Both the position numbers and the translations under genes were made by a program. From Nitrososphaerota archaeon (GTDB lineage Archaea > Thermoproteota > Nitrososphaeria_A > Caldarchaeales > JAVZCJ01): a DNA stretch of 64,000 bases. Below the pieces are notes generated by a model. It saw only the letters and a list, made by a program, of their open reading frames with translations. It was not told where the DNA came from and searched no databases. This document shows positions 1 to 64,000 of the stretch, piece by piece (the first letter of the stretch is position 1; every line of letters starts with the position of its first letter). The stretch is from positions 1 to 64,000 of the forward strand of contig JAVZCJ010000006.1 in NCBI GenBank assembly GCA_038874475.1. Reading direction: 5' to 3'.

Positions 1-288
1 AATTGTTTTTGAAATAGGATCGGTATCATAATCTACATTTACTATTCCTACTAAAAATTCTGGAAATTCCTTTGGTACTTCCACTGATTGAAATCGAGGA
101 AAAACATCAATATTTACATCTCTACCTCTTACTCTAAAAGAGAAATGTTCTTTAAAATATGTTGATTGTTTAATATTCTTTATTAATAAAGAAGAATTTG
201 CGTTTATTATTAATTGTGGAGCGATAATATCAAATATCAGAATTGTTATCAATAAAATTGAAATTATATTTTTAAATATTCTATTCAT
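1..288 (-). CDS. Exported protein, N-terminal part (cut by window edge)
   Basis: An ATG at 286-288 opens a frame that runs out of the window without a stop, giving 96 residues. The first ~31 residues are a typical Sec signal or anchor: a short basic start (MNRIFKN), a long Ile/Leu stretch, then polar sequence. The rest looks like an extracytoplasmic beta-rich domain (FSFRVRGRDVNID). It begins 3 nt after the stop of the pilin-like gene and continues the same minus-strand operon. I do not recognise the family. From its context I infer a surface or pilus-associated protein. Confidence 0.6.
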   Translation of the reverse strand, partial: MNRIFKNIISILLITILIFDIIAPQLIINANSSLLIKNIKQSTYFKEHFSFRVRGRDVNIDVFPRFQSVEVPKEFPEFLVGIVNVDYDTDPISKTI

Positions 289-291
289 TTT

Positions 292-786
292 CTATTCCTC
301 AAGAATAAGAGAAACATGATATTCTCCTCCACTAACTGTATATATTGTGATGTGTATCTTCTGTCCAACAGATGCAGCATATAGTGGAAAGCTTATTCCA
401 ATTCCTCCACGTTCTCCAGGCTTTACATCAATGAATGTTTCTTCATTTAATGTGTCTAATTCTGCACCTGTTCTTACATTATCTAAAAATATGATTGTAT
501 CAGGAGAAAATTCTTTAAATGGTTTACCATTTATTGCTACATTGCATACTCTTACAGTTGTTTCTCCTAGATTTTTAAAATCGATAGATATAAAGAAATA
601 TTCTTCTTCATTAAGATGCCCTATTTTACTCCATACATCTATAATCTCTATTTTCTCATTAACCATAAATTTTCCAATAATCCCAGATGACCACGTAACA
701 AAAGCGACCGTGATGATTACACATATTGTAATTAAGATAATCGTGGCTTTAACTACGCTTATCCCTTTTTTATTTTTTAATTTCAT
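292..786 (-). CDS. Archaeal type IV pilin-like protein
   Basis: This 164-aa protein starts KNKKGISVVKATIILIT: a basic stretch with a Gly just before a long hydrophobic helix, the arrangement of archaeal class III signal peptides that are cut by a PibD/FlaK-type peptidase. After the helix comes a beta-type domain with a stretch FKNLGETTVRVCNVAINGK that resembles the conserved middle part of the pilin at 36281 (KNIGNVGITLTSIALG). Its ATG overlaps the end of the upstream exported-protein gene by 4 nt, so the genes are probably co-transcribed. Inference: a pilus or archaellum-like surface filament subunit, or a minor pilin. Confidence 0.6.
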   Translation of the reverse strand: MKLKNKKGISVVKATIILITICVIITVAFVTWSSGIIGKFMVNEKIEIIDVWSKIGHLNEEEYFFISIDFKNLGETTVRVCNVAINGKPFKEFSPDTIIFLDNVRTGAELDTLNEETFIDVKPGERGGIGISFPLYAASVGQKIHITIYTVSGGEYHVSLILEE

Positions 787-1985
787 ATTTCTCTCCTTTT
801 AAAAAGAATATAATATAATAAGAAAGTAATCATAATTACAATAATGAATAAAGACATTGGAATAATAAATTGTTCAATTTCAAATTCTCCTTTAGGGTTT
901 TCTTTTATAGATGTTTGAGATGCTTGAATTGTTTTTATTGTTTCCTCAGATAGTATAGCTGTTTTAGTTTTCTTTACATTAATTGTTGATAAATATGTTT
1001 CTATATATCCTTCTTCATACGTAGCTGTATATACTTTCTCTATTAAAGTTGTACCTATTGATGAATATGTAAAAGCTTTAAAAATTCTTATTTTAGTAAC
1101 ATATGTAGTTGTTCCATTTATAATTTCTAAACCAAGATACGTAGTTACTTCATCTATAAATGTTGTATTACAATAAACTTCTAATGTGTATGTTATAGTA
1201 TAAGTTTCTGTAGTGATGTGTCTTTTTATAGTAGAAATTGTAATTACATTAGAAATATCAAATACACTAAGACTATGAAAGTTATCATTCACATAAACAT
1301 AAAACCAACAATTCCCTTCTGGCAATATTCCTAAACTATAATTTCGTTCATCATACACATTAAAATATTCTGTAGGAGTACCAACCCATTCATCTATTTC
1401 AATATTAATTAAAAATCCACCTTTAGTTCTTATGAGAGGGCCCCAACGAATTCCTTTTGGAATCATGTTTGAACGAATTTTAAATATCGCAACCCATTCT
1501 TCTCCATTCCATATAAGAGCTGGACCAAAATTGTATTGAAGCCCAAGTTTTATTTCTCTATAAGCAGTAAACTCTTGAGTATAACATTTTTCTCCATTTA
1601 CATATACGATAAAAGTATAATTTCCATCTTCTAAAATTCCTAATTCATAAGTATACGATTTTGGTAAAACAATTTCATTTAAATTTCTATTTCTATATTT
1701 TTTTATTTGAATATCAATATAGAAAACATTTCCATTTCTATTTATTTCTCCCCAATCAATTTCTTCTATTACAAGAGTTTCATTATTTCTTCTTAAGAAA
1801 AGATAAAAAATATCTGCATACCATTTTGTAGAATTTCCATAACCTTCTGAATAAATATTAATGGAAAGGTCAACTTGAAGATTATTTTCTGAATTGCAAT
1901 TTATTGGAATAATATTAAAATAAAAAGAAATAGGAAAAAATAAAATAATAATTGTTAGAGAAGATAATTTAGTAAAATTTATCAA
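783..1985 (-). CDS. Exported membrane-anchored protein with two tandem beta repeats
   Basis: This is a 400-aa protein with an N-terminal signal segment (residues ~1-30) and a C-terminal membrane helix (~374-394) followed by KRREI, so most of it should lie outside the cell. Residues ~40-145 and ~150-250 look like two copies of one domain: each has a WGxIxRxG-like stretch and ends in YxLGILxxGNxxFxVYVN. A Thr/Tyr/Ile-rich stretch (~255-345) leads to the anchor. It overlaps the downstream pilin-like gene by 4 nt. No enzyme motif is visible. A structural surface role is inferred. Confidence 0.55.
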   Translation of the reverse strand: MINFTKLSSLTIIILFFPISFYFNIIPINCNSENNLQVDLSINIYSEGYGNSTKWYADIFYLFLRRNNETLVIEEIDWGEINRNGNVFYIDIQIKKYRNRNLNEIVLPKSYTYELGILEDGNYTFIVYVNGEKCYTQEFTAYREIKLGLQYNFGPALIWNGEEWVAIFKIRSNMIPKGIRWGPLIRTKGGFLINIEIDEWVGTPTEYFNVYDERNYSLGILPEGNCWFYVYVNDNFHSLSVFDISNVITISTIKRHITTETYTITYTLEVYCNTTFIDEVTTYLGLEIINGTTTYVTKIRIFKAFTYSSIGTTLIEKVYTATYEEGYIETYLSTINVKKTKTAILSEETIKTIQASQTSIKENPKGEFEIEQFIIPMSLFIIVIMITFLLYYILFKRREI

Positions 1986-2076
1986 AAATTATCCTCTTCT
2001 CTAATTTATTATAAATATTTCTATTAAGATATATAAATTTTTCTATAAAAAATAGTATTAAAGAAAAAATTAAGAC

Positions 2077-2169
2077 TCTGTGAAAATTAGGTATACCTTT
2101 TGTCGAAATATTACTTTATTTTTAAGCTATAAAAGTGTTCCAGAATGGTGTAATACTTAATTTCACAGA
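2077..2169. repeat. Short inverted-repeat element (MITE-like)
   Basis: TCTGTGAAAATTAGGTATAC at 2077-2096 is matched by an inverted copy at 2150-2169, whose complement reads TCTGTGAAATTAAGTATTAC. The first nine bases are identical and the remainder aligns with small shifts. The ~53 bp between them hold no gene. The right end extends to GGTTCTGTG, which recalls IS6-type transposon ends; that comparison is from memory. No target duplication is obvious. A dead miniature transposon is the simplest reading, and a transcription-terminator hairpin for the minus-strand operon is the alternative. Confidence 0.4.
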
Positions 2170-2243
2170 ACCATAATTGACCATTATATTATATTGATTT
2201 AAATAAAAAGGGATTTAAAAGTTATATTAAACTTTAATAGTAA

Positions 2244-2264
2244 TTGATAATTGATAATTGATAA
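2244..2264. repeat. Three tandem copies of TTGATAA before tRNA-Ala
   Basis: TTGATAA occurs at 2244-2250, 2251-2257 and 2258-2264 without gaps, ending 3 nt before the tRNA gene. It occupies the spot where the transcript start or leader would lie. It may simply be a slippage repeat. Confidence 0.6.
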
Positions 2265-2267
2265 TAT

Positions 2268-2356
2268 GGGTCGGTAGATCAGTCTGGAATATTTTATACA
2301 GAAGATCGCTCCGCTTGCAACGGAGAGGTTCCCGGGTTCAAATCCCGGCCGATCCA
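2268..2356 (+). tRNA. tRNA-Ala (anticodon TGC) with a ~14-nt insertion in the D-loop
   Basis: The acceptor stem pairs GGGTCGG (2268-2274) with CCGATCC (2349-2355) and includes G3-U70, the alanine identity pair; A2356 is the discriminator. The anticodon arm is CTCCG-CTTGCAA-CGGAG with TGC at 2316-2318, and the T-arm is CCGGG-TTCAAAT-CCCGG. The D-stem GATC/GATC (2277-2280, 2304-2307) encloses 23 nt instead of about 9. Removing 14 nt (2290-2303, or the same length shifted up to 3 nt left) restores a standard AGTCTGGAA D-loop. TCTG (2283-2286) can pair with CAGA (2299-2302), as in a relaxed bulge-helix-bulge splice motif. No 3' CCA is encoded. Confidence 0.93.
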
Positions 2357-2451
2357 TTATTTTAATAAATTTACAAAAATTTTTTAAATTAATGAAAAAT
2401 AAATAAAAAAAATATTTTAGAAAGAATATTATATAATTTAATAAATGGGAT

Positions 2452-2786
2452 GTAAAAACGATAATTGCAGAATTAATATTAAGAAAAATTTTAAGATGTA
2501 TGATTTTTAATAGAATAGAAGAAAGAACTTTCTTAATTATTGATGAAGCTCTAGAATTTCAAAAAAAGAAGGAATAATAAATACAATAATGAGAGAGAGT
2601 AGAAAATATAATCTTGCATGTATATTATCTTCTCAATTAATAGCAGATTTTGATCAAAGCATAATTGGAAATGTAGGAACTAAGCTTTTTATTATGAATG
2701 ATAGTGAAAGAGATATTGGTGCAATAATAAATATTACAGGATGTGAAATATTAAGACAAGTTTTACCTTCTTTAAAAACAATTTGA
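2452..2786 (+). pseudogene. HerA-like/DUF87 ATPase fragment, frameshifted
   Basis: One frame (about 2443-2578) reads WDVKTIIAELILRKIL and then FLIIDEALEF, a Walker B strand with acidic residues, before two stops. A second frame from 2589 continues IMRESRKYNLACILSSQLI and VGTKLFI, the part that follows Walker B in HerA-family and related DNA-translocating ATPases. A frameshift near 2575 separates them, the protein stops after KTI, and the N-terminal Walker A half is missing. This is a decayed gene. The family call rests on motif order and wording. Confidence 0.6.
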
Positions 2787-2851
2787 AGTAGTTTCTATTA
2801 GAAAGCAGTAAATTGAAGAATTAATGAAAACAATAAGAGGAAAATTGTATT

Positions 2852-2965
2852 ATGATTTTTGAGAAAAATGTAAATCCTCATTTAATAATTACAGGAAAAT
2901 CTGGATGTGGAAAAACAACTACATTAATAAGAATAATAAATGAATTATCTAAATTTGGAAAATAA
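2852..2965 (+). pseudogene. Walker A fragment of an ATPase
   Basis: An ATG at 2852 gives 37 residues, MIFEKNVNPHLIITGKSGCG and then KTTTLIRIINELSKFGK, before a stop. ITGKSGCGKTT is a complete Walker A (P-loop). It matches the start of a HerA/VirB4-type ATPase but lies downstream of the Walker B fragment at 2452-2786. It is therefore not the missing half in normal order and is probably the start of a second copy cut off by the rml cluster. There is no room for a working protein. Confidence 0.55.
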
Positions 2966-2971
2966 TTATTC

Positions 2972-3979
2972 TTACCATTTAAGTTTCCAAGGAGTTGGAT
3001 GTAATATTTTTTCATTTATTAAAGGTTTCCACCACCATTCATTTTTCAAATACCATTCAATAGTTTCTTTTAAAGAATCTTTAAAATTATATTTAGGCTT
3101 CCAATTTAATTTTTTTCTAATTTTACTAGAATCTAAACTATATCTTATATCATGTCCAGGTCTATCTTCAACAAATTCAATTAAATCTTTATTTTTATTC
3201 ATAATATCTAAAATCATTTCAGCAATTTTAATATTCTCTATTTCATTATTACTAGAAATATTATATATTTCACCAGATTTTCCTTTATTTAGAATTAAAT
3301 CTAATGCTTCACAATGATCAAGAACATAAATCCAATCCCTAATATTTTTTCCTGAACCATAAATTGGAATTTTCATATTTAAAATTGCTCTAATAATTGT
3401 TTTTGGAATGAATTTTTCTGGAAATTGGTATGGACCAAAATTGTTAGTACAGCGAGTTATAATCACATCTAAACCATATGTTCTATGATATGCTAAACAA
3501 AACATATCTGCTGAAGCTTTTGAAGCTGCATATGGAGAAGAAGGTTTTAATCTATCTTCTTCTTTGTACGAGCCAGTTAAAATATCTGAATATACTTCAT
3601 CTGTTGAAACATGAATTATTCTTATATTTGAATTTTTATTTCTTACAGCTTCTAAAAGATTAAAAGTACCTATGGTATTGCTTTCAAGGAACAATCTTGG
3701 GTTTGATATGCTTCTATCTACATGTGTTTCAGCTGCTATATTTACTATAATATTAATATCTTTTTCTTTAATTATTTTTGAAATAAAATTGAAATCTACT
3801 AAATCTCCTTTTATAAATTCATATTTTTTATTTTTTTCTATATCTTTAAGATTGTTTATATTTGAACCATATGATAAATTATCTATATTAATTATTTGAA
3901 TATTTTCATATTTATTTAGCATATATCTTATGAAATTGCTTCCTATGAAACCATATCCACCAGTAACTAATAGCTTCAT
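2972..3979 (-). CDS. rmlB: dTDP-glucose 4,6-dehydratase
   Basis: This 335-aa short-chain dehydrogenase of the NDP-sugar type converts dTDP-glucose to dTDP-4-keto-6-deoxyglucose, step two of dTDP-rhamnose synthesis. The NAD motif GGYGFIG is at residues 7-13, the catalytic STDEVY with Asp127-Glu128 at 125-130, and the YxxxK pair at Tyr150/Lys154. The length is normal for RmlB. It follows rmlC by 6 nt and is the last gene of a minus-strand rmlD-rmlC-rmlB operon. The substrate sugar is inferred from the full rml set nearby. Confidence 0.92.
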   Translation of the reverse strand: MKLLVTGGYGFIGSNFIRYMLNKYENIQIINIDNLSYGSNINNLKDIEKNKKYEFIKGDLVDFNFISKIIKEKDINIIVNIAAETHVDRSISNPRLFLESNTIGTFNLLEAVRNKNSNIRIIHVSTDEVYSDILTGSYKEEDRLKPSSPYAASKASADMFCLAYHRTYGLDVIITRCTNNFGPYQFPEKFIPKTIIRAILNMKIPIYGSGKNIRDWIYVLDHCEALDLILNKGKSGEIYNISSNNEIENIKIAEMILDIMNKNKDLIEFVEDRPGHDIRYSLDSSKIRKKLNWKPKYNFKDSLKETIEWYLKNEWWWKPLINEKILHPTPWKLKW

Positions 3980-3985
3980 AAAAAA

Positions 3986-4486
3986 TCACTTAAATGGTAA
4001 ATAAAACCAATCCCAAGGTTTTCCTACTCTTGGATCATCAGTTTTTCCATTAATAGATTTAGGAATAATTGTAGGATCATTCCAGGGTCTTCTTAATTCA
4101 TCTGGATTATTATAATCATAAAGTTTATTAACAAAATATATTAGCATAGTTTTTTCTAATCCAATTGCTTTAATTCCATGCCAATAATGTCCAGGGACTC
4201 TAACAATTTGTAAATTATCACTTGTTGATATTATTTCATCAAGTTCTTTTGTTTTATCATCATATACACATATTTTTAAAGCTCCATTAATTACTAAGAA
4301 ATAATCTACTTGACCTCTTTCATGTTTATGCCAAGCTCTTACTATATTAGGATAAGTTATTGAAAGATTAACTTGTACAATATCTTCTTTGAATAAATCC
4401 TTCCAATCAATTCTCATAATTTCTGTAAATGAGCCTCTTTCATCTACAAGCTTTTTTAAAGGTTTAATAATTATTCCATCAAGCAA
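3986..4486 (-). CDS. rmlC: dTDP-4-dehydrorhamnose 3,5-epimerase family protein
   Basis: This 166-aa cupin-type epimerase fits step three of dTDP-rhamnose synthesis. Typical features are the early ERGSFTEI stretch, VRAWHKHERGQVDYF around residues 49-63 with the His likely to act as base, and VPGHYWHG further on. It is slightly shorter than bacterial RmlC (~180 aa). The start is TTG at 4484-4486, overlapping the rmlD stop by 8 nt, with GAGGAG upstream as a Shine-Dalgarno. The substrate is inferred from operon context. Confidence 0.88.
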   Translation of the reverse strand: MLDGIIIKPLKKLVDERGSFTEIMRIDWKDLFKEDIVQVNLSITYPNIVRAWHKHERGQVDYFLVINGALKICVYDDKTKELDEIISTSDNLQIVRVPGHYWHGIKAIGLEKTMLIYFVNKLYDYNNPDELRRPWNDPTIIPKSINGKTDDPRVGKPWDWFYLPFK

Positions 4487-5366
4487 TTTTTAACTCCTCT
4501 TTTAAATTATTTAATGCTTCATTTAAATTTATAGGTTTTACTTTAAAAACATTATTAGCTTTTGAAGTATCAAGTGAAGTATCTTTTGGTCTTTTTGCAA
4601 TCCAATCCATTTCATCCATTTTTGCTTTTATAATTAAATTTTTATTTAAATTAAAAACTTCAGCTAATTTCAAAGCAAATTCATATCTAGAAACTCTTTC
4701 TGCTCCAGCTATATGATAAATTCCAGTAATATTCCTTTCATACGCTTCAAGAAGAATTTCAGCTAAATTAGTATTTAAAGTAGGAGAAACATATTGATCT
4801 GTCAAAACTTTAATATTTTGATTTTTATTTAAATTATCTAGAATCCATAAAGCAAAATTTGTTTTTCCACTTGCAGGCTTAGAACCATAGATTACACTTG
4901 CTCTAGCTATTAAATATTCTCCTTCAATTTTTTCAATAATCTTTTCTCCTAAAAGTTTAGAATATCCATAGAAATTTATTGGATTTGGTTCATCTTCTTC
5001 TTTATACATTCCTTTAGAACCATCAAATACATAATCAGTTGAAATATAGATTAAATAAGAATTTATTTTTTTAGCTATTTTTGCTATGAATTTTGTTCCA
5101 TCTATATTGATTCTTTTTGCAATTTCTTTATTTATTTCACATTTATCAACATCTGTTAAAGCTGCACAATGGAATATTGCATCTGGGTTTATATCTTTAA
5201 TTATTTTAAAAACCATTTTTTCATTAGAAATATCAAGCTTTATTGGTAATCCATATGATGGTAAATGAGTTAAATATGCTGAATAAACTTTATAGTTTTT
5301 CTTTAAAGCTAAATATGAAATTTTAGAACCTAAAAGGCCTCCTGCTCCGGTAATAAGAATTTTCAA
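4479..5366 (-). CDS. rmlD: dTDP-4-dehydrorhamnose reductase
   Basis: This 295-aa NAD(P)-dependent reductase completes dTDP-L-rhamnose. GAGGLLG at residues 7-13 binds the cofactor, STDYVFDG (109-116) carries the catalytic region, and Tyr133/Lys137 form the YxxxK pair. The start is TTG (codon 5364-5366), read from alignment of MKILITGAGG with the family. An RmlB-like N-terminal remnant overlaps the start from upstream. It is the first gene of the rmlDCB operon. Confidence 0.9.
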   Translation of the reverse strand: MKILITGAGGLLGSKISYLALKKNYKVYSAYLTHLPSYGLPIKLDISNEKMVFKIIKDINPDAIFHCAALTDVDKCEINKEIAKRINIDGTKFIAKIAKKINSYLIYISTDYVFDGSKGMYKEEDEPNPINFYGYSKLLGEKIIEKIEGEYLIARASVIYGSKPASGKTNFALWILDNLNKNQNIKVLTDQYVSPTLNTNLAEILLEAYERNITGIYHIAGAERVSRYEFALKLAEVFNLNKNLIIKAKMDEMDWIAKRPKDTSLDTSKANNVFKVKPINLNEALNNLKEELKIA

Positions 5367-5413
5367 TAAATTTCACCAATAAAAGCATATCTGCCAGTAA
5401 CTAATAGCTTCAT
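5363..5413 (-). pseudogene. 16-codon remnant of an RmlB-type N-terminus
   Basis: The frame MKLLVTGRYAFIGEIY stops at once. Its first 22 bases are the same as the start of rmlB (3958-3979), and the protein matches MKLLVTGGYGFIG with two changes in the glycine motif. It ends inside the rmlD start codon region. It looks like a scar of recombination between a second rmlB copy and rmlD. Confidence 0.6.
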
Positions 5414-5505
5414 AATAATTTATTTTATATTAATTTTAAAGATATATTAATTTTTTTAAATTGGTAAACTAAAGAGAAGGAAAAAAGAAAAATAACTATA
5501 TGTTA

Positions 5506-5871
5506 TTACAAAAGATATAATTCAATCTTTTCAAGTTCTCCTGTTTTTGGATTTACTTTAAAGCCAAGCTTTTCTAAAGCTGTAACACCTATTAGAGCAT
5601 CTACATTAGGTGGTAACTTTAAATTCTCCCAAACTTCAACATCTCCATGTGTGACAATGCCCATCAAGTTTATTTGACATCCACCATATTTTACTTCTAC
5701 TTTTTCACCATTAGGAAGAACTCTAACCCTTTTATATTTCTGTTCAACACCTAACCTTTTAGCTAATTCATCATTAACCATAATATCTCCATAAAAGCCT
5801 GTATCTATAAGACCTTTAACTTCAACTTCTCTTTCACATCGAATTTTAACATCAATAATAGTGCTACCCAT
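5506..5871 (-). CDS. Clan AA aspartyl-protease-like protein
   Basis: This 121-aa single-domain protein has LIDTGFYGDIMV at residues 21-32: Asp23-Thr24-Gly25 is the active-site signature of retropepsin-type proteases. The conserved DALIGVTALEKLGFKVNPKTG region follows near the C-terminus (~91-110). Small proteins of this kind are widespread in archaea and would act as dimers; their substrates are unknown. It is a single gene with no partner, sitting between the rml genes and toxin-antitoxin remnants. Confidence 0.8.
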   Translation of the reverse strand: MGSTIIDVKIRCEREVEVKGLIDTGFYGDIMVNDELAKRLGVEQKYKRVRVLPNGEKVEVKYGGCQINLMGIVTHGDVEVWENLKLPPNVDALIGVTALEKLGFKVNPKTGELEKIELYLL

Positions 5872-6011
5872 AGCATTAATTCTTATAGTCTACTAATATT
5901 TAAACCTATTTCGTATAATTTTTAGTTATACGAAGCATACATTTTTATAAAAAAGTAAGTTTACTTATAATAGTGAAAAAGCTTAAAAGAAGAAAGCTTA
6001 AAGAATAATTT

Positions 6012-6218
6012 TTAAATTTCTATTTCAGAATAATCTCCAATATTAAGTCTTAAAACATTTCTATTTTCATTTTTTATTAATTTAGAATTTTTACCTATTA
6101 AACTATCATCAATTTTTTCTATATCTTTAATGAAAGCATTCTCAAGAATTATACTATGTTCAATTGATGCAATTTTTATTTCTAAGCAAACTACTGAATC
6201 AGTAACCAAAACTTTCAT
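6012..6218 (-). pseudogene. Duplicate of the rmlA 3' end joined to a foreign start
   Basis: The last ~52 codons (about 6010-6170) repeat the end of rmlA at 7706-7860 almost base for base, with one difference noted (tatatc against tacatc). They encode SIEHSIILENAFIKDIEKID through to the C-terminus. The first 17 codons (MKVLVTDSVVCLEIKIA) are unrelated to rmlA and resemble the first strand of an NAD-binding sugar epimerase. The catalytic nucleotidyltransferase domain is absent, so this is a recombination remnant. Confidence 0.8.
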
Positions 6219-6295
6219 AGGATAACACTTAATGAAAATGATAATAAAAAATAACTTTATAATTTAGCTTCATTAAAATATACTCATAAGAGGAA

Positions 6296-6658
6296 TTATC
6301 TTAGAACTCTATATCTTCTTTTATTCAAAATTATTAAACATTTGGTTAGTTTTTCCTTTTCTAAATTTACTTTTTCAAGGAATCTTTGAAGAATATTATT
6401 TACTTCTTCAACTGTTGGTGGATGTATTCTTAATATAATTATACCAATTTGGCCTCTTTTAGAGAAGTAGTATGTAAAACCAAAACCTAAGTCATGTGTT
6501 ATGATGATCCTTTCCTCTCTTATTGCTAAGTTTATGATTTCATTATCTTCACAGCCTTTAAGACCAGCTTCGATAACATCTTTAACATCATAACCAAGTT
6601 TTTTAAGTAGCTTTACTGTTTGAGGTGATATGTTTTCATCAGTAAGAAATTTCAGTAT
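6296..6658 (-). CDS. PIN-like toxin (DUF5615), start codon not ATG/GTG/TTG
   Basis: The frame reads ILKFLTDENISPQTVKLLKK, then YDVKDVIEAGLKGCEDNEII, IITHDLGFGY and ILRIHPPTVEEV, ending KRRYRVLR. This is the DUF5615 PIN-like family: it normally begins MKFLxDENxS, and THD is a conserved acidic site. It follows the DUF433 gene directly and in the same frame, separated only by that gene's TAA. The only codons available for a start are ATA (6656-6658) or CTG (6653-6655). Inferred role: RNase toxin of a VapBC-like pair. It may be translated by re-initiation or may be untranslated. Confidence 0.65.
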   Translation of the reverse strand: MLKFLTDENISPQTVKLLKKLGYDVKDVIEAGLKGCEDNEIINLAIREERIIITHDLGFGFTYYFSKRGQIGIIILRIHPPTVEEVNNILQRFLEKVNLEKEKLTKCLIILNKRRYRVLR

Positions 6659-6886
6659 TTATGTCACCACATATTCAAAAGCTTCTTCATTTTTTACTAT
6701 TTTTATAGCATATTCAATAGCAGCTTTTATGTCTTCTTCTTTTAAAGTAGGATAAGCTTCAATTATCTTCTTAAAATCATATCCTGCAGATAGAAGCTCT
6801 AGAATCAAGTATACTGGAATCCTTGTCCCTTTAATCACAGGTTTTCCGCATAAAATTTTAGGGTTTACTTCAATACGTTCAGTCAA
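6659..6886 (-). CDS. DUF433 antitoxin
   Basis: This 75-aa protein has the hallmark DUF433 order: RIEVNPKILCGKPVIKGTRI, then PVYLILELLSAGYDFKKII, YPTLKEEDIKAAIEYA. The family is a helix-turn-helix-type antitoxin usually encoded just before a PIN-like DUF5615 toxin, as here. The pair probably autoregulates its own promoter by analogy with other toxin-antitoxin operons; the sequence does not show an operator. Confidence 0.85.
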   Translation of the reverse strand: MTERIEVNPKILCGKPVIKGTRIPVYLILELLSAGYDFKKIIEAYPTLKEEDIKAAIEYAIKIVKNEEAFEYVVT

Positions 6887-7083
6887 TTTTCAACACCATA
6901 TTTAAAATTTTCATTAACATCTATTTATATTTTTAATGGACAGGTTATTCTATTCTCTATTTTAAAGCATTGATTATAAGCTTCATTTTTTTAATTCATA
7001 TAAATATTTTCATAAAAAAATATTTATAAAAAATTATTCTTAGATATTTGATGAGCATTACTGTCGTAATATCCTTTTTGATT

Positions 7084-7137
7084 TTACATTCTTGACTTAA
7101 TTCTTTCTGTAACTACCCTGGTATCAAGTACTATCAT
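7084..7137 (-). pseudogene. VapC N-terminal remnant (17 codons)
   Basis: ATG at 7135-7137 gives MIVLDTRVVTERIKSRM and a stop. VapC PIN toxins typically start MIVLDTSVLVE..., so this looks like a vapC gene cut off after its first acidic residue, with Ser changed to Arg. It follows the VapB-like remnant at 7187-7553 in the normal antitoxin-toxin order. It is not functional. Confidence 0.45.
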
Positions 7138-7186
7138 AATTATCCTTATAAGATTTGTTAATAGAATTGTAGAAATTGAATAAAAG

Positions 7187-7553
7187 TCATTTTTGGCTAA
7201 GTCTCCTTTTTTCTTTCTTTTCTAGTTCTTCTATATCAAAAATTTCTAAATCTTCTACAAGGTCCTCAGTTTTAATACCATATTCTTTTCTAAGCTCATC
7301 TATGCTTACAATTCCACTTAGTTTAGCTAAGAATTCTTCTATGAGCTTATTTACTTTATCCTTAGATAACCATTGAGGTATCCTTATAGTTACAATTTTA
7401 TCCCATAAATACTTTATAAAAGATGTTGAATGTGGCTTAATAAACTTTTTAAGTTTTAAAAGTTCCCCTTTATTCTTAACTATTGAATTGAATAATTGAA
7501 AAGCACTATAGCAATAATGAATTATAAAATAGTATGTTTTATTTTACTTTATG
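7187..7553 (-). pseudogene. VapB-like antitoxin reading frame with no start codon
   Basis: An uninterrupted frame of ~121 codons has no ATG, GTG or TTG in phase at its beginning. Its C-terminal 70 residues contain IRIPQWLSKDKVNKLIEEF, VSIDELRKEYGIKTEDL and DIEELEKKEKRRL, which resembles a family of archaeal VapB antitoxins: a beta strand, then a helical region, then a VapC-binding tail. The first ~45 residues (FIIHYCYSAFQLFNS...) do not fit that family, so the frame looks like a fusion of debris. A VapC remnant follows. Confidence 0.45.
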
Positions 7554-7707
7554 AGTATTCTTAAACTTTCCTATAATTTTTAAAATTTCTTATTTTTCCT
7601 ATTTATTTAAAATAAAAAGAGAGATTGTTGATTTAAGACTTAAAAATCTTTATTCTAAACAATATTTAAGATAAGTATGAACAACTTTATTTATTATCAA
7701 ATAAGCT

Positions 7708-8781
7708 TTAAATTTCTATTTCAGAATAATCTCCAATATTAAGTCTTAAAACATTTCTATTTTCATTTTTTATTAATTTAGAATTTTTACCTATTAAACT
7801 ATCATCAATTTTTTCTACATCTTTAATGAAAGCATTCTCAAGAATTATACTATGTTCAATAGAGCTATTTATTATTTTTGTTCCATTTCCTATGCTTGTA
7901 TATGGACCAATGAAAGAATCTTGAATTAAGCAATCTTTTCCTATTATGCAAGGTCCTCTAATTTCACTATTTATTATTTTAGTTTTTTCTTCAATTTCAA
8001 CTCTACCTATAATTTTTGAATTTTCAATTTCTCCTTTTATATTATATTTTGCTTTTTCATCTAAAATTAAAACATTAGCATAAAGAATATCATCTTTTTT
8101 TCCAGTATCTAACCACCAACCTTTAACAAAATCGTAACCAATTTTATATTTATTTTCAAGCATAATTTGAATAGCATCTGTTATTTCATATTCTCCTCTC
8201 CAACTTGGTTTTAAATCTTTTATAATATCAAAAATTATAGGTTTAAAAAAATATACACCAACTAAAGCATATTTGCTTGGAGGGATTTTTGGTTTTTCAA
8301 TTAATTTTATAAGATTTCCTTTTTCATCAAATTGAGCAACTCCAAATTTTGTTGGATCTTCTACTTCTTTTAAAAGAATAAAAGCATCATAATCTTCTTT
8401 AATGAATTTTTCTAAATAGCTTTTAATTCCATTTTGTAATAAATTATCACCTAAATAAACAATAAATTTTTCTTCTCCTATGAATTCTTTACATAAACTA
8501 ATTGCATGTGCTATTCCTAAAGGTTTTCCTTGATGAATATATGTTATTTTTACTCCAAATTTTGAGCCATTTCCATAATGCTCTTTAACTAATTCAGGAA
8601 AAGTTTCTCCTAAAATAATAGCTATATCTTTTATTTCACATGAAATTAAATCTTCTAAAACATATTGAGATGCTGGTTTATTTGCAATAGGAATAAGCTG
8701 CTTAGGACCACTAAAAGTTAATGGTCTAAGTCTAGTACCTGCACCACCATGCAAAATAATACCTTTCATTTTTAGCTTCAT
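7708..8781 (-). CDS. rmlA: Glucose-1-phosphate thymidylyltransferase (long archaeal form)
   Basis: This 357-aa enzyme makes dTDP-glucose from glucose-1-phosphate and dTTP, the entry step for the rml pathway. The nucleotide-binding stretch HGGAGTRLRPLTFSGPKQL is near residues 11-29, YLGDN in the middle, and GWWLDTGKKDD at ~222-232. The last ~110 residues form a left-handed beta-helix-like region, as in the long RmlA types. The start is either 8781 or the second Met at 8769; the first overlaps the stop of the epimerase fragment. Its 3' end is duplicated at 6012. Confidence 0.9.
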   Translation of the reverse strand: MKLKMKGIILHGGAGTRLRPLTFSGPKQLIPIANKPASQYVLEDLISCEIKDIAIILGETFPELVKEHYGNGSKFGVKITYIHQGKPLGIAHAISLCKEFIGEEKFIVYLGDNLLQNGIKSYLEKFIKEDYDAFILLKEVEDPTKFGVAQFDEKGNLIKLIEKPKIPPSKYALVGVYFFKPIIFDIIKDLKPSWRGEYEITDAIQIMLENKYKIGYDFVKGWWLDTGKKDDILYANVLILDEKAKYNIKGEIENSKIIGRVEIEEKTKIINSEIRGPCIIGKDCLIQDSFIGPYTSIGNGTKIINSSIEHSIILENAFIKDVEKIDDSLIGKNSKLIKNENRNVLRLNIGDYSEIEI

Positions 8782-8987
8782 ACTTCTCCACTAGGTTGTA
8801 AATGTTCCCACCGTACTATAACTTTAGTATAAAGAATATCTTCAATAATGCCATGGTCTAACACCTTCATTATCTCTTCTACAACATCCTCTGGATAATA
8901 ACCCACTTTGAAATTAAGAGCGTTGCTGATTTTTTGAAAATCAACAAAATAATTTCTTTCATCAAGTTCACCATACCATTCTAGCAT
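8778..8987 (-). pseudogene. C-terminal fragment of an NDP-sugar epimerase
   Basis: These 69 residues include NYFVDFQKISNALNFKVGYY and then EDVVEEIMKVLDHGIIED, which match the last helices of extended short-chain dehydrogenases (VDFSKIxRELGFxPxYxVxDGIxEI). The Rossmann domain and catalytic YxxxK are missing, and the sequence upstream does not continue the gene. It overlaps the rmlA start by 4 nt. It may still be translated as a leader for rmlA, but it cannot be an enzyme. Confidence 0.7.
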
Positions 8988-9032
8988 GTATAACTTCCAC
9001 TTGAGTTACTTATTCTTTTAGCTTAGCGTACA

Positions 9033-9848
9033 TTACTTCCTATTTAGAGTCTTTAACCAAGCTCTATATTGTTGATCAACAAATATGGCACTCTTAAGTA
9101 AGATGTTATTCTTAGTTAATGAGGCAAGGTATCTTATATCTTTAGGAAGACAATGGCCTCCAATTCCACTTCGTGCTTCATGCATAACTATATTCCACTT
9201 CGTATTACATGCATCTCTTACTTCGTTAAAGTTTAAGCCGATTTCTTCACATATCATTTTAAGCTCTTCAGAAAAAGCTATTTGTACATATCGATATGCA
9301 TTTTCAGCTATTTTGCACATTTCAGCTATTTCTATTGATGAAACTACATATAGAGGTATTCCGAGAATATTTCTGTAAAAACTTAAACCTATGTTAAGAC
9401 TTTCTTCATTTACAGCTCCAATTACTCTTAACTGTTTTACTCCGTACCTTTCAGGATCTCCTGCCCAATATCTATGTGGCACATGAACTAGCTTTACGCT
9501 CCTATTAAAGATATTTTCATATATCTTTCTAGACGTACCAGGTATTACCGTACTTTCAATAGAAACCAGAGATGATGCTTGAGCTTTTTTGGATATTTTT
9601 TCACATGCATCATAAATTGGCGAAAAATTAGGTACGTCTCCATTAAGTAATGTAGAAACGCATATAATATAGACTTCTGTAGGTGGTACTTCACTCCAAT
9701 CGTCAGTAGCATTAAAGATCCCTTCTTTCTTAGCTCTTTCAATAGCAATGGAGTTTATGTCATAAGCCCATACTTCAAGACTTCTACTCAAAACATATTT
9801 AGCTGTTGGAAGACCTACTTCACCGAGGCCAAGTACACAGACTTTCAT
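9033..9848 (-). CDS. UDP-sugar (ManNAc-type) 6-dehydrogenase lacking its C-terminal domain
   Basis: The 271-aa protein has the NAD motif GLGEVGLPTA (residues 7-16) and the catalytic region GIGGHCLPKD with Cys233. These identify the UDP-glucose/GDP-mannose dehydrogenase superfamily, which oxidises C6 of a UDP-sugar to a uronic acid. PFNS-type wording (VPNFSPIY) favours the WecC-like branch. Family members run to about 400-440 residues. Here the UDP-binding C-terminal domain is absent and the protein ends KTLNRK with a clean stop, so it is truncated or unusually short. It is the first gene of the less AT-rich island. Confidence 0.75.
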   Translation of the reverse strand: MKVCVLGLGEVGLPTAKYVLSRSLEVWAYDINSIAIERAKKEGIFNATDDWSEVPPTEVYIICVSTLLNGDVPNFSPIYDACEKISKKAQASSLVSIESTVIPGTSRKIYENIFNRSVKLVHVPHRYWAGDPERYGVKQLRVIGAVNEESLNIGLSFYRNILGIPLYVVSSIEIAEMCKIAENAYRYVQIAFSEELKMICEEIGLNFNEVRDACNTKWNIVMHEARSGIGGHCLPKDIRYLASLTKNNILLKSAIFVDQQYRAWLKTLNRK

Positions 9849-9936
9849 AACATAAATGTAGCAAAAACTTATATATTAAGTTAGCGATTAGTGGCGCCTT
9901 TTATATTCCTTTTTCAAAAGCATCTACTAAAACTCA

Positions 9937-10623
9937 TTAATCTCCTGCACATTTTTGGGTTATGATATACCAATGGAAGATGTCTACTCTATTCAAAATT
10001 TTTAGGCATTTCCATTTCCTTTTTTCAGTATATACTCTCATTACGGTAAAGTACACATTATATTTATCTAAAAATTGCATGAAGTTTCTAATATTAAAAT
10101 GCCAAAAGTGTTGATATCTATATGCTATGACTTTCCAAATTTCTTTCAAGTTTGTTAAACGATATAATGTGTAAACTTTGTCGTTAGGAATTATGATTCC
10201 TAACTTACCCCTGTTTTTTAGTACACGATACACTTCATGGAGACATTTTTGAGGGAATGGTAGGTGTTCTAATATTTCCGAGGCTACAACAAAATCTATC
10301 GCTCCGTTTCTTATAGGTAATTCCTGAGCATCTGCTAAAATAACTGATGCGTGTTTTCTTACCCTTTTTGTCCTTATACGGCTAATTTCAACACCTATAG
10401 GAAAGACCGATGGTGAAAGTAGACAAAAAGTATCACCATCACCACATCCAACATCTAAAACAATTCCTTTATTAACTCTTAATAGATCATAGATTCGAAT
10501 CGGTGTATTTCTTTTAAAAACTGAATCAATCTCGTAATATTTCACATATCCTGGATAAAAAAAGGAAATTATGATGAAATGAAGAAATTTAAATAACCAG
10601 ATTACTTTATTTATTAGATTCAA
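9937..10623 (-). CDS. Class I SAM-dependent methyltransferase
   Basis: This 228-aa protein carries motif I VLDVGCGDGD (residues 55-64), an acidic residue after VGVE-like strand two (PIGVEIS), ADAQELPI and the hydrophobic SEILEHLPFPQ stretch typical of Methyltransf_11 proteins. A hydrophobic segment at ~10-25 could attach it to the membrane. Its start overlaps the end of the upstream methyltransferase gene. Given the neighbouring glycosyltransferases, a sugar or lipid-linked glycan is the likely acceptor; that is inferred. Confidence 0.8.
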   Translation of the reverse strand: MNLINKVIWLFKFLHFIIISFFYPGYVKYYEIDSVFKRNTPIRIYDLLRVNKGIVLDVGCGDGDTFCLLSPSVFPIGVEISRIRTKRVRKHASVILADAQELPIRNGAIDFVVASEILEHLPFPQKCLHEVYRVLKNRGKLGIIIPNDKVYTLYRLTNLKEIWKVIAYRYQHFWHFNIRNFMQFLDKYNVYFTVMRVYTEKRKWKCLKILNRVDIFHWYIITQKCAGD

Positions 10624-11398
10624 AAGTATTTCCTTCTTTTAACTTATCCCAAGACAGTATACAACCGTAAAATGGAGGCTTTTTATCAACTTTATGTAAT
10701 ATTGTAACATAAAGTAAGCCTGTTAACCAACCAATAATTCTAAGTCGAGCTAAAATCATTGTTATATACCAAACAATAAGATTTTGAAAAAGCTTGAAAC
10801 TACACCCCGGAAACATTTCCTTTAGTTCCCTTAAAGTGGGTTGTCCAAACATCATATGCTCCATGGTTTGTCTATTTTCCGTTCGAAAAAGTCTTTTATG
10901 CGTCTTAAAGAATCTTTCATCACCAATTTTGGCTACAGGTGCTATTGGTGCGTAAATAATCACTTTCTTTTTTGCAACTCTCTTTAAATTATCTGCAAAT
11001 TTAATGCGATTTTTCCTATGGATATGCTCTAGTGTAGCTAAAGAAATAACCATGTGAAAAGAATAATCGACAAAAGGTAATTGACAACCGTCGGCAATAA
11101 CATACTCACAGTTTTTTAATCTTTCGTCTCTTTTTAATCTGTTAAAATTTAAATCTACTAATGTTACGAATAGACTTTTACTATTATCTAACCAGCCTGT
11201 TATACCCGAACCCCCTGCACCTACCTCCAATATACTTAAAAATGAATCGCTCATAGATCGTATGATTTTTATTGCTTCAGAATACCTTTGCCATACATCA
11301 AAACTTTTTGAAAAAATAAGCGGCTCAATTTTATATAATCGTCCCTCCAAAAGAAGTCTCTTCAAAGTTTTCTTAAAAGCAATTAAATAACTATTCAA
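10607..11398 (-). CDS. Class I SAM-dependent methyltransferase
   Basis: The 263-aa protein has motif I SILEVGAGGSGITG (~55-68), VTLVDLNFNRL for strand two, IADGCQLPFVDYSF and SLATLEHIHR, the usual Methyltransf_11 series. The last ~70 residues include a hydrophobic stretch (LIVWYITMILARLRIIGWL). It overlaps the GT4 gene upstream by 4 nt and the next methyltransferase by 17 nt, so the three are one transcription unit. The substrate is unknown, probably glycan. Confidence 0.8.
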   Translation of the reverse strand: MNSYLIAFKKTLKRLLLEGRLYKIEPLIFSKSFDVWQRYSEAIKIIRSMSDSFLSILEVGAGGSGITGWLDNSKSLFVTLVDLNFNRLKRDERLKNCEYVIADGCQLPFVDYSFHMVISLATLEHIHRKNRIKFADNLKRVAKKKVIIYAPIAPVAKIGDERFFKTHKRLFRTENRQTMEHMMFGQPTLRELKEMFPGCSFKLFQNLIVWYITMILARLRIIGWLTGLLYVTILHKVDKKPPFYGCILSWDKLKEGNTFESNK

Positions 11399-12441
11399 AT
11401 TAAAGCTTCCTCAATAATTCTTTTAACACATTTACCTATTTGCTCAACGGAAAATTTTTCTTTAAACAATAAATATCCATTTTCAGCTAACTTCATCCTT
11501 AGGCTTTCATCATTCTTTAAAGTTAGGATGGCTTCAGCTAAAGCCTTTTCATCTGCAATATTGCACAAATACGCGTTCTTCATATGTGAAAGCGCTTCTC
11601 TTATAGCAGGGGTATTTCCTGTAATTACGGGCTTCTTTACAGCTAACGCTTGAAAAACTTTATTTGGAATAACTCTTTTAGCTTTTCCAGTGTTTCCAAA
11701 TATCCCAAGACAAACATCAGCTCTAGACATATAAAGTGGCAACTTATAATAATTAATCCATTCTATGAATTCTATGTTTGAAACTCTTAACGAGTCTACC
11801 AATTTTTTTATCTGAAAATATGTTTGTCCCTTACCAACCATTATGAATCTTATATCTTTGTATTTCTCCAAACTTTTGGCGGCCTTAACAATGTATTCTG
11901 CACCATGTAATGGAATATAGGTACCGTACCAAAAAACAGTAAAATACATGTCTTTTTTCTCAATACTTCGTGGATAAAAGATTTCATCATCTGCTCCAAC
12001 GAATACTCTTCTGAATTTTTCACGAGGAATTTTGAAAGTTTTGCTAAAATACTTTATATGCATATTAGTGTCAAGTAGGCAAATATCTGTTACTTCACAG
12101 GAGTATTTATCCAGTAAAAAATAATACATAGCCTTCCATGATGTTGCTTTAATAAGCTTCCTATCATTAACCATAGTATCATAAAGGGAGATGTATGGAT
12201 CAAATAATAGAAGTGTACAGGCATTTAACAATTTCAACCATTTCGCAAATGGAATAAAATAATGTCCGTACTCGCCTACGATTATAGCATCGTAATATTT
12301 AGGATTGAATAATAATTTTAGGGTGTCAAAAGATCTTAAAGTCATGAGAGTTACGTCAGTATTTATACCATATCTCTTCAAGCCTTTTCTAATTATTGTA
12401 CTTCTAGGCTCGACGTTGAAGCTAAAGTATAATACTCTCAT
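11395..12441 (-). CDS. Glycosyltransferase family 4
   Basis: This is a 348-aa GT-B type enzyme. The C-terminal half shows FWYGTYIPLHGAEYIVKAAK, RFIMVGKGQ, FIEWINYYKLPLYMSRADVC and NKVFQALAVKKPVITG, the usual nucleotide-sugar binding order of GT4. It should add a sugar, with retention of configuration, to a lipid-linked or protein-linked glycan on the cytoplasmic side. It starts the GT4-methyltransferase-methyltransferase operon. The sugar cannot be told from sequence. Confidence 0.85.
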   Translation of the reverse strand: MRVLYFSFNVEPRSTIIRKGLKRYGINTDVTLMTLRSFDTLKLLFNPKYYDAIIVGEYGHYFIPFAKWLKLLNACTLLLFDPYISLYDTMVNDRKLIKATSWKAMYYFLLDKYSCEVTDICLLDTNMHIKYFSKTFKIPREKFRRVFVGADDEIFYPRSIEKKDMYFTVFWYGTYIPLHGAEYIVKAAKSLEKYKDIRFIMVGKGQTYFQIKKLVDSLRVSNIEFIEWINYYKLPLYMSRADVCLGIFGNTGKAKRVIPNKVFQALAVKKPVITGNTPAIREALSHMKNAYLCNIADEKALAEAILTLKNDESLRMKLAENGYLLFKEKFSVEQIGKCVKRIIEEALI

Positions 12442-12691
12442 CAGGCATTATCAACGAAAATTATGTGCAAGCCAAAATACTGTTGATTAAGTTAAGCAGA
12501 CATGGGTCTAGCGTACTTAAACTCCTAGATGTGGTGTAAAAGATATTGGGATAGTTCTGTTTAGTAAAAACGTAAAATACAAATAAAATTCACAAAAAGA
12601 CTTGCTACTCATAAACACTAGAACTAAGAAAATGTTAAAAAAAGGCAAGATATGTTATCAAAAAGAGTCTATAAGATAGAAAATTTAACTT

Positions 12692-15274
12692 CTATTGAGT
12701 AAAAATACCTACAATTTCGATGGAATCTATCCACAAAGTAAGTGGTTTAACTTCCCAGTCTCTATTGCTTACTCTAATTACAATTCTGTTAAAAGATCGA
12801 GGAGGCCCTGAGGGATGCATTATCGAAAAATCCACAATTTTCAGCCTTATGAGTTGCCAAGTTTTATCATTCCACTGGTTAAATCGCCAACCAATGAATT
12901 TTTCATCACTGCCAATAATTCTTACTTCCACTAACCAGACGTTTGACGAGTTTAACAAACCAGACGTTTTCATCCACAAGTTTATTTCTGAAATTTTGTT
13001 TACATCTATTTCCTTTCCAATTTCATAAATGACTACTAAATCACTGTCTTTAGGCACAGTTTGAGCCTTAGCCATTATACTAGCTTCTTCCTCAACACAT
13101 TGATCATTTAGTTGAAGCGAAAGATTTTCAGCATTATAATTCGTGCTTACCGCAAAACCTTGCATATTTTCGCATGGGTTTACTAAGAGATGCTTAAAAA
13201 CTAATTTTAATTTTTGCAAGTCTCTTACATCATAAACGATGACTTCTGGTATCGGTGATGAGTATTGTTGGTAGAAAACCGCGTTAAATCCAGGGAGTGG
13301 TTGCATCCAGTTACTTTTTATATAAATCATAAGTTGAGGTAAATAATAAGATGCAGCAGGATCTATTATGATGTAGTCTACATCTAGTCGAGATATAATT
13401 TCATAGATTTCCGAGATGTTGGTGTTTCTTATAATTCCAACTTTTTTATCAGCAAGCCACGCATAATAGGTTGGATTCGGATTAAGGAAAATATCATCAT
13501 TTGATGCGTTATTTTTCATCCAGTTAATAGTTTGCGCCATATAAAGATGATTTACTGGGTCAATAGATTGCATCTTTTTTAAGTATATTGAGTATCCATA
13601 TGGAATGTAAGGATAAAAAAATGTAAGCAAAAATAACAGCGATACAAATAACGCTAATGATTTCCTTAAGTTTAATATCACAATATGATTATCCGGAAGA
13701 CGTACTCGAACTACAACTGTCGAGTGTTCAATCAATTCTTTTACGTTATAGTAGAACTTTTCTAAAGTGTAAGAGCAAGGTATGATTAATAAAAGAAATA
13801 CATGTATTAAAAATCTTTCTTCAAATTCTGCAAAAGGATAGAATAAAATAAACATAATAGAATAAGCGAGCGGATATACAGTTATGAAAATGATATTTCT
13901 AATTTTTCCTTTAAACATTAAACCAACTAGACTTAGAATAAAAAGATAATGATTTAGATTGTTAACACCATCAAACCAAGCATGCAACCTTTCTAATACG
14001 TTTATAGAAGATGCAACATCGATGGCTGAAGATATCCTTGAAGTTGGGGATGGGGCGTATGATAATATTTCACTATGCCTATAGGCTCTTAATACTCCCA
14101 AATTTACAAAGAGTACTAAGAATATAAAAAACCACGACAGTTTTTTTATATCTACATCATTACTTCTGAACCCCATAATCGTCATAACTAATACTGAAGT
14201 TATTAATGGGATCCATACGGTGGGTAATATCGAAGAGTATAAACAACTCAATAGAGTAAAAGAAAGTAACAAACCATATATAAAAATCTTAAGCTTCCTA
14301 GTGATTATAAATAACAAAAATGGAAGAGTGAATAAGAAGAAATCTGCACTATACTTCCATGCCCCTCTGCTTAAAAATAAGATTAAAGATGTAAATGCTA
14401 TTTGACGAGAAGAAATTCCACTTGATTTAAAAGCTTTAACGAAAAGGGCATAAAAGGAGAAAAAGAAGAAATTACTTACTGCCTCCTGACCAAAAGGTAT
14501 GCTTGAGTAAAACAAAAGCGTAGGATATATAGATGCTATAAAAGCTGCTATTAAACCTACTTTTTCATTAAAAAGTTCTTTACCTATGAAGTAAATGGGT
14601 ATGATAATTGAAGAACCAATTATAACTAAAGCAATTTTAATGCTACTGAAGTTAGACCCCATTATTCCTAAGAAAAAAGCAAAAGCAAAAGGCACAAAGG
14701 TATTAGCAAAAAAACCATTTTGATCATGATAAGTTCTAGCAGGATCTACATCTAGACGATTTGAACAGAAAATTCCTTTTTCAACTAGATTTCTTGCAAT
14801 GTCAGAGTAATATGCCCCGTCAGGTGTGAATTGATTAAAATTAAAACATTGAAACCATAAACGTGAATATAACGCCAATAAAAAAATAATAGGTAAAATA
14901 AAACTTGATTTACGATCGATTATAAATTTGAATTTATAATTCCGAAGGAGAATAACTAAAAAAATAGATTCAACAAATGCTAAAGTAATTAAACTCCATA
15001 AGAAACTGAGATATAAGTAATCAAACATAGACCATAATATGACAATATTAAAAGTTTGCAATATTATGGCAAAAATTAGACCGAACCCAATTCGCTCGAT
15101 AAGACCTATATCATCCTGTATAACAAAAAAGGTACAAAGTAATCCAACTATCAGAGACATAATTAGTAATAGAACACGTTCAAGACGATAAAAGGTCAAC
15201 AACAAAAGTAAAATGAATATCAAATAATATTTTTGTTTAAATATTCGAACTATTTTAATTAGCATTTTCATCAT
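12692..15274 (-). CDS. Polytopic GT39/STT3-like membrane glycosyltransferase
   Basis: This 860-aa protein has about a dozen membrane segments in residues 15-560, then ~300 soluble residues. In the first loop after the early helices, TPDGAYYSDIARN (150-162) contains the Asp-Gly typical of GT-C enzymes that use polyprenyl-phosphate sugars. The C-terminal part (~700-860) with INLWMKTSGLL and LWIDSIEIVG looks like a carbohydrate-binding jelly roll. It is likely to move sugars onto glycans or proteins outside the membrane. The family placement is by architecture; an oligosaccharyltransferase is possible, but a WWDYG-type motif is not seen. Confidence 0.65.
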   Translation of the reverse strand: MMKMLIKIVRIFKQKYYLIFILLLLLTFYRLERVLLLIMSLIVGLLCTFFVIQDDIGLIERIGFGLIFAIILQTFNIVILWSMFDYLYLSFLWSLITLAFVESIFLVILLRNYKFKFIIDRKSSFILPIIFLLALYSRLWFQCFNFNQFTPDGAYYSDIARNLVEKGIFCSNRLDVDPARTYHDQNGFFANTFVPFAFAFFLGIMGSNFSSIKIALVIIGSSIIIPIYFIGKELFNEKVGLIAAFIASIYPTLLFYSSIPFGQEAVSNFFFFSFYALFVKAFKSSGISSRQIAFTSLILFLSRGAWKYSADFFLFTLPFLLFIITRKLKIFIYGLLLSFTLLSCLYSSILPTVWIPLITSVLVMTIMGFRSNDVDIKKLSWFFIFLVLFVNLGVLRAYRHSEILSYAPSPTSRISSAIDVASSINVLERLHAWFDGVNNLNHYLFILSLVGLMFKGKIRNIIFITVYPLAYSIMFILFYPFAEFEERFLIHVFLLLIIPCSYTLEKFYYNVKELIEHSTVVVRVRLPDNHIVILNLRKSLALFVSLLFLLTFFYPYIPYGYSIYLKKMQSIDPVNHLYMAQTINWMKNNASNDDIFLNPNPTYYAWLADKKVGIIRNTNISEIYEIISRLDVDYIIIDPAASYYLPQLMIYIKSNWMQPLPGFNAVFYQQYSSPIPEVIVYDVRDLQKLKLVFKHLLVNPCENMQGFAVSTNYNAENLSLQLNDQCVEEEASIMAKAQTVPKDSDLVVIYEIGKEIDVNKISEINLWMKTSGLLNSSNVWLVEVRIIGSDEKFIGWRFNQWNDKTWQLIRLKIVDFSIMHPSGPPRSFNRIVIRVSNRDWEVKPLTLWIDSIEIVGIFTQ

Positions 15275-15309
15275 TCAATAAACATCTAAGTACTTTCCAA
15301 AACTACAAT

Positions 15310-16257
15310 TTATATATTTTTAATCCTTAGATATATTTTGGCAACTTTATTGTAGGCCTCTTTGCCTAGAAATGAGAAAAAGATTGAAAACCATAATTTT
15401 AAGTTGAGGGGATTCGTTCTAATTGCTTTGAAAAAGTATAGTTTCCCCTCTTCAATTTTTCCACTAAGACATAAAGAAGCACCTATTTCAAAATAATATT
15501 TGCCCAATAAGGTTGGCTTCTTTGATATCTCTTCAAAGTACTTCTTCAAGATATGCTTCATTGCTATTGTATATGCATTAATATTACGAGAAATGCTATC
15601 ATGATGCAAATAAGAAGTTACTAACGGCTCATCTATATGCTTAAAACAATAATATTTTGAAATCCTCAGCCATAAATCCCAATCTTGTTGTCGTGGTAAG
15701 TCTTCGTCGAATACTCCAGCTTTTTCAAAGCATTTCCTCTTTACCACAGCCGTGGATAATCCTATGAAATTTGTTTTAAGAAGCACTTCATGCAAATACC
15801 CCTCCTTTGGCTTAATATGAGGTCGTGGGTAATACACTTTTTTGTTACCATCTATACGCCAAAAACTTGTGTATACAACTCCTAAGTCGTGAGGGGCGTT
15901 TAGAAATGTCCTCATTTGCTTTTCAAGCTTTTTCGGATGCCAATAATCATCACTATCTTGAAATGCTATATAATTTCCTTTTGCAGCTTTTATTCCCGTA
16001 TTCCGGGCTGCTGCGGCTCCTTTTCGCTTTCTATGCCTAATATATCGAATTCTTCTATCTTTAAATTTTTTCACCAAGTTTTTCGTATCATCTTCTGAGC
16101 AATCATCAATAATTATTACCTCAAAATTTTGATATGATTGATTCAAAACACTTTCAACAGCCTTACTAAGTAGCCAAGCTCGATTGTATGTTGGTATGAT
16201 TACGCTTACAAGGGGACTAGATTCATTTAAATCTATTACTCTCACTTCTTTTACCAT
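15310..16257 (-). CDS. Glycosyltransferase family 2
   Basis: The 315-aa GT-A enzyme opens PLVSVIIPTYNRAWLLSKAV, with IIIDDCSEDDT for the nucleotide site, AAARNTGIKAAKGNYIAF and DSDDYW for the metal-binding DxD-type region, then RQQDWDLWLRI. These are the family 2 landmarks. The C-terminal ~80 residues contain a TPR-like ISKKPTLLGKYYFEIG repeat region. It is in the less AT-rich island and probably acts on the same surface glycan as its neighbours. Donor and acceptor are unknown. Confidence 0.88.
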   Translation of the reverse strand: MVKEVRVIDLNESSPLVSVIIPTYNRAWLLSKAVESVLNQSYQNFEVIIIDDCSEDDTKNLVKKFKDRRIRYIRHRKRKGAAAARNTGIKAAKGNYIAFQDSDDYWHPKKLEKQMRTFLNAPHDLGVVYTSFWRIDGNKKVYYPRPHIKPKEGYLHEVLLKTNFIGLSTAVVKRKCFEKAGVFDEDLPRQQDWDLWLRISKYYCFKHIDEPLVTSYLHHDSISRNINAYTIAMKHILKKYFEEISKKPTLLGKYYFEIGASLCLSGKIEEGKLYFFKAIRTNPLNLKLWFSIFFSFLGKEAYNKVAKIYLRIKNI

Positions 16258-16578
16258 AAAGCTTAAACTCCTAAAGTTTATTTATCCAGATTAAATAAGT
16301 AGTTAGGATATTTCCTTGTTAGAAAACATTAGATAGTACACAAAAAGATTGGTTAATAATGTGTTCGTTTGAAACACCTCATAAATCTGAGAGATCCAAT
16401 ATTACGTCTCACATCATCGAATACCGTAGTAGCGTAAGTATAGAATTAATGGAAAAATAATCACGCCCATGGTACTAAGCCATTCTTAATCATCTTTAAA
16501 TTAGGGAATATCTTACTACCCCAACCCTAGAACTAATGTCATTGTAACATTGCCTGCTTAAATGCTTGGGCACTTTTA
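16258..16578. other. Intergenic region without a gene
   Basis: This 320-bp gap sits between two GT2 genes. No frame of useful length, tRNA fold or strong inverted repeat is seen. It is less AT-rich than the surrounding intergenic DNA, as is the rest of the 9-18 kb island. It probably contains the promoter of the 15310-16257 gene; I cannot pick out a convincing TATA box. Confidence 0.4.
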
Positions 16579-17661
16579 TTATGATGCGTCCCATCTTTTT
16601 CTAAAGAAAACCCTTCCCAAAATATAAGTTAGATATATTTCTCTCTTAAGACATTCAGTAATTGTCGCAAAGACCTCTTTCTTTTTCAAACAATTGATGT
16701 CAACTTTTTTTAAAGATTGCAATGCACTTCTCTTTCTTTTGAAATATTTTTTATTTATAATTTTTATAGCATTAATATAAGCAAGTAGGATATTGTAAGC
16801 GCAATCCAAATCTCTCAATAAGAGATATTGTATAAACCTTTTTAAATCAAGCCCGATGCTAAGAAGAAATCCAAATATTAAGTCAAAAGAGTTAACAAAC
16901 TTGAACATGTTAAGTAATCGATTCCTAGTTTGTAAATGTACTTTCCATGGGGTAGGCCCCCGTCTTCCAAAAGTTACACTAACTTTATGATATACTCTTG
17001 CTGATGGAACGTATAAAACTTTTTTGCCTGATAACCAGATTTTAAATCCCAGTTCGGTCTCCTCTGCTGATGCAAAATATTCTGGGTCAAACCCTTGTAC
17101 GGATAAAAAGAAATCCCTATTAATAAAAGCTGCTGCTCCTGAAGCAAATCCAACGTACTCAACTTTACTGAATAAATGAGAATCTTTTTCACCATCACCT
17201 CTATAGTATCCAAATCCTATAATAGATAATGTGCCCCCGGCTACTTGAATTATCCTAGGAGCATCATAATACAGTATCTTTGGCGCAAATGCTACAACAT
17301 CATTTTTTTCATATTTTATAGCTGCTTCCGCTAATTTTAATATGCAAGACTTTTCAATAATCGTGTCATTATTGAGAAAGAATATATAGTCTCCATTTGC
17401 CATTCTGGCCCCCATATTATTTGGGAGACAGAAGCCATAGTTCTTATCAAGTGATACAATTCTTATGATATGGTATTGTGAATACTTTTGCTTTAAGAAT
17501 TCGACCGAACCATCAGATGATCCATTATCAATTATAATTACTTCAAGTCTTTCTTTAGGATATTCACTATTTAGAATAGATTGGATACATTCCTCTGTAT
17601 CATTTTTCCTATTATAATTGACTATTATTATGCTAACTTTAGGTAACTCTAAATTTAACAT
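16579..17661 (-). CDS. Glycosyltransferase family 2 (rhamnosyltransferase-like)
   Basis: The 360-aa protein begins PKVSIIIVNYNRKNDTEEC, followed by VIIIDNGSSDGSVEFLK and NNMGARMANGDYIFFLNNDT. This is the WbbL-like GT2 subgroup that often transfers rhamnose; FDPEYFASAEETELGFKIW completes the acceptor region. Hydrophobic stretches near the C-terminus (~245-290) could hold it on the membrane. A rhamnosyltransferase role fits the rml genes in the same window, but this is inference. Confidence 0.85.
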   Translation of the reverse strand: MLNLELPKVSIIIVNYNRKNDTEECIQSILNSEYPKERLEVIIIDNGSSDGSVEFLKQKYSQYHIIRIVSLDKNYGFCLPNNMGARMANGDYIFFLNNDTIIEKSCILKLAEAAIKYEKNDVVAFAPKILYYDAPRIIQVAGGTLSIIGFGYYRGDGEKDSHLFSKVEYVGFASGAAAFINRDFFLSVQGFDPEYFASAEETELGFKIWLSGKKVLYVPSARVYHKVSVTFGRRGPTPWKVHLQTRNRLLNMFKFVNSFDLIFGFLLSIGLDLKRFIQYLLLRDLDCAYNILLAYINAIKIINKKYFKRKRSALQSLKKVDINCLKKKEVFATITECLKREIYLTYILGRVFFRKRWDAS

Positions 17662-17685
17662 ATCTTAATAAGTTTTAATATATTA

Positions 17686-17955
17686 TTAACTCATTTTTAA
17701 ATTTAATTTTACTTCAGATATGTCTTCCTTTATCATTTTTTCTTTAAAATCTTTTATGTCTTCTCCATTTCTACAACCAGAAACTAAACAATCTTTATTC
17801 TTTAAATAAATATTATACCATTGCTGAATCTTTTTAAATCTAAAACTTTCTAAGTATACATAAAGCTCTTTATCCCACCAACTTCCATATTCAACTTTTC
17901 CAATACCTCTTTTATGATTATAAATTTCCTTTTCTATTTTTTTAACATTACTCAT
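17686..17955 (-). pseudogene. N-terminal fragment of a methyltransferase
   Basis: From ATG 17953-17955 the frame reads MSNVKKIEKEIYNHKRGIG, then EYGSWWDKELYVYLESFRF and CLVSGCRNGEDIKDF. VSGCxNGED is the start of a SAM-binding motif with Arg in place of the expected Gly. The protein ends after 89 residues with unrelated sequence (KLNLKMS). The catalytic domain is gone. A longer frame starting at 17991 exists, but the 17955 start overlaps the previous fragment's stop in the usual operon style. Confidence 0.55.
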
Positions 17956-18088
17956 TTTATAACTTCTCTCATGCTTTCGGCTTTCTCCCAAATAACATTA
18001 TACTTCCCTTTAAGGTAATCAAGCCATGTAAAAAAATATCGTTTAGTTCTTCTATCTTTTATTAAATAATATGGCTTTCGTTTGTTCA
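17952..18088 (-). pseudogene. C-terminal tail of an unidentified gene
   Basis: A short frame contains KPYYLIKDRRTKRYFFTWL and DYLKGKYNVIWEKAESMREV before TGA at 17952-17954, overlapping the ATG of the next fragment. The overlap suggests the genuine 3' end of a former operon gene. I do not recognise the family; a polysaccharide-deacetylase tail is one guess. No start codon is available. Confidence 0.35.
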
Positions 18089-18146
18089 GCTACATCCGTC
18101 AAGAAAACATTATTTGTTTCTTCTTCAAGTCTTTACGTATATTTTA

Positions 18147-18463
18147 TCATTGAGGATAAAAATCACATAAAAGAGAAGAAAAAGCATAACTAGAGTGTAC
18201 AATATCAAATTCTTCATTGTTAAGTAATTCTTTTACTAGACAGCAGCTATCTAGAATAAAGGTGTTAAAGCTAAATGGTGAAAAAGAGGGTTTCATTTTT
18301 AAAATTGACTCTACATTCATGATATTTGCTTTTGAGGATATATCGTCTAGTAAGAATATTTTTACATCACATTCAATATTGAGTAATCCTTTTGAAAGAT
18401 TTTTTAAAAACCTGAGTATCCTATCTCTTCTTGTACCTATTAAGAGAATTCTAAGACTTATTT
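18147..18463 (-). pseudogene. N-terminal fragment of a GT4-like glycosyltransferase
   Basis: A frame of ~105 codons directly follows and overlaps the end of the GT2 gene at 18451. It reads ISLRILLIGTRRDRILRFLK, CDVKIFLLDDI and FDIVHSSYAFSSLL. This is the first Rossmann-type half of a GT-B glycosyltransferase. It ends at TGA with the sugar-nucleotide-binding half missing, and no in-phase ATG, GTG or TTG lies at its start. It is gene debris between intact glycosyltransferases. Confidence 0.5.
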
Positions 18464-19467
18464 TTTAGTGAATCGAATATTACTTTAAACAATCCTGTCC
18501 ATGATCCAATAACATAAGATAGAATAAAAAATGGGAAAGAGAGCATTCCTTTTATGGTTATGATCCTGTATTTAACACTAATAGCAAGGATAAATATTAG
18601 GTAGAATAAAGCTATGATTATAAGAATTAATGGAAGATTAACTGCTACTAAGAACAAAAACGCCAACAAGATAGAAAATACAAAGGGAAAAGGTGAAAAA
18701 AGCATTATATTAATTCTAGAAGATATAATTCTACCAAAACCATATTGGAAACCAGATTTGCACAAGCTTTTAATTGTTCTCCATCCTTTCCATCTGTGAA
18801 ATACGAACATCTTTGGTATAAATTGAAGTAGGTATCCTTTACTTCTAAGCCTAATGCCGAGGTCGGTATCTTCACACCATCTTAATTTTGGATTAAATCC
18901 TCCAACACTAACTAGCACATTCTTAAGATACGCACTATTTCCAGCAGGCATGCTGGAAACAAATTTTTCTTTATCTTCTTGTCGCATAAATTGGGAGGAA
19001 ATTTTTCCTAGAATGATTCCAATCGAATGGTAAGAGAATAATGTAAAATTATCAGAATCGTATGGTGGAGCATAGGGTCCACAAACTCCAACAACTCTAT
19101 TATTATCATTCTTTGAGAAGAAATTATATATTATTTCGATCCATTCTGGTGGGGCTTCGCAATCTGAATCAAGAAAGGCTATTATATTACCCGAAGAGGC
19201 ATAAATGCCTTTGTTTCTGTTGCTTGCCGGAGTACTACTAGGATCTTTTATTAAAATCATCGTAATTGATGAATAATTTTTCATAAAGTCATCTATTATT
19301 TTTACTGTTGAATCAGTAGAACCGCCATCAACAATTATTATTTCATGAGGTTTTATTTTTTGAGTAAGCAATGAACGTAGGCACTTCTCTATGGTACTTG
19401 AAGAGTTATATGTGTTTACAATTACTGATATAAGCAATTGTTTTCTATTCAGTAAAGGTTTCAACAA
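18451..19467 (-). CDS. Membrane-associated glycosyltransferase family 2
   Basis: The 338-aa protein shows ISVIVNTYNSSSTIEKCL, EIIIVDGGSTDSTVKII, ASNRNKGIYASSGNIIAFLD and DSDCEAPPEW, then RWCEDTDLGIRLRSKGY: a complete GT-A domain. Residues ~250-335 contain two or three membrane helices. It probably elongates a lipid-linked glycan at the inner membrane face. It follows a small TIGR04076-like frame by 4 nt on the same strand. Confidence 0.87.
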   Translation of the reverse strand: MLKPLLNRKQLLISVIVNTYNSSSTIEKCLRSLLTQKIKPHEIIIVDGGSTDSTVKIIDDFMKNYSSITMILIKDPSSTPASNRNKGIYASSGNIIAFLDSDCEAPPEWIEIIYNFFSKNDNNRVVGVCGPYAPPYDSDNFTLFSYHSIGIILGKISSQFMRQEDKEKFVSSMPAGNSAYLKNVLVSVGGFNPKLRWCEDTDLGIRLRSKGYLLQFIPKMFVFHRWKGWRTIKSLCKSGFQYGFGRIISSRINIMLFSPFPFVFSILLAFLFLVAVNLPLILIIIALFYLIFILAISVKYRIITIKGMLSFPFFILSYVIGSWTGLFKVIFDSLKNKS

Positions 19468-19470
19468 TCT

Positions 19471-19665
19471 TTAGCATGTTGAATATTGAAAAAGACCGCA
19501 TTGCTGCAGTGGATGGGATAGTAAGGATAGAGTACTCAAAATGTCGTCACTTTCCAGATATTTGTCCTTCTCTAAGACTATTCTCGGTCCCTTTATTGTT
19601 AATTTGTCTCCAACTTTATACATGGGATAAGACCCCCTTATTTCAATAACTTCTATTTCAAGCAT
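19471..19665 (-). CDS. Small protein, perhaps a TIGR04076-like fragment
   Basis: The 64 residues begin LEIEVIEIRGSYPMYKVGDK, which resembles the opening of TIGR04076 proteins (IEVVEIRGKCPxxKVGD), although the usual Cys is Tyr. LSTLSLLSHPLQQCG fits loosely with the next conserved block. Those proteins are usually longer and carry more cysteines, so this is either a short relative or a truncated copy. It lies between two GT2 genes with gaps of only a few bases. Function unknown. Confidence 0.4.
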   Translation of the reverse strand: MLEIEVIEIRGSYPMYKVGDKLTIKGPRIVLEKDKYLESDDILSTLSLLSHPLQQCGLFQYSTC

Positions 19666-19674
19666 TTAACTTCT

Positions 19675-20574
19675 TTATTTTTGTTCTCTTAATAAAGTTA
19701 TTATCGTGAATAATATTATCGCTGTTGTTGCAAGTATTAATCCAAGTATTATTGCTGCTATTGCTATTAATGCTATATTTGTTATTAATTGTTTTTGTTG
19801 CACATATATTTGTACTGCCCATATTCCAAAAGATAATCCTATTAATAATAATATTGCTCCTGGTATCCCATAACACATTAATGGGTGTCTTACTGATATG
19901 AATTTTATAGTGCTTGCTATTACGTCGAGTATATGAAATATTGGATTGTGTGTTGATGGTTTTGTTACTTCATATTTTATTGTTATTGGTATTTCTTTTA
20001 TTTTTAAATTATTGTCTATCGCTTTTAATATTATTTCTGTGCTTGCTCCCATTCCTTGTTCTGCTGGCTGTATTATTTCTATTGCTTTTTTATCATATGC
20101 TCTATATCCACTTTGTGCATCCGATATCCCTTTTTCCGCTATTTTCTCTGTTATTTTTGTTATCATTTTTATTCCTATTTCTCTATATTTTGGCATTTCT
20201 TGTTTACTTTTCTCTTCTAAAAACCTTGATCCTATTACTATATTTGCCTCTTTCTTTATTATCGGTTCTATTAATTTTGGAATATAGTCTGGGTCATGCT
20301 GATCATCAGCATCAAGTATAACCATTATGTCCGCTTTCATTTCTCTTGCTTTTTTGAATAGCGTTGCTAATGCTGCTCCATATCCCATATTCCTTTCATG
20401 TTTTATTAATATCGCTCCTAATTTTTCAGCAATTTCAGCAGTCATATCTTTGCTTCCGTCATCGCATACTATTACTTTATCAACATATTTTTGAGTTTTA
20501 ATTATCACTTTTGCAATTGTCTTTTCTTCATTATATGCAGGAATGCAAGCAATTATAAATGGTTTCTTGAACAT
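19675..20574 (-). CDS. Dolichyl-phosphate sugar synthase (GT2) with membrane tail
   Basis: The 299-aa enzyme carries IIACIPAYNEEKTIAKVII, VIVCDDGSKDMT, KHERNMGYGAAL, MVILDADDQHDPDYIPKLIE (DxD) and SGYRAYDKKAIE. This is the DPM1/AglJ-type pattern for making polyprenyl-phosphate hexose. Two membrane segments fill residues ~228-290. It supplies activated lipid-linked sugars for GT-C enzymes such as the 860-aa protein nearby. A broken paralogue lies at 22052-22376. Confidence 0.88.
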   Translation of the reverse strand: MFKKPFIIACIPAYNEEKTIAKVIIKTQKYVDKVIVCDDGSKDMTAEIAEKLGAILIKHERNMGYGAALATLFKKAREMKADIMVILDADDQHDPDYIPKLIEPIIKKEANIVIGSRFLEEKSKQEMPKYREIGIKMITKITEKIAEKGISDAQSGYRAYDKKAIEIIQPAEQGMGASTEIILKAIDNNLKIKEIPITIKYEVTKPSTHNPIFHILDVIASTIKFISVRHPLMCYGIPGAILLLIGLSFGIWAVQIYVQQKQLITNIALIAIAAIILGLILATTAIILFTIITLLREQK

Positions 20575-20634
20575 TTTTAAATCATCAAATTTTTCTAAGT
20601 TATGTTTTTCAAGTTTACTACTTAACTTTTATGC

Positions 20635-20890
20635 TTATAAAAATTCATCAATTCCTATGATTTCTAATGCCGTTATTTCTTCTGTATCTTTATCTTTATA
20701 TATGTATTTGTGGATGTATCGCTTCACCCAATTCAGCTTCTTTAGTTTTTCTAAATCTTATACATAATAATGATGTTTTTTGCTCAAGACTTACTTCAAT
20801 AACTTCTTCAGGCATTTTTAATTTAGTAACTTCACTAACTTTATTTATTATTTGTTTTAAATCAAGCTTTAATATAGACGTTGCAACCAT
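20635..20890 (-). pseudogene. DUF2283-like small protein with a frameshift
   Basis: The frame from 20890 gives SLEQKTSLLCIRFRKTKEAE and LGEAIHPQIHI, then stops. The expected continuation, YKDKDTEEITALEIIGIDEF, is found at once in the next frame and ends at TAA 20635-20637. Together they match the DUF2283 pattern (regulatory or antitoxin-like proteins of ~80 aa). The break lies in the repetitive ACATATATAAAGATAAAG stretch near 20697, so a recent frameshift or a sequencing error is equally likely. Confidence 0.6.
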
Positions 20891-21049
20891 CTTCTCTTTA
20901 TCATTCTTAAATATGTTTTACTACCTATTAAATATGCTGTTCTTATAATATTTTCATGTACTATAACATTAAAATATAAATCGTTACATTTCTTTAAAAA
21001 GTATTTTCCGCCCTATATCTATATTTAACTTCATTTAAAGGATTAATAC

Positions 21050-21511
21050 TCATAAAATTTTTACTTCTTTTAATGGCTTAGGTAGAATCCAATAGTAAGC
21101 TTTCCCATCCTTAATTCTTTTTAAGCCACTTTCTTCAATTTTATTCTTTACATATTTTAAAAAGCTTTCAATAGTTCCTGTTTTATCATAAATTGCAATA
21201 GAATCATAGTAAATATTTAATAGTAATGAATTAATCTCATATGGTTTAAGAAAATATTTAAGTTCCATGTCAATAAGTGTAATATCTTCATATTCTTTAC
21301 CTATAGCTTCACGTAAAATATTATAAAAGTACCTTCTTCTTATAACCATGTCTTCAATATTGCAATTCTCATGAAGCACAAGTAAGTCGATATCGCTTCT
21401 ATCTTTAGATTCTCCTCTAGCTCTAGAGCCAAACATTACTATGGCTTTTACACATGGCTCATTAAAATTTTTAAGTTGGTCCTTTAATAATTCTATATCT
21501 TGAATTTGCAT
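21050..21511 (-). CDS. Minimal nucleotidyltransferase (MNT-type)
   Basis: The 153-aa protein has VMFGSRARGESKDRSDIDLL, the GS...D.D active-site signature of the DNA polymerase beta superfamily used by MNT antitoxins. After it come helices and a strand with DITLIDMELKYFL. MNT proteins normally neutralise an adjacent HEPN toxin, sometimes by adding AMP. No HEPN gene stands beside it here; an orphan or independent role is possible. The ~45-aa tail after residue 110 is longer than in the shortest members. Confidence 0.8.
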   Translation of the reverse strand: MQIQDIELLKDQLKNFNEPCVKAIVMFGSRARGESKDRSDIDLLVLHENCNIEDMVIRRRYFYNILREAIGKEYEDITLIDMELKYFLKPYEINSLLLNIYYDSIAIYDKTGTIESFLKYVKNKIEESGLKRIKDGKAYYWILPKPLKEVKIL

Positions 21512-21536
21512 GTAGTTTTCATTTGCTTGTTTTTTA

Positions 21537-21929
21537 TTATATCTTCCACATATTTGGAATATAAATATTCTTTATTCCTAAATAAAAAATATATTTCTTA
21601 TCTTTTATCCAATTTAATGAATTCTTATTTCCCCAAGAATATGCAATTTTTACTATTTTTATTACTTCTTTTAATCCAATTTCATATATTTTATTTAAGA
21701 AATTATTCTCAAAAATTTCTTTTATTTTATTTAAAATTTTTAAAATTATATTTTTTAATTTTATGCTTTTTATTTTATTTACACATTTTATTGTTAAATT
21801 GATTATTTCTCTTTCTATATTATTTAATTTATACCATATTTTTAATCTAATAGCTTTTCTTTTTATTTTAATTAAAAATTCTTTATTTAAATTTATTTTT
21901 TCATTAAGAATTTCTTGAATATACATCAT
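21537..21929 (-). CDS. Conserved archaeal hypothetical protein, copy 1
   Basis: A 130-aa very basic, Ile/Lys-rich helical protein containing IKRKAIRLKIWYKLNNIERE and AYSWGNKNSLNWIKDKKYIF. I recall similar sequences (xKAIRxxxWFKxLxxxERxI ... SWGNxxAL) in other Thermoproteota but know no function or named domain. A nearly identical copy is at 28764-29156, with only a few amino-acid differences (KEVIKIV/KEVINIV, NMWKI/NIWKI). The duplication includes ~130 bp of upstream DNA. Confidence 0.6.
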   Translation of the reverse strand: MMYIQEILNEKINLNKEFLIKIKRKAIRLKIWYKLNNIEREIINLTIKCVNKIKSIKLKNIILKILNKIKEIFENNFLNKIYEIGLKEVIKIVKIAYSWGNKNSLNWIKDKKYIFYLGIKNIYIPNMWKI

Positions 21930-22073
21930 TTCTTAATTTTAATTATTTTTTAGAATATAAAAGTTTTTTATTTAGAAAACGTTCATAAACTATTTGAAAA
22001 AGCATTTTTATGAATTTAAAAGAGCTTATCATTAATAAAAATATTAGTTTTTTAAGGAATGTATTGAAAAATT
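21549..22073. repeat. ~525-bp direct repeat, copy 1
   Basis: This stretch covers almost all of the 130-aa gene and its upstream region, including gttcataaactatttgaaaa and aaggaatgtattgaaaaatt. It is repeated in the same orientation at 28776-29300 with only scattered differences. The two copies lie ~7.2 kb apart and bracket a polysaccharide operon. There are no transposase genes or obvious terminal inverted repeats, so homologous duplication is more likely than transposition. Confidence 0.85.
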
Positions 22074-22376
22074 CCTATATCTGCCTTTTCTTCTTTTAAT
22101 GTATTTATTAAAGAAGGTATTTCTTCAGGATCATGTTGCCCATCAGCATCTAATGTTACCACAATATCTGCATTATATTCCATTGCTTTTTTAAATAAAC
22201 TTCTTAACGCCTCTCCCTTTCCCATATTCCTTTCATGTTTTATTACTATTGCTTCCATCATCACATACTATTACTTTATCAACATATTTTTGAGTTTTAA
22301 TTATCACTTTTGCTATTGTTTTCTCTTCATTATATGCTGGAATACAAACAATAATTAAAGGTCTTTCTTCAATCAT
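22052..22376 (-). pseudogene. Broken paralogue of the dolichyl-phosphate sugar synthase
   Basis: The frame from ATG 22374-22376 reads ERPLIIVCIPAYNEEKTIAK and VDKVIVCDDGS, matching the gene at 19675. About 14 codons are then deleted with a change of frame, and the second frame continues EAIVIKHERNMGKGEALRSL and VTLDADGQHDPEEIPSL. After EEKAD the sequence switches to IGIFQYIP and a stop, which is the 3' end of the gene at 23198, not of the synthase. The DxD site and first half remain, but the membrane tail is lost. It is a mosaic remnant. Confidence 0.8.
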
Positions 22377-22513
22377 TTTTAAATTACCATGTTTTTTTTA
22401 AAGGATATGTACTATGTTCATACCGAAAAAATGCCCATATTACTAATGCTATAAAAAATCCAAAAGTAATTTACATTTTTTATTTCAATGATTTTTCTTC
22501 GCATTCCTAATAT

Positions 22514-22776
22514 TTAGGAATAAGCTCTTTCTCTCCATTCGACTAGGAGAACATGAATCCTTTTGAGATCCCATGAAATCTCATATATTACTCGTATGTC
22601 ACCAATTCTTGCCCTATACGTATCTACTTGCCCTTTAATTTTCTTTATATCATAATATTCGGCTGGAACTGGATTTTCACGAAAAATTAAAAGCATTTCT
22701 ATAATTCTTTGTTTATAATATTCTGGAAGTTTTTGATAGATTTTGCAGCTCTATGTGAAATTGTTACTTGAAACAA
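22514..22776 (-). pseudogene. RelE-type toxin gene with a one-base frameshift
   Basis: A TTG at 22774-22776 starts FQVTISHRAAKSIK, and one base short of the correct phase (in the run at 22730-22734) the frame moves to LPEYYKQRIIEMLLIFRENP, then KKIKGQVDTYRARIGDIRVI and HVLLVEWRERAYS. Joined, these give a full-length RelE/ParE-like ribosome-dependent RNase toxin with the GxxRVIYEI core. It is placed right after the RelB-like gene. As written, only residues from the internal ATG (22696) are in one frame. It is inactive or a sequencing error. Confidence 0.75.
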
Positions 22777-22781
22777 TTGTA

Positions 22782-22988
22782 TTAGCCTAATTCTTTAACT
22801 AAATCCTCTAAGCTTACAACAGAACCCTTTGCTATTTCTTTTCTAGCTTCTTCAAGCTCATTTCTATCTTTTTCACTTAATTCTTCTTCTGGTAAAAGCA
22901 TAGCTCTCAATTTTAAAAGTTCAAGTTTAATCATGTCTAACTTTTCCAGAAGTTGCTTTAACAAGCTCTCGCTAACTGTTATACTCAT
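22782..22988 (-). CDS. RelB-like antitoxin
   Basis: The 68-aa protein is helical and acidic: SITVSESLLKQLLEKLDMIK, then LSEKDRNELEEARKEIAKG and SVVSLEDLVKELG. The C-terminal pattern (xIAKGxxVSLEELxKEL) is typical of archaeal RelB/PHD-like antitoxins paired with RelE. It ends 5 nt before the TTG of the relE frame. If the toxin is dead the antitoxin may persist as a remnant. Confidence 0.75.
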   Translation of the reverse strand: MSITVSESLLKQLLEKLDMIKLELLKLRAMLLPEEELSEKDRNELEEARKEIAKGSVVSLEDLVKELG

Positions 22989-23169
22989 TCAAATCACCTA
23001 AACTTATAGAAAAAGTACTAAATAAAGTTTTGTAAAGTCATTATAAAATCTTGGAGTAGCCTTCATTTTATTAAAAAACTCTTCATTTAATATCATTTTA
23101 CATTCTAAAATATTTTTATTCTAATATTTTCTTATCATGTATTATTTGACTTTAAAAATATAACATTTA

Positions 23170-23226
23170 GCTTATCATTGATAAAAATGTTAGTTTTTTA
23201 AGGAATATATTGAAAAATTCCTATAT
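23170..23226. repeat. 3'-end cassette, one of three copies
   Basis: About 55 bp from cttatcattgataaaaatgt to attcctatatt recur at 22024-22080 and, less completely, at 29252-29301. In each case the sequence covers the end of a minus-strand frame coding IFQYIP plus the stop and its downstream DNA. The three frames upstream are different proteins. The cassette therefore marks recombination points at gene 3' ends. Confidence 0.75.
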
Positions 23227-24715
23227 TTCCAAAATGCTGTATCTCTTTAAATTGTGATGGAAGCTCAGAAATTTCATACCATCCTTTTCCTTTAATCCAC
23301 CAAATAGTATAAACTTCATTCCCGCTCTTTACATTTTCTTCACTAAATTGAATTAATTTTTTTATTAAGTCCTCTTTAACTTGCGAAGAAAGTCTAATAT
23401 CACTTATTTTAACAATTTTAGTTTTAAGAATAAATATTCTAGCCCAATCATTCATAGCTGCATGAAGTACCAATATAGAACTATTTTTATCTATTTTCTC
23501 ATTAAACCATTTCATAGCTTTTATAACATTTTCTGTATCTAAAAGAGAAACAGAATTTTGAAGCATTGAAGTTGGAATATATTGCTTATAATTATTCCAT
23601 TCTCCAAAATATTTAAATACTTGATATTCAGGAAAACTTAATAAATAATAGCCAGACATAATTAAATTCAATAGTAAAATAAATATTGCTAAGATTTTTC
23701 CTATACTAATTTTAAAAATAAATCCTTTTTTAAATTTCCAAATTTTTTCAAACCCTTCAATTGATAAAAATATTATTGGATAAACAAGCAAAATTGCCCA
23801 TCTAAACCATGATACTACAGAATATTCAGGAAGGAATAATGGCCAATATGAAAAAATCAAACATGCTATTAACCAACTCCATATATCTCTTTCTTTAATT
23901 GAGAAAACCCCTAATAAAAATAAAGGAGAAAGAGGCAAAAATAAATAGCATAAAAATCCAGAAATAAAAGAAGCTAAATCAATCCATGAATTTGAAACTA
24001 TTTTTTCATATGGGATTCTAATATTCCCAATAGTAGGATTATAAAGTTGATAAATAAAGAAGAAAAATGCTGGTATTATCATTAAAACTAAATAAACTTT
24101 AAATTTTAGATTTTTCTCAATAAAAAAATGCATTATCATTATTATAAAGAAAAGAACAGCTGTTAATTGATGAGATAAAATAGTAAGTAATCCTAATAAT
24201 GTTACACTAAATATTCTTAATTTAATATTCGATATTCTTAATGCTATTAAAGAAATTATGAGAAAAATAGAGCCGAGCATTTGACGATACAAATCCCATG
24301 ATATTCTTAATGAGACAAAATATATGCTAGCTAAAAATGAAACAAGAAAAGCTTTAAATGAATTCCAATTTAAAACTTTTCTACTATATAAATATAGAGA
24401 GAAACAAAGTAAACTAAATAAAATAGGACCAAATATTTTTATTATTAAAAATGGATCTTTAATAAATTCATTAAAAATTATTGCAATTATAAAGAAAAGA
24501 TTTGTAGATTTTAAAAAATTTATAATATTAAAATTCAAATTGCTATTCAAGATAATAGATATATATGTTATAGTATCATAACCTATTGGATAAGGCCAAG
24601 CAATAATTTCAGGTATAAATCTTATAAATAAAGGGAATAAGAATGCTGAAATAGGAAGAAATCTATTTATAAAAAAATCTTTTTTAAACAAATTATCTTG
24701 AAGTTTGAGTAGCAT
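23198..24715 (-). CDS. Polytopic membrane protein, GT-C glycosyltransferase-like
   Basis: This 505-aa protein has about ten membrane segments and short loops. Early in it, PYPIGYDTITYISII carries an Asp in the first extracytoplasmic loop, which is where GT-C enzymes keep a catalytic acidic residue. ISWDLYRQMLGSIFLI, WFRWAILLVYPIIFL and a ~90-residue outer C-terminal domain follow. It overlaps the 3' end of the DUF3131-like gene by 23 nt in the same operon. A role as transferase or polymerase for a surface glycan is inferred. Its last codons (IGIFQYIP) are the shared tail cassette. Confidence 0.6.
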   Translation of the reverse strand: MLLKLQDNLFKKDFFINRFLPISAFLFPLFIRFIPEIIAWPYPIGYDTITYISIILNSNLNFNIINFLKSTNLFFIIAIIFNEFIKDPFLIIKIFGPILFSLLCFSLYLYSRKVLNWNSFKAFLVSFLASIYFVSLRISWDLYRQMLGSIFLIISLIALRISNIKLRIFSVTLLGLLTILSHQLTAVLFFIIMIMHFFIEKNLKFKVYLVLMIIPAFFFFIYQLYNPTIGNIRIPYEKIVSNSWIDLASFISGFLCYLFLPLSPLFLLGVFSIKERDIWSWLIACLIFSYWPLFLPEYSVVSWFRWAILLVYPIIFLSIEGFEKIWKFKKGFIFKISIGKILAIFILLLNLIMSGYYLLSFPEYQVFKYFGEWNNYKQYIPTSMLQNSVSLLDTENVIKAMKWFNEKIDKNSSILVLHAAMNDWARIFILKTKIVKISDIRLSSQVKEDLIKKLIQFSEENVKSGNEVYTIWWIKGKGWYEISELPSQFKEIQHFGNIGIFQYIP

Positions 24716-26744
24716 GTCTCCCTTTCCTTTTTGTTATATTTATCAATAAAAATGAAGAAATAGTTAATATTCCAATTAATGCTATTATTAAATTTAAATT
24801 ATTTGAATATTCTGGAGTTTCGGTAATTTTTACTGTTTTTGTAATCTCATATTTTTTTGTAGTAGTTTTAATAATTGTTTCTTTAATAGTCTCATATTTT
24901 ATTACATAAATTTCTGTTTGTGTAATATTTTCTTTCTTTATTTCTATATTAAAATTTTTTCTCCATCCAGGTATTTTATCATACATCCATTCATTATTAA
25001 TATTATAATATGTTTCAATTGATAATTTCCAATCCTTTTCAATATTTGGAGTATTTAAATAAAATACTATTGGAATAATCCCTTTTTCATTTGATATTAA
25101 TGTTTGATTAATTGCTAAAGTTTGATTATTTTCTCTATCTATTATTTGAATTTTTAAAGGAATTTCAATAGATAAATCTTCTCTTGGGAAATAATATTCT
25201 ATATTTGCTAATATTTTGATTGAAGTATTTGTAGCTACTATTAATGGAATAGCTATTGAAGATACTTGAGCACTATTTATAAATATTTTTGTTGAATTTA
25301 TTATAGAACTATTGTATCCATTATAATTTGTAATAACTCTACAATTTAAAATATATGGTCCACTTTCTAAATTATTATAAATTAATGTATAATTATTTTC
25401 TTCCATTATTATTTTACTTTCATCAATTATACCTTTTTTATTAAATAATTCTATTTCTAATGTTCTATTATAAGAAAAAGGTGGCTCCATTCCTGAAAAA
25501 AGCAATTCAATTTTTACTTCTTCTCCTAAAGAATAGGTTTTTTTATTTTCTTGAATATTCAATCTATATGTTTTTTCAATTAATTTCCTTATAGCATAAT
25601 AAGCTGCTTCTATTATTAATGTATTTGTTTTATCTATTATTTGAAGCACAATTTCTCCTGCATCATCTATTCCTTCATAAAATCCTTTACTAAGATCTAA
25701 TACTTCAAATCTTTCAATAATATAATCTACCATATCCTTAGTATAATCGGTATTGAATAATGCATGCATACCAATTGCAGCTTTAATATATGTTATTGGA
25801 GTTATTTGTTCAGGTGTTATTTTCCATGTACTTCCATCTCCATATACTATCCATTCATAAACATAAGATACTCCAGTTTTTTGAGCATTTCCTTCACTCC
25901 ATGCAGTATATCTTTTAGTATTTTTATATCTCAATTCTTGCGCTAAATATGCATTATAAGTATATTGCATTATTTCTTCATTTGGTTCCAATTCAAAAAT
26001 AATATGCAACAAAGGTTCCATAATAATACTGGCTTTAGGTAATTTTATTCCATATACATCGACTTTCTCTCTATTCCTTATCGAATTTAAAAAATTTAAT
26101 GCATTAGCTACAGGTGTATAATTACCAAATCCAAAAAATTTAAAACCATGTGCTACATAATATGCATAAAAATCTCCTGTAGTTTTCCAAGCTTCATTAT
26201 CCATAGCAATTTTCCTAAAATTATGCTTTTTATAAACAATATAGTCTATTCTTGAAGAAAAATATGGTTTATATTTTTTTATTAAATATAAAGCAATTAA
26301 TAATCTTCCACTATCTGATGGATTTGTTCTAGCAGTATCTAATGGTTTTCCATTTGTATCATATCCCCAATATGGTATTCCATCCCATGTTAATTCTCTT
26401 TTCTCTAAAAATTCTAATACTTTCTCTATCCTTCTATCTGCTCCCCATTCTCCTTCTTTTTTTATCAAACCAATTTTTTCAGCATGTAGAATCGTTATTA
26501 AATATCCTCCAAGGTCCCAATCTGAACAGCCACTCCAATATATACTAGCTTTATGCAAACCCGTATTTCTATCAACTCCTACTCCAGGTTCAAAATATCT
26601 CCATGCAATTTTTGCCCATTCAATCCATTGATCAATTTCCCTTCTAATATCATCTTCTATTACTTGAGAAGATGATACTACTATAAAACTAGGAATATTA
26701 ATATTAATAATTATAAAAAATACTATTATTTTTCTAATACTCAT
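24693..26744 (-). CDS. Exported DUF3131-like (glucoamylase-fold) protein, membrane-anchored
   Basis: From the Met at 26744 the protein is 683 aa: signal SIRKIIVFFIIININIPSF, then an alpha/alpha-barrel type domain with WSGCSDWDLGGYLITILHAE, GIPYWGYDTNGK and NPSDSGRLLIALYLIKKYKP. This resembles DUF3131 and other glucoamylase-like catalytic domains. Residues ~400-610 form beta domains, followed by a Thr-rich linker (ETIKETIIKTTTKKYEIT) and a C-terminal helix. It is probably a surface enzyme that trims or binds the glycan made by its operon partners. A longer start at 26777 is possible, but the signal peptide favours 26744. Confidence 0.65.
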   Translation of the reverse strand: MSIRKIIVFFIIININIPSFIVVSSSQVIEDDIRREIDQWIEWAKIAWRYFEPGVGVDRNTGLHKASIYWSGCSDWDLGGYLITILHAEKIGLIKKEGEWGADRRIEKVLEFLEKRELTWDGIPYWGYDTNGKPLDTARTNPSDSGRLLIALYLIKKYKPYFSSRIDYIVYKKHNFRKIAMDNEAWKTTGDFYAYYVAHGFKFFGFGNYTPVANALNFLNSIRNREKVDVYGIKLPKASIIMEPLLHIIFELEPNEEIMQYTYNAYLAQELRYKNTKRYTAWSEGNAQKTGVSYVYEWIVYGDGSTWKITPEQITPITYIKAAIGMHALFNTDYTKDMVDYIIERFEVLDLSKGFYEGIDDAGEIVLQIIDKTNTLIIEAAYYAIRKLIEKTYRLNIQENKKTYSLGEEVKIELLFSGMEPPFSYNRTLEIELFNKKGIIDESKIIMEENNYTLIYNNLESGPYILNCRVITNYNGYNSSIINSTKIFINSAQVSSIAIPLIVATNTSIKILANIEYYFPREDLSIEIPLKIQIIDRENNQTLAINQTLISNEKGIIPIVFYLNTPNIEKDWKLSIETYYNINNEWMYDKIPGWRKNFNIEIKKENITQTEIYVIKYETIKETIIKTTTKKYEITKTVKITETPEYSNNLNLIIALIGILTISSFLLINITKRKGRHATQTSR

Positions 26745-27990
26745 TTTCAAGAATACTCTTATTTGTAATTGCTCCACTTCTATCTGTTTTATTCCATCCT
26801 TCTTTTCTTCTTAAAATAAGTTTAATTAAAGAAAATGTAGCAAAAAATGATTGTAAAATCCAATAAGCATAAATAAATGGTAACCATTTTATATTTTTAA
26901 TTTTCCTTGGTTTTATAAAAAGAATAAGCGATATGCCTAATATAAAAAGTATTAATAATAAAAGGGATAAAGCAATATTTAATAAAAATAAAAGGATATT
27001 ATTTAAAGGTATTTTAAATAAAAATATAATCGCTCCAATAATATATGAAAAAAAGCTTATTGAAAGCATATACGGACCTGATAAAAGCATTTCAGCATCT
27101 ATTTTACTTTTTTCAAAACTTTTTAAAAATGATATATTCTTTAAGAATAATTCCATGTATCCTCTATACCATCTTAAACGTTGTTTCTTAAGAGAAGAAA
27201 TTTTTGATGGGGATTCTTGCAATGAAATTACTTCAGGCATATAATGAACTTTATAACCTTTTTTCAATAATCTTAATGATAATTCTATATCTTCAACTAT
27301 AGAATCCTCATTAAACCCACCAAGCTCATTAAGAATATCACATTTAATAAATTGACAACTTCCAGTAAATGGTATAAATAAATTAAGTGCTTTTCTCCCT
27401 TCTAAGAATGATTCAAACCATACACTTTCTTCTATAGATACAATTTTTGTTAGCATATTTTGATCAGGATTTATTGAACATGTCCTACCTTGAATTGCAA
27501 CAATTGAATTATTTGAAAAAATATTTGCAACTTTAAGCAATACGTCAGATTCTGGAACATTATCCGCATCAAAAAAAGCTATAATATCACCTTTAGCATG
27601 TTTTAAACCTTCATTTAAAGCTGAAGGTTTTCCATTCGAATTATTCTTACTAATTAATTTTATTTGATTTAGATATTTTTTCTCATATTCCATACATATT
27701 TCTTTAGTTTTATCTTCTGATCCATCTTCAACAATTATTATTTCTTTTTTATCTTTTGGATAATTTAAATTTAATAAAGCTTCGATAACTCTTGAAATTA
27801 CTTTTTCCTCATTCTTAGCTGGAACAATTATTGAAAATTTTGGTGAAGATAAATTTAATGAATTTAATTTTTTCTTTCTTTTTAATCTATTTTTTAAACC
27901 AATTATTATTATTGGAGTATTATATGCAGTCCATGAATAAATTAAAAATAAAAATAGAGCTACTATGATTTCATAAATATTAATTGTCAT
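26734..27990 (-). CDS. Processive family 2 glycosyltransferase (polysaccharide-synthase type)
   Basis: The 418-aa protein has an N-terminal helix, PKFSIIVPAKNEEKVISRVI, VEDGSEDKT, IAFFDADNVPESD (DxD), TGSCQFIKCDI, SIVEDIELSLRLLKKGY (acidic base) and KKQRLRWYRGYMELF. The last supplies QRLRW, the QxxRW signature of processive synthases such as cellulose and hyaluronan synthases. Three C-terminal helices could form a channel. It lies between the nucleotidyltransferase and the exported DUF3131 protein. A homopolymer or repeating glycan is the likely product. Confidence 0.88.
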   Translation of the reverse strand: MTINIYEIIVALFLFLIYSWTAYNTPIIIIGLKNRLKRKKKLNSLNLSSPKFSIIVPAKNEEKVISRVIEALLNLNYPKDKKEIIIVEDGSEDKTKEICMEYEKKYLNQIKLISKNNSNGKPSALNEGLKHAKGDIIAFFDADNVPESDVLLKVANIFSNNSIVAIQGRTCSINPDQNMLTKIVSIEESVWFESFLEGRKALNLFIPFTGSCQFIKCDILNELGGFNEDSIVEDIELSLRLLKKGYKVHYMPEVISLQESPSKISSLKKQRLRWYRGYMELFLKNISFLKSFEKSKIDAEMLLSGPYMLSISFFSYIIGAIIFLFKIPLNNILLFLLNIALSLLLLILFILGISLILFIKPRKIKNIKWLPFIYAYWILQSFFATFSLIKLILRRKEGWNKTDRSGAITNKSILENEY

Positions 27991-27996
27991 AATTCA

Positions 27997-28776
27997 TTAC
28001 TTCTCTTTTTCAAAAATAAAATCAAATATATTATCTATAATATTACTATCCAATTTTTCATATTTTTCAGTAGAACCAACATCATACCAAAAACAATCTG
28101 TTACATAAGCATCCACTTTTTTATTCATTTCTATTAAATATGGTAATAAATGACTCATTAAATCAAGTTCAATATTTTTATATTTTTCAGAAATATTTTT
28201 TAAAATTTCCAAAGCTTCTTTTTTTAATAAAAATATTCCAATTCCAACATTAGCATCTATTATTGGTTTTTCTTTTATTTCAATAATTCTCATATTATCA
28301 ATTTTTGCAATTCCAATTGGAAGCTTATATCCTTTTGATACTGCCAATGTTACAATTGCATCTCTTTTTTTATGTTGTTCAATCATTTCTGATAAATTTA
28401 TATTTGATAAAATATCTCCATAATAAATAAGAATATTTTCAAAATTATTAAATGCATTTTCTTCATAAGCATTTAAAATAGCCCATCCATTACCTTTATA
28501 TCCTTCTTTATCATGAATATATTTTATATTAATATTAAATCTTTTTCCATCTTCAAAATAATTTATTATTTGTTCATGCTTATATCCTACTAAAAGAATA
28601 ATATTATAAATTCCATGAAATTTTAAAAGCTTTATAATATATTCAAGTAAAGGTTTTTGTTTAGAACCTATTGGAATCATAGATTTTTGAAAATAATAAG
28701 TTAATGGTCTAAGTCTAATTCCAGTACCTCCGCATAAAATAGCAGATACAATGTTATTCATATTTATATTTTCCAT
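27997..28776 (-). CDS. Sugar-1-phosphate nucleotidyltransferase (short form)
   Basis: The 259-aa enzyme carries SAILCGGTGIRLRPLTYYFQ and KSMIPIGSKQKPLLEYII at the nucleotide site, YYGDIL, IIEIKEKPIIDANVGIGIFL and FWYDVGSTEKYEKLD. This is the RmlA/GalU-like superfamily without a beta-helix tail, close to glucose- or mannose-1-phosphate nucleotidyltransferases. The start may be the Met at 28761 rather than 28776. It ends 7 nt before the processive GT2 gene and probably provides its sugar donor. Confidence 0.85.
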   Translation of the reverse strand: MENINMNNIVSAILCGGTGIRLRPLTYYFQKSMIPIGSKQKPLLEYIIKLLKFHGIYNIILLVGYKHEQIINYFEDGKRFNINIKYIHDKEGYKGNGWAILNAYEENAFNNFENILIYYGDILSNINLSEMIEQHKKRDAIVTLAVSKGYKLPIGIAKIDNMRIIEIKEKPIIDANVGIGIFLLKKEALEILKNISEKYKNIELDLMSHLLPYLIEMNKKVDAYVTDCFWYDVGSTEKYEKLDSNIIDNIFDFIFEKEK

Positions 28777-29156
28777 ATATTTGGAATATAAATATTCTTT
28801 ATTCCTAAATAAAAAATATATTTCTTATCTTTTATCCAATTTAATGAATTCTTATTTCCCCAAGAATATGCAATTTTTACTATATTTATTACTTCTTTTA
28901 ATCCAATTTCATATATTTTATTTAAGAAATTATTCTCAAAAATTTCTTTTATTTTATTTAAAATTTTTAATATTATATTTTTTAATTTTATGCTTTTTAT
29001 TTTATTAACACATTTTATTGTTAAATTGATTATTTCTCTTTCAATATTATTTAATTTATACCATATTTTTAATCTAATAGCTTTTCTTTTTATTTTAATT
29101 AAAAATTCTTTATTTAAATTTATTTTCTCATTTAGAATTTCTTGAATGTACATCAT
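28764..29156 (-). CDS. Conserved archaeal hypothetical protein, copy 2
   Basis: A 130-aa basic helical protein nearly identical to the one at 21537-21929, with the same IKRKAIRLKIWYKLNNIERE and AYSWGNKNSLNW motifs. Its 3' end overlaps the start of the nucleotidyltransferase gene by 13 nt. Both copies keep an intact frame, which argues that the protein is functional. Function is unknown. Confidence 0.6.
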   Translation of the reverse strand: MMYIQEILNEKINLNKEFLIKIKRKAIRLKIWYKLNNIEREIINLTIKCVNKIKSIKLKNIILKILNKIKEIFENNFLNKIYEIGLKEVINIVKIAYSWGNKNSLNWIKDKKYIFYLGIKNIYIPNIWKI

Positions 29157-29300
29157 TTCTTAATTTTAATTATTTTTTAGAATATAAAAGTTTTTTATTT
29201 AGAAAACGTTCATAAACTATTTGAAAAAGCATTTTTATGAATTTAAAAGAGCTTATCATTAATAAAAATGTTAATTTTTAAGGAATGTATTGAAAAATTA
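28776..29300. repeat. ~525-bp direct repeat, copy 2
   Basis: Same-orientation duplicate of 21549-22073, covering the 130-aa gene and its upstream DNA. The upstream end carries the aaggaatgtattgaaaaatt segment that belongs to the 3'-end cassette. Recombination between the two copies would delete or circularise the ~7.2 kb between them. Confidence 0.85.
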
Positions 29301-29504
29301 GATTATCTTTTAAAATAATAGATAATGTTAATCCTAAAAATAAAAGAAAGAGCTAAGCCAAGTAAAGAAGCGATTGAAATATAATTTTTAACCCCCAATC
29401 TAAATAATAATGTATCCACTTAATTCTTGTTCAAATTTTATTTTGTTTTCAATATAAAGTTCATAAAGAATTAAAAATGTAAATTTTTATATTTTTTAAA
29501 AAAC
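29157..29504. other. Intergenic region with repeat and a membrane-protein C-terminal scrap
   Basis: 29157-29300 belongs to the direct repeat. On the minus strand at about 29279-29345 a frame without start reads FLLFLGLTLSIILKDNLIFQ and YIP before a stop, which looks like the last membrane helix of a lost gene joined to the 3'-end cassette. The rest holds no gene. The end near 29500 should contain the promoter of the aldolase gene. Confidence 0.5.
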
Positions 29505-29537
29505 ATGTATATTCAATATTTTAATGGTGATATAATA

Positions 29538-30428
29538 ATGAAGAGAATTGAAGTAAAAGGAAATATTCCAGCTTTAGTAACCCCTTTTAAAAAGAATGAA
29601 GAAATAGATGAAAATGCACTTAGAGAAATGGTTGATTATGTAATAGAAGGAGGAGCTCATGCTATATTTGCATCTGGAACAGTTGGGTCTTTCTATTTAA
29701 TGTATCCTGAAGAAAGGAAAAGAGTTGGCGAAATAGTTATAGATCAAGCAAATGGAAGAGTTCCTGTTTATTTATGCACTGGAGGAATATTTGCTAAAGA
29801 AACAATGCAAGTAATTAAATATGCTAAAGATATAGGAGCTGATGCTGCAGTTGTTCTTACACCATATTATATAAAAGTTAGTGATAAAGAATTATTTGAA
29901 CATTTTAAAAATATTGCTGAAAATTCAGAAATCCCTATAATCCTTTATAACAATCCTCCAAGATCTGGTATTAATATATCTCCAGAAATAATTGAAAAAC
30001 TTGTATTAGAAATAGACAATATTATTGCTTTAAAAGATAGTAGTGCAAACTTAATTCAATTTGAAGAATATGTTCGAAGAGTAGGAAATAAAATATCACT
30101 TATTATAGGAGTAGATGAATTAATGTTCGCATCATTAATTGTAGGAGGAAAAGGAATGGTAAATGCTGTTGGGAACATTGTGCCAGATATGGTAACTAAA
30201 CTTTATGAAGAATTTCAAAAAGGGAATTTTGAAAAAGCAAAAGAAATACAAAATAAATTATTTATTCTAAAAAAAGCTTTTCTTGCTGCAACATATCCTG
30301 CACCAATAATGGCTGCTTTAAATCTAATAGGTAAACCAGGTGGATATCCAAGAAGGCCTGTATTGCCTGTTACAAAAGAGCAAGAAGCAATTATAAAAGA
30401 TGCTCTCATTGCTATAGGAAAACTCTAA
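29538..30428 (+). CDS. DapA/N-acetylneuraminate-lyase family aldolase
   Basis: From the ATG at 29538 (preceded by GGTGAT) the protein is 296 aa. Schiff-base Lys166 lies in IIALKDSSANL and Tyr137 in ILYNNPPRSG, both conserved in the superfamily. At the position where dihydrodipicolinate synthases have GTTGE, this protein has SGTVGSFY (~47-54), so a true DapA role is doubtful. A 2-keto-3-deoxy-sugar acid aldolase is the alternative. It is a single plus-strand gene, with an upstream-extended start at 29505 less likely. Confidence 0.85.
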   Translation: MKRIEVKGNIPALVTPFKKNEEIDENALREMVDYVIEGGAHAIFASGTVGSFYLMYPEERKRVGEIVIDQANGRVPVYLCTGGIFAKETMQVIKYAKDIGADAAVVLTPYYIKVSDKELFEHFKNIAENSEIPIILYNNPPRSGINISPEIIEKLVLEIDNIIALKDSSANLIQFEEYVRRVGNKISLIIGVDELMFASLIVGGKGMVNAVGNIVPDMVTKLYEEFQKGNFEKAKEIQNKLFILKKAFLAATYPAPIMAALNLIGKPGGYPRRPVLPVTKEQEAIIKDALIAIGKL

Positions 30429-30453
30429 TACCATATTTAATGATTTAAAAAAT

Positions 30454-31437
30454 TTATTTAAAATGTATCCATCCCCTTTTTTCAAGAATCCTTTTTTTAT
30501 TTTCCCAATAAACAGAAATCCCTTCATTACGATTTACTACAGTACCTATTTTTATTATTTTTTTATTATTTTTTTCAAACAATTTCTTTACATATTCCCA
30601 TCCTTCAGGTTTAATTGTTGCAATAAGTTCATATTCTTCTCCTCCATAAAAAACTAAATCAAATAAAGAAAAATTATATTTCTTAGAAAATTTTTCAACC
30701 AATTTATCTATTGGAGGATGAGTAATACATATTCCAACTTTACTTGCTTCTGCCAATTCATATAATGATAAAGCTAATCCATCACTTGAATCTATACAAG
30801 CTGAAGCATATCCTGAATTTGAAAGAATTTGTCCCTCAATTATTTTTGCATAAGGCTTTAAAGTAGAATTAATAAGTTCTTTAAAGCCTTCTTTTTTCAT
30901 TCCTTCAAGCAATATCTTTAATCCTGATGAACTTTTACCAAACAATCCTGTAACAGCAACTATATCTCCTTTCTTTGCACCTTTTCTTGATAATAATTTT
31001 TTTGCAATCCCTATTCCAATAACATCAATTATAATTTCTTTTGCTTCATTAGTATCTCCAGCAATTATTTTTCCATTATAAAATTTAGCAGCATCATTCA
31101 TCCCTTTCCATAATTCTTTAAATTCTTCAAATTTTAATGAATGCGGCAATCCAATCGAAGTCATGAAATATAATGGTTTTGCTCCTTTTGATGCAAGGTC
31201 ACTTGTAGTTGATGTTATAGCTTTCCATCCTACTTGTTTTAAACTCATTCCTTTTGGGACATCTGTTGAAGAAACAAGCATATCGACACTTAAAACAATT
31301 CTTCCCTTTTTTTCAATAAAATCTATCGCATCATCTCCTATTCCTAATGAAGATGTTTCAGGTGCTGAAATTTTTGAAAGAATGTATTTAACTATTTCTT
31401 TTTCTCCAATTTCAGAAATTCTAACCAATTCATTCAC
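30454..31437 (-). CDS. thiL: Thiamine-monophosphate kinase
   Basis: This 327-aa PurM-fold ATPase phosphorylates thiamine monophosphate to the diphosphate cofactor. Landmarks are SLGIGDDAIDFIEKKGRIVL near the N-terminus, SVDMLVSSTDVP, LASKGAKPLYFMTSIGLP, IIAGDTNEAKE, TGLFGKSSSGLKILLEG and ACIDSSDGLALSLYELAEAS. The set and length fit ThiL well. It overlaps the start of the upstream DPM-like gene's end by 8 nt. The cofactor product would serve the pyruvate:ferredoxin oxidoreductase encoded at 42-46 kb. Confidence 0.93.
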   Translation of the reverse strand: MNELVRISEIGEKEIVKYILSKISAPETSSLGIGDDAIDFIEKKGRIVLSVDMLVSSTDVPKGMSLKQVGWKAITSTTSDLASKGAKPLYFMTSIGLPHSLKFEEFKELWKGMNDAAKFYNGKIIAGDTNEAKEIIIDVIGIGIAKKLLSRKGAKKGDIVAVTGLFGKSSSGLKILLEGMKKEGFKELINSTLKPYAKIIEGQILSNSGYASACIDSSDGLALSLYELAEASKVGICITHPPIDKLVEKFSKKYNFSLFDLVFYGGEEYELIATIKPEGWEYVKKLFEKNNKKIIKIGTVVNRNEGISVYWENKKRILEKRGWIHFK

Positions 31438-32170
31438 CTAGCTTTAAAAGGATTTTAAATAAAGTAAAAATAAAATAAAAATACTCATTTATTTTAAGTT
31501 TAGACTTCCCTATTTTTCTATCAATAAATGTGAATGGCACTTCAATAATCTTAAATCCATTTTTTATGCAATTATAAACCATTTCGATTTGAAAAGCAAA
31601 ACTACTACTAGCTTTTGAAAAATTTATTTTTTTAAGAACATTAGTTTTATATATCCTATATCCAGATGTAAAATCTTTAATATTTATTCTTGTAAAAATT
31701 CTAGCTAATAAATTTGCTCCAATACTAGTTATTTTTCTTCTTAAATTCCAACCATAGATTTTCCCGCCTTTAACATATCTTGAAGCTATTACAACATCTG
31801 CATTTTCTTTTTCTAATTTATAAATCATTTCTGGTAAAAAATTTGGTGGATGAGAACCATCAGCATCCATTTCAGCAATGTATTCAGTTTCAAAATTTTC
31901 TAAGATATAATTAAACCCATCTCTATAAGCTGATCCTAAACCCATTTTCCTTGGTCTTAATAATAAATATAAATTTTCATATTTTTTAGAAAAAGATTTA
32001 ATTATATCCATTGTTCCATCAGGACTATTATCATCAACTATAAGAATTGCTCCTTTTATATTGCTTTTTTCAAAAACATTTTCTATTTCTGGTATTATTT
32101 TTTTAATATTTTCAGCTTCACAATAAGTTGGAATAATTATAAAAACTTTATGCATGTTTTCAATCTCCAA
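31430..32170 (-). CDS. Dolichol-phosphate mannosyltransferase-like GT2 (soluble)
   Basis: The 246-aa protein shows VFIIIPTYCEAENIKKIIPE, LIVDDNSPDGTMDII, RPRKMGLGSAYRDGFNYIL, AEMDADGSHPP (DxD) and DFTSGYRIYKTNVL, a clear DPM1 pattern without a membrane tail. It makes dolichyl-phosphate mannose or a similar lipid-linked sugar from the nucleotide sugar. The start may be Met 32155 instead of 32170. It precedes thiL in a two-gene operon. Confidence 0.9.
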   Translation of the reverse strand: MEIENMHKVFIIIPTYCEAENIKKIIPEIENVFEKSNIKGAILIVDDNSPDGTMDIIKSFSKKYENLYLLLRPRKMGLGSAYRDGFNYILENFETEYIAEMDADGSHPPNFLPEMIYKLEKENADVVIASRYVKGGKIYGWNLRRKITSIGANLLARIFTRINIKDFTSGYRIYKTNVLKKINFSKASSSFAFQIEMVYNCIKNGFKIIEVPFTFIDRKIGKSKLKINEYFYFIFTLFKILLKLGE

Positions 32171-32216
32171 TGATCATTAAAATTCAATTATATTTAATCT
32201 CTTTTTCTACTTAAAC

Positions 32217-32226
32217 TTATAAAATA
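32217..32226 (+). promoter_or_regulatory. TATA box of tRNA-Thr
   Basis: TTATAAAATA sits 29-38 nt before the first tRNA base, a suitable distance for archaeal transcription beginning at or just before the tRNA. A purine-rich BRE is not clear (TTAAAC precedes it). Confidence 0.5.
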
Positions 32227-32254
32227 TTTATTTTACCTTTTATTTTTGATAAAT

Positions 32255-32339
32255 GCCCCGATAGCTCAGCTGGTCGGAGCATCGGCCTCGTATAAAACAA
32301 GATAGCCGAGGGTCCCGGGTTCAAATCCCGGTCGGGGCT
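32255..32339 (+). tRNA. tRNA-Thr (anticodon CGT) with an 11-nt intron
   Basis: Acceptor GCCCCGA (32255-32261) pairs with TCGGGGC (32332-32338), with T32339 as discriminator. G1-C72, C2-G71 and U73 agree with archaeal threonine tRNAs. The D-arm is GCTC-AGCTGGTCG-GAGC; the T-arm is CCGGG-TTCAAAT-CCCGG. The anticodon stem TCGGC/GCCGA encloses 18 nt. Reading C32-T33-CGT-A37 and removing TAAAACAAGAT (32293-32303) leaves a 7-nt loop with the intron at the usual 37/38 site. CTCG (32-35) pairs with CAAG in the intron with one C-A mismatch, as in a relaxed bulge-helix-bulge. No CCA is encoded. Confidence 0.9.
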
Positions 32340-32392
32340 TTTTTATAAAAATAAAAACTTTTTTTATGGTTTTTCTTAATTTTATTAAAAAA

Positions 32393-33334
32393 ATGTCATA
32401 CAATATGTTTAATGAAAATTTTTTAGAATATTTAAAAGAATTACTTGGAAATGAATTAGAAATTTTTTTAGAAAATTCTATGAAACCTCTTAAAGAAAGC
32501 ATTAGAGTAAATACATTGAAAATTTCATGCGACTCTTTAAAAAAAATATTGATTGAAAAAGGTTGGAAAATTGAAAATATTCCTTGGGTAGATTATGGTT
32601 TTTGGATTAATTATTCTTCAGAAGATATTGGTCAAACTCTCGAGCATTCTTTAGGGTATTATTATATTCAAGGGGCAATGTCCATGCTACCTGTTGAAAT
32701 ATTAGATCCAAAACCAGGAGAATTAGTTCTTGATTTATGTGCAGCACCTGGAAGCAAAACAACACAAATTTCTCAAAAGATGCAAGGTAAAGGTATAATT
32801 GTTGCTAATGATGTAAATATAAAAAGGATTAAAGCCTTATCTTCAAATATTCAAAAATGCTTTGCAATAAATGTTATAATTTCAATGAAAGATGGGAGGT
32901 TCTTCTTCAAAAATTTTAAGAATGTTTTTGATAAAGTTTTAGTTGATGCTCCATGTAGTTCAACAGGAATAATAAGAAAGTCTTGGAAAGTAGCAAAAAA
33001 ATGGAATATAAAAACTATTGAAAGATTGTCAAAATATCAAACACAACTTTTATTATCTGGCTTTGATTGTTTAAAAGAAGGGGGAGTGCTTATTTATTCT
33101 ACATGTAGCATATGTCCTGAAGAAAATGAAAGATGTATAAACAATTTATTAAAGATAAGAAATAGTGCATATGTCGAAGAAATAAATATTAAAAATATAA
33201 AATATGAGAATGGTATAAAAAATTGGAGAAGTGAAGAATATGATAAAGAAGTTACAAAATGCATACGTATATATCCTCATCATAATGATAGTGAAGGATT
33301 TTTTATAGCAAAAATAGTGAAAAAGTATGATTAA
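32393..33334 (+). CDS. NSUN-family RNA (cytosine-5) methyltransferase
   Basis: From Met at 32393 the protein is 313 aa (an upstream Met at 32366 is possible). It contains VLDLCAAPGSKTTQISQKMQ for SAM binding, VDAPCSSTGIIRKSWK with the catalytic-type Cys of motif IV, and YSTCSICPEENE with the motif VI Cys. It methylates cytosine in tRNA or rRNA. The downstream PUA-domain gene overlaps it by 8 nt and probably supplies RNA-binding help, as these are often fused in other archaea. Confidence 0.92.
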   Translation: MSYNMFNENFLEYLKELLGNELEIFLENSMKPLKESIRVNTLKISCDSLKKILIEKGWKIENIPWVDYGFWINYSSEDIGQTLEHSLGYYYIQGAMSMLPVEILDPKPGELVLDLCAAPGSKTTQISQKMQGKGIIVANDVNIKRIKALSSNIQKCFAINVIISMKDGRFFFKNFKNVFDKVLVDAPCSSTGIIRKSWKVAKKWNIKTIERLSKYQTQLLLSGFDCLKEGGVLIYSTCSICPEENERCINNLLKIRNSAYVEEINIKNIKYENGIKNWRSEEYDKEVTKCIRIYPHHNDSEGFFIAKIVKKYD

Positions 33335-33782
33335 AAAATTGGATAATTCAGAATTAAAACAATTTTGTGAATATTTAAAAAAATATTATGGAATAGAAGA
33401 AGATTTTAATGGTTATGTTCTATTATGGGGTGGAAAAAATAAAATTAGATTAACTACGATTGAAACTTATGATTTCTTTGAAAAAATGAAGAAAGCAGAA
33501 TTGGTAGGAGTATATATTGCAAAAAGAATTGGTATAGATTGGGTTCTATCAGTTGAAGGCACTCAATTGATTGGAAATAAAATAAAGAAGAATTTTATAG
33601 AATTAAATAGAGAAGAAGCTGAAAAATGGATGAGAGGAGAACCTATAAAAATTAAAGAAAAAATTCCCTCTAAATTCATTATTGGAAAATATAATGGAAC
33701 ATATTTAGGAAGTGGTAGAGCTATTTCTAATATAATCTATCCTTATGTATCAAAATGGAGAAGAATTTCTTCTATAGAATAA
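33327..33782 (+). CDS. PUA-domain RNA-binding protein, partner of the NSUN enzyme
   Basis: The 151-aa protein has an N-terminal fold of ~85 residues (LKQFCEYLKKYYGIEEDF) and ends in a PUA-type domain: FIELNREEAEKWMRGEPI and YNGTYLGSGRAISNIIYPYV, the GxxLGxGRxxxxxIYPxxxK wording seen in NIP7/RsmF-like tails. The overlap with the methyltransferase gene suggests coupled translation and a shared RNA target. The exact target is unknown. Confidence 0.8.
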   Translation: MIKKLDNSELKQFCEYLKKYYGIEEDFNGYVLLWGGKNKIRLTTIETYDFFEKMKKAELVGVYIAKRIGIDWVLSVEGTQLIGNKIKKNFIELNREEAEKWMRGEPIKIKEKIPSKFIIGKYNGTYLGSGRAISNIIYPYVSKWRRISSIE

Positions 33783-33787
33783 TTATT

Positions 33788-36100
33788 TTATTTTTTGAAA
33801 AATATTCTATATGGCATATACCTACTTATGTAATAAAGAGAGTACCCCTCCATTTCAAGATTTTCCTCTTTTAATATATTATAGCATGATTGCAATTCCA
33901 TTTGTACAACTGATGCCGGAGCAAACCATCCTGCAGCAAAGTCGTGAAGGTAAAAACCAATCAATATTTTTTTCCTAAGATTTGGTGGCAAATGTATGAT
34001 TGTAGTATTTAAATAATCCATGCATACATCTATTGTTGAATTCACTTTAAAATAGTATACTGTGTCTACCCATGGAGATATTCTTAATACAACTTTATCA
34101 GAATATTCGAAAATTTCCTCTAAATCTTCATAAAAAACATAATTACTAAAATCTTCTACAAAAACATCTTTTTTGTTCTCCTTTAAAATATAATAAGATG
34201 AATTAAGCAATGTGATTACATTTTTAATTTTTATTTCTCCACTTATTATTTCTTCTTCTTCATATGGATAATCCATAAAATAAACACCATCAAAATCAAA
34301 ATCTTTTAAAACTTTCAATAATTTTTTCGTGAAATAATTTGCATATGTTTCATTTTCATATATTCCATATTCTTCATCTTTCTCAAGATTTTTATCAAAT
34401 ATTAAATAATAATTTTCTCCTAAAATTTCAGGATGTCTTAAAGTTATCCAAGTAGCTTCGAATCCATACAATCCTAAATAAACACTTTTTACTTTAGCTT
34501 TTAAATATATTCCAAGTAAAACTTTTATATTATTTTTATGTAAAAGATTAATAATATCTTTTAATTTTGAATATGTCCAATTGTAAGAGTTTACTTTAAA
34601 TCTTAAGAAATCTTCTAATGATGAATTTGAGTAGTATTCATTATAAGTATTTATAAAATCTGGACTGAATGGCAATACTACATGTGTTATATCATATGTT
34701 CCAATAAGTTCCCCTATATTTAGATCTTCTTTATCATATTTGAATATAGAATCCAACCCTTCAACTATAGCTATTCTAATATTAAATTTTGGTAATGTCA
34801 AACCACTTGAAGTAGGTAGGAAATAAAAGAATATTATGAAAATAATTAAAATCGATATGAATACATGCTTATCTATACGATTAAGAAAAACATATATATG
34901 ACCTAATATTTTCATTAATGTGCCTGCCATAATATAATCAATTAAAATAATTGAAATTGCCCCACCAGCACCAATCAATTGTAAATATGTTGTTTCAGGC
35001 TCATATACTATACCTATAAAATCTAAATTATAGAAATTGTTTACAAAAATTGTGAATATAAGAAAAACAATACTTATAATATTGATCCCTATCAAAAGAT
35101 GCTTGTATTCTCTTTTTCTTTCAATATAATATATCCATATCAAATGTGGCAGAATCCATAGCATGTATTGAACATTAACTTTAGGAGAAGTTATAAAGAA
35201 AGTTAATAAAGTTATTATGTAAAGCATATTAATATTTTTATTAAATTCTATTTCTTCTTTAGAATTTTTTCTAAATGCATATATTACTATAATGATTGTA
35301 ATGATTGGAGCAAATATTGAGAAATATGATGGATTTATTATTCTACCTAATAAAGCCCAATAAGTAAATTGTCCAATTTGTGAAAAATGTATACTTAAAG
35401 CTTTAATATAAAAATAGAAATTACTTAAAAATGGAATAGAAGCAATTATTGGAATAAAAGAAAAAGGTAAAATTATTTTTTCAATTATTTTTCCAATTTT
35501 TAATTTATCTTGATAATGTGCAAATAATAAAAATATTGGAAGAAAGAATATTGGAAAAATCTTAATAGCAGTTCCTATACCTAAGAATAAAGAAGCTTTA
35601 ATATAATCCTTTTTTGATAAATAATATGCTGATGAAAAACTAAATAAGGTAGTTAATGAATCGAACATTCCCCATATAGATGTTATGAAAATTGATATTG
35701 GATTTAAATACCATAAAAGTAACCCTTTCTTAGCATTTCTTTCGTTACTATAAAGAGATATCCATTTATATATTATTAAAGCTATTAATGTATCACTAAT
35801 AATCATTGGAATTTTTAAAAGAAAAACTTGAAAATGTAAATTTTTAAAAAATATTTCATTTATTAATTGTGAAAAGCTACACCAATACATCCAAATTGGA
35901 GGATAAGAATAAAAACCCCATGGATAGCGATTTACTAAAAAAGATATTTCATAAACATTAATATTTTGAAGAAATATTTTACCTGTTTGTATCCATACAT
36001 AAGTATCCCATGGATGCCCAAAAAATGGAGCTAACAAAATTCTAATAAGTAAACCTATAATTATTATCGATTTTTTATTGAAAACTTTTTTCTCCAGCAT
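33788..36100 (-). CDS. Membrane glycosyltransferase (GT87-like) fused to a TIM-barrel-like outer domain
   Basis: The 770-aa protein has ~11 membrane helices in residues 1-440. The opening GHPWDTYVWIQTGKIFLQ and NRYPWGFYSYPPIWMYW resemble GT87/DUF2029 mannosyltransferases that use lipid-linked mannose. Residues ~445-770 are extracytoplasmic with alternating strands and helices: ITHVVLPFSPDFINTY, NNIKVLLGIYLKAKV, DFDGVYFMDYPYEEEE, DVFVEDFSNYVFYED and KVVLRISPWVDTVYYF. FDGVYFMDYPYEEEE resembles the catalytic strand of TIM-barrel glycosidases. The protein could add and trim, or add and bind, sugars. It stands alone facing the pilus operon. Confidence 0.65.
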   Translation of the reverse strand: MLEKKVFNKKSIIIIGLLIRILLAPFFGHPWDTYVWIQTGKIFLQNINVYEISFLVNRYPWGFYSYPPIWMYWCSFSQLINEIFFKNLHFQVFLLKIPMIISDTLIALIIYKWISLYSNERNAKKGLLLWYLNPISIFITSIWGMFDSLTTLFSFSSAYYLSKKDYIKASLFLGIGTAIKIFPIFFLPIFLLFAHYQDKLKIGKIIEKIILPFSFIPIIASIPFLSNFYFYIKALSIHFSQIGQFTYWALLGRIINPSYFSIFAPIITIIIVIYAFRKNSKEEIEFNKNINMLYIITLLTFFITSPKVNVQYMLWILPHLIWIYYIERKREYKHLLIGINIISIVFLIFTIFVNNFYNLDFIGIVYEPETTYLQLIGAGGAISIILIDYIMAGTLMKILGHIYVFLNRIDKHVFISILIIFIIFFYFLPTSSGLTLPKFNIRIAIVEGLDSIFKYDKEDLNIGELIGTYDITHVVLPFSPDFINTYNEYYSNSSLEDFLRFKVNSYNWTYSKLKDIINLLHKNNIKVLLGIYLKAKVKSVYLGLYGFEATWITLRHPEILGENYYLIFDKNLEKDEEYGIYENETYANYFTKKLLKVLKDFDFDGVYFMDYPYEEEEIISGEIKIKNVITLLNSSYYILKENKKDVFVEDFSNYVFYEDLEEIFEYSDKVVLRISPWVDTVYYFKVNSTIDVCMDYLNTTIIHLPPNLRKKILIGFYLHDFAAGWFAPASVVQMELQSCYNILKEENLEMEGYSLYYISRYMPYRIFFKK

Positions 36101-36280
36101 TTTCTAAATTATTTTAAGTAATCATAACTTTTAAACTTATCTTATTGTTTTTTCTGAAGAATAAAAATTTTTACGCATTTTGCGAATGTTTAATTAAAAA
36201 TAAAATAAGGTTATAAATGGAATTATGAAAAGTTATTTTGTAGAGGTGCTTAAATATTTTCTTAAATTAGCTAAAATAGA

Positions 36281-36697
36281 ATGAAGAATAAAATATATGG
36301 TATTTCAAATATAATGGCAGCAATACTACTTATAATTACTGTAATAGTTGTTTCAGGTTTATTCTATAGCTTTTCAAGAGAAATGTTTAGAACATTATCT
36401 ACAACTGTTGATTTTGAAATTTCAGATGCAAGTTTATATATCGATTCTATAGGAAATCCAACACTTGTAGTAACATGTAAAAATATTGGAAATGTTGGAA
36501 TAACTTTAACAAGCATAGCTTTAGGTTCTTGGTCACAACAATGGAATCAAACAATTGATCCTGGACAAGTGACTGGAAAATCTTTTACTCCAATTGGTGA
36601 ATTTAAAATAGGTTCGAAATATGTTCTTAGGATTGCAGCTATAAGCAATAATGGAGGCATAGTTGTTGAAAAAGCTGTGATAATTGTTGCTCAATGA
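36281..36697 (+). CDS. Archaeal type IV pilin
   Basis: The 138-aa protein begins KNKIYGISNIMAAILLIITV, a class III signal: basic residues and Gly before a long hydrophobic helix, expected to be cut by the archaeal prepilin peptidase. The globular part contains TCKNIGNVGITLTSIALGSW, the DUF1628-type pilin core. It is the first gene of a module with the ATPase, platform and partner protein, so it is likely the major subunit of an adhesive pilus. The start is placed by the signal peptide. Confidence 0.85.
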   Translation: MKNKIYGISNIMAAILLIITVIVVSGLFYSFSREMFRTLSTTVDFEISDASLYIDSIGNPTLVVTCKNIGNVGITLTSIALGSWSQQWNQTIDPGQVTGKSFTPIGEFKIGSKYVLRIAAISNNGGIVVEKAVIIVAQ

Positions 36698-36819
36698 TAA
36701 AGAATTTTTCAAAAAGCATTAATAATTTTCATCAATATTCTTTAATGAAGTTTTGACTATTCTTGTTAATTATCAAAATTACATAGAAAACACATTAACT
36801 ATTTAAAAAAGGGGAGGAT

Positions 36820-38421
36820 ATGAAGAATAAATTATTAAATAATTTTCCATCTTTCTTTCTTAGAAAGAATTTTAAAAAAAATGAAGAAGAAAGAGTTAAA
36901 AAAACTATAGAAGAAATATATTTAGGAATAATGAGGAGGCCTTTACAATTTAAACCTCCTAAAATAAATTATGAAATTATTGAAAGTTACAATATTGGAG
37001 AAATAAAAATATACATTGGTGAAAGGAATGGGGAAGGATTATATTTCATAGAGGAACCTAAATTAACTCCTTTAGAAGAAATTGCATATTCAAATGTTCT
37101 TGACACACTTTATTATACATACACAATTGAAGAAATAGATGAAAATGAAAGAATGAATTTTATTAAGAAACAAATTGAAAAATCATGTAAAAATATTGGA
37201 TTAAAAATTCAAAATGAAAGTATTAAGAAAGTATTGTATTTTATTGAAAGAGAGATTTTTAATTATAGCGTAGTAGATATTCCTATGAAAGATAAAAATA
37301 TTGAAGATATTGCTTGTAATGGAGCTGATCGACCAATTACAGTTTTTCATAGAAATTATGGAAACCTAGGATGGTTGATGACAAACATAGTTTTTGAGAG
37401 TGAGGAACAATTATCAGATTTTATTAGAAGAATGGCTTATAAGAGTGGAAAAGGAATAAATGTTGCAATACCTTATTCTGACTTCATATTGCCGAATGGT
37501 TCAAGAATGGTAGCTACACTTGGAACAGAAATATCTAGAAATGGAAGCAGTTTTACTATTAGAAAATTTCCAGAAGAACCACTTACATTACCATTTTTAG
37601 TAAAAGATGGTATGTTAAGTTCAATAATGGCAGCATATCTTTGGCATATTGTAGAAAAGAAGAAAATAATATTTATTGCTGGACCAACTGCAAGTGGAAA
37701 AACAACTCTTTCAAATGCTTTACTTAGTATGCTTGATCCAAAGCTTAGGTATATAACAATAGAAGATACTCCTGAAATTAAAATTCCAACATGGAGATGG
37801 ATTCCACACATTACTAGAAAAAGTTATTCTATCTCATTAGATAAAAAATACGATATAGAACTTGAAGATTTAATGATTCTTGCTATGAGAGAGAGACCAG
37901 ATTATTTAATAGTTGGTGAAGTTAGAAGCCCAAAACAATTGGTTGCTTTTATAGAAAGTGCTACAACTGGACATGGAGGAGTTACAACAATTCATGCAAA
38001 TGATCCTAATGCTCTTCTCATTAGACTTAAATCTATGAAAATGGAATCTTCTGCTCTTGATTTATTATGGGGAGCAGTAATCACAAATTATTTGGGTAAA
38101 GGGATAAAAAGAATTAGGAGAGTAACAAATATAGTTGAAATAAATCAAAGTAAATATGGAAATGAAAGTATAGAATTAAAAGAATTATTTAAATGGAATA
38201 AAATAAAAGATTCTTTTGAACCAGAAGAATTGGAAGAAGTTTTTAAAAATTCAAATAAATTAATGAAGATTAATTATGAATTTAATGAAGCAATTGAAGA
38301 TATTAAAGAGAAAAAGGATTTTATAGAAGAACTTATCAAAAGAAAAATCTTCGATTTTCATGATGTTTCAAATCTTATTAGAATATACTATACAAAAAAG
38401 GTTTTAGAAAAATGCTCATAA
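36820..38421 (+). CDS. Type IV pilus assembly ATPase (GspE/FlaI/TadA family)
   Basis: This 533-aa cytoplasmic ATPase drives pilus assembly. Walker A is IAGPTASGKTTLSNALLS (residues ~285-302), followed by YITIEDTPEIKI (Asp box), MRERPDYLIVGEVRSP (Walker B) and ATTGHGGVTTIHAND (His box). The ~200-residue N-terminal domain resembles archaeal FlaI. GGAGG lies only 2 nt before the ATG, unusually close. The gene overlaps the platform gene by 10 nt. A second ATPase at 62288 differs in sequence, so two assembly systems exist. Confidence 0.93.
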   Translation: MKNKLLNNFPSFFLRKNFKKNEEERVKKTIEEIYLGIMRRPLQFKPPKINYEIIESYNIGEIKIYIGERNGEGLYFIEEPKLTPLEEIAYSNVLDTLYYTYTIEEIDENERMNFIKKQIEKSCKNIGLKIQNESIKKVLYFIEREIFNYSVVDIPMKDKNIEDIACNGADRPITVFHRNYGNLGWLMTNIVFESEEQLSDFIRRMAYKSGKGINVAIPYSDFILPNGSRMVATLGTEISRNGSSFTIRKFPEEPLTLPFLVKDGMLSSIMAAYLWHIVEKKKIIFIAGPTASGKTTLSNALLSMLDPKLRYITIEDTPEIKIPTWRWIPHITRKSYSISLDKKYDIELEDLMILAMRERPDYLIVGEVRSPKQLVAFIESATTGHGGVTTIHANDPNALLIRLKSMKMESSALDLLWGAVITNYLGKGIKRIRRVTNIVEINQSKYGNESIELKELFKWNKIKDSFEPEELEEVFKNSNKLMKINYEFNEAIEDIKEKKDFIEELIKRKIFDFHDVSNLIRIYYTKKVLEKCS

Positions 38422-40262
38422 AGAAAAAAATCGACTTTATCATATTAAAATTTTTTATATTATCAATATTCTTATCATTAATTTGGATATTCCATAACCC
38501 TTTTAATTTTTTAAATATTTTTTTTATAATTTTTTCATTCATACCAATATTGATTATTTTTATTTTAAATGGTTTCACATTAAAAAATATTGAATATAGA
38601 CTATATAAAAAATATTCCTTTTTTAGAAAAACTATAGAAAAAATTAAGCCTTGGATAAAAAACATGATCCTTTCATCAATGTTTTTAAAAGATCCTGAAA
38701 AAGAAACTTCCATTCTATGCTTAAATTTATTTTTTTCTTTATTTTATATTCCAATAATTTTAATCTATAGTTTTTATGAATTATTTTTTCTAATATTTTT
38801 AATAATAATTTTCATTCCTATTATTAAAACATATTTTATATTTTTTGATAAAATTAGAGAAAGGAAAGAAAGGATTGATTCCGAAATTCCATTTTTCACA
38901 TTTTTTTCAAGCATAGTTTCAAGGAGTGGGATATCACTTTATCAAGCTTTTATTAAATCAATAAAAATTCCAGAAATATTTAAACAATTTAGTAAAGAAG
39001 GAGCATTTATTAGAAGAGATATAGAATATCTTGGATATGGAGTATTGGAAGGTTTAGAGAAGAATGCTTTAAACAATCCATGTGAAGAATTTAAAAGATT
39101 GGTATTAAGTGTTACAAGTGTTTGGCGTAGTGGAGGAGATATAGCTACAACTCTTGAAAATAAAGCTGAAGAATATATTGAAATTTTAGAAGATAAATGG
39201 GAAAATTTTTCTGAGCAAATAAGTAATTTAGGAGAAACTCTTGGAATAATTTTTCTAGGTTTTTCAATAGGAATTATAAGCATTGGTATAGCTTTTCCAT
39301 ATCTTTCAATAAATTTATTAAATCTTTTTGCTGGAATAATTATTCCAATTTTAACATTTATAGCATTTATAATAATAAGAAATGTTACTCCAAGAACTTA
39401 TAATAATTATGATTTTTCTAAAAAGAATTTACTTACATTTTTTTCTATAATTATTATAAGTTTTATATTTTTATTAGAAATTAAATTACCATTTCCATTA
39501 ATTATTGCTATTATCATATCTATATTTTCCATAATTATTCAATTAATAATGTATAAACAAATTTTAGAAATTAAATCTGCTGAAGATGTCCTTCAAAGAT
39601 TTGCTAGAGATGTAACAGAATATAAAAAAATTGGAAATAATATTATTGAAGCTATTAAAAAATGTAGCAAGTATAATAATTACAATTCAAGTTTTAATAA
39701 TTTTTTAAAAAAAGTAGTTAATAGATTTAAATTAGGTCTTAATATATATGAAGCAGGAAAAATTCATAGAAATTGGCTTGTAAGAATATTATTCTTTTTA
39801 TTTAATGAAGTAGAAGAAAGTGGAGGAAGCCCTTATCTTTTAGAAAAAATAATCGAATTATTTAGAAGATATCATATTTCAAAGAAAAAAGCTATTAATA
39901 AAATTAAATTATATTTTTTAATATCTTTTTCTTCACCTTTTTTAATATTATTCATATGTGCTTTAATGCTTGCAGTTTTATCTGGAACAGGTTTAGAATC
40001 TTTAAGAATTGGTAGTTTTTCTATTGCAACATCCAATCAAATGAAACAAATAATAAACATATCTATGATTATTGCTATTGAAGTAAGTGTTTCCCTTTCT
40101 TTTTTATTAAATAGAGCTATTGAAGGAGATTGCTTTACAACTTATAGAATATTTTTTACATGTTTGATTTTTATTTTTTCTTATATTATTTTCCCTTATT
40201 TAACAAAATATATTGAAAATCTTTTAATAGGTTCTAATGAAATTGGAGCTGCTTTTCCTTGA
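38412..40262 (+). CDS. Pilus platform membrane protein with two TadC-like halves
   Basis: The 616-aa protein has two GspF/TadC-like units. In the first, RIDSEIPFFTFFSSIVSRSG and LVLSVTSVWRSGGDIATTLE; in the second, DVLQRFARDVTEYKKIGNNI and FNEVEESGGSPYLLEKIIEL. Each unit is followed by membrane helices (around 275-330 and 500-610). Duplicated TadC halves are common in archaeal FlaJ-type proteins. It anchors the ATPase and extrudes the pilin from 36281. Confidence 0.87.
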   Translation: MLIKKKIDFIILKFFILSIFLSLIWIFHNPFNFLNIFFIIFSFIPILIIFILNGFTLKNIEYRLYKKYSFFRKTIEKIKPWIKNMILSSMFLKDPEKETSILCLNLFFSLFYIPIILIYSFYELFFLIFLIIIFIPIIKTYFIFFDKIRERKERIDSEIPFFTFFSSIVSRSGISLYQAFIKSIKIPEIFKQFSKEGAFIRRDIEYLGYGVLEGLEKNALNNPCEEFKRLVLSVTSVWRSGGDIATTLENKAEEYIEILEDKWENFSEQISNLGETLGIIFLGFSIGIISIGIAFPYLSINLLNLFAGIIIPILTFIAFIIIRNVTPRTYNNYDFSKKNLLTFFSIIIISFIFLLEIKLPFPLIIAIIISIFSIIIQLIMYKQILEIKSAEDVLQRFARDVTEYKKIGNNIIEAIKKCSKYNNYNSSFNNFLKKVVNRFKLGLNIYEAGKIHRNWLVRILFFLFNEVEESGGSPYLLEKIIELFRRYHISKKKAINKIKLYFLISFSSPFLILFICALMLAVLSGTGLESLRIGSFSIATSNQMKQIINISMIIAIEVSVSLSFLLNRAIEGDCFTTYRIFFTCLIFIFSYIIFPYLTKYIENLLIGSNEIGAAFP

Positions 40263-41323
40263 ATGAAAAAATTTTTTCATTAATTTTTCTATTATTAATC
40301 CTCCCTTTACAATTTCAAATAGAAGAAGTAAAAATTGAAGCTTATCCTATTCCATCAAATGGAGGAATAGTAAATGGAGCTGGAAAATATGTAAAAGGAA
40401 GCTTTGTGAAAATTGAAGCTATTCCGAGAAAAGGCTATTCATTTAAATATTGGATAAGCAATATCGAATCTTTTAATAAATCTACTATTAATCCATTATA
40501 CTTTTATTGTTTTAATAATGCTATTTTTATAGCTTATTTTGAAAAAGAAAATGAATCTATTATTGAAATAATAGTAAAAACAAATGTTACAGATTTTCCA
40601 GTATTATATACTATAAATGCTAAAAAAGGCGAAATATTAAATATCATCATTCCAAAAATATTGAATAAAACAAATTTTGAAAGGTATATTTTTGTATATT
40701 GGATAAATAATTCTTTAAATAAAGAGACAAAAATTACTATTTCTCCTTATGAAAATTTATCATTAATTGCATGCTATTTAAAAGAAATAAAATTCATTGA
40801 TAATGAATGGTATGCAGAAAATGATTGTTTAAATTTTTCAGAAAATTCATTAATAATATCAAATAATGAAAGAATAATATTAAAAGCTTTAAGAATAAAT
40901 TGCTTAAATAAAACTATTGATAATTTGAAAAATTTAAAAATTCCAAAAAAATATTTATTAAATATTGAGCCAATTTGTGTTAAACAATACCTTTTAAAAT
41001 TCTTAATCGAAAAAATTGAAAATCCATTTGAAAAAATAATTATTAATAATGAATCTTTTCCTCTAGAATCATTAAATAATAATGAAATATGGATTGATGA
41101 AGGGTCAAATATAGAAATAATTCTAAAAGAGAATATAGATAATTATAAACTCTTGAATGAAAGTCGTATAATTTTTAAAATGTTTGAGCCAAAAATATTT
41201 AAAATAAATTATGAAAAAGAAAATATCCCCTTCTTTGGAAAAATACCTTTCACATATATAATTTTAGTATTTTCTATTTTTCTATTTTTCCTATTTATTA
41301 AGAAAAAGAGAAACCATGAGTAA
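40259..41323 (+). CDS. Exported pilus-operon partner with InlB-like repeat
   Basis: The start is TTG (40259-40261), overlapping the platform gene stop by 4 nt. The 354-aa product has a signal peptide (IFSLIFLLLILPLQF), then a module ending VKIEAIPRKGYSFKYWISNI and a second diverged one (FVYWINNSLNK), which fit the divergent InlB B-repeat pattern (GYxFxxW). A C-terminal helix precedes KKKRNHE. It is membrane-anchored outside the cell. A role in pilus anchoring or adhesion is inferred from the operon only. Confidence 0.6.
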   Translation: MNEKIFSLIFLLLILPLQFQIEEVKIEAYPIPSNGGIVNGAGKYVKGSFVKIEAIPRKGYSFKYWISNIESFNKSTINPLYFYCFNNAIFIAYFEKENESIIEIIVKTNVTDFPVLYTINAKKGEILNIIIPKILNKTNFERYIFVYWINNSLNKETKITISPYENLSLIACYLKEIKFIDNEWYAENDCLNFSENSLIISNNERIILKALRINCLNKTIDNLKNLKIPKKYLLNIEPICVKQYLLKFLIEKIENPFEKIIINNESFPLESLNNNEIWIDEGSNIEIILKENIDNYKLLNESRIIFKMFEPKIFKINYEKENIPFFGKIPFTYIILVFSIFLFFLFIKKKRNHE

Positions 41324-41366
41324 TAAAATGTTTAATTAAAACTTTTATTAATAATTTTTGAATAAA

Positions 41367-42266
41367 ATGTCTTTAAGAGAAATAGAATATTTGCTTACAA
41401 TAAGTGAAAAATTCCTAGGAAATCCATGTCCTTATGAAGAATCTAAATATGTTTTTTTTGGGGTACCATATGATTTAACTTCAACTTATAGAATGGGTTC
41501 AAGATATGCTCCTAAAGCAATTAGAGAAGCTTCAAATATGATTGAAGTATATAGTTTTAGAAGTTCTCTTAATCCTTTAGAAATAAAATTTTCTGATATA
41601 GGAGATCTTAATATTGTATATAACCTTAGAAAAAATTTAGATAATACTAAGAAAATAGTTGATACAATTCATAAAGATGAAAAAATCCCTATTTTAATCG
41701 GTGGAGAACATACTTTTACTTATAGCATGATTGATTATAAAATTGAAGATTTAGCTTTAATAGTTTTTGATGCTCATTTAGATTTAAGAAATGAATATTT
41801 AGAAGAAAAATGGTGCCATGCAACTTTTATGAGAAGAATAATAGAAGATTTTCCAAATATTAGGATAGTTTATTTAGGAACTAGAGCAATAGATATTGAA
41901 GAATTGAAATGTTTAAAAAAATTAGGAATACCATGTTTTACAAGTTATAATATCTATGAAAATATTTTAGAAGTTAAAATTTTTTTAAAAGAATTCTTAG
42001 AAAATATTAAGAAAGTTCATATAAGCATAGATATGGATGTACTAGATCCATGCTATGCACCAGCAGTAGGAAATCCAGAACCAGATGGAATAACATACAT
42101 GCAACTTCTTGATTTATTAAAAAATATAATTAATGAAAAAACTATTAGTTTAGACCTTGTTGAAGTTTCTCCAATATGGGATAATGGACAAACAAGCATT
42201 CAAGCTGCTAAAATACTTATGGAAGCTTTATGTTTTATAGAAAAAGCAAAATTAAATATTAAATAA
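41367..42266 (+). CDS. speB: Agmatinase / ureohydrolase
   Basis: From ATG 41367 the protein is 299 aa (an in-frame TTG lies at 41358). The metal sites are GGEHTFT, FDAHLDLRNE and SIDMDVLDPCYAPAVGNPEP, the three conserved blocks of the arginase/agmatinase family; ends with a SLDLVEVSPIWD block. It hydrolyses agmatine to putrescine and urea in polyamine synthesis. Archaeal members are usually agmatinases; arginase activity cannot be ruled out. It is a single gene upstream of the por operon. Confidence 0.9.
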   Translation: MSLREIEYLLTISEKFLGNPCPYEESKYVFFGVPYDLTSTYRMGSRYAPKAIREASNMIEVYSFRSSLNPLEIKFSDIGDLNIVYNLRKNLDNTKKIVDTIHKDEKIPILIGGEHTFTYSMIDYKIEDLALIVFDAHLDLRNEYLEEKWCHATFMRRIIEDFPNIRIVYLGTRAIDIEELKCLKKLGIPCFTSYNIYENILEVKIFLKEFLENIKKVHISIDMDVLDPCYAPAVGNPEPDGITYMQLLDLLKNIINEKTISLDLVEVSPIWDNGQTSIQAAKILMEALCFIEKAKLNIK

Positions 42267-42310
42267 AAACTTATTTATAATGCAATATAATTAAAAAATA
42301 AAAAATAGGG

Positions 42311-42880
42311 ATGGTAAAAATGCTTATTGAAATAAGATGGCATGGTAGAGGAGGACAAGGAGTTGTTACAGTTAGTAGGCTTTTAGCTGAAGCTGCTGCT
42401 CTTGAAGGTAAACATGTTCAAGCTTTTCCTGAATTTGGCCCAGAAAGGTCTGGAGCACCTGTTACAGGTTATACAAGAATCAGTGATGAGCCAATTGAAA
42501 TTCATAGTGCTGTATATGATCCAGAGATAGTAGTTGTTATAGATCCTACATTAATAAAAACAGTAAATATTGTAGAAGGTATTGAGAAAAATGGTTATGT
42601 AATACTTAATTTTCCATCCTTAGATAAAAATTTAAGAAAAGAATTAAATCTTAGTTTAAAAAATAGGATTTTTGTAGTTGATGGTAATAAAATATCACGC
42701 GAAATTCTTGGACAACCAATTGCTAACACAGCTATGATGGGTGCATTAATAAAAGCTTATCCATTAGTTAAATTTGAAAGTTTAGAGAAAATTTTAAGAG
42801 AAAGGTTTAAAGGAGAAATTGGAGAAAGAAATGTTTTAGTTGCTAAAAAAGCATATGAGGAGGTAAAAGAAATTGAGTAA
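42311..42880 (+). CDS. porG: Pyruvate:ferredoxin oxidoreductase gamma subunit
   Basis: The 189-aa protein has IEIRWHGRGGQGVVTVSRLL, ALEGKHVQAFPEFGPERSGA and PVTGYTRISDEPIEIHSAVY, the gamma domain of 2-oxoacid:ferredoxin oxidoreductases. The Met at 42320 is an alternative start. It begins porG-porD-porA-porB, the archaeal order for the four-subunit pyruvate enzyme, which converts pyruvate and CoA to acetyl-CoA, CO2 and reduced ferredoxin. Confidence 0.93.
   Translation: MVKMLIEIRWHGRGGQGVVTVSRLLAEAAALEGKHVQAFPEFGPERSGAPVTGYTRISDEPIEIHSAVYDPEIVVVIDPTLIKTVNIVEGIEKNGYVILNFPSLDKNLRKELNLSLKNRIFVVDGNKISREILGQPIANTAMMGALIKAYPLVKFESLEKILRERFKGEIGERNVLVAKKAYEEVKEIE
42856..42863 (+). promoter_or_regulatory. 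Shine-Dalgarno site fixing the TTG start of porD
   Basis: TGAGGAGG (42856-42863) with the following T lies 9 nt before TTG 42873, matching the archaeal 16S tail. It supports TTG as the porD start inside the end of porG. Confidence 0.7.
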
Positions 42881-43151
42881 ATTGAAAAGTTGGAAAGAAT
42901 TACCAATTGGAGGAGTAATTTTAGAAGCTGGTTCATCTTTAGAATATAAAACTGGAAGTTGGAGAAGCCAAAAACCTATAATAAATAGAGAGAAATGTGT
43001 AGGTTGCTTATTTTGCTGGATTTATTGTCCAGATTCTGCTATAATTAGAGCTGAAGATGGTAAAGTTGATGTAAATTACGATTATTGTAAAGGTTGCGGC
43101 ATATGTGCAGTTGAATGTCCAGTTCATGTAATAATTATGAAGGAGGAATGA
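42873..43151 (+). CDS. porD: Pyruvate:ferredoxin oxidoreductase delta subunit (2x[4Fe-4S])
   Basis: This 92-aa ferredoxin-like subunit has two four-cysteine clusters, CVGCLFCWIYCP and CKGCGICAVECP, enough for two [4Fe-4S] centres that pass electrons to free ferredoxin. The start codon is TTG. GAYKTGSWR-type wording (YKTGSWRSQKP) before the clusters is typical of PorD. It overlaps porG by 8 nt. Confidence 0.95.
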   Translation: MSKLKSWKELPIGGVILEAGSSLEYKTGSWRSQKPIINREKCVGCLFCWIYCPDSAIIRAEDGKVDVNYDYCKGCGICAVECPVHVIIMKEE

Positions 43152-43154
43152 AAA

Positions 43155-44342
43155 ATGATGGAACAAAAAGTTATTCCAGTATCTGGAGATGAAGCAGTAG
43201 CTTATGCTGCTAAACAATGTAAGCCAGACGTTGTGGCAGCATATCCAATAACACCACAAACAATAATAGTTGAAAGATTTAGTGAATATGTTGCTAATGG
43301 TGAAGTAGATAGCGAATTTGTATGTGTTGAATCAGAACATTCAGCATTATCTGCATGTATTGGAGCAAGTTTAACTGGAGCAAGAGTTTTTACAGCTACC
43401 TCAAGTCAAGGACTAGCATTAATGCATGAAATGCTTTATATTGCTTCAGGTTTAAGATGCCCAATAGTAATGGCTATAGTTAATAGAGCATTATCTGCAC
43501 CTATAAATATTCATGGAGATCATTCTGACATAATGGGTTCAAGAGATTCAGGATGGATAGACATTTTCTGTGAAAATTCTCAAGAAGCATACGATTTTAC
43601 TATACAAGCTTTTAAGCTTAGTGAAGATCATGATATATTATTGCCCGTTTCAGTAAATCTGGATGGTTTCATTTTATCACATGCAGTAGAAGATATAAAA
43701 GCTTTACCAGATGAATATGTTTCAAAATTTTTACCAGAAAGAATTCCATATTATACTCTTGATGCTGAAAAACCTATTACAATAGGAGCATTAGCTTTAC
43801 CTGATTATTATTTCGAAATAAAGCGTCAACAAGATGAAGCATACAAAAAAGTTTTAAACAAATTTAAAGAAATATCAAAAGATTTTTCTAAATTTTCTGG
43901 AAGAAAATATGATGTAATAGATGCTTTTCAAATGGATGATGCTAAAACTGCTTTAATAGGAATTGGAAGTACGATTGGAACAGCCAAATATGTTGCAAAA
44001 CAATTAAGGAAGAAAGGGAAAAAAGTTGGTGTGATAGGTATTAGAATGTATAGGCCATTTCCATCAAAAGAAATAATTAAATATTTAGAAAAAATTAAAG
44101 CTTTAGCGATTTTAGATCGTGCAGTAAGCCATGGTGCCATAAGTGCTCCATTAGGATTGGATATTAAAGCATTATTGTATGAATATGATATTAAAATTCC
44201 AGTAATGAATTTTGTATACGGTTTAGGTGGAAGGGATATATCTCCTAAAGATATTGCAACAATCTTTAATCGTGCAGAGAAAATTGCTAAGAAGAAAAGT
44301 ATTCCACATGGATATGAATATATAGGAGTGAGAGAGAAATGA
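43155..44342 (+). CDS. porA: Pyruvate:ferredoxin oxidoreductase alpha subunit
   Basis: The 395-aa protein has [51 protein letters not shown] and [16 protein letters not shown] in domain I, and [20 protein letters not shown] in domain [19 protein letters not shown] is diagnostic for pyruvate-type enzymes. GGAGGAATG precedes it. It works with PorB to hold thiamine diphosphate. Confidence 0.95.
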
Positions 44343-46363
44343 GTATTAAATCTCTTAAAGAATTACCAAAAGAAGAATTTTTTGCCTCTGGACATAGGAT
44401 GTGTGCTGGATGTGGCCCAGCTACATGTGTTAGGCAAACATTAATTGCAGCTGGAAGACCTGTAATAATGGTTTCAGCTACAGGTTGTGTTGAGGTATCA
44501 ACTACTATTTATCCTTATACTTCTTGGAAAATCCCTTGGATACATATTGCATTTGAAAATGCAGCTGCAGTAGCAAGTGGGATTGAAGCAGCTCTTAAAA
44601 AACTTTCTAAAGATGGTAAAGCTAAGAAATATGACGTAATAGCTTTTGCTGGAGATGGTGGAACATTTGATATAGGGTTACAAGCTCTTTCAGGAGCAAT
44701 TGAAAGAGGACATGATTTTCTATATATATGCTATGACAATGAAGCTTATATGAATTGTTTACCAGGAGACTCGTTTATAATGACAGTAAATGGTTTGAAA
44801 AAAGTAGAAGAAGTAAAAGTTGGAGAACAAGTTTATGCATACGATATGACTACAGGTAATCTTGTCCAAAGAAAATGCATAGGTGTATTTAATAATGGCA
44901 TTAGAGATGTTTTTGAAGTAGAAACTCTTCATCATTTAATAAGAGCAACACCAAATCATCCATTTTTAATAGTAAAAAATAATGGAAGAGGTAAGGAAAG
45001 AAAACTGATATGGAAAACTTTATCTCAACTTAGGATTGGAGATAAAATAGTTGTTCTTAAAAATTTAAATGGAGAAGGTTCATGCAAATTTAGCTTTACA
45101 CCAATAAGAAAAGGAGAATATAAGATAAATAGACTTAATAATATTAAATTGCCTAAACAATCCAATGCTGATCTCCTTAGATATCTTGGTTTATTCCTTG
45201 GCGATGGATGGATTAGAGTTAAAAAGGGTGAAGTTGGTTTTGCTATACCAAAAGGCCCTGAGAGAAAAATCTTATTGGAGCTCCATACAAAACTATTTGG
45301 CAATAATGGAATAAGTAATGACGATAATGAAAACTATGTATATTTCTATTCTGTAAACTTAGCAAGATTTATTAATTCATTAGGTTTTGGCAATGGAGCT
45401 AAAAATAAAACAATACCAAGTTGGATATTTACTCTTCCAAATGAAGAAAAAGAAGCTTTTATCGATGGTCTCTTGCTCTCAGATGGATATAAATATGGAA
45501 ATAGTTTTAGATACGTTTCAAGCAGTTTCGAACTTTTAAAAAGGTTAAAACTACTTTTACAAACTATGAATTATCGAGTAGGAAAAATTCATTGGCAAAT
45601 CGTTAAAAAAGGGAAAAAATTCCCTCGTAGAATTTTACTAAAAGATACAGCATTTGGATATATTTGTTTTAGTAGAAGAAAAAGATGGAATATTCAAAAA
45701 TATAGAAATCAATATAGATATCAAGATCCATTAATTGAGAATGAATATTTCGGAACAGAAATAGTAAGAAATATAAATTACATTGGAAAAATGCAAACTT
45801 TTGATTTAAGAGTGGAGAGCGACCATAATTTCATAGCTGATGGAGTAGTTGTTCATAATACTGGAATACAAAGATCTGGAGCAACTCCTCATGGTGCTGA
45901 AACAACTACTTCTCCAGCCGGGTCTGTTATACCTGGAAAGAAAGAATATAAAAAGAGATTAACAGATATCATTATTGCACATGATCCAGCATATGCAGCA
46001 ACAGCATCTATAGCTTATTGGAAAGACTATATGAATAAAGTTATAAAAGGATTGGATGCAAAAGGACCTGCTTTTATACATGTTTTTGCACCTTGTCCAA
46101 GAGGATGGCGTTTTCCATCAAATCAAACAATAAATATTGCAAAATTAGCTGTAGAAACAAGATATTTCCCATTATATGAATATGAAAATGGGAAATATAC
46201 TTTAAGCTTAGATATACCTAAACCAAAACCTATTGAAGAATTTATTAAACCTCAAAGACGCTTTAGACATTTATTAGACCCTAAAAATAAGAATGTACTT
46301 GAAGAACTTAAAATAGATATCGAAAGAAATTGGGAAAGAATTAAGAAACTTTGCTCTTTATAA
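44339..46363 (+). CDS. porB: Pyruvate:ferredoxin oxidoreductase beta subunit containing an intein
   Basis: The frame codes 674 aa. Residues 1-139 and 508-674 join to a normal ~306-aa Por[16 protein letters not shown] and [14 protein letters not shown] supply cysteines for a [4Fe-4S] cluster; [17 protein letters not shown] and CYDNEAYMN with [10 protein letters not shown] form the thiamine-diphosphate/Mg site. The intein (140-507) sits between the Asn of YMN and the Thr of TGIQ, in the cofactor site, so the enzyme works only after splicing. The start overlaps porA by 4 nt. Confidence 0.95.
44756..45859 (+). mobile_element. LAGLIDADG homing-endonuclease intein in PorB
   Basis: The 368-residue intein begins [20 protein letters not shown] (block A, Cys1), has [10 protein letters not shown] (block B), and ends in [20 protein letters not shown] followed by HN (blocks F and G), with Thr as the first downstream extein residue. 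Between them are two DOD endonuclease motifs, [16 protein letters not shown] and [16 protein letters not shown], both with their acidic residue, so the endonuclease may be active. All nucleophiles needed for self-splicing are present (Cys1, His-Asn end, Thr+1). Confidence 0.95.
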
Positions 46364-46365
46364 AT

Positions 46366-47712
46366 TTATTTTTTCTTAAGTTTTGCTATGAAGAAACCAT
46401 TACATTCATGTAAGTGCGGATAAAGCCTTTTACATTCATTCAATCCTCTTAAACCAGAAGAACCTATTCCTAAATCTATTTCTTCAAGGGAAAAATCTGG
46501 ATGAATTCTTAAAAATTTTTCAATTATTCTTTCATTTTCTTCAATTGTAATACTACAAGTTGAATAAATTATTATTCCTCCATTTTTTACATACTTAGAA
46601 GCTTCTTCTAAAATCTTTTCTTGCAAAAATGAGAATTTCTTTATTTTATTATAATTGATTATCCATTTAAGAGATGGGTCATTCCAAAATGCTCCACTAT
46701 TGCTACATGGTGGGTCTACTAAAATTTTATCCACATTAATCTTAATCGGCAATTCTTTAGTTGCATCAGCTAATATGGGTAAAGCAATTTTTACTTTTAA
46801 TTTTTCCATATTCTTTTTAAATTCTTTAATTCTATAATATGAAGAATCTATTGAAAATATTATGCCATTATTATTCATTAATTGAGCTATATGAGAAGTT
46901 TTTATACCTGGTGCAGCACAAATATCTAATATTTTTTCTCCAGGCATAGGTTTTAAAGCTTCTATACAGAAAATGCTTGAAAAATCTTCTATTACAAAAA
47001 ATCCATTTTTATAAGATGTAAGCAAACTAAGTGGTTTATTTGTAGATTTTACTTTATACAAATGCTTAAGCCTTTTATCTTTAATAATTTTTACACCTTC
47101 TGAAGAAATTTTAGAAAGTATTTTTTCTTCATTATCAATTAATGTGTTTATTCTGATGTATATTGGTTTTTCTTCATTTATTTTTCTTAAAAAATTAATA
47201 GCTTTTTTCCTTCCAAAAATTTTATAAGTATATTTTATAAACCATTCAGGACAAAAATAATTAAAACTTTCTTTTTTTGGAATTTCTTCTTTTAAAGATA
47301 TTGTGAAAATATTTCCAATATAATTTTCTATATTTCCAAATTTTTTATATCCAAAAATTTTTCTAGCAATTTTAATTAATTCTAAAATATCTTCATATGA
47401 TATTTTCTCATAAAATTTTTTATAAAAAAGAATTTCTAAAAAAAGTTTTATTTCTTTTTCGATTCCTTTGCATTCTTTTAATTCTTTATTTACTAGAAAT
47501 CTTATTACATTTCTCCTTCGAATCAATTCTTTAACAATTTTTAATGATAATCTACGCGAACTTATACTAGAAGATGGGTATTTATTAAAAGCATTGTACA
47601 AAGCTTCTCTAATAGATTTATTATTATCAAACCCTTTTAATGCTTCTATTGAAATCTTAATTACATCTTCTAAAGAATACTTATTTACATACATTGATTT
47701 ATCTTTATCCAT
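46366..47712 (-). CDS. NSUN/RsmB-type RNA (cytosine-5) methyltransferase
   Basis: The 448-aa protein has an N-terminal ~150-residue helical NusB-like region (SRRLSLKIVKELIRRRNVIR), then IRINTLIDNEEKIL, GEKILDICAAPGIKTSHIAQ (SAM), VDPPCSNSGAF with the motif IV Cys and YSTCSITIEENERII with the motif VI Cys. DPPC rather than DAPC is a small deviation. It modifies rRNA or tRNA cytosines. It converges with porB, with 2 nt between them. Confidence 0.9.
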   Translation of the reverse strand: MDKDKSMYVNKYSLEDVIKISIEALKGFDNNKSIREALYNAFNKYPSSSISSRRLSLKIVKELIRRRNVIRFLVNKELKECKGIEKEIKLFLEILFYKKFYEKISYEDILELIKIARKIFGYKKFGNIENYIGNIFTISLKEEIPKKESFNYFCPEWFIKYTYKIFGRKKAINFLRKINEEKPIYIRINTLIDNEEKILSKISSEGVKIIKDKRLKHLYKVKSTNKPLSLLTSYKNGFFVIEDFSSIFCIEALKPMPGEKILDICAAPGIKTSHIAQLMNNNGIIFSIDSSYYRIKEFKKNMEKLKVKIALPILADATKELPIKINVDKILVDPPCSNSGAFWNDPSLKWIINYNKIKKFSFLQEKILEEASKYVKNGGIIIYSTCSITIEENERIIEKFLRIHPDFSLEEIDLGIGSSGLRGLNECKRLYPHLHECNGFFIAKLKKK

Positions 47713-47774
47713 TTTTTATTACTTTTCCTTTTTAAACATTTTAATATAGTAATATCTAATAAATAAATGTAAAA

Positions 47775-50300
47775 ATGAGTATAGGAAGCATGGATAAAAA
47801 TCTTTCTGATTATTTATCTATTAAAGAAGATGAAAATATATATTTCTTACTTGGTTCAGGCTATGATGGTTTTAAAGGAAAAGCTTATTTAAAGCTTCTA
47901 GATCAAAAAAAGCAAGAAATAATTTTATTATATGATGAAACAAATCATAAACCATATTGTTATTCAAAAAATAATATAGAAGAATTAAAGGGTAGAGAAG
48001 ATTTAATTAAAGCAGGAGCAATAAATTTTATTCAAGAAGAAAAATATGATCCTTTAATAGATGATTATATTAAAGTTACAAAAATTGTTGCTTCAGACCC
48101 TTTATCAATAGGTGGAAGGAAAGATTCTATAAGAGAAATTATAGAAACATGGGAATCCGATATACCATATCATTTAAATTATCTCTATGATATGAATTTA
48201 ATACCTGGAATGCCGTATAAAATAGAAAATGGCATATTAAAAATGATTTCCTCTTTAAATGAAATTAATAAAATGGTTAATGAAAAATTTAATAATAAAA
48301 ATGAAGAAGAAAAAAAGGAAATAGCAAAATGGCTTTTATTACTTGAAGCTGAACAACCAGAAATAAAATATGTTTCTATAGATTTAGAAGTACTTTCTCC
48401 AATTTCAACTCGAGTTCCAAATCCTGCTAAAGCTGAATATCCTATAATTTCAATTGCTTTTGTTGGATCTGATGGATTAAGAAGAGTTTTAATGTTGAAA
48501 ATTAAAGAAAATATTGAGAATGTTGAAAATAAAGAATTTACAGTAACATTTTTCAATAATGAAAGAGAAATGCTTCATGAAGCTTTTAATATATTGAATA
48601 AATATCCTTGTGTAGTAACTTTTAATGGAGATGATTTTGACCTTCCATATCTTAGGAATAGAGCAGAAAAATTAAACATGAGTAAAGAAGAAATACCAAT
48701 CGTTATATCTAAAGAAGGGGCTTCTCTTGAAAGAGGAATACATATAGATTTATATAGATTCTTCTTTAATAAATCAATTCAAGTTTATGCATTTGGAAAT
48801 GCTTATAGAGAAAATACTTTAGATGGTGTTGCTAAAAGCATTTTAGGAAGAGGGAAAATAGAAATTTTAAAAAATCTATCTGAGTTATCAATTAAAGAAT
48901 TAGCAGAATATAATTTTGGTGATGCTTTATTAGTATATGATTTAGTAACAATTAATAATAAACTTGTTATAAAACTTTTAATTGTTTTATCTAGAATAAG
49001 CATGATGCCAATCGAAGATGTATGTAGACATGGAGTTTCTGGATGGATTAAAAGTCTATTCTATTATGAACATAGAAAAAGGAATTATTTAATTCCAAGG
49101 CCTGAAGATATTATTAAAGAGAAGGGTGTAATATCTACAAAAGCAATTATAGAAGGGAAAAAATATAGAGGAGCAATAGTGGTTCAACCACTTCCAGGAG
49201 TTCATTTTAATGTTATAGTTTTAGATTTTGCATCATTATATCCTTCAGCTTTAAAAATTTGGAATTTAAGTTATGAAACAGTAAGATGCCCTCATCAAGA
49301 ATGTAAAGATAATCTAATACCTGAAACTTCTCATTGGGTATGTAAAAAAATAAAAGGATTACAAAGTTTAATAATTGGATGCTTAAGAGATGTTAGAGTT
49401 GAATGGTATAAGCCTAAAAGTTCTGATAAAAGTTTACCTCAAGAAAAAAGAGTATGGTATGATGTTGTACAAAGAGCTTTAAAAGTATTTTTAAATGCAA
49501 GTTATGGAGTTTTTGGAGCAGAAGCTTTTCCATTATATTGCCCACCAGTTGCTGAAGGTACAGCTGCAATAGGAAGATATGCCTTTCAAAAAGCTATAAA
49601 AAAAGCAGAAGAGATGGATATAAAAATTATTTATGGAGATACGGATTCTATTTTTCTAAAAACTCAAAATTATGAAACAATAGAGAAAATGATAAAATGG
49701 ACTAAAGAAATTATGGGTCTTGATTTAGAAATAGATAAAATTTATAATTATGTTGTTTTTTCAAGTCGTAAGAAAAATTATTTAGGAGTAACAAATAAAG
49801 GAATAGTAGATGTAAAAGGTTTAACAGGTAAAAAGAGACATGTTCCTGAATTTATTAAAAAAGCTTTTAATGAAATGCTAAATGAATTAAAAAATGTTAA
49901 AAATGAAAAAGATTTTGAAAAAGCTAAGGAAAAAATTGAGAATCTTATTAGAGAATGGTATTTCAAATTGAAAAGAGGAGATTTTGCTTTAGAAGAACTT
50001 GCATTCCATATCATGATTAGTAGAAAACCTGAAAAATATATGAAAACAACCCCTCAACATGTTAAAGCTGCAAAAAAGCTTGAATCTAAAGGAATGGATA
50101 TAGTTGCTGGAGATATAATAAGTTTTGTGAAAACTAAGAATAAAGAAGGGGTTGAACCTTTACAGCTTGCTAGAAAAGATCAGATCGATACTGAAAAATA
50201 TATCGAGTATCTAAGGTCTACTTTTGAACAGGTATTGGATGCGTTGGGAATAGATTTCAATAATGTTGTTGGTGTTACATCATTAGAAAGCTTTTTATGA
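47775..50300 (+). CDS. polB1: Family B DNA polymerase, PolB1 type
   Basis: The 841-aa replicative polymerase has 3'-5' exonuclease motifs SIDLEVLSP (~residue 200) and VTFNGDDFDLPYLRNR (Exo II), motif A VLDFASLYPSALKIWNLSYE (~480), motif B QRALKVFLNASYGVFGAEAF (~565) and motif C YGDTDSIF (~620). The insert CPHQECKDNLIPETSHWVCK and then IGCLRDVRVEWYK, plus NYLGVTNKGIVDVKGLTGKK, match Sulfolobus PolB1 wording. That supports a TACK archaeon. The protein ends with TSLESFL; no PIP-box is clear. Its Thr/Lys-rich N-terminus is short compared with Sulfolobus. Confidence 0.93.
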   Translation: MSIGSMDKNLSDYLSIKEDENIYFLLGSGYDGFKGKAYLKLLDQKKQEIILLYDETNHKPYCYSKNNIEELKGREDLIKAGAINFIQEEKYDPLIDDYIKVTKIVASDPLSIGGRKDSIREIIETWESDIPYHLNYLYDMNLIPGMPYKIENGILKMISSLNEINKMVNEKFNNKNEEEKKEIAKWLLLLEAEQPEIKYVSIDLEVLSPISTRVPNPAKAEYPIISIAFVGSDGLRRVLMLKIKENIENVENKEFTVTFFNNEREMLHEAFNILNKYPCVVTFNGDDFDLPYLRNRAEKLNMSKEEIPIVISKEGASLERGIHIDLYRFFFNKSIQVYAFGNAYRENTLDGVAKSILGRGKIEILKNLSELSIKELAEYNFGDALLVYDLVTINNKLVIKLLIVLSRISMMPIEDVCRHGVSGWIKSLFYYEHRKRNYLIPRPEDIIKEKGVISTKAIIEGKKYRGAIVVQPLPGVHFNVIVLDFASLYPSALKIWNLSYETVRCPHQECKDNLIPETSHWVCKKIKGLQSLIIGCLRDVRVEWYKPKSSDKSLPQEKRVWYDVVQRALKVFLNASYGVFGAEAFPLYCPPVAEGTAAIGRYAFQKAIKKAEEMDIKIIYGDTDSIFLKTQNYETIEKMIKWTKEIMGLDLEIDKIYNYVVFSSRKKNYLGVTNKGIVDVKGLTGKKRHVPEFIKKAFNEMLNELKNVKNEKDFEKAKEKIENLIREWYFKLKRGDFALEELAFHIMISRKPEKYMKTTPQHVKAAKKLESKGMDIVAGDIISFVKTKNKEGVEPLQLARKDQIDTEKYIEYLRSTFEQVLDALGIDFNNVVGVTSLESFL

Positions 50301-50307
50301 TGCATAT

Positions 50308-50775
50308 TTATTTAAATAATATTTCGATTGGAAGTTCAAGAGTTTCTTTAATCGTACGTAAAACTATTTTTGTATCACTCGATATTACTCCATCGATATG
50401 ACCTATTTTATCCAGTATTTTTGCCAATTCTTCCTGATTCATACTTCTTACTTTAGCTAAACAATAATATTCTCCTGTAATATCGTATAACTCACATATT
50501 TCAGGCATTTTTACTAATGCTTTTAAAACATCATCATATTTGGATGGAGATGCTTTAATGCCTATAAAAGCTATTAAGTTTAATCCTAATTTGTTTGAAT
50601 CTAAAATTGCTTGAAATTTTTTAATATAACCTTCATTCATAAGTTTTTTTATACGCATATAAATTGCTGTTTCACTTATTCCGATTTCTTTAGCAAGATT
50701 TGTATAAGATGCTCTACCATCTTCTTGAAGAAGCTTAAGCAATTCTATATTTTTTTTATCTAATTTTTTTATCAA
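50308..50775 (-). CDS. Lrp/AsnC family transcription regulator
   Basis: The 155-aa protein has a helix-turn-helix (LLKLLQEDGRASYTNLAKEI and GISETAIYMRIKKLMNEGYI) and the ligand-binding RAM domain (KMPEICELYDITGEYYCLAK). The start is TTG at 50773-50775. Such proteins bind amino acids and control metabolism as dimers or octamers. Its targets are unknown; it lies tail-to-tail with polB1. Confidence 0.92.
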   Translation of the reverse strand: MIKKLDKKNIELLKLLQEDGRASYTNLAKEIGISETAIYMRIKKLMNEGYIKKFQAILDSNKLGLNLIAFIGIKASPSKYDDVLKALVKMPEICELYDITGEYYCLAKVRSMNQEELAKILDKIGHIDGVISSDTKIVLRTIKETLELPIEILFK

Positions 50776-50825
50776 GATATTTCACTAAATATATTATATA
50801 CAAAAATATATATTTTTTTAAATTT

Positions 50826-51524
50826 TTAAATCATTATCGCTACAACTAATGAAGAAATTAATGGTATTGTAAAATTATCATAATGTTTTAAGGGGCCAAA
50901 AGTTAATGCATCCACAATAGTCCCTACTAAGGAAGCTATAAAGCAAATTTTTATTAAAGGATAAAAAAGCGTATTTGTTAATAAGCTATATAAGAAACTT
51001 GAGAAAATAGCTCCTAATAAAGAAAATAGGAATACTATTGCTGATCCTTCAATACTTTTTTGACTCCAAGGATACTTATGTTGTTTTTTTAATTTTGGAG
51101 CTAATAAAGGTACTATTCCATCTCCCCAAGCCATTATATAAGATGGAATAATAATAGCTAATATTTTATTAAGATAGCCATAAATTATAACAAGTATTAA
51201 TATACTTATTATATAATATGCTGGTCCATAAGCATGAGCTACTACATCTCCAGATACAACCATAGAAGATTTAAATGGATTTTCACTTTTAGATTTAAAA
51301 GAATAAATAACTAGAAAAAGTAAACCTAAAGGAACTAGCATTGGCCATAAAAAGCTTGAGAAAAGTGGAACTATTATTACTATGCATCCAGCAAATATAT
51401 GTATAAGCCTTCTAGTAATCATTGGATGAAAACCTTTCTTCTTTCTTAAAAATTCACCTATAGCTACAATTATGAAAACGTATAGGTATGCTAGAATTAC
51501 TAAAATTAAATCATTCATATTCAT
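50826..51524 (-). CDS. Dolichol kinase / cytidylyltransferase-like membrane protein
   Basis: The 232-aa protein has about seven helices. KKGFHPMITRRLIHIFAGCI, ENPFKSSMVVSGDVVAHAYG, IMAWGDGIVPLLAPKLKKQH and YPWSQKSIEGSAIVFLFSLL are the conserved loops of Sec59/CTP-dependent dolichol kinases and related CdsA-like enzymes; VDALTFGPLKHYDNFTIPLI ends it. It would make polyprenyl phosphate, the carrier for the many glycosyltransferases in this window. Exact substrate is inferred. Confidence 0.8.
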   Translation of the reverse strand: MNMNDLILVILAYLYVFIIVAIGEFLRKKKGFHPMITRRLIHIFAGCIVIIVPLFSSFLWPMLVPLGLLFLVIYSFKSKSENPFKSSMVVSGDVVAHAYGPAYYIISILILVIIYGYLNKILAIIIPSYIMAWGDGIVPLLAPKLKKQHKYPWSQKSIEGSAIVFLFSLLGAIFSSFLYSLLTNTLFYPLIKICFIASLVGTIVDALTFGPLKHYDNFTIPLISSLVVAIMI

Positions 51525-51567
51525 AATTTTTCATTTATAATATTAAAAAATACCTTTTTAAATTTTT

Positions 51568-51720
51568 TTATAATATTTTAGGAAATTCATGCCCACATTT
51601 TGGGCATTTAATATATTCGCAAGAAACAACACTTGGACAACTACCGCATGTAAATACTCTAGAATAAGAAATATCAAATTCATATCCACATTTTGGGCAT
51701 TTAACAACCTTTTTTCTCAT
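51568..51720 (-). CDS. Small zinc-ribbon protein (50 aa)
   Basis: ATG 51718-51720 opens RKKVVKCPKCGYEFDISYSR, then VFTCGSCPSVVSC, and ends CPKCGHEF before PKIL and TAA. It carries two CPKCG zinc knuckles around a central CxxC...C cluster. It is divergent from the DUF99 gene, with 70 nt between starts, so they may share a control region. Small zinc ribbons like this occur widely in archaea; the partner is unknown. Confidence 0.8.
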   Translation of the reverse strand: MRKKVVKCPKCGYEFDISYSRVFTCGSCPSVVSCEYIKCPKCGHEFPKIL

Positions 51721-51790
51721 GAAAACCTTCTTAAATTTCAAAAAAGAAAATACCTATATATATTCTTTTTCTTATATTTTTTTGAAAGAA

Positions 51791-52417
51791 ATGGAATTTC
51801 GTATGCTTCATATAGATAAACCTGGATTGCGTGCTTTAGGAATAGCTGAAAGTTTCAATATAGAAAAAAGCAAAAAATCTATTTTAGTAGGAATAGTTAT
51901 GAGGGGAGATTTTATCATAGATGGATTAACGATATCTAATTGTAATGTTGGAGGAATGGATTCAACTGAAAAAATTATTGAAATGTTTAAAGCATTGAAT
52001 AGAAATGATATAAATTTAATTATGCTTAATGGATGTGTTATTAGTTGGTTTAATATAATAGATTTAAATAAAATTTATAATGATTTAAAATTGCCGCTTA
52101 TATGTATTACTTATGAAGAATCTCCTGGTTTAGAGAAATACATAATTCAATATTTTCCAAAAGATTATAAAGAAAGGATTGAAGTTTATAAAAGAAATGG
52201 TGAAAGAATTGAAGTATTATTAAAAACTGGATACAAAGTTTTTATAAGATTTTTCGGTATTTCTTTAAATGATTCTATTAAAATTCTTAATAAATTTACT
52301 TTACATGGTAGAATACCTGAACCATTAAGAGTTTCAAAACTTTTTGCTAAATCTCTTATCCAATTTTCTCTCTTCAATTTCTCTATTTCTAAAAGCAAAG
52401 AAAATTATAATAAATGA
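51791..52417 (+). CDS. DUF99 family protein (endonuclease V-like fold)
   Basis: From ATG 51791 the protein is 208 aa (Met 51803 is an alternative). MLHIDKPGLRALGIAESF, GIVMRGDFIIDGLTISNC, NLIMLNGCVISWFNIIDL and LICITYEESPGL match the DUF99 family, which is related in fold to endonuclease V and found near-universally in archaea with unproved function. Its last 84 nt overlap the converging gene at 52334. Note that a true endonuclease V is also present at 56601. Confidence 0.85.
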   Translation: MEFRMLHIDKPGLRALGIAESFNIEKSKKSILVGIVMRGDFIIDGLTISNCNVGGMDSTEKIIEMFKALNRNDINLIMLNGCVISWFNIIDLNKIYNDLKLPLICITYEESPGLEKYIIQYFPKDYKERIEVYKRNGERIEVLLKTGYKVFIRFFGISLNDSIKILNKFTLHGRIPEPLRVSKLFAKSLIQFSLFNFSISKSKENYNK

Positions 52418-53302
52418 TAAGAATAATATAAAAATAAAAAATTTTAAATTAGAATTAGATTCTTTATTTTCTTCTACTTTTTCTTCATAATTTGAAAATG
52501 AATTTTTTCCCCAATTTAATCTTCTTAAATCTTCTTTTAGAAGAAATGATATTTTTAAATCTTCACTCATAGAATTTTTTATTGAGAATGAATATTTTGA
52601 ATTTGGCGGAAGGTATTCTATTATTTTTGATATCTTCTCTTTGGAAGTATTAATTAAAATCGGAATATTCTTTAAATAAAGATTTGGAGTTTTATTAAAA
52701 ATATTTATATTAAAATTTGAATTGCCTCTTTCTATATAAATTAAAATTTCTTCATTTATTGTGAAATTTTTAGGCTCTATGTATATAGATTCTTCTTTTA
52801 ATATTTTAAATATACATGTGATTGTAGAATTTATTGGAATATTTTTTAATATTATTTTTTCTCTCCCTTCTTTTATTGTAAAAATATTTTCTATATTATC
52901 TACATGTACTATAAAATTATGCGGTAAAAAAGGGTCTAGTGAATAATATATAAAAATATCTGCCCCTATTCTTTCTGTATAAAAAATTTTACATATTACA
53001 TTTTTTATAGGTATTTTTAATTTATATTCTTCTTTATTTAAATAAACAATTAAATTCAATTCATTAAAATTTATTATTTCATCATCCATTAAATTTAATT
53101 TAATCTTTTTAGTATTATTAAAAGTGATTGTTCTATTTAATTCAATGATTTTCACATAAATTTCTTTCTCTATTTTTGCTAAATCTATTAAAATTTCATT
53201 TTCAAAACCATTATTTAAAATATTAGTATTTAAAATTAATGTTCCATTATTGTTTATTAAGAAAATGGAAAATAAGCTAATTAATAGAAAATTTAAAACC
53301 AT
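52334..53302 (-). CDS. Exported membrane-anchored protein of unknown function
   Basis: The 322-aa protein starts with a signal (VLNFLLISLFSIFLINNNG) and has a C-terminal helix (LKFFIFILFLSFIIIFFAF) followed by a long basic tail RNREIEERKLDKRFSKKF. Between them is a beta-rich domain with many Asn, Ile and Glu residues. Its 3' end overlaps the converging DUF99 gene by 84 nt; the overlap lies within the cytoplasmic tail. No family is recognised. The topology resembles the exported protein at 40259. Confidence 0.5.
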   Translation of the reverse strand: MVLNFLLISLFSIFLINNNGTLILNTNILNNGFENEILIDLAKIEKEIYVKIIELNRTITFNNTKKIKLNLMDDEIINFNELNLIVYLNKEEYKLKIPIKNVICKIFYTERIGADIFIYYSLDPFLPHNFIVHVDNIENIFTIKEGREKIILKNIPINSTITCIFKILKEESIYIEPKNFTINEEILIYIERGNSNFNINIFNKTPNLYLKNIPILINTSKEKISKIIEYLPPNSKYSFSIKNSMSEDLKISFLLKEDLRRLNWGKNSFSNYEEKVEENKESNSNLKFFIFILFLSFIIIFFAFRNREIEERKLDKRFSKKF

Positions 53303-53342
53303 CTAATAATTTATACGCTTTAAATTATTTAAGCTCCTCCAT

Positions 53343-54554
53343 TTAATATATAGTGTATGGCATTATTATTTGCCCGGCTTTAAGAGCTGTTAAAGATGGC
53401 ACAATAGCATACGAGCCTATAACAGCTCCGAATTTCTTTTTCCCAATATCGTAAACATTGCCAGCTAGAGAGACTTTTATTGTAATATCTTGTGCATAAT
53501 TTACATCTGAAACACTTACATTATCACCAATTATTGCTCCCTCTCCTATTATTGAATTTCTTAAAGAAACATGGTCTCCTATTATTGAATTTTCTAAAAC
53601 TAATGTTTTTTCTATTATACTTGAATTACCAATAGCGCTCTTTTCTCCAATATAAGTATAAGGACCTATTGTTGAATTAGCTCCTATAGATACATTGTCC
53701 ATTATTATCGATGGCCCTTCTATATATGTTCCAGGTTTAATCGATACACCTTTACTTATAATAACTTTACCATCAATTGTTACTCCATTAAATTCTTTTA
53801 CCCTTTCTCCTTCTATTAAATCCATGTATTTCCTATTTGCTTCTAACAAATCCCAAGGAAGGCCAATATCAAACCACCATCCTGGTTCGCATACAAAAAT
53901 CCCTATCTCTTTCCCATTTTTAGCTAATAAGCTTAGTATATCTGTAAGTTCATATTCCCCTCTTTTTGAAATATGAATTTTCTCAAAAAATTTTAAAGCA
54001 TCGTCCGATAATATATAAACTCCTGTATTTATATAATATTTTTCAATATTTTTAATTTCTTCTTCAGATGGTTTCTCTATAATTTCTTCTAGAAGATTAT
54101 TTTTTACTTTTACAAGCCCGTATCTTTTTGGATCATGAGTTTCAGCAACCATCATTGCTCCATCCACATTTCCTTTATTAAAGAAATTTATGAAATCTTT
54201 TAATATACTAGATTTGATTACAACATCTCCATAAATTGTAATATAATATTTTTCATTTTTTAGAAATTCTGAACAAGAATATAATGCATGTCCAGTACCT
54301 AAAGGCTCTTGTTCAATGAATGATATTTTTACTCCTGGATTATTTTCTTCTAAGTATTTTATTATTTGTTCTTTATTATGGTGAATGGTTACACCTATAT
54401 TTCCAATACCTATTTCCTTTAAAGAAGATATTACATGCCATAAAACTGGTTTTCCACATAATGGTAATAAATGCTTAGGTCTAGTAACTGTTAAAGGATG
54501 AAGCCTAGTTCCAGCTCCCGCTGCAAAAACTACTGCTTTATTTAACCCTTTCAT
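53343..54554 (-). CDS. Bifunctional sugar-1-phosphate nucleotidyltransferase / acyltransferase-like
   Basis: The 403-aa protein has FAAGAGTRLHPLTVTRPKHL (nucleotide site), TIYGDVVI, EPGWWFDIGLPWDLLEANRK and a C-terminal hexapeptide beta-helix from ~260 (IEGPSIIMDNVSIGANSTIG, SIIGEGAIIGDNVSVSD). This is the architecture of archaeal ST0452-type enzymes, which make UDP-GlcNAc or dTDP-sugars and may also acetylate glucosamine-1-phosphate. It is separate from the rmlA at 7708 and is probably the housekeeping UDP-sugar enzyme. Confidence 0.88.
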   Translation of the reverse strand: MKGLNKAVVFAAGAGTRLHPLTVTRPKHLLPLCGKPVLWHVISSLKEIGIGNIGVTIHHNKEQIIKYLEENNPGVKISFIEQEPLGTGHALYSCSEFLKNEKYYITIYGDVVIKSSILKDFINFFNKGNVDGAMMVAETHDPKRYGLVKVKNNLLEEIIEKPSEEEIKNIEKYYINTGVYILSDDALKFFEKIHISKRGEYELTDILSLLAKNGKEIGIFVCEPGWWFDIGLPWDLLEANRKYMDLIEGERVKEFNGVTIDGKVIISKGVSIKPGTYIEGPSIIMDNVSIGANSTIGPYTYIGEKSAIGNSSIIEKTLVLENSIIGDHVSLRNSIIGEGAIIGDNVSVSDVNYAQDITIKVSLAGNVYDIGKKKFGAVIGSYAIVPSLTALKAGQIIMPYTIY

Positions 54555-54655
54555 TTCATTTTAAATATTATAAGATTACTTAAAATAATTTACTCTCATT
54601 TTCAAAAATATAGGATAATATTTTTAAGCTATTATTATTTTTTAAAGAAAAAGAA

Positions 54656-55711
54656 ATGACACTATTTTTTATAGGATTGGGGATTAATGGCAATAAATAT
54701 TTAACTTTGAAAGGATTAGAAGCTTTAAAAAAATCAAATAAAATTTTCCTTGATATTTATACTAGTAAAATAGATGAAGAAGATATTAAAGAATTATCTA
54801 AATTAATTTCTAAAGAAATTATTATAGCTAATAGAGAAATACTTGAAAATGAAGCATTGAAAATAATTGAAGAAGCTAAAGATAAAAATATTGCTATACT
54901 TATTCCAGGAGATCCATTTATTGCTACGACTCATATTTCTATAAAAGAAATAGCTTTAGAAAAGAAAATTAAAATTGAAACAATTCATGGAGTGTCAATA
55001 ATTTCAGCTGCAATTAGTTTATCTGGATTAAGCACTTATAGGTTTGGAAGAATAGTAACGATACCAAAAACAAATAATATAGAACATCTAAGGCAACCTT
55101 ATCAAGAAATCCTTGAAAATTCTTTAAGAGGATTGCATACACTTTCTCTTTTAGATACTAAAAATGGTGGGTTATCAATAAATGATGCATTAAAAAATCT
55201 TATGGAATTCGAAGAAATATATGGAGAAAATTTTTTAAAAAGAGATATGCTAGTAATGGCATTTGAAAAGATAGGTTATGAAAATTCTAGAATTATTGTA
55301 AAAACAATTGAAGAGCATATTAATGAAAAATATGAAAAATTTCCTCAATGTATGATTTTCTTAGGAGAGCTACAATATAATGAAAAAGAAATTTTGAAAA
55401 AAACATTCAATTTAAGTAATGAATATATTGATAAGCATAAATATGAAGATATTAGGAAAAAGAGATCAAGAATATATATTCAAAAACTTGAGAATGTTTT
55501 TAAGCAAATAGAATCTAGAAAAGATAAAATTTCTAATGAGAATGTTTTAAAAATAATAGAATATGCATATAATTATTATGAAGATGCGAAATATTTTTAT
55601 GATAAAGGAGATTATCAAACTTCATTAATATCGTCATCTTATAGTGAAGGATTATTAGATTCTTTAAGAATGTTAGATTTAATAGAATTTGAATGGGAAA
55701 GTTTTTTATGA
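54656..55711 (+). CDS. dphB: Diphthine synthase fused to a DUF357 domain
   Basis: The 351-aa protein starts LFFIGLGINGNKYLTLKGLE, with AILIPGDPFIATTHISIKE, TIHGVSIISAAISLSGLSTY and FGRIVTIP: the tetrapyrrole-methylase fold of DphB, which methylates the diphthamide precursor on elongation factor 2. The usual length is ~260 aa. The last ~85 residues (IIEYAYNYYEDAKYFYDKGD and SLISSSYSEGLLDSLRMLDL) match DUF357, normally a separate helical protein. No stop or frame change divides them. The FAD synthetase gene follows. Confidence 0.88.
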   Translation: MTLFFIGLGINGNKYLTLKGLEALKKSNKIFLDIYTSKIDEEDIKELSKLISKEIIIANREILENEALKIIEEAKDKNIAILIPGDPFIATTHISIKEIALEKKIKIETIHGVSIISAAISLSGLSTYRFGRIVTIPKTNNIEHLRQPYQEILENSLRGLHTLSLLDTKNGGLSINDALKNLMEFEEIYGENFLKRDMLVMAFEKIGYENSRIIVKTIEEHINEKYEKFPQCMIFLGELQYNEKEILKKTFNLSNEYIDKHKYEDIRKKRSRIYIQKLENVFKQIESRKDKISNENVLKIIEYAYNYYEDAKYFYDKGDYQTSLISSSYSEGLLDSLRMLDLIEFEWESFL

Positions 55712-55759
55712 TTTAAATAAAAAGTTTATTAAAAAATGATTATTTTAAAAAGTGAGAAA

Positions 55760-56209
55760 ATGGAAAAGAAAGTTTTAGCTACTGGAGTATTTGATTTAAT
55801 TCATCCAGGGCATATTCTATTTTTAGAAAAAGCTAAGAAAATAGGTGGAAAAAATTCTAAATTAATAGTTGTAATAGCTAGAGATTCTACTGTATTAAAA
55901 TTTAAAGGGGTAAAACCAATATTTAATGAGAAAATCAGGAAAAGGATTGTATCATCTTTAAAGCCAGTAGATGTTACAATTTTAGGTTTTAAAAAATTTT
56001 CAATTGAAAAAATTATTAAGAAAATTAAGCCAGATATAATTGTTTTTGGATATGATCAAATAAAAATAATGAAAGAATTTGAAAGAATTTGCAAAGAAAA
56101 AAATTGGAATATAAAAATAGTAAGATTAAAAAAATTTAGAAGCGGACAAATAAATAGTTCTTCTCAAATTGTAAAAAAGATTATCAAGTTACGAGGACAT
56201 AAATTTTAA
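55760..56209 (+). CDS. ribL: FAD synthetase, archaeal (cytidylyltransferase family)
   Basis: From Met 55760 the protein is 149 aa. ATGVFDLIHPGHILFLEKAK contains HPGH, the HxGH nucleotide-binding site; VVIARDSTVLKFKGVKPIFN and FGYDQIK follow. This is the RibL type that converts FMN and ATP/CTP to FAD in archaea. It converges on and overlaps the riboflavin kinase gene by 26 nt, so two consecutive flavin-cofactor steps are encoded back to back. Confidence 0.88.
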   Translation: MEKKVLATGVFDLIHPGHILFLEKAKKIGGKNSKLIVVIARDSTVLKFKGVKPIFNEKIRKRIVSSLKPVDVTILGFKKFSIEKIIKKIKPDIIVFGYDQIKIMKEFERICKEKNWNIKIVRLKKFRSGQINSSSQIVKKIIKLRGHKF

Positions 56210-56594
56210 TTTTATCTCCATCTTTAATATTCAATTCTTTTCTAATATATTTTTCTGAAATAATTTCTATAACAGATGAATTATAATGTGTTTTTTCAGG
56301 AATTATTATAGCTCCTTCTATTTTTCCATTAATAATAGCTGGAAAACATTTTCCAGAACCAAAAATTTTTCCACTTTCTTCAAAACCTTCTATTTTTATT
56401 CCTTTTGAATTTTCAATAAAGATTCTTTTTTTAATAGATTTTTCATTAAGCTTTATATTAAGTGTTCCAGGATATGGTTTAAAACCTAGTTTTTCTTCTA
56501 TTTGCTTAAAATATTTTGGTAAACTAATATAATATGCCCCTTCTCCATTTCCTGAAAAAACAATTCCTTCTAAAGAGATTTTTTTATTAGACAT
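56184..56594 (-). CDS. ribK: CTP-dependent riboflavin kinase
   Basis: The 136-aa protein begins ISLEGIVFSGNGEGAYYISL, then YFKQIEEKLGFKPYPGTLNI and AIIIPEKTHYNSSVIEIIS, matching archaeal RibK, which phosphorylates riboflavin with CTP to FMN. It lacks the N-terminal helix-turn-helix domain seen in some archaeal homologues. It follows endonuclease V by 6 nt on the same strand. Confidence 0.9.
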   Translation of the reverse strand: MSNKKISLEGIVFSGNGEGAYYISLPKYFKQIEEKLGFKPYPGTLNIKLNEKSIKKRIFIENSKGIKIEGFEESGKIFGSGKCFPAIINGKIEGAIIIPEKTHYNSSVIEIISEKYIRKELNIKDGDKIKIYVLVT

Positions 56595-56600
56595 GTTTTG

Positions 56601-57296
56601 TCATTTTATTATTTTAAGCTTAAATTTATTCTTTAAATTCTCACATTCATTGTGAGCTATTTGAAGAGGGAGAGGCAAATTTAATCCATTTAATAAACTT
56701 AATACTATAGATACGCTTGTTTCAAGGTCTATCATATTTCCAATACTAACATAAAGTTTTGTTTTTCCTCTTTTAATTACTTCAGCAATTATTGAAGAAT
56801 TTTCATCTATTAAAAATGTTTTATTTCCAATAATTTTCTCTTCTCCATATAATTTCTTTCTAGCTACACCTATTGATGGAATGTTTAAAATAACACCTAC
56901 ATGAGTTGCTAAACCACATTTATAAGGATGTGCAATACCATGTCCATTCACTATAATTATATCTGGTTTATTATTTAATAAATGAAAACATTTAAAAATT
57001 AATGGGGCTTCTCTAAAAGATAAAAGTGTTGGAATGTATGGGAAATAAGTTTTTTCATACACTTTCTTTATTTCAATTATCTTATGTGTTTTGAAATTAA
57101 TACATGCTATTGAAGAAATTGAAAAATTTTTTATATAAGTAGCATCAACACCAGCTATAATATCTATTTTTGAAAAGCAATTATTTTTTATACATTTTGA
57201 AGCAATTATTTTTTGAGCAAATCTAGCTTTTTCCAATGAAAAATTTTTTGGTATTATTTTTCTAATATTTTTATTGTTAGAATAACTTTCTACCAT
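56601..57296 (-). CDS. nfi: Endonuclease V (deoxyinosine repair)
   Basis: The 231-aa enzyme shows IIAGVDATYIKNFSISSIAC with the first catalytic Asp, TYFPYIPTLLSFREAPLIFK (the PYxPxxLxFRE stretch), DIIIVNGHGIAHPYKCGLAT with acidic and His residues, and PSIGVARKKLYGEE. It cuts near deoxyinosine from adenine deamination, useful in hot-living cells. It is followed closely by ribK. Confidence 0.92.
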   Translation of the reverse strand: MVESYSNNKNIRKIIPKNFSLEKARFAQKIIASKCIKNNCFSKIDIIAGVDATYIKNFSISSIACINFKTHKIIEIKKVYEKTYFPYIPTLLSFREAPLIFKCFHLLNNKPDIIIVNGHGIAHPYKCGLATHVGVILNIPSIGVARKKLYGEEKIIGNKTFLIDENSSIIAEVIKRGKTKLYVSIGNMIDLETSVSIVLSLLNGLNLPLPLQIAHNECENLKNKFKLKIIK

Positions 57297-57322
57297 AGTT
57301 TTAGCCTCTTTTTCTGAAATTA

Positions 57323-57346
57323 AGCTGTCTTTTTTAAAAGATAGCT
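57323..57346. repeat. Hairpin-forming inverted repeat
   Basis: AGCTGTCTTTT (57323-57333) and AAAAGATAGCT (57336-57346) form an 11-bp stem with one G-U pair and a 2-nt loop. It lies between the endonuclease V start and the structured RNA region. It could be a terminator read from either side or a subterminal hairpin of an IS200/IS605-type remnant. Confidence 0.55.
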
Positions 57347-57433
57347 CATTCTTCTCTCATTAAGAGTATTAATAAAATAAATAGCTTTTGCTACTGTTTA
57401 ACTCCTTTTCATTGCTAATTTATTAAAAATTAG

Positions 57434-57690
57434 TTTATAAAGCATGATAGCTAAGGCTTTTTCTAAGCATCAAAATGAGTAAAAGATGGAAGCTTAGAAA
57501 GAGAAGGTTTTGGAACTTGACCCAAAACTCTCTCAAGCAAGAGAAACACAATGAAGGTTGGCGAAAGCCAATTGGAGTAATTAAAGGACGCTAAGCGAAC
57601 GTAGCCACGAAGACAAATCATTAGCATTGAAGGAGGAGCTAGCGTTTAGAGATGAGTTCTAATAATTCTTTAGTTATTCCAGAATGAGAG
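57434..57690 (+). ncRNA. Probable structured non-coding RNA of unknown class
   Basis: This stretch is clearly less AT-rich than nearby intergenic DNA and has several stems. One is GAGAAGGTTTTGG (57501-57513) with CCAAAACTCTCTC (57522-57534), 12 of 13 positions paired. The second is GGTTGGC-GAAA-GCCAATT (57556-57573), with a GNRA tetraloop. The third is TTCTAATAA with TTATT-CC-AGAA (57657-57684). TTTATAAA (57434-57441) could be its TATA box, placing the 5' end near 57465. I see no RNase P or SRP signature. A remnant of an IS200/IS605 right end with its guide RNA is an alternative. Confidence 0.45.
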
Positions 57691-57726
57691 GGTTCCTTTA
57701 AAATTATTTTAATAAAAACTTTAAAT

Positions 57727-58425
57727 ATGGCTTTTATAGAAAATTACATAATAATGTCATTAAAAGAAGAATTTATTGAACTTCTAGAAAAAGATAAAAG
57801 TTTTAGATTTACAATAGCTGGTCTTATAGGCTATAAAGATATGCTGGAAAGACTTGAAGAACATAGTAAAAGATTTGAAGAGCATGATAGAAAATTTAAT
57901 GAGATACTTAAAACTCTTAATGAACATACAAAAAGGTTAGAAGAACATGATAAAAAATTTAATGAAATAATAATAGAAATAAGAGAGCTTAGGAAAAATT
58001 TTGAAATTCTCAGCAATAAAGTTGAAGTAACAATTGGTAGTATGGGTATGAGATGGGGAATAGATTTAGAAAGAACAATATTAAAAATTTTTAAAGAAAC
58101 TTTAGAAGCTAAAGGCATTGAGCCTGGAAAAGTTGAGAAATTTAGATTTAAAGATGAGAATGGTTCAATTACTGGAATTAAAGGAAAAATAATAGATGTA
58201 GATGTTTTAATTAAAGATGATAAGCTTTACATAATTGAAGTAAAATCAGCAGTTGAAATAGACCATGTTGAATACTTAATAGAAAAAGCAAGTATTGTAG
58301 AAAAAATTCTAAAAAGAAAAGTAAATAAAGTTTTCTTAATAGCTGTGAACATAGATAAAGAAGCTTATGATAGAGCTAAAGAAATGAATATTGATGTAAT
58401 ATATGGTAAAATTTTAGAATATTAA
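57727..58425 (+). CDS. DUF3782-like PD-(D/E)XK nuclease-fold protein with coiled coil
   Basis: The 232-aa protein has a charged coiled coil at ~35-100 with repeats such as LEEHSKRFEEHDRKFNEI and LEEHDKKFNEIIIEI. A nuclease-like domain follows: ERTILKIFKETLEAKGIEPG, KIIDVDVLIKDDKLYIIEVK (D...EVK, the PD-(D/E)XK core) and NKVFLIAVNIDKEAYDRAKE. Such proteins are common in thermophilic archaea with unknown function; DNA cleavage or binding is likely. Met 57766 (MSLKEEFIEL, after FIENYI) may be the real start. It lies ~40 nt after the structured RNA candidate on the same strand. Confidence 0.8.
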   Translation: MAFIENYIIMSLKEEFIELLEKDKSFRFTIAGLIGYKDMLERLEEHSKRFEEHDRKFNEILKTLNEHTKRLEEHDKKFNEIIIEIRELRKNFEILSNKVEVTIGSMGMRWGIDLERTILKIFKETLEAKGIEPGKVEKFRFKDENGSITGIKGKIIDVDVLIKDDKLYIIEVKSAVEIDHVEYLIEKASIVEKILKRKVNKVFLIAVNIDKEAYDRAKEMNIDVIYGKILEY

Positions 58426-58910
58426 ATCTATTTTTCTTAAATTATGATTAAATATCGCTTTTTATTTACATAACATTTTTCATTATGCTTTTAGAATATA
58501 AAGAAAATATAGAATAATCATTTAGGATACTATAATTTTAAAACCCCTGCTCTTCACGTACCTTAACAAGCTGCTTAGGTGTTCCTTGAGCTCTCTTCCT
58601 TTTATGAATATTATAGATAGCATGATTCCAGAAAAGAGAAGCTAAACTATTGCAGGAAGATATTTCTGGCAAAGAATATATTCAGGAGAAATACTTTGCG
58701 AAAAAATTTTTCAAAACCTTTATTAAAAGAGTTATAAGAACGATATCCCATTATGATATGCTTCATCTTAGTGATAAAATTAGTATCACAGTTAAATTAT
58801 TTTAATCTTAAAACAAATTCAAAAAGAGCTTAGAAAGATTATTAATAGAATTGAATATTATTAAAATGCTTTAAATTTTTTAGAATATGCTTTAAAAAAT
58901 ATTTTAATAA
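58426..58910. other. Degenerate intergenic region with gene scraps
   Basis: On the minus strand a frame ending at 58538 reads LASLFWNHAIYNIHKRKRAQ and GTPKQLVKVREEQGF, with no start, resembling the tail of a transposase or integrase. On the plus strand a frame of ~51 codons from TTG 58650 reads LQEDISGKEYIQEKYFAKKF and IRTISHYDMLHLSDKI to a stop near 58805. Neither is recognised. The region looks like the debris of a mobile element. Confidence 0.4.
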
Positions 58911-59930
58911 TTAGCAAATTCTTGGAAGATTTTCTCCTAGAAACATAGAAACTATTCTTTTTACACCTAATGTTGTTTTCATTACAACTCTATTACTAAA
59001 TTTAGAAGTAACTCTTCCAATTAGCATAGCATTTTCTCCCAAAGGATTTTCTTTAATAATCGATAATGCATTTTCTTTTTCTTCCCAACTTGTAAAACAA
59101 ACAATTCTTCCTTCACATGCCAAATATAAAGGGTCTATTCCAAGAATTTCACATAATGCTCTTACATCATTTTTAATTGGAATTTTAGATTCATCTATTA
59201 TTATTCCAAAATTTGTTTTTAAAGCTATTTCATTTAAAACTGTTCCTAATCCTCCTCTAGTAGGATCTCTTAAACAATGTATTTCTATATTATTTTCCAA
59301 TAATGATTTAACTAAATCTTTAAGAGATGCACAATCGCTTATTAATGAATTGCTTAATTTAAAATCATATCTAGTTGATAAAATTGCAGCTCCATGATCT
59401 CCAATTGTTCCTGAAACTATTATTGCATCCCCTTCTTTTATTCTATGTACTCCTAAATCTACTTTTTCTGGAATAAATGAAACTCCTGCTGTAATAATGT
59501 ATATTTTATCTGCTAATCCTTTTTCAACAACTTTTGTATCTCCAGCAACAATTTTTACATTATTTTTTAAGCATTCTTCTTTCATCGATTTTACTATTTT
59601 TTCTAAATTTTCTATTTCAAACCCTTCTTCGATTATAAAAGCTGCTGAAATTAATGGGTCTATTATTCCACCTTGCATAGCTAAATCATTTATTGTTCCT
59701 GTAATTGCTAATTTTCCTATATCTCCTCCTGGAAAGAATATTGGATTAACAGTATATGCATCAATTGTAAAAGCAATATTTTTTCCATAAAAATTTATTC
59801 TTGCAGAATCTTCCAATTTTTCAAGAATGCTATTTCTAAAAGCAGGTAAAAAAATTTCTTTTATTAATTGAAGAGTAAGTTTTCCTCCTCCACCATGAGC
59901 CAATTTGATAATATTTTCTATATCACTCAT
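58911..59930 (-). CDS. hypE: Hydrogenase maturation protein HypE
   Basis: The 339-aa PurM-fold enzyme starts with IKLAHGGGGKLTLQLIKEIF and contains TIDAYTVNPIFFPGGDIGKL, GTINDLAMQGG, IVAGDTKVVEKG and DPTRGGLGTVLNEIA, ending LPRIC. The C-terminal PRIC Cys receives the carbamoyl group from HypF and turns it into a cyano ligand for the [NiFe] centre. The stop is the last codon after Cys, as the function requires. It overlaps hypD by 8 nt. Confidence 0.95.
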   Translation of the reverse strand: MSDIENIIKLAHGGGGKLTLQLIKEIFLPAFRNSILEKLEDSARINFYGKNIAFTIDAYTVNPIFFPGGDIGKLAITGTINDLAMQGGIIDPLISAAFIIEEGFEIENLEKIVKSMKEECLKNNVKIVAGDTKVVEKGLADKIYIITAGVSFIPEKVDLGVHRIKEGDAIIVSGTIGDHGAAILSTRYDFKLSNSLISDCASLKDLVKSLLENNIEIHCLRDPTRGGLGTVLNEIALKTNFGIIIDESKIPIKNDVRALCEILGIDPLYLACEGRIVCFTSWEEKENALSIIKENPLGENAMLIGRVTSKFSNRVVMKTTLGVKRIVSMFLGENLPRIC

Positions 59931-61059
59931 TTTTTATCATCTCTTTATATTTTCTCCAATCTTCATAAGTATACCAAGCAGCACATGCTCCTTCACTACT
60001 TACCATGCATGGACCAATAGGAGAATTTGGAGTACAAGCTTTTGCAAAAAGCGGGCATTCAAAAGGATAAATAATTCCTCTAAGCACTTCTCCACATTTA
60101 CATGCAGGATTTTCATATTTAGGAGGAATATTTATATCAAAATGAAGCTTTGCATTCATATCATTATATTCTTCTCTCAATTCTAATCCACTATTAGGAA
60201 TTTCTCCTAATCCACGCCAAATAGAATTGCATTCTTTAAAAACATTATTCATAATTTTTTTAGCTTTCTCATTTCCTTCAGGCTTAACAGACCTAGAATA
60301 TTGAATTTTCACATCATAAATTTTATTTTTAATTAATTCATTTAAAATTAATAAAGCTTGAATTATATCAAGCGGCTCGAAACCTGTTATAACTCCTGCT
60401 AAACCATGTTTCTTAAGAATTGGTTTATATGGATTTGATCCTATAATTGTGCTTACATGTCCTGGTAAAATGAAACCATTTAATTTTATTTCTCCTAAAC
60501 TTAATAATGCATCAAGAGCTGGAGGAATAAGTTTATGAGCTGAATATAAATAAAAATTTTCCATTTTATTCTTTTTTGCTTCAATTAAAGATATTGCAAT
60601 AGATGGAGCTGTTGTTTCAAAACCTATTCCAAAAAATACAATTTTTAAATCTTTCCTCTTTTTTGCAATTTCAATTGCTTCAATAGGTGAATAAACTACT
60701 CTAATATCTGCTCCTTTTGCTTTTTCAATAAATAAACTTGAATTGCTTCCAGGAACACGCATAATATCTCCAAAAACTGTTAAACAAATTTTTTCTTTAA
60801 ATTTTCTACACAATTCAATAATCCAATCTATATCTTCATTTGGAGTAACACATACTGGGCAACCTGGCCCAGAAGTTAAATCTACTTTCCCTTTTAATAA
60901 TTTTCTAATTCCAAATTTACTTATTGAAATTGTATGTGTTCCGCACACTTCCATAATTTTTATTGGATTATCAATCTCTCTTTTTATTTTCTTAATTAAT
61001 TTTAATAATAATTCTTTATTTCTATATTCATCAATAAATCTAAGTTTTTCTTCATTCAT
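59923..61059 (-). CDS. hypD: Hydrogenase maturation protein HypD
   Basis: The 378-aa iron-sulfur protein has IMEVCGTHTISISKFGIRKL, DLTSGPGCPVCVTPNEDIDW, FGIGFETTAPSIA and FILPGHVSTIIGSNPY. Toward the end, NPACKCGEVLRGIIYPFECP, FAKACTPNSPIGPCMVSSEG and ACAAWY hold the [4Fe-4S] ligands. HypD is the scaffold on which Fe(CN)2CO is assembled together with HypC and HypE. It overlaps hypC by 8 nt. Confidence 0.96.
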   Translation of the reverse strand: MNEEKLRFIDEYRNKELLLKLIKKIKREIDNPIKIMEVCGTHTISISKFGIRKLLKGKVDLTSGPGCPVCVTPNEDIDWIIELCRKFKEKICLTVFGDIMRVPGSNSSLFIEKAKGADIRVVYSPIEAIEIAKKRKDLKIVFFGIGFETTAPSIAISLIEAKKNKMENFYLYSAHKLIPPALDALLSLGEIKLNGFILPGHVSTIIGSNPYKPILKKHGLAGVITGFEPLDIIQALLILNELIKNKIYDVKIQYSRSVKPEGNEKAKKIMNNVFKECNSIWRGLGEIPNSGLELREEYNDMNAKLHFDINIPPKYENPACKCGEVLRGIIYPFECPLFAKACTPNSPIGPCMVSSEGACAAWYTYEDWRKYKEMIKNE

Positions 61060-61273
61060 TTCTTTTCAAAACTTCCTCTAATATTTTTAATGTTTCTAAA
61101 GCTTCTTTTTCATCTATTTTTTGAATTGCAAATCCAGCATGAAGAATAATATAATCTCCAGGCTTAACATTTTCTATTAAATCTATTCTAATATTTTTCT
61201 TTAATCCTCCAATTTCAACAATTGCTTCAGGATATTTTACATCTATTATTTTTACTGGAATACCTAAACACAT
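61052..61273 (-). CDS. hypC: Hydrogenase maturation chaperone HypC
   Basis: The 73-aa protein starts MCLGIPVKIIDVKYPEAIVE; Cys2 binds iron and HypD. GDYIILHAGFAIQKIDEKEA is the second family block. It is the first gene of hypC-hypD-hypE, a tightly overlapping operon. HypA, HypB and HypF are not in the window. Confidence 0.95.
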   Translation of the reverse strand: MCLGIPVKIIDVKYPEAIVEIGGLKKNIRIDLIENVKPGDYIILHAGFAIQKIDEKEALETLKILEEVLKRNE

Positions 61274-61337
61274 TTAATGCATAAAAATATTTTGGGTTTA
61301 TTTAAACTTTTTAAATAAAATATTCTAGCAAAAATTT

Positions 61338-62165
61338 TTATTTTGTAATAAAATTCAATAATGCTCCTATAACACCTAAAATACTTCCTATAATAAAACC
61401 TCCTCCTATAGTTAAACTTGCAAAAGAAAAAATCATAATCATTAATCCTCCAGAAATTTCTCCTTTAGGCTTAAGAGATAAAAATGCTCCTATAGCGATA
61501 ATAAAGCTACAAATTGCACTAATTAATGCTAAATAATTTTTTTCTAAAAATAGAAAAATTGAAAAAATTGGAAATATATTTAATGATAGTGCCCATGAAA
61601 ATGCATTACCAAGTATTAAAAAAGCTGCTATGATTGAGATAAAGAAACTAATAAGATTTTTTTTATCATTTTCTATAGAATTAATAGAAGAAATTTCTTT
61701 AATTATATTATGATAATCGTTTTGACAAAGTATTAAATCTTCATAATTTTTTGCACATTCTTCACATAAGGGTTTTGAACAAATATCGCATTCTTTATTA
61801 GCTTTTCTTGATGGATGGAATGCGCAAAATAAATTTTCTTTAATATTTCTTGTTTTTCCTTCACCTTTTATTTCCATAATTTTTTTAATCTCTTTTTCCA
61901 AATTATTTTCTTTAATTCTTTTAATTAAAGTTTCTAAAAATTCAGAATCTAAATCTATTTTTTCAATATCAGAAACATTTTTTTCTTGAATTTTAAATTC
62001 TGAAAAAGGAAAACCACAATTTGGACAATGGACTATTATTTCTTTACAAAAAGGACATAAAAGATTATTTTTATAATCTTTAAGCATTTTTTCAAAAGAA
62101 GGGAGTAATTTTCCGCAATTATTGCAAAATTTTAAATCAAAGCCGCATTTAGGACATTTAACCAT
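61338..62165 (-). CDS. Zinc-ribbon and B-box zinc-finger membrane protein
   Basis: The 275-aa protein has VKCPKCGFDLKFCNNCGKLL, LCPFCKEIIVHCPNCGFPF, then CAFHPSRKANKECDICSKPL and CEECAKNYEDLILCQNDYH (a B-box-like C/H cluster). About four membrane helices occupy residues 165-272. The cytosolic zinc domain and membrane anchor suggest a scaffold or regulator. The function is unknown; it sits 64 nt before hypC on the same strand without clear linkage. Confidence 0.6.
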   Translation of the reverse strand: MVKCPKCGFDLKFCNNCGKLLPSFEKMLKDYKNNLLCPFCKEIIVHCPNCGFPFSEFKIQEKNVSDIEKIDLDSEFLETLIKRIKENNLEKEIKKIMEIKGEGKTRNIKENLFCAFHPSRKANKECDICSKPLCEECAKNYEDLILCQNDYHNIIKEISSINSIENDKKNLISFFISIIAAFLILGNAFSWALSLNIFPIFSIFLFLEKNYLALISAICSFIIAIGAFLSLKPKGEISGGLMIMIFSFASLTIGGGFIIGSILGVIGALLNFITK

Positions 62166-62287
62166 TCAACCACCTAATAATCGAGGAAAACCTCTATGTT
62201 TTTTTTAAATAATTAGAGATTATAGTAAGAAAAAGAATTTCTATTCTATATTTATATGTATTTATATAAAAAATTTAAGCTATAACT

Positions 62288-64000
62288 CTATTTTAATATT
62301 ATGAGTTGCTCTTTAGTATCTATATAGCCTAATTCTTTTAAGATATCTATACAATACCAGAAAGTAGCTCTATCAAGTGGTACTTCTTTTATAAGATTTT
62401 CTATTTTAACGGATCCTCCATTAGCTAATATTCTTTTTATTATTTGAAGCATAGGTTCTTTTAATCTACTGAAAATCTCCATAGCTTCTTCTCTTCTAGG
62501 AGATATTTCAAATTCAGCAATTACTTCTTTAGGCTTAGCTCTAATCCTTTCTAATATTGCTTCAGGATTAATGTAATATTCTGTAACTATTTTAGCTACT
62601 TCTTTTACACTTCTAATATTCTTTTGTAACATCCATCTTATTACTTCTTTTCTCCTTTCCATTTCTTCTAATACTTCTTCTTTGCTCTTTCCCAATCTAT
62701 AAGCTATTTTTTCTAAAAGCTTGCTTTTTTCTACAAAGTTTTTAAAATTATCTTCAGCAGGATTCCATTCAAAAACTTTCAAATAATTATTATAATCTAT
62801 TACTTCCCATACATTTCTAACTCTTCTTCCAATTTCTCTTCCATCTTTGCTAACTGTAAGACGGACTCTTTCTACCAAAAGCATGGCATTCATTAATGGA
62901 ATGTATGCTTCAGCAATATTCATAGGTTTGCTTACAAGTCGCTTAATAGCATAATCTACACTTTCAGCATGTAAAGTAGACATTCCTCCATGTCCTGTTG
63001 CAAGTGCTTGGAATAGAACGAAAGCTTCTTCTCCTCTAATTTCTCCAACTATAAGATAATCTGGTCTATATCTAAGGCTTGTTTTTACTAAATCATAAAG
63101 TGTTACTTCTCCAATCTTTACTTCTGAAACTCCATAGCTTTCTCTACTAATGAATTGAACCCAGTTTTCATGTGGAAGTTTTAATTCTGCAGTTTCCTCA
63201 ACTGTAACAATTTTCATTCCAGGCTTTATAAGACATGCTAATGCATTTAATAAAGTTGTTTTTCCACTTCCAGTTCCACCAATAACAATAAGGCTATTCC
63301 TATGTTCAAGCAAAATCCAGAAGTATGCAGCAATGTCTTCATTGATTGTTCCTCCTTTTATTAAATCTATTATAGAGAAAGGTTCTTCACGGAATTTTCT
63401 AATTGTGAATGTGCTTCCTTTTGGAGAAATTTCTTCTCTAAATGTTACTGCTAATCTATGCTTTCCTTGAATCATTGCATCTACAATTGGAAAAGCAGAA
63501 GAAACATGCTTTCCAGCTTTATGAGCAAGTTTAATAATATAATCATCTAATGTTTCTCTATCAAGGAACATAACATTTGTTGGAATGCTTTCATAATCTC
63601 TATGCCATATATATACTGGAACATTTATTCCATCGCAACTAATATCTTCAATATTAGGATCTTCCATAAGAGCATTCAATGGTCCATATCCAAGCATATC
63701 TCTTTCTAAATAATAAAGCAAAGTAGGCCAAGAATCTTCATGAAGCTTTTTAAAAGCTTTTTTGTATTTTCTAACTACATCTTCAGCAGCTTTTATGATT
63801 GCTTTTTTTATTTCTTCATCGCTTTCTACTTCTGGAGGTGCAAGTTCCTTTGTAAGAATATCTAAAATTTTTGAATATGCTTCTTTTTCTTCTTCTGATA
63901 AAAGGATTTCATCTATAAAATATATTGGTCCTGAACCTTTTTCAGGGGGTCTTGCAATGACTATTTTTACGTATGGTTCTTTAATCCAATATTCTGTTAA
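62288..64000 (-). CDS. Type IV pilus/secretion ATPase, 5' end outside window
   Basis: The open frame runs to the window edge (571 codons seen). It shows MLGYGPLNALMEDPNIEDIS and CDGINVPVYIWHRDYESIP in the N-domain, VIGGTGSGKTTLLNALACLI (Walker A), VTVEETAELKLPHENWVQFI, SLRYRPDYLIVGEIRGEEAF (Walker B) and ALATGHGGMSTLHAESVDYA (His box). The ~130-residue C-terminal extension contains a winged-helix-like end (LDRATFWYCIDILKELGYID). This extension is absent from the ATPase at 36820. It is probably a second pilus or archaellum-like motor. Confidence 0.92.
   Translation of the reverse strand, partial: LTEYWIKEPYVKIVIARPPEKGSGPIYFIDEILLSEEEKEAYSKILDILTKELAPPEVESDEEIKKAIIKAAEDVVRKYKKAFKKLHEDSWPTLLYYLERDMLGYGPLNALMEDPNIEDISCDGINVPVYIWHRDYESIPTNVMFLDRETLDDYIIKLAHKAGKHVSSAFPIVDAMIQGKHRLAVTFREEISPKGSTFTIRKFREEPFSIIDLIKGGTINEDIAAYFWILLEHRNSLIVIGGTGSGKTTLLNALACLIKPGMKIVTVEETAELKLPHENWVQFISRESYGVSEVKIGEVTLYDLVKTSLRYRPDYLIVGEIRGEEAFVLFQALATGHGGMSTLHAESVDYAIKRLVSKPMNIAEAYIPLMNAMLLVERVRLTVSKDGREIGRRVRNVWEVIDYNNYLKVFEWNPAEDNFKNFVEKSKLLEKIAYRLGKSKEEVLEEMERRKEVIRWMLQKNIRSVKEVAKIVTEYYINPEAILERIRAKPKEVIAEFEISPRREEAMEIFSRLKEPMLQIIKRILANGGSVKIENLIKEVPLDRATFWYCIDILKELGYIDTKEQLIILK

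Follow-up and report, generated by a model that had tools for sequence, protein, structure and literature searches.

Non-canonical introns of archaeal tRNAs are known at positions 20/21, 22/23, 24/25 and 25/26, among others, in the partial list of PMC4090602, and introns in the D-loop have already been described (PMC6379350). The archaeal splicing endonuclease cuts between the second and third residues of the bulges (PMC4307357), and introns with a relaxed bulge-helix-bulge (BHB) motif are efficiently removed by the (αβ)2 and ε2 enzymes only, a lysine in the specific loop being tied to broad specificity (PMC6379350). Experiments have confirmed D-arm introns in the tRNA-Glu of Sulfolobus tokodaii and the tRNA-Thr(UGU-1) of Aeropyrum pernix (PMC4307357), and Ca. 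Caldiarchaeum subterraneum tRNA-Thr(GGU) contains introns at 24/25 and 45/46, with a tRNA-Thr intron present or absent between close strains and a mobile element implicated (PMC3293823). The occurrence of D-arm introns in these three organisms is at odds with a preliminary description of the DNA studied here, which regarded such introns as known mainly from Thermoproteales and their relatives. In Thermoproteales, similar introns in different isodecoders suggest intron transposition, according to work cited in PMC4090602.

Here, we analyzed a 64,000-nt stretch of DNA from a Nitrososphaerota archaeon (the window), in which a tRNA-Ala(TGC) gene carries a 14-nt D-loop insert that very probably represents a real intron of this already known kind. 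Like the S. tokodaii and A. pernix introns, it lies in the D-arm, at a putative BHB-like structure, but excision by the crenarchaeal endonuclease is proven for those introns, whereas that of the window intron is predicted from sequence. It shares with the tRNA-Thr(GGU) introns of C. subterraneum the same order, a D-arm location and a setting in which intron presence varies among close relatives, strains there and sister species here, and differs from them in the tRNA and the position; a mobile element was implicated for the Thr intron, and none was tied to the window intron.

Direct reading of the sequence identified a complete 89-nt pre-tRNA-Ala(TGC) gene with a D-loop 14 nt too long. Its acceptor stem GGGTCGG/CCGATCC, including G3-U70, the alanine identity pair, is followed by U8-A9, and a GATC/GATC D-stem surrounds 23 nt (2281-2303). 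The anticodon arm CTCCG-CTTGCAA-CGGAG, the T-arm CCGGG-TTCAAAT-CCCGG and the discriminator A73 at 2356 complete the gene, the features of which are as follows.

2268..2356, + strand: single-copy pre-tRNA-Ala(TGC) gene, 89 nt (direct reading, ARAGORN, covariance model, homology to the genome's own Ala(GGC) and Ala(CGC))
2268..2289, + strand: 5′ exon in the preferred register, comprising the acceptor 5′ strand, U8-A9, the D-stem 5′ strand and the D-loop AGTCTGGAA (paralogue comparison)
2290..2303, + strand: predicted 14-nt D-loop intron TATTTTATACAGAA at position 21/22 in the preferred register (register scoring; absent from the paralogues and from the other tRNA-Ala surveyed in the order)
2304..2356, + strand: 3′ exon, running from the D-stem 3′ strand through the anticodon arm, the variable region and the T arm to the acceptor 3′ strand and A73 (reading, homology, fold)
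2277..2280, + strand: D-stem 5′ strand GATC (fold)
2304..2307, + strand: D-stem 3′ strand GATC (fold)
2283..2286, + strand: exon strand TCTG of the exon-intron helix (folds; at chance level on its own)
2299..2302, + strand: intron strand CAGA of the exon-intron helix (folds)
2316..2318, + strand: anticodon TGC (reading)
2217..2232, + strand: A+T-rich stretch AAAAGTTATATTAAAC, possibly a promoter (also upstream of the genome's own Ala(GGC) and of the sister-species orthologue of Ala(GGC))

Two further observations concern the surroundings of the gene. Beside it, at approximately 2500-2790 on the + strand, an apparently broken frame gives the impression, from its sequence, of a HerA-type ATPase fragment, which an integrated element may have left behind, and a small ORF of 121 aa (5506-5871, − strand) has in its translation an LIDTGF motif resembling that of retropepsin-like aspartyl proteases.

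ARAGORN placed a tRNA at 2267-2357 with its identity unassigned, and Rfam RF00005 scored the tRNA-Ala(TGC) region below its gathering score. Our alanine covariance model, based on relatives together with the spliced sequence of the window gene, gave this gene 84.8 bits with the insert included. The minimum free energy fold of the precursor (−33.3 kcal/mol, z −2.65) was exactly the expected cloverleaf, with an additional TCTG/CAGA hairpin in the D-loop. As a tRNA whose D-loop carries an insert, 2268-2356 lies far beyond chance, and a split or permuted tRNA was rejected, every part being collinear inside the 89 nt. The stability of this unspliced fold, which keeps the D-stem and stacks the hairpin upon it, would suit a mature tRNA that retains the 14 nt, with a 23-nt D-loop and the hairpin extending the D-arm. 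In that fold, however, G18 is paired in the hairpin and G19 adjoins it; as G18 and G19 usually contact the T-loop in tRNA structure, this contact would be lost in the unspliced form, and we give retention very little credence.

Comparison with related genes pointed to removal of the insert. The host genome, a 1.92-Mb draft in 30 contigs and 97.5% complete, contains two other tRNA-Ala genes, GGC (C4:130248-130322) and CGC (C4:112278-112351), in both of which GATC and GATC enclose the 9-nt D-loop AGTCTGGAA, and from which the window 5′ exon differs solely at acceptor positions 4-5. Once 14 nt are taken out, the window gene has the same D-loop as both intronless paralogues. The preliminary count of 23 nt within the D-stem, reduced to 9 nt by that deletion, is exact; the predicted spliced product reads AGTCTGGAAGATC. 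The D-loop AGTCTGGAA is also found in Ca. Caldarchaeum tRNA-Ala; a genome of this group, G004, has a tRNA-Thr at 503442-503515, coordinates that PMC3293823 lists for tRNA-Thr(CGU) in the composite genome of C. subterraneum. A survey of the order to which Ca. Caldarchaeum belongs gave 41 distinct tRNA-Ala sequences. The D-loop measures 7-10 nt in 40 of them, and the window gene is the only one interrupted there; the introns of other tRNA-Ala genes are located either at the anticodon loop or close to 25/26. The upper limit of 10 nt for the D-loops of all other tRNA-Ala in this survey also argues against retention. A gap-tolerant pattern run on GTDB species genomes, a set that may leave out the host genome and those near it, found 2-3 nt between CTGG and GATC in all 18 matches, as against 16 in the window gene. 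Homology thus provides strong sequence-level evidence for an intron, unlike the BHB motif considered below.

The preliminary description had raised the possibility of another intact tRNA-Ala(TGC), and none was found in the draft host genome by BLAST, the alanine covariance model or separate patterns for the 5′ and 3′ halves. GCA is not read by Ala(CGC) or Ala(GGC) under normal archaeal decoding rules, and the window gene should therefore be needed. A draft that is 97.5% complete could still hide a functional Ala(TGC) in unassembled sequence and make the window copy a pseudogene, yet all its stems, T-loop, anticodon loop, G3-U70 pair and discriminator are intact, the sole deviation is a cleanly removable insert, and several other tRNAs of the same genome carry such inserts, making decay of this copy very improbable. 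The sister-species genome G001 (98% complete) yielded no Ala(TGC) by BLAST, the covariance model or 3′-half and 5′-half patterns, so that the window gene has no direct orthologue for comparison; the gene of G001 is either lost, unassembled or more heavily interrupted.

The sequence GAA flanks the insert at both ends, and because of this repeat, four cut pairs (18/19 to 21/22) lead to one mature product: removal of 2287-2300, 2288-2301 or 2289-2302 gives the same mature tRNA as removal of 2290-2303. Apart from this 3-nt repeat the insert is unique sequence, which speaks against an assembly or sequencing error; the 14 nt do rest on one assembly, but an insertion at the site where other tRNAs of the genus hold distinct inserts would be an unusual error, and we consider this origin exceedingly unlikely. 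All four registers of the presumed intron were scored by the rule that cuts fall between bulge residues 2 and 3. The top-scoring register was CTGGAA^TATTTTATACAGAA^GATCG, with cuts at 2289^2290 and 2303^2304 on the border of D-loop and D-stem; its CTG/CAG helix is accompanied by a single G-A mismatch, its bulges read AAT and AAG, and helices of 2 bp flank both sides. Cutting there would excise 14 nt and no more, leaving the D-stem whole.

The preliminary description had seen a relaxed BHB in TCTG/CAGA and had objected that canonical cuts would remove 16 nt and spoil the D-stem. The pairing is indeed present in the fold, but 63% of shuffled inserts formed a helix as long (4 bp) or longer, placing TCTG/CAGA on its own at chance level, and the register shifted by one is preferred. 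The unshifted register (bulges GAA and AGA) was rejected, as its standard cuts take 16 nt and damage the D-stem; the objection is limited to that register, because the shifted one excises 14 nt and spares the D-stem. The best register-compatible BHB score was matched by 4-10% of shuffles, and a relaxed BHB is compatible with position 21/22. The BHB fold of the preferred register is far less stable than the fold that keeps the D-stem (−19.4 versus −33.3 kcal/mol). Under the strict definition of a BHB (4-bp helix, two 3-nt bulges, each cut after the second bulge residue, correct product), the best product-compatible register has three of four helix pairs, and we therefore keep the window intron out of the strict BHB subtype. 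The motif is thus compatible with splicing without proving it, and is weak evidence by itself.

Two PF01974 proteins are encoded in the host genome, near 42002 of contig C10 and near 240051 of contig C1, and correspond to the alpha and beta subunits of a splicing endonuclease of the (αβ)2 type. The alpha subunit aligns over almost its whole length with the A. pernix catalytic subunit (3p1z_B, E 1.9e-48), retains the GIDHAPF motif, the His of which is Ala in 3ajv_B, and has its Lys38 aligned with A. pernix Lys44 in the Crenarchaea-specific loop. The second protein aligns with endonuclease subunits and is missing the GIDHAPF motif, fitting a structural beta subunit. Since both subunits and Lys38 are present and the loop lysine is tied to broad specificity (PMC6379350), a broad-specificity (αβ)2 enzyme is to be expected in the host; the search for such an enzyme, proposed in the preliminary description, thus had a positive outcome at the level of genes. 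An encoded splicing endonuclease also counts against retention of the 14 nt.

While the gene, the insert and the endonuclease genes are observed, we infer transcription, cutting, the exact cut sites and ligation as follows. The single-copy tRNA-Ala(UGC) would be made as a precursor holding the 14-nt D-loop intron, the 3′ part of which would pair with exon nucleotides of the D-loop to form a relaxed BHB. The (αβ)2 endonuclease would cut both bulges, most likely at CTGGAA^TATTTTATACAGAA^GATCG (21/22, with three equivalent registers), and tRNA ligase would join the exons into a tRNA with the 9-nt D-loop AGTCTGGAA. A small insert in the D-loop or D-arm and an (αβ)2 endonuclease with the specific-loop lysine are shared with the known D-arm introns (PMC4090602, PMC6379350), and so would be a relaxed BHB. 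Unlike those, the window intron has a weak BHB, and its preferred register, 21/22, lies outside the partial list of positions in PMC4090602, which includes the equivalent 20/21.

The sister species belongs to the same genus and is syntenic with the host around the tRNA genes, the shared flanks of the compared loci being about 90-93% identical between the host (G000) and G001. For tRNA-Arg(TCT), a 30-nt D-loop insert is present in G000 (C8:61534-61638) and absent from G001 (C30:8396-8470); one arm of its internal hairpin (GGACAAAT) repeats the exon sequence GGACAA, hinting that this intron may have been born by local duplication. Likewise, tRNA-Gly(GCC) has an 18-nt D-loop insert and a 13-nt anticodon-stem insert in G000 (C8:66723-66828) and neither in G001 (C14:35497-35571), and its D-loop intron region holds GCCTAGAATGG, which is identical to 11 nt of the tRNA-Arg D-arm. 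In the opposite direction, Arg(TCG) and Arg(GCG) of G001 (C9:6924-7013 and C5:70502-70591) share a 15-nt D-loop insert of identical sequence, from which their syntenic G000 orthologues are free, a pattern that suggests intron copying or gene conversion, and Gly(TCC) has a 20-nt D-loop insert in G001 only. For Arg(TCG) and Gly(GCC), the central helix is a canonical 4 bp, and cuts between bulge residues 2 and 3 yield exactly the intronless orthologue.

The D-loops of Asp(GTC) and Thr(GGT) contain inserts in G000 as well as in G001, and further D-loop inserts of G001, with approximate cut positions, lie in the tRNA adjoining Asp and in a Met-type tRNA. This Met-type tRNA (AGCGGGG...; C9 near 50892) has about 52 nt extra in the D-loop region, perhaps two introns, and its G000 counterpart is uninterrupted. 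Because whole inserts are gained or lost between the species while the exons remain unchanged or nearly so, the D-loop inserts behave as introns, and this all-or-none pattern is a further point against retention of the 14 nt in tRNA-Ala(TGC). The intron proposed for that gene in the preliminary description is accordingly supported by the paralogues, the order-wide tRNA-Ala, the absence of another TGC copy from the searches above and the sister-species inserts. Its length, 14 nt, had been called very short and is not exceptional, introns of 10 nt (Arg(CCT)), 11 nt (Thr(CGT)) and 13 nt (Gly(GCC)) being present in the same genome. The Thr(CGT) gene is also in the window (32255-32339, + strand), with its canonical 37/38 intron at 32293-32303 and the same intron sequence in G001.

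Taking the two genomes together, we incline to the view that short introns (14-30 nt) are quickly gained and lost in the D-loop, which would be a hot spot for them in this low-G+C genus of the Caldarchaeum order, with sisters of about 90-93% identical DNA near tRNA genes sharing exons and bearing their D-loop introns in largely different tRNAs. Standard annotation fails on the window gene, as ARAGORN gives it no identity and Rfam leaves it below cut-off, and non-canonical splicing would be required for a single-copy tRNA on which, under the usual decoding rules, GCA codons rely. The single intron appears a modest case, and D-loop intron turnover within the genus the more interesting point: at syntenic loci of the pair, very short D-loop introns are cleanly present in one species and absent from the other, which is relevant to the still open question (PMC4090602, PMC3293823) of how archaea gain introns in their tRNAs. 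If the proposed turnover is true, this species pair could reveal the origin of tRNA introns, for example by copying between isodecoders or by duplication of D-arm sequence.
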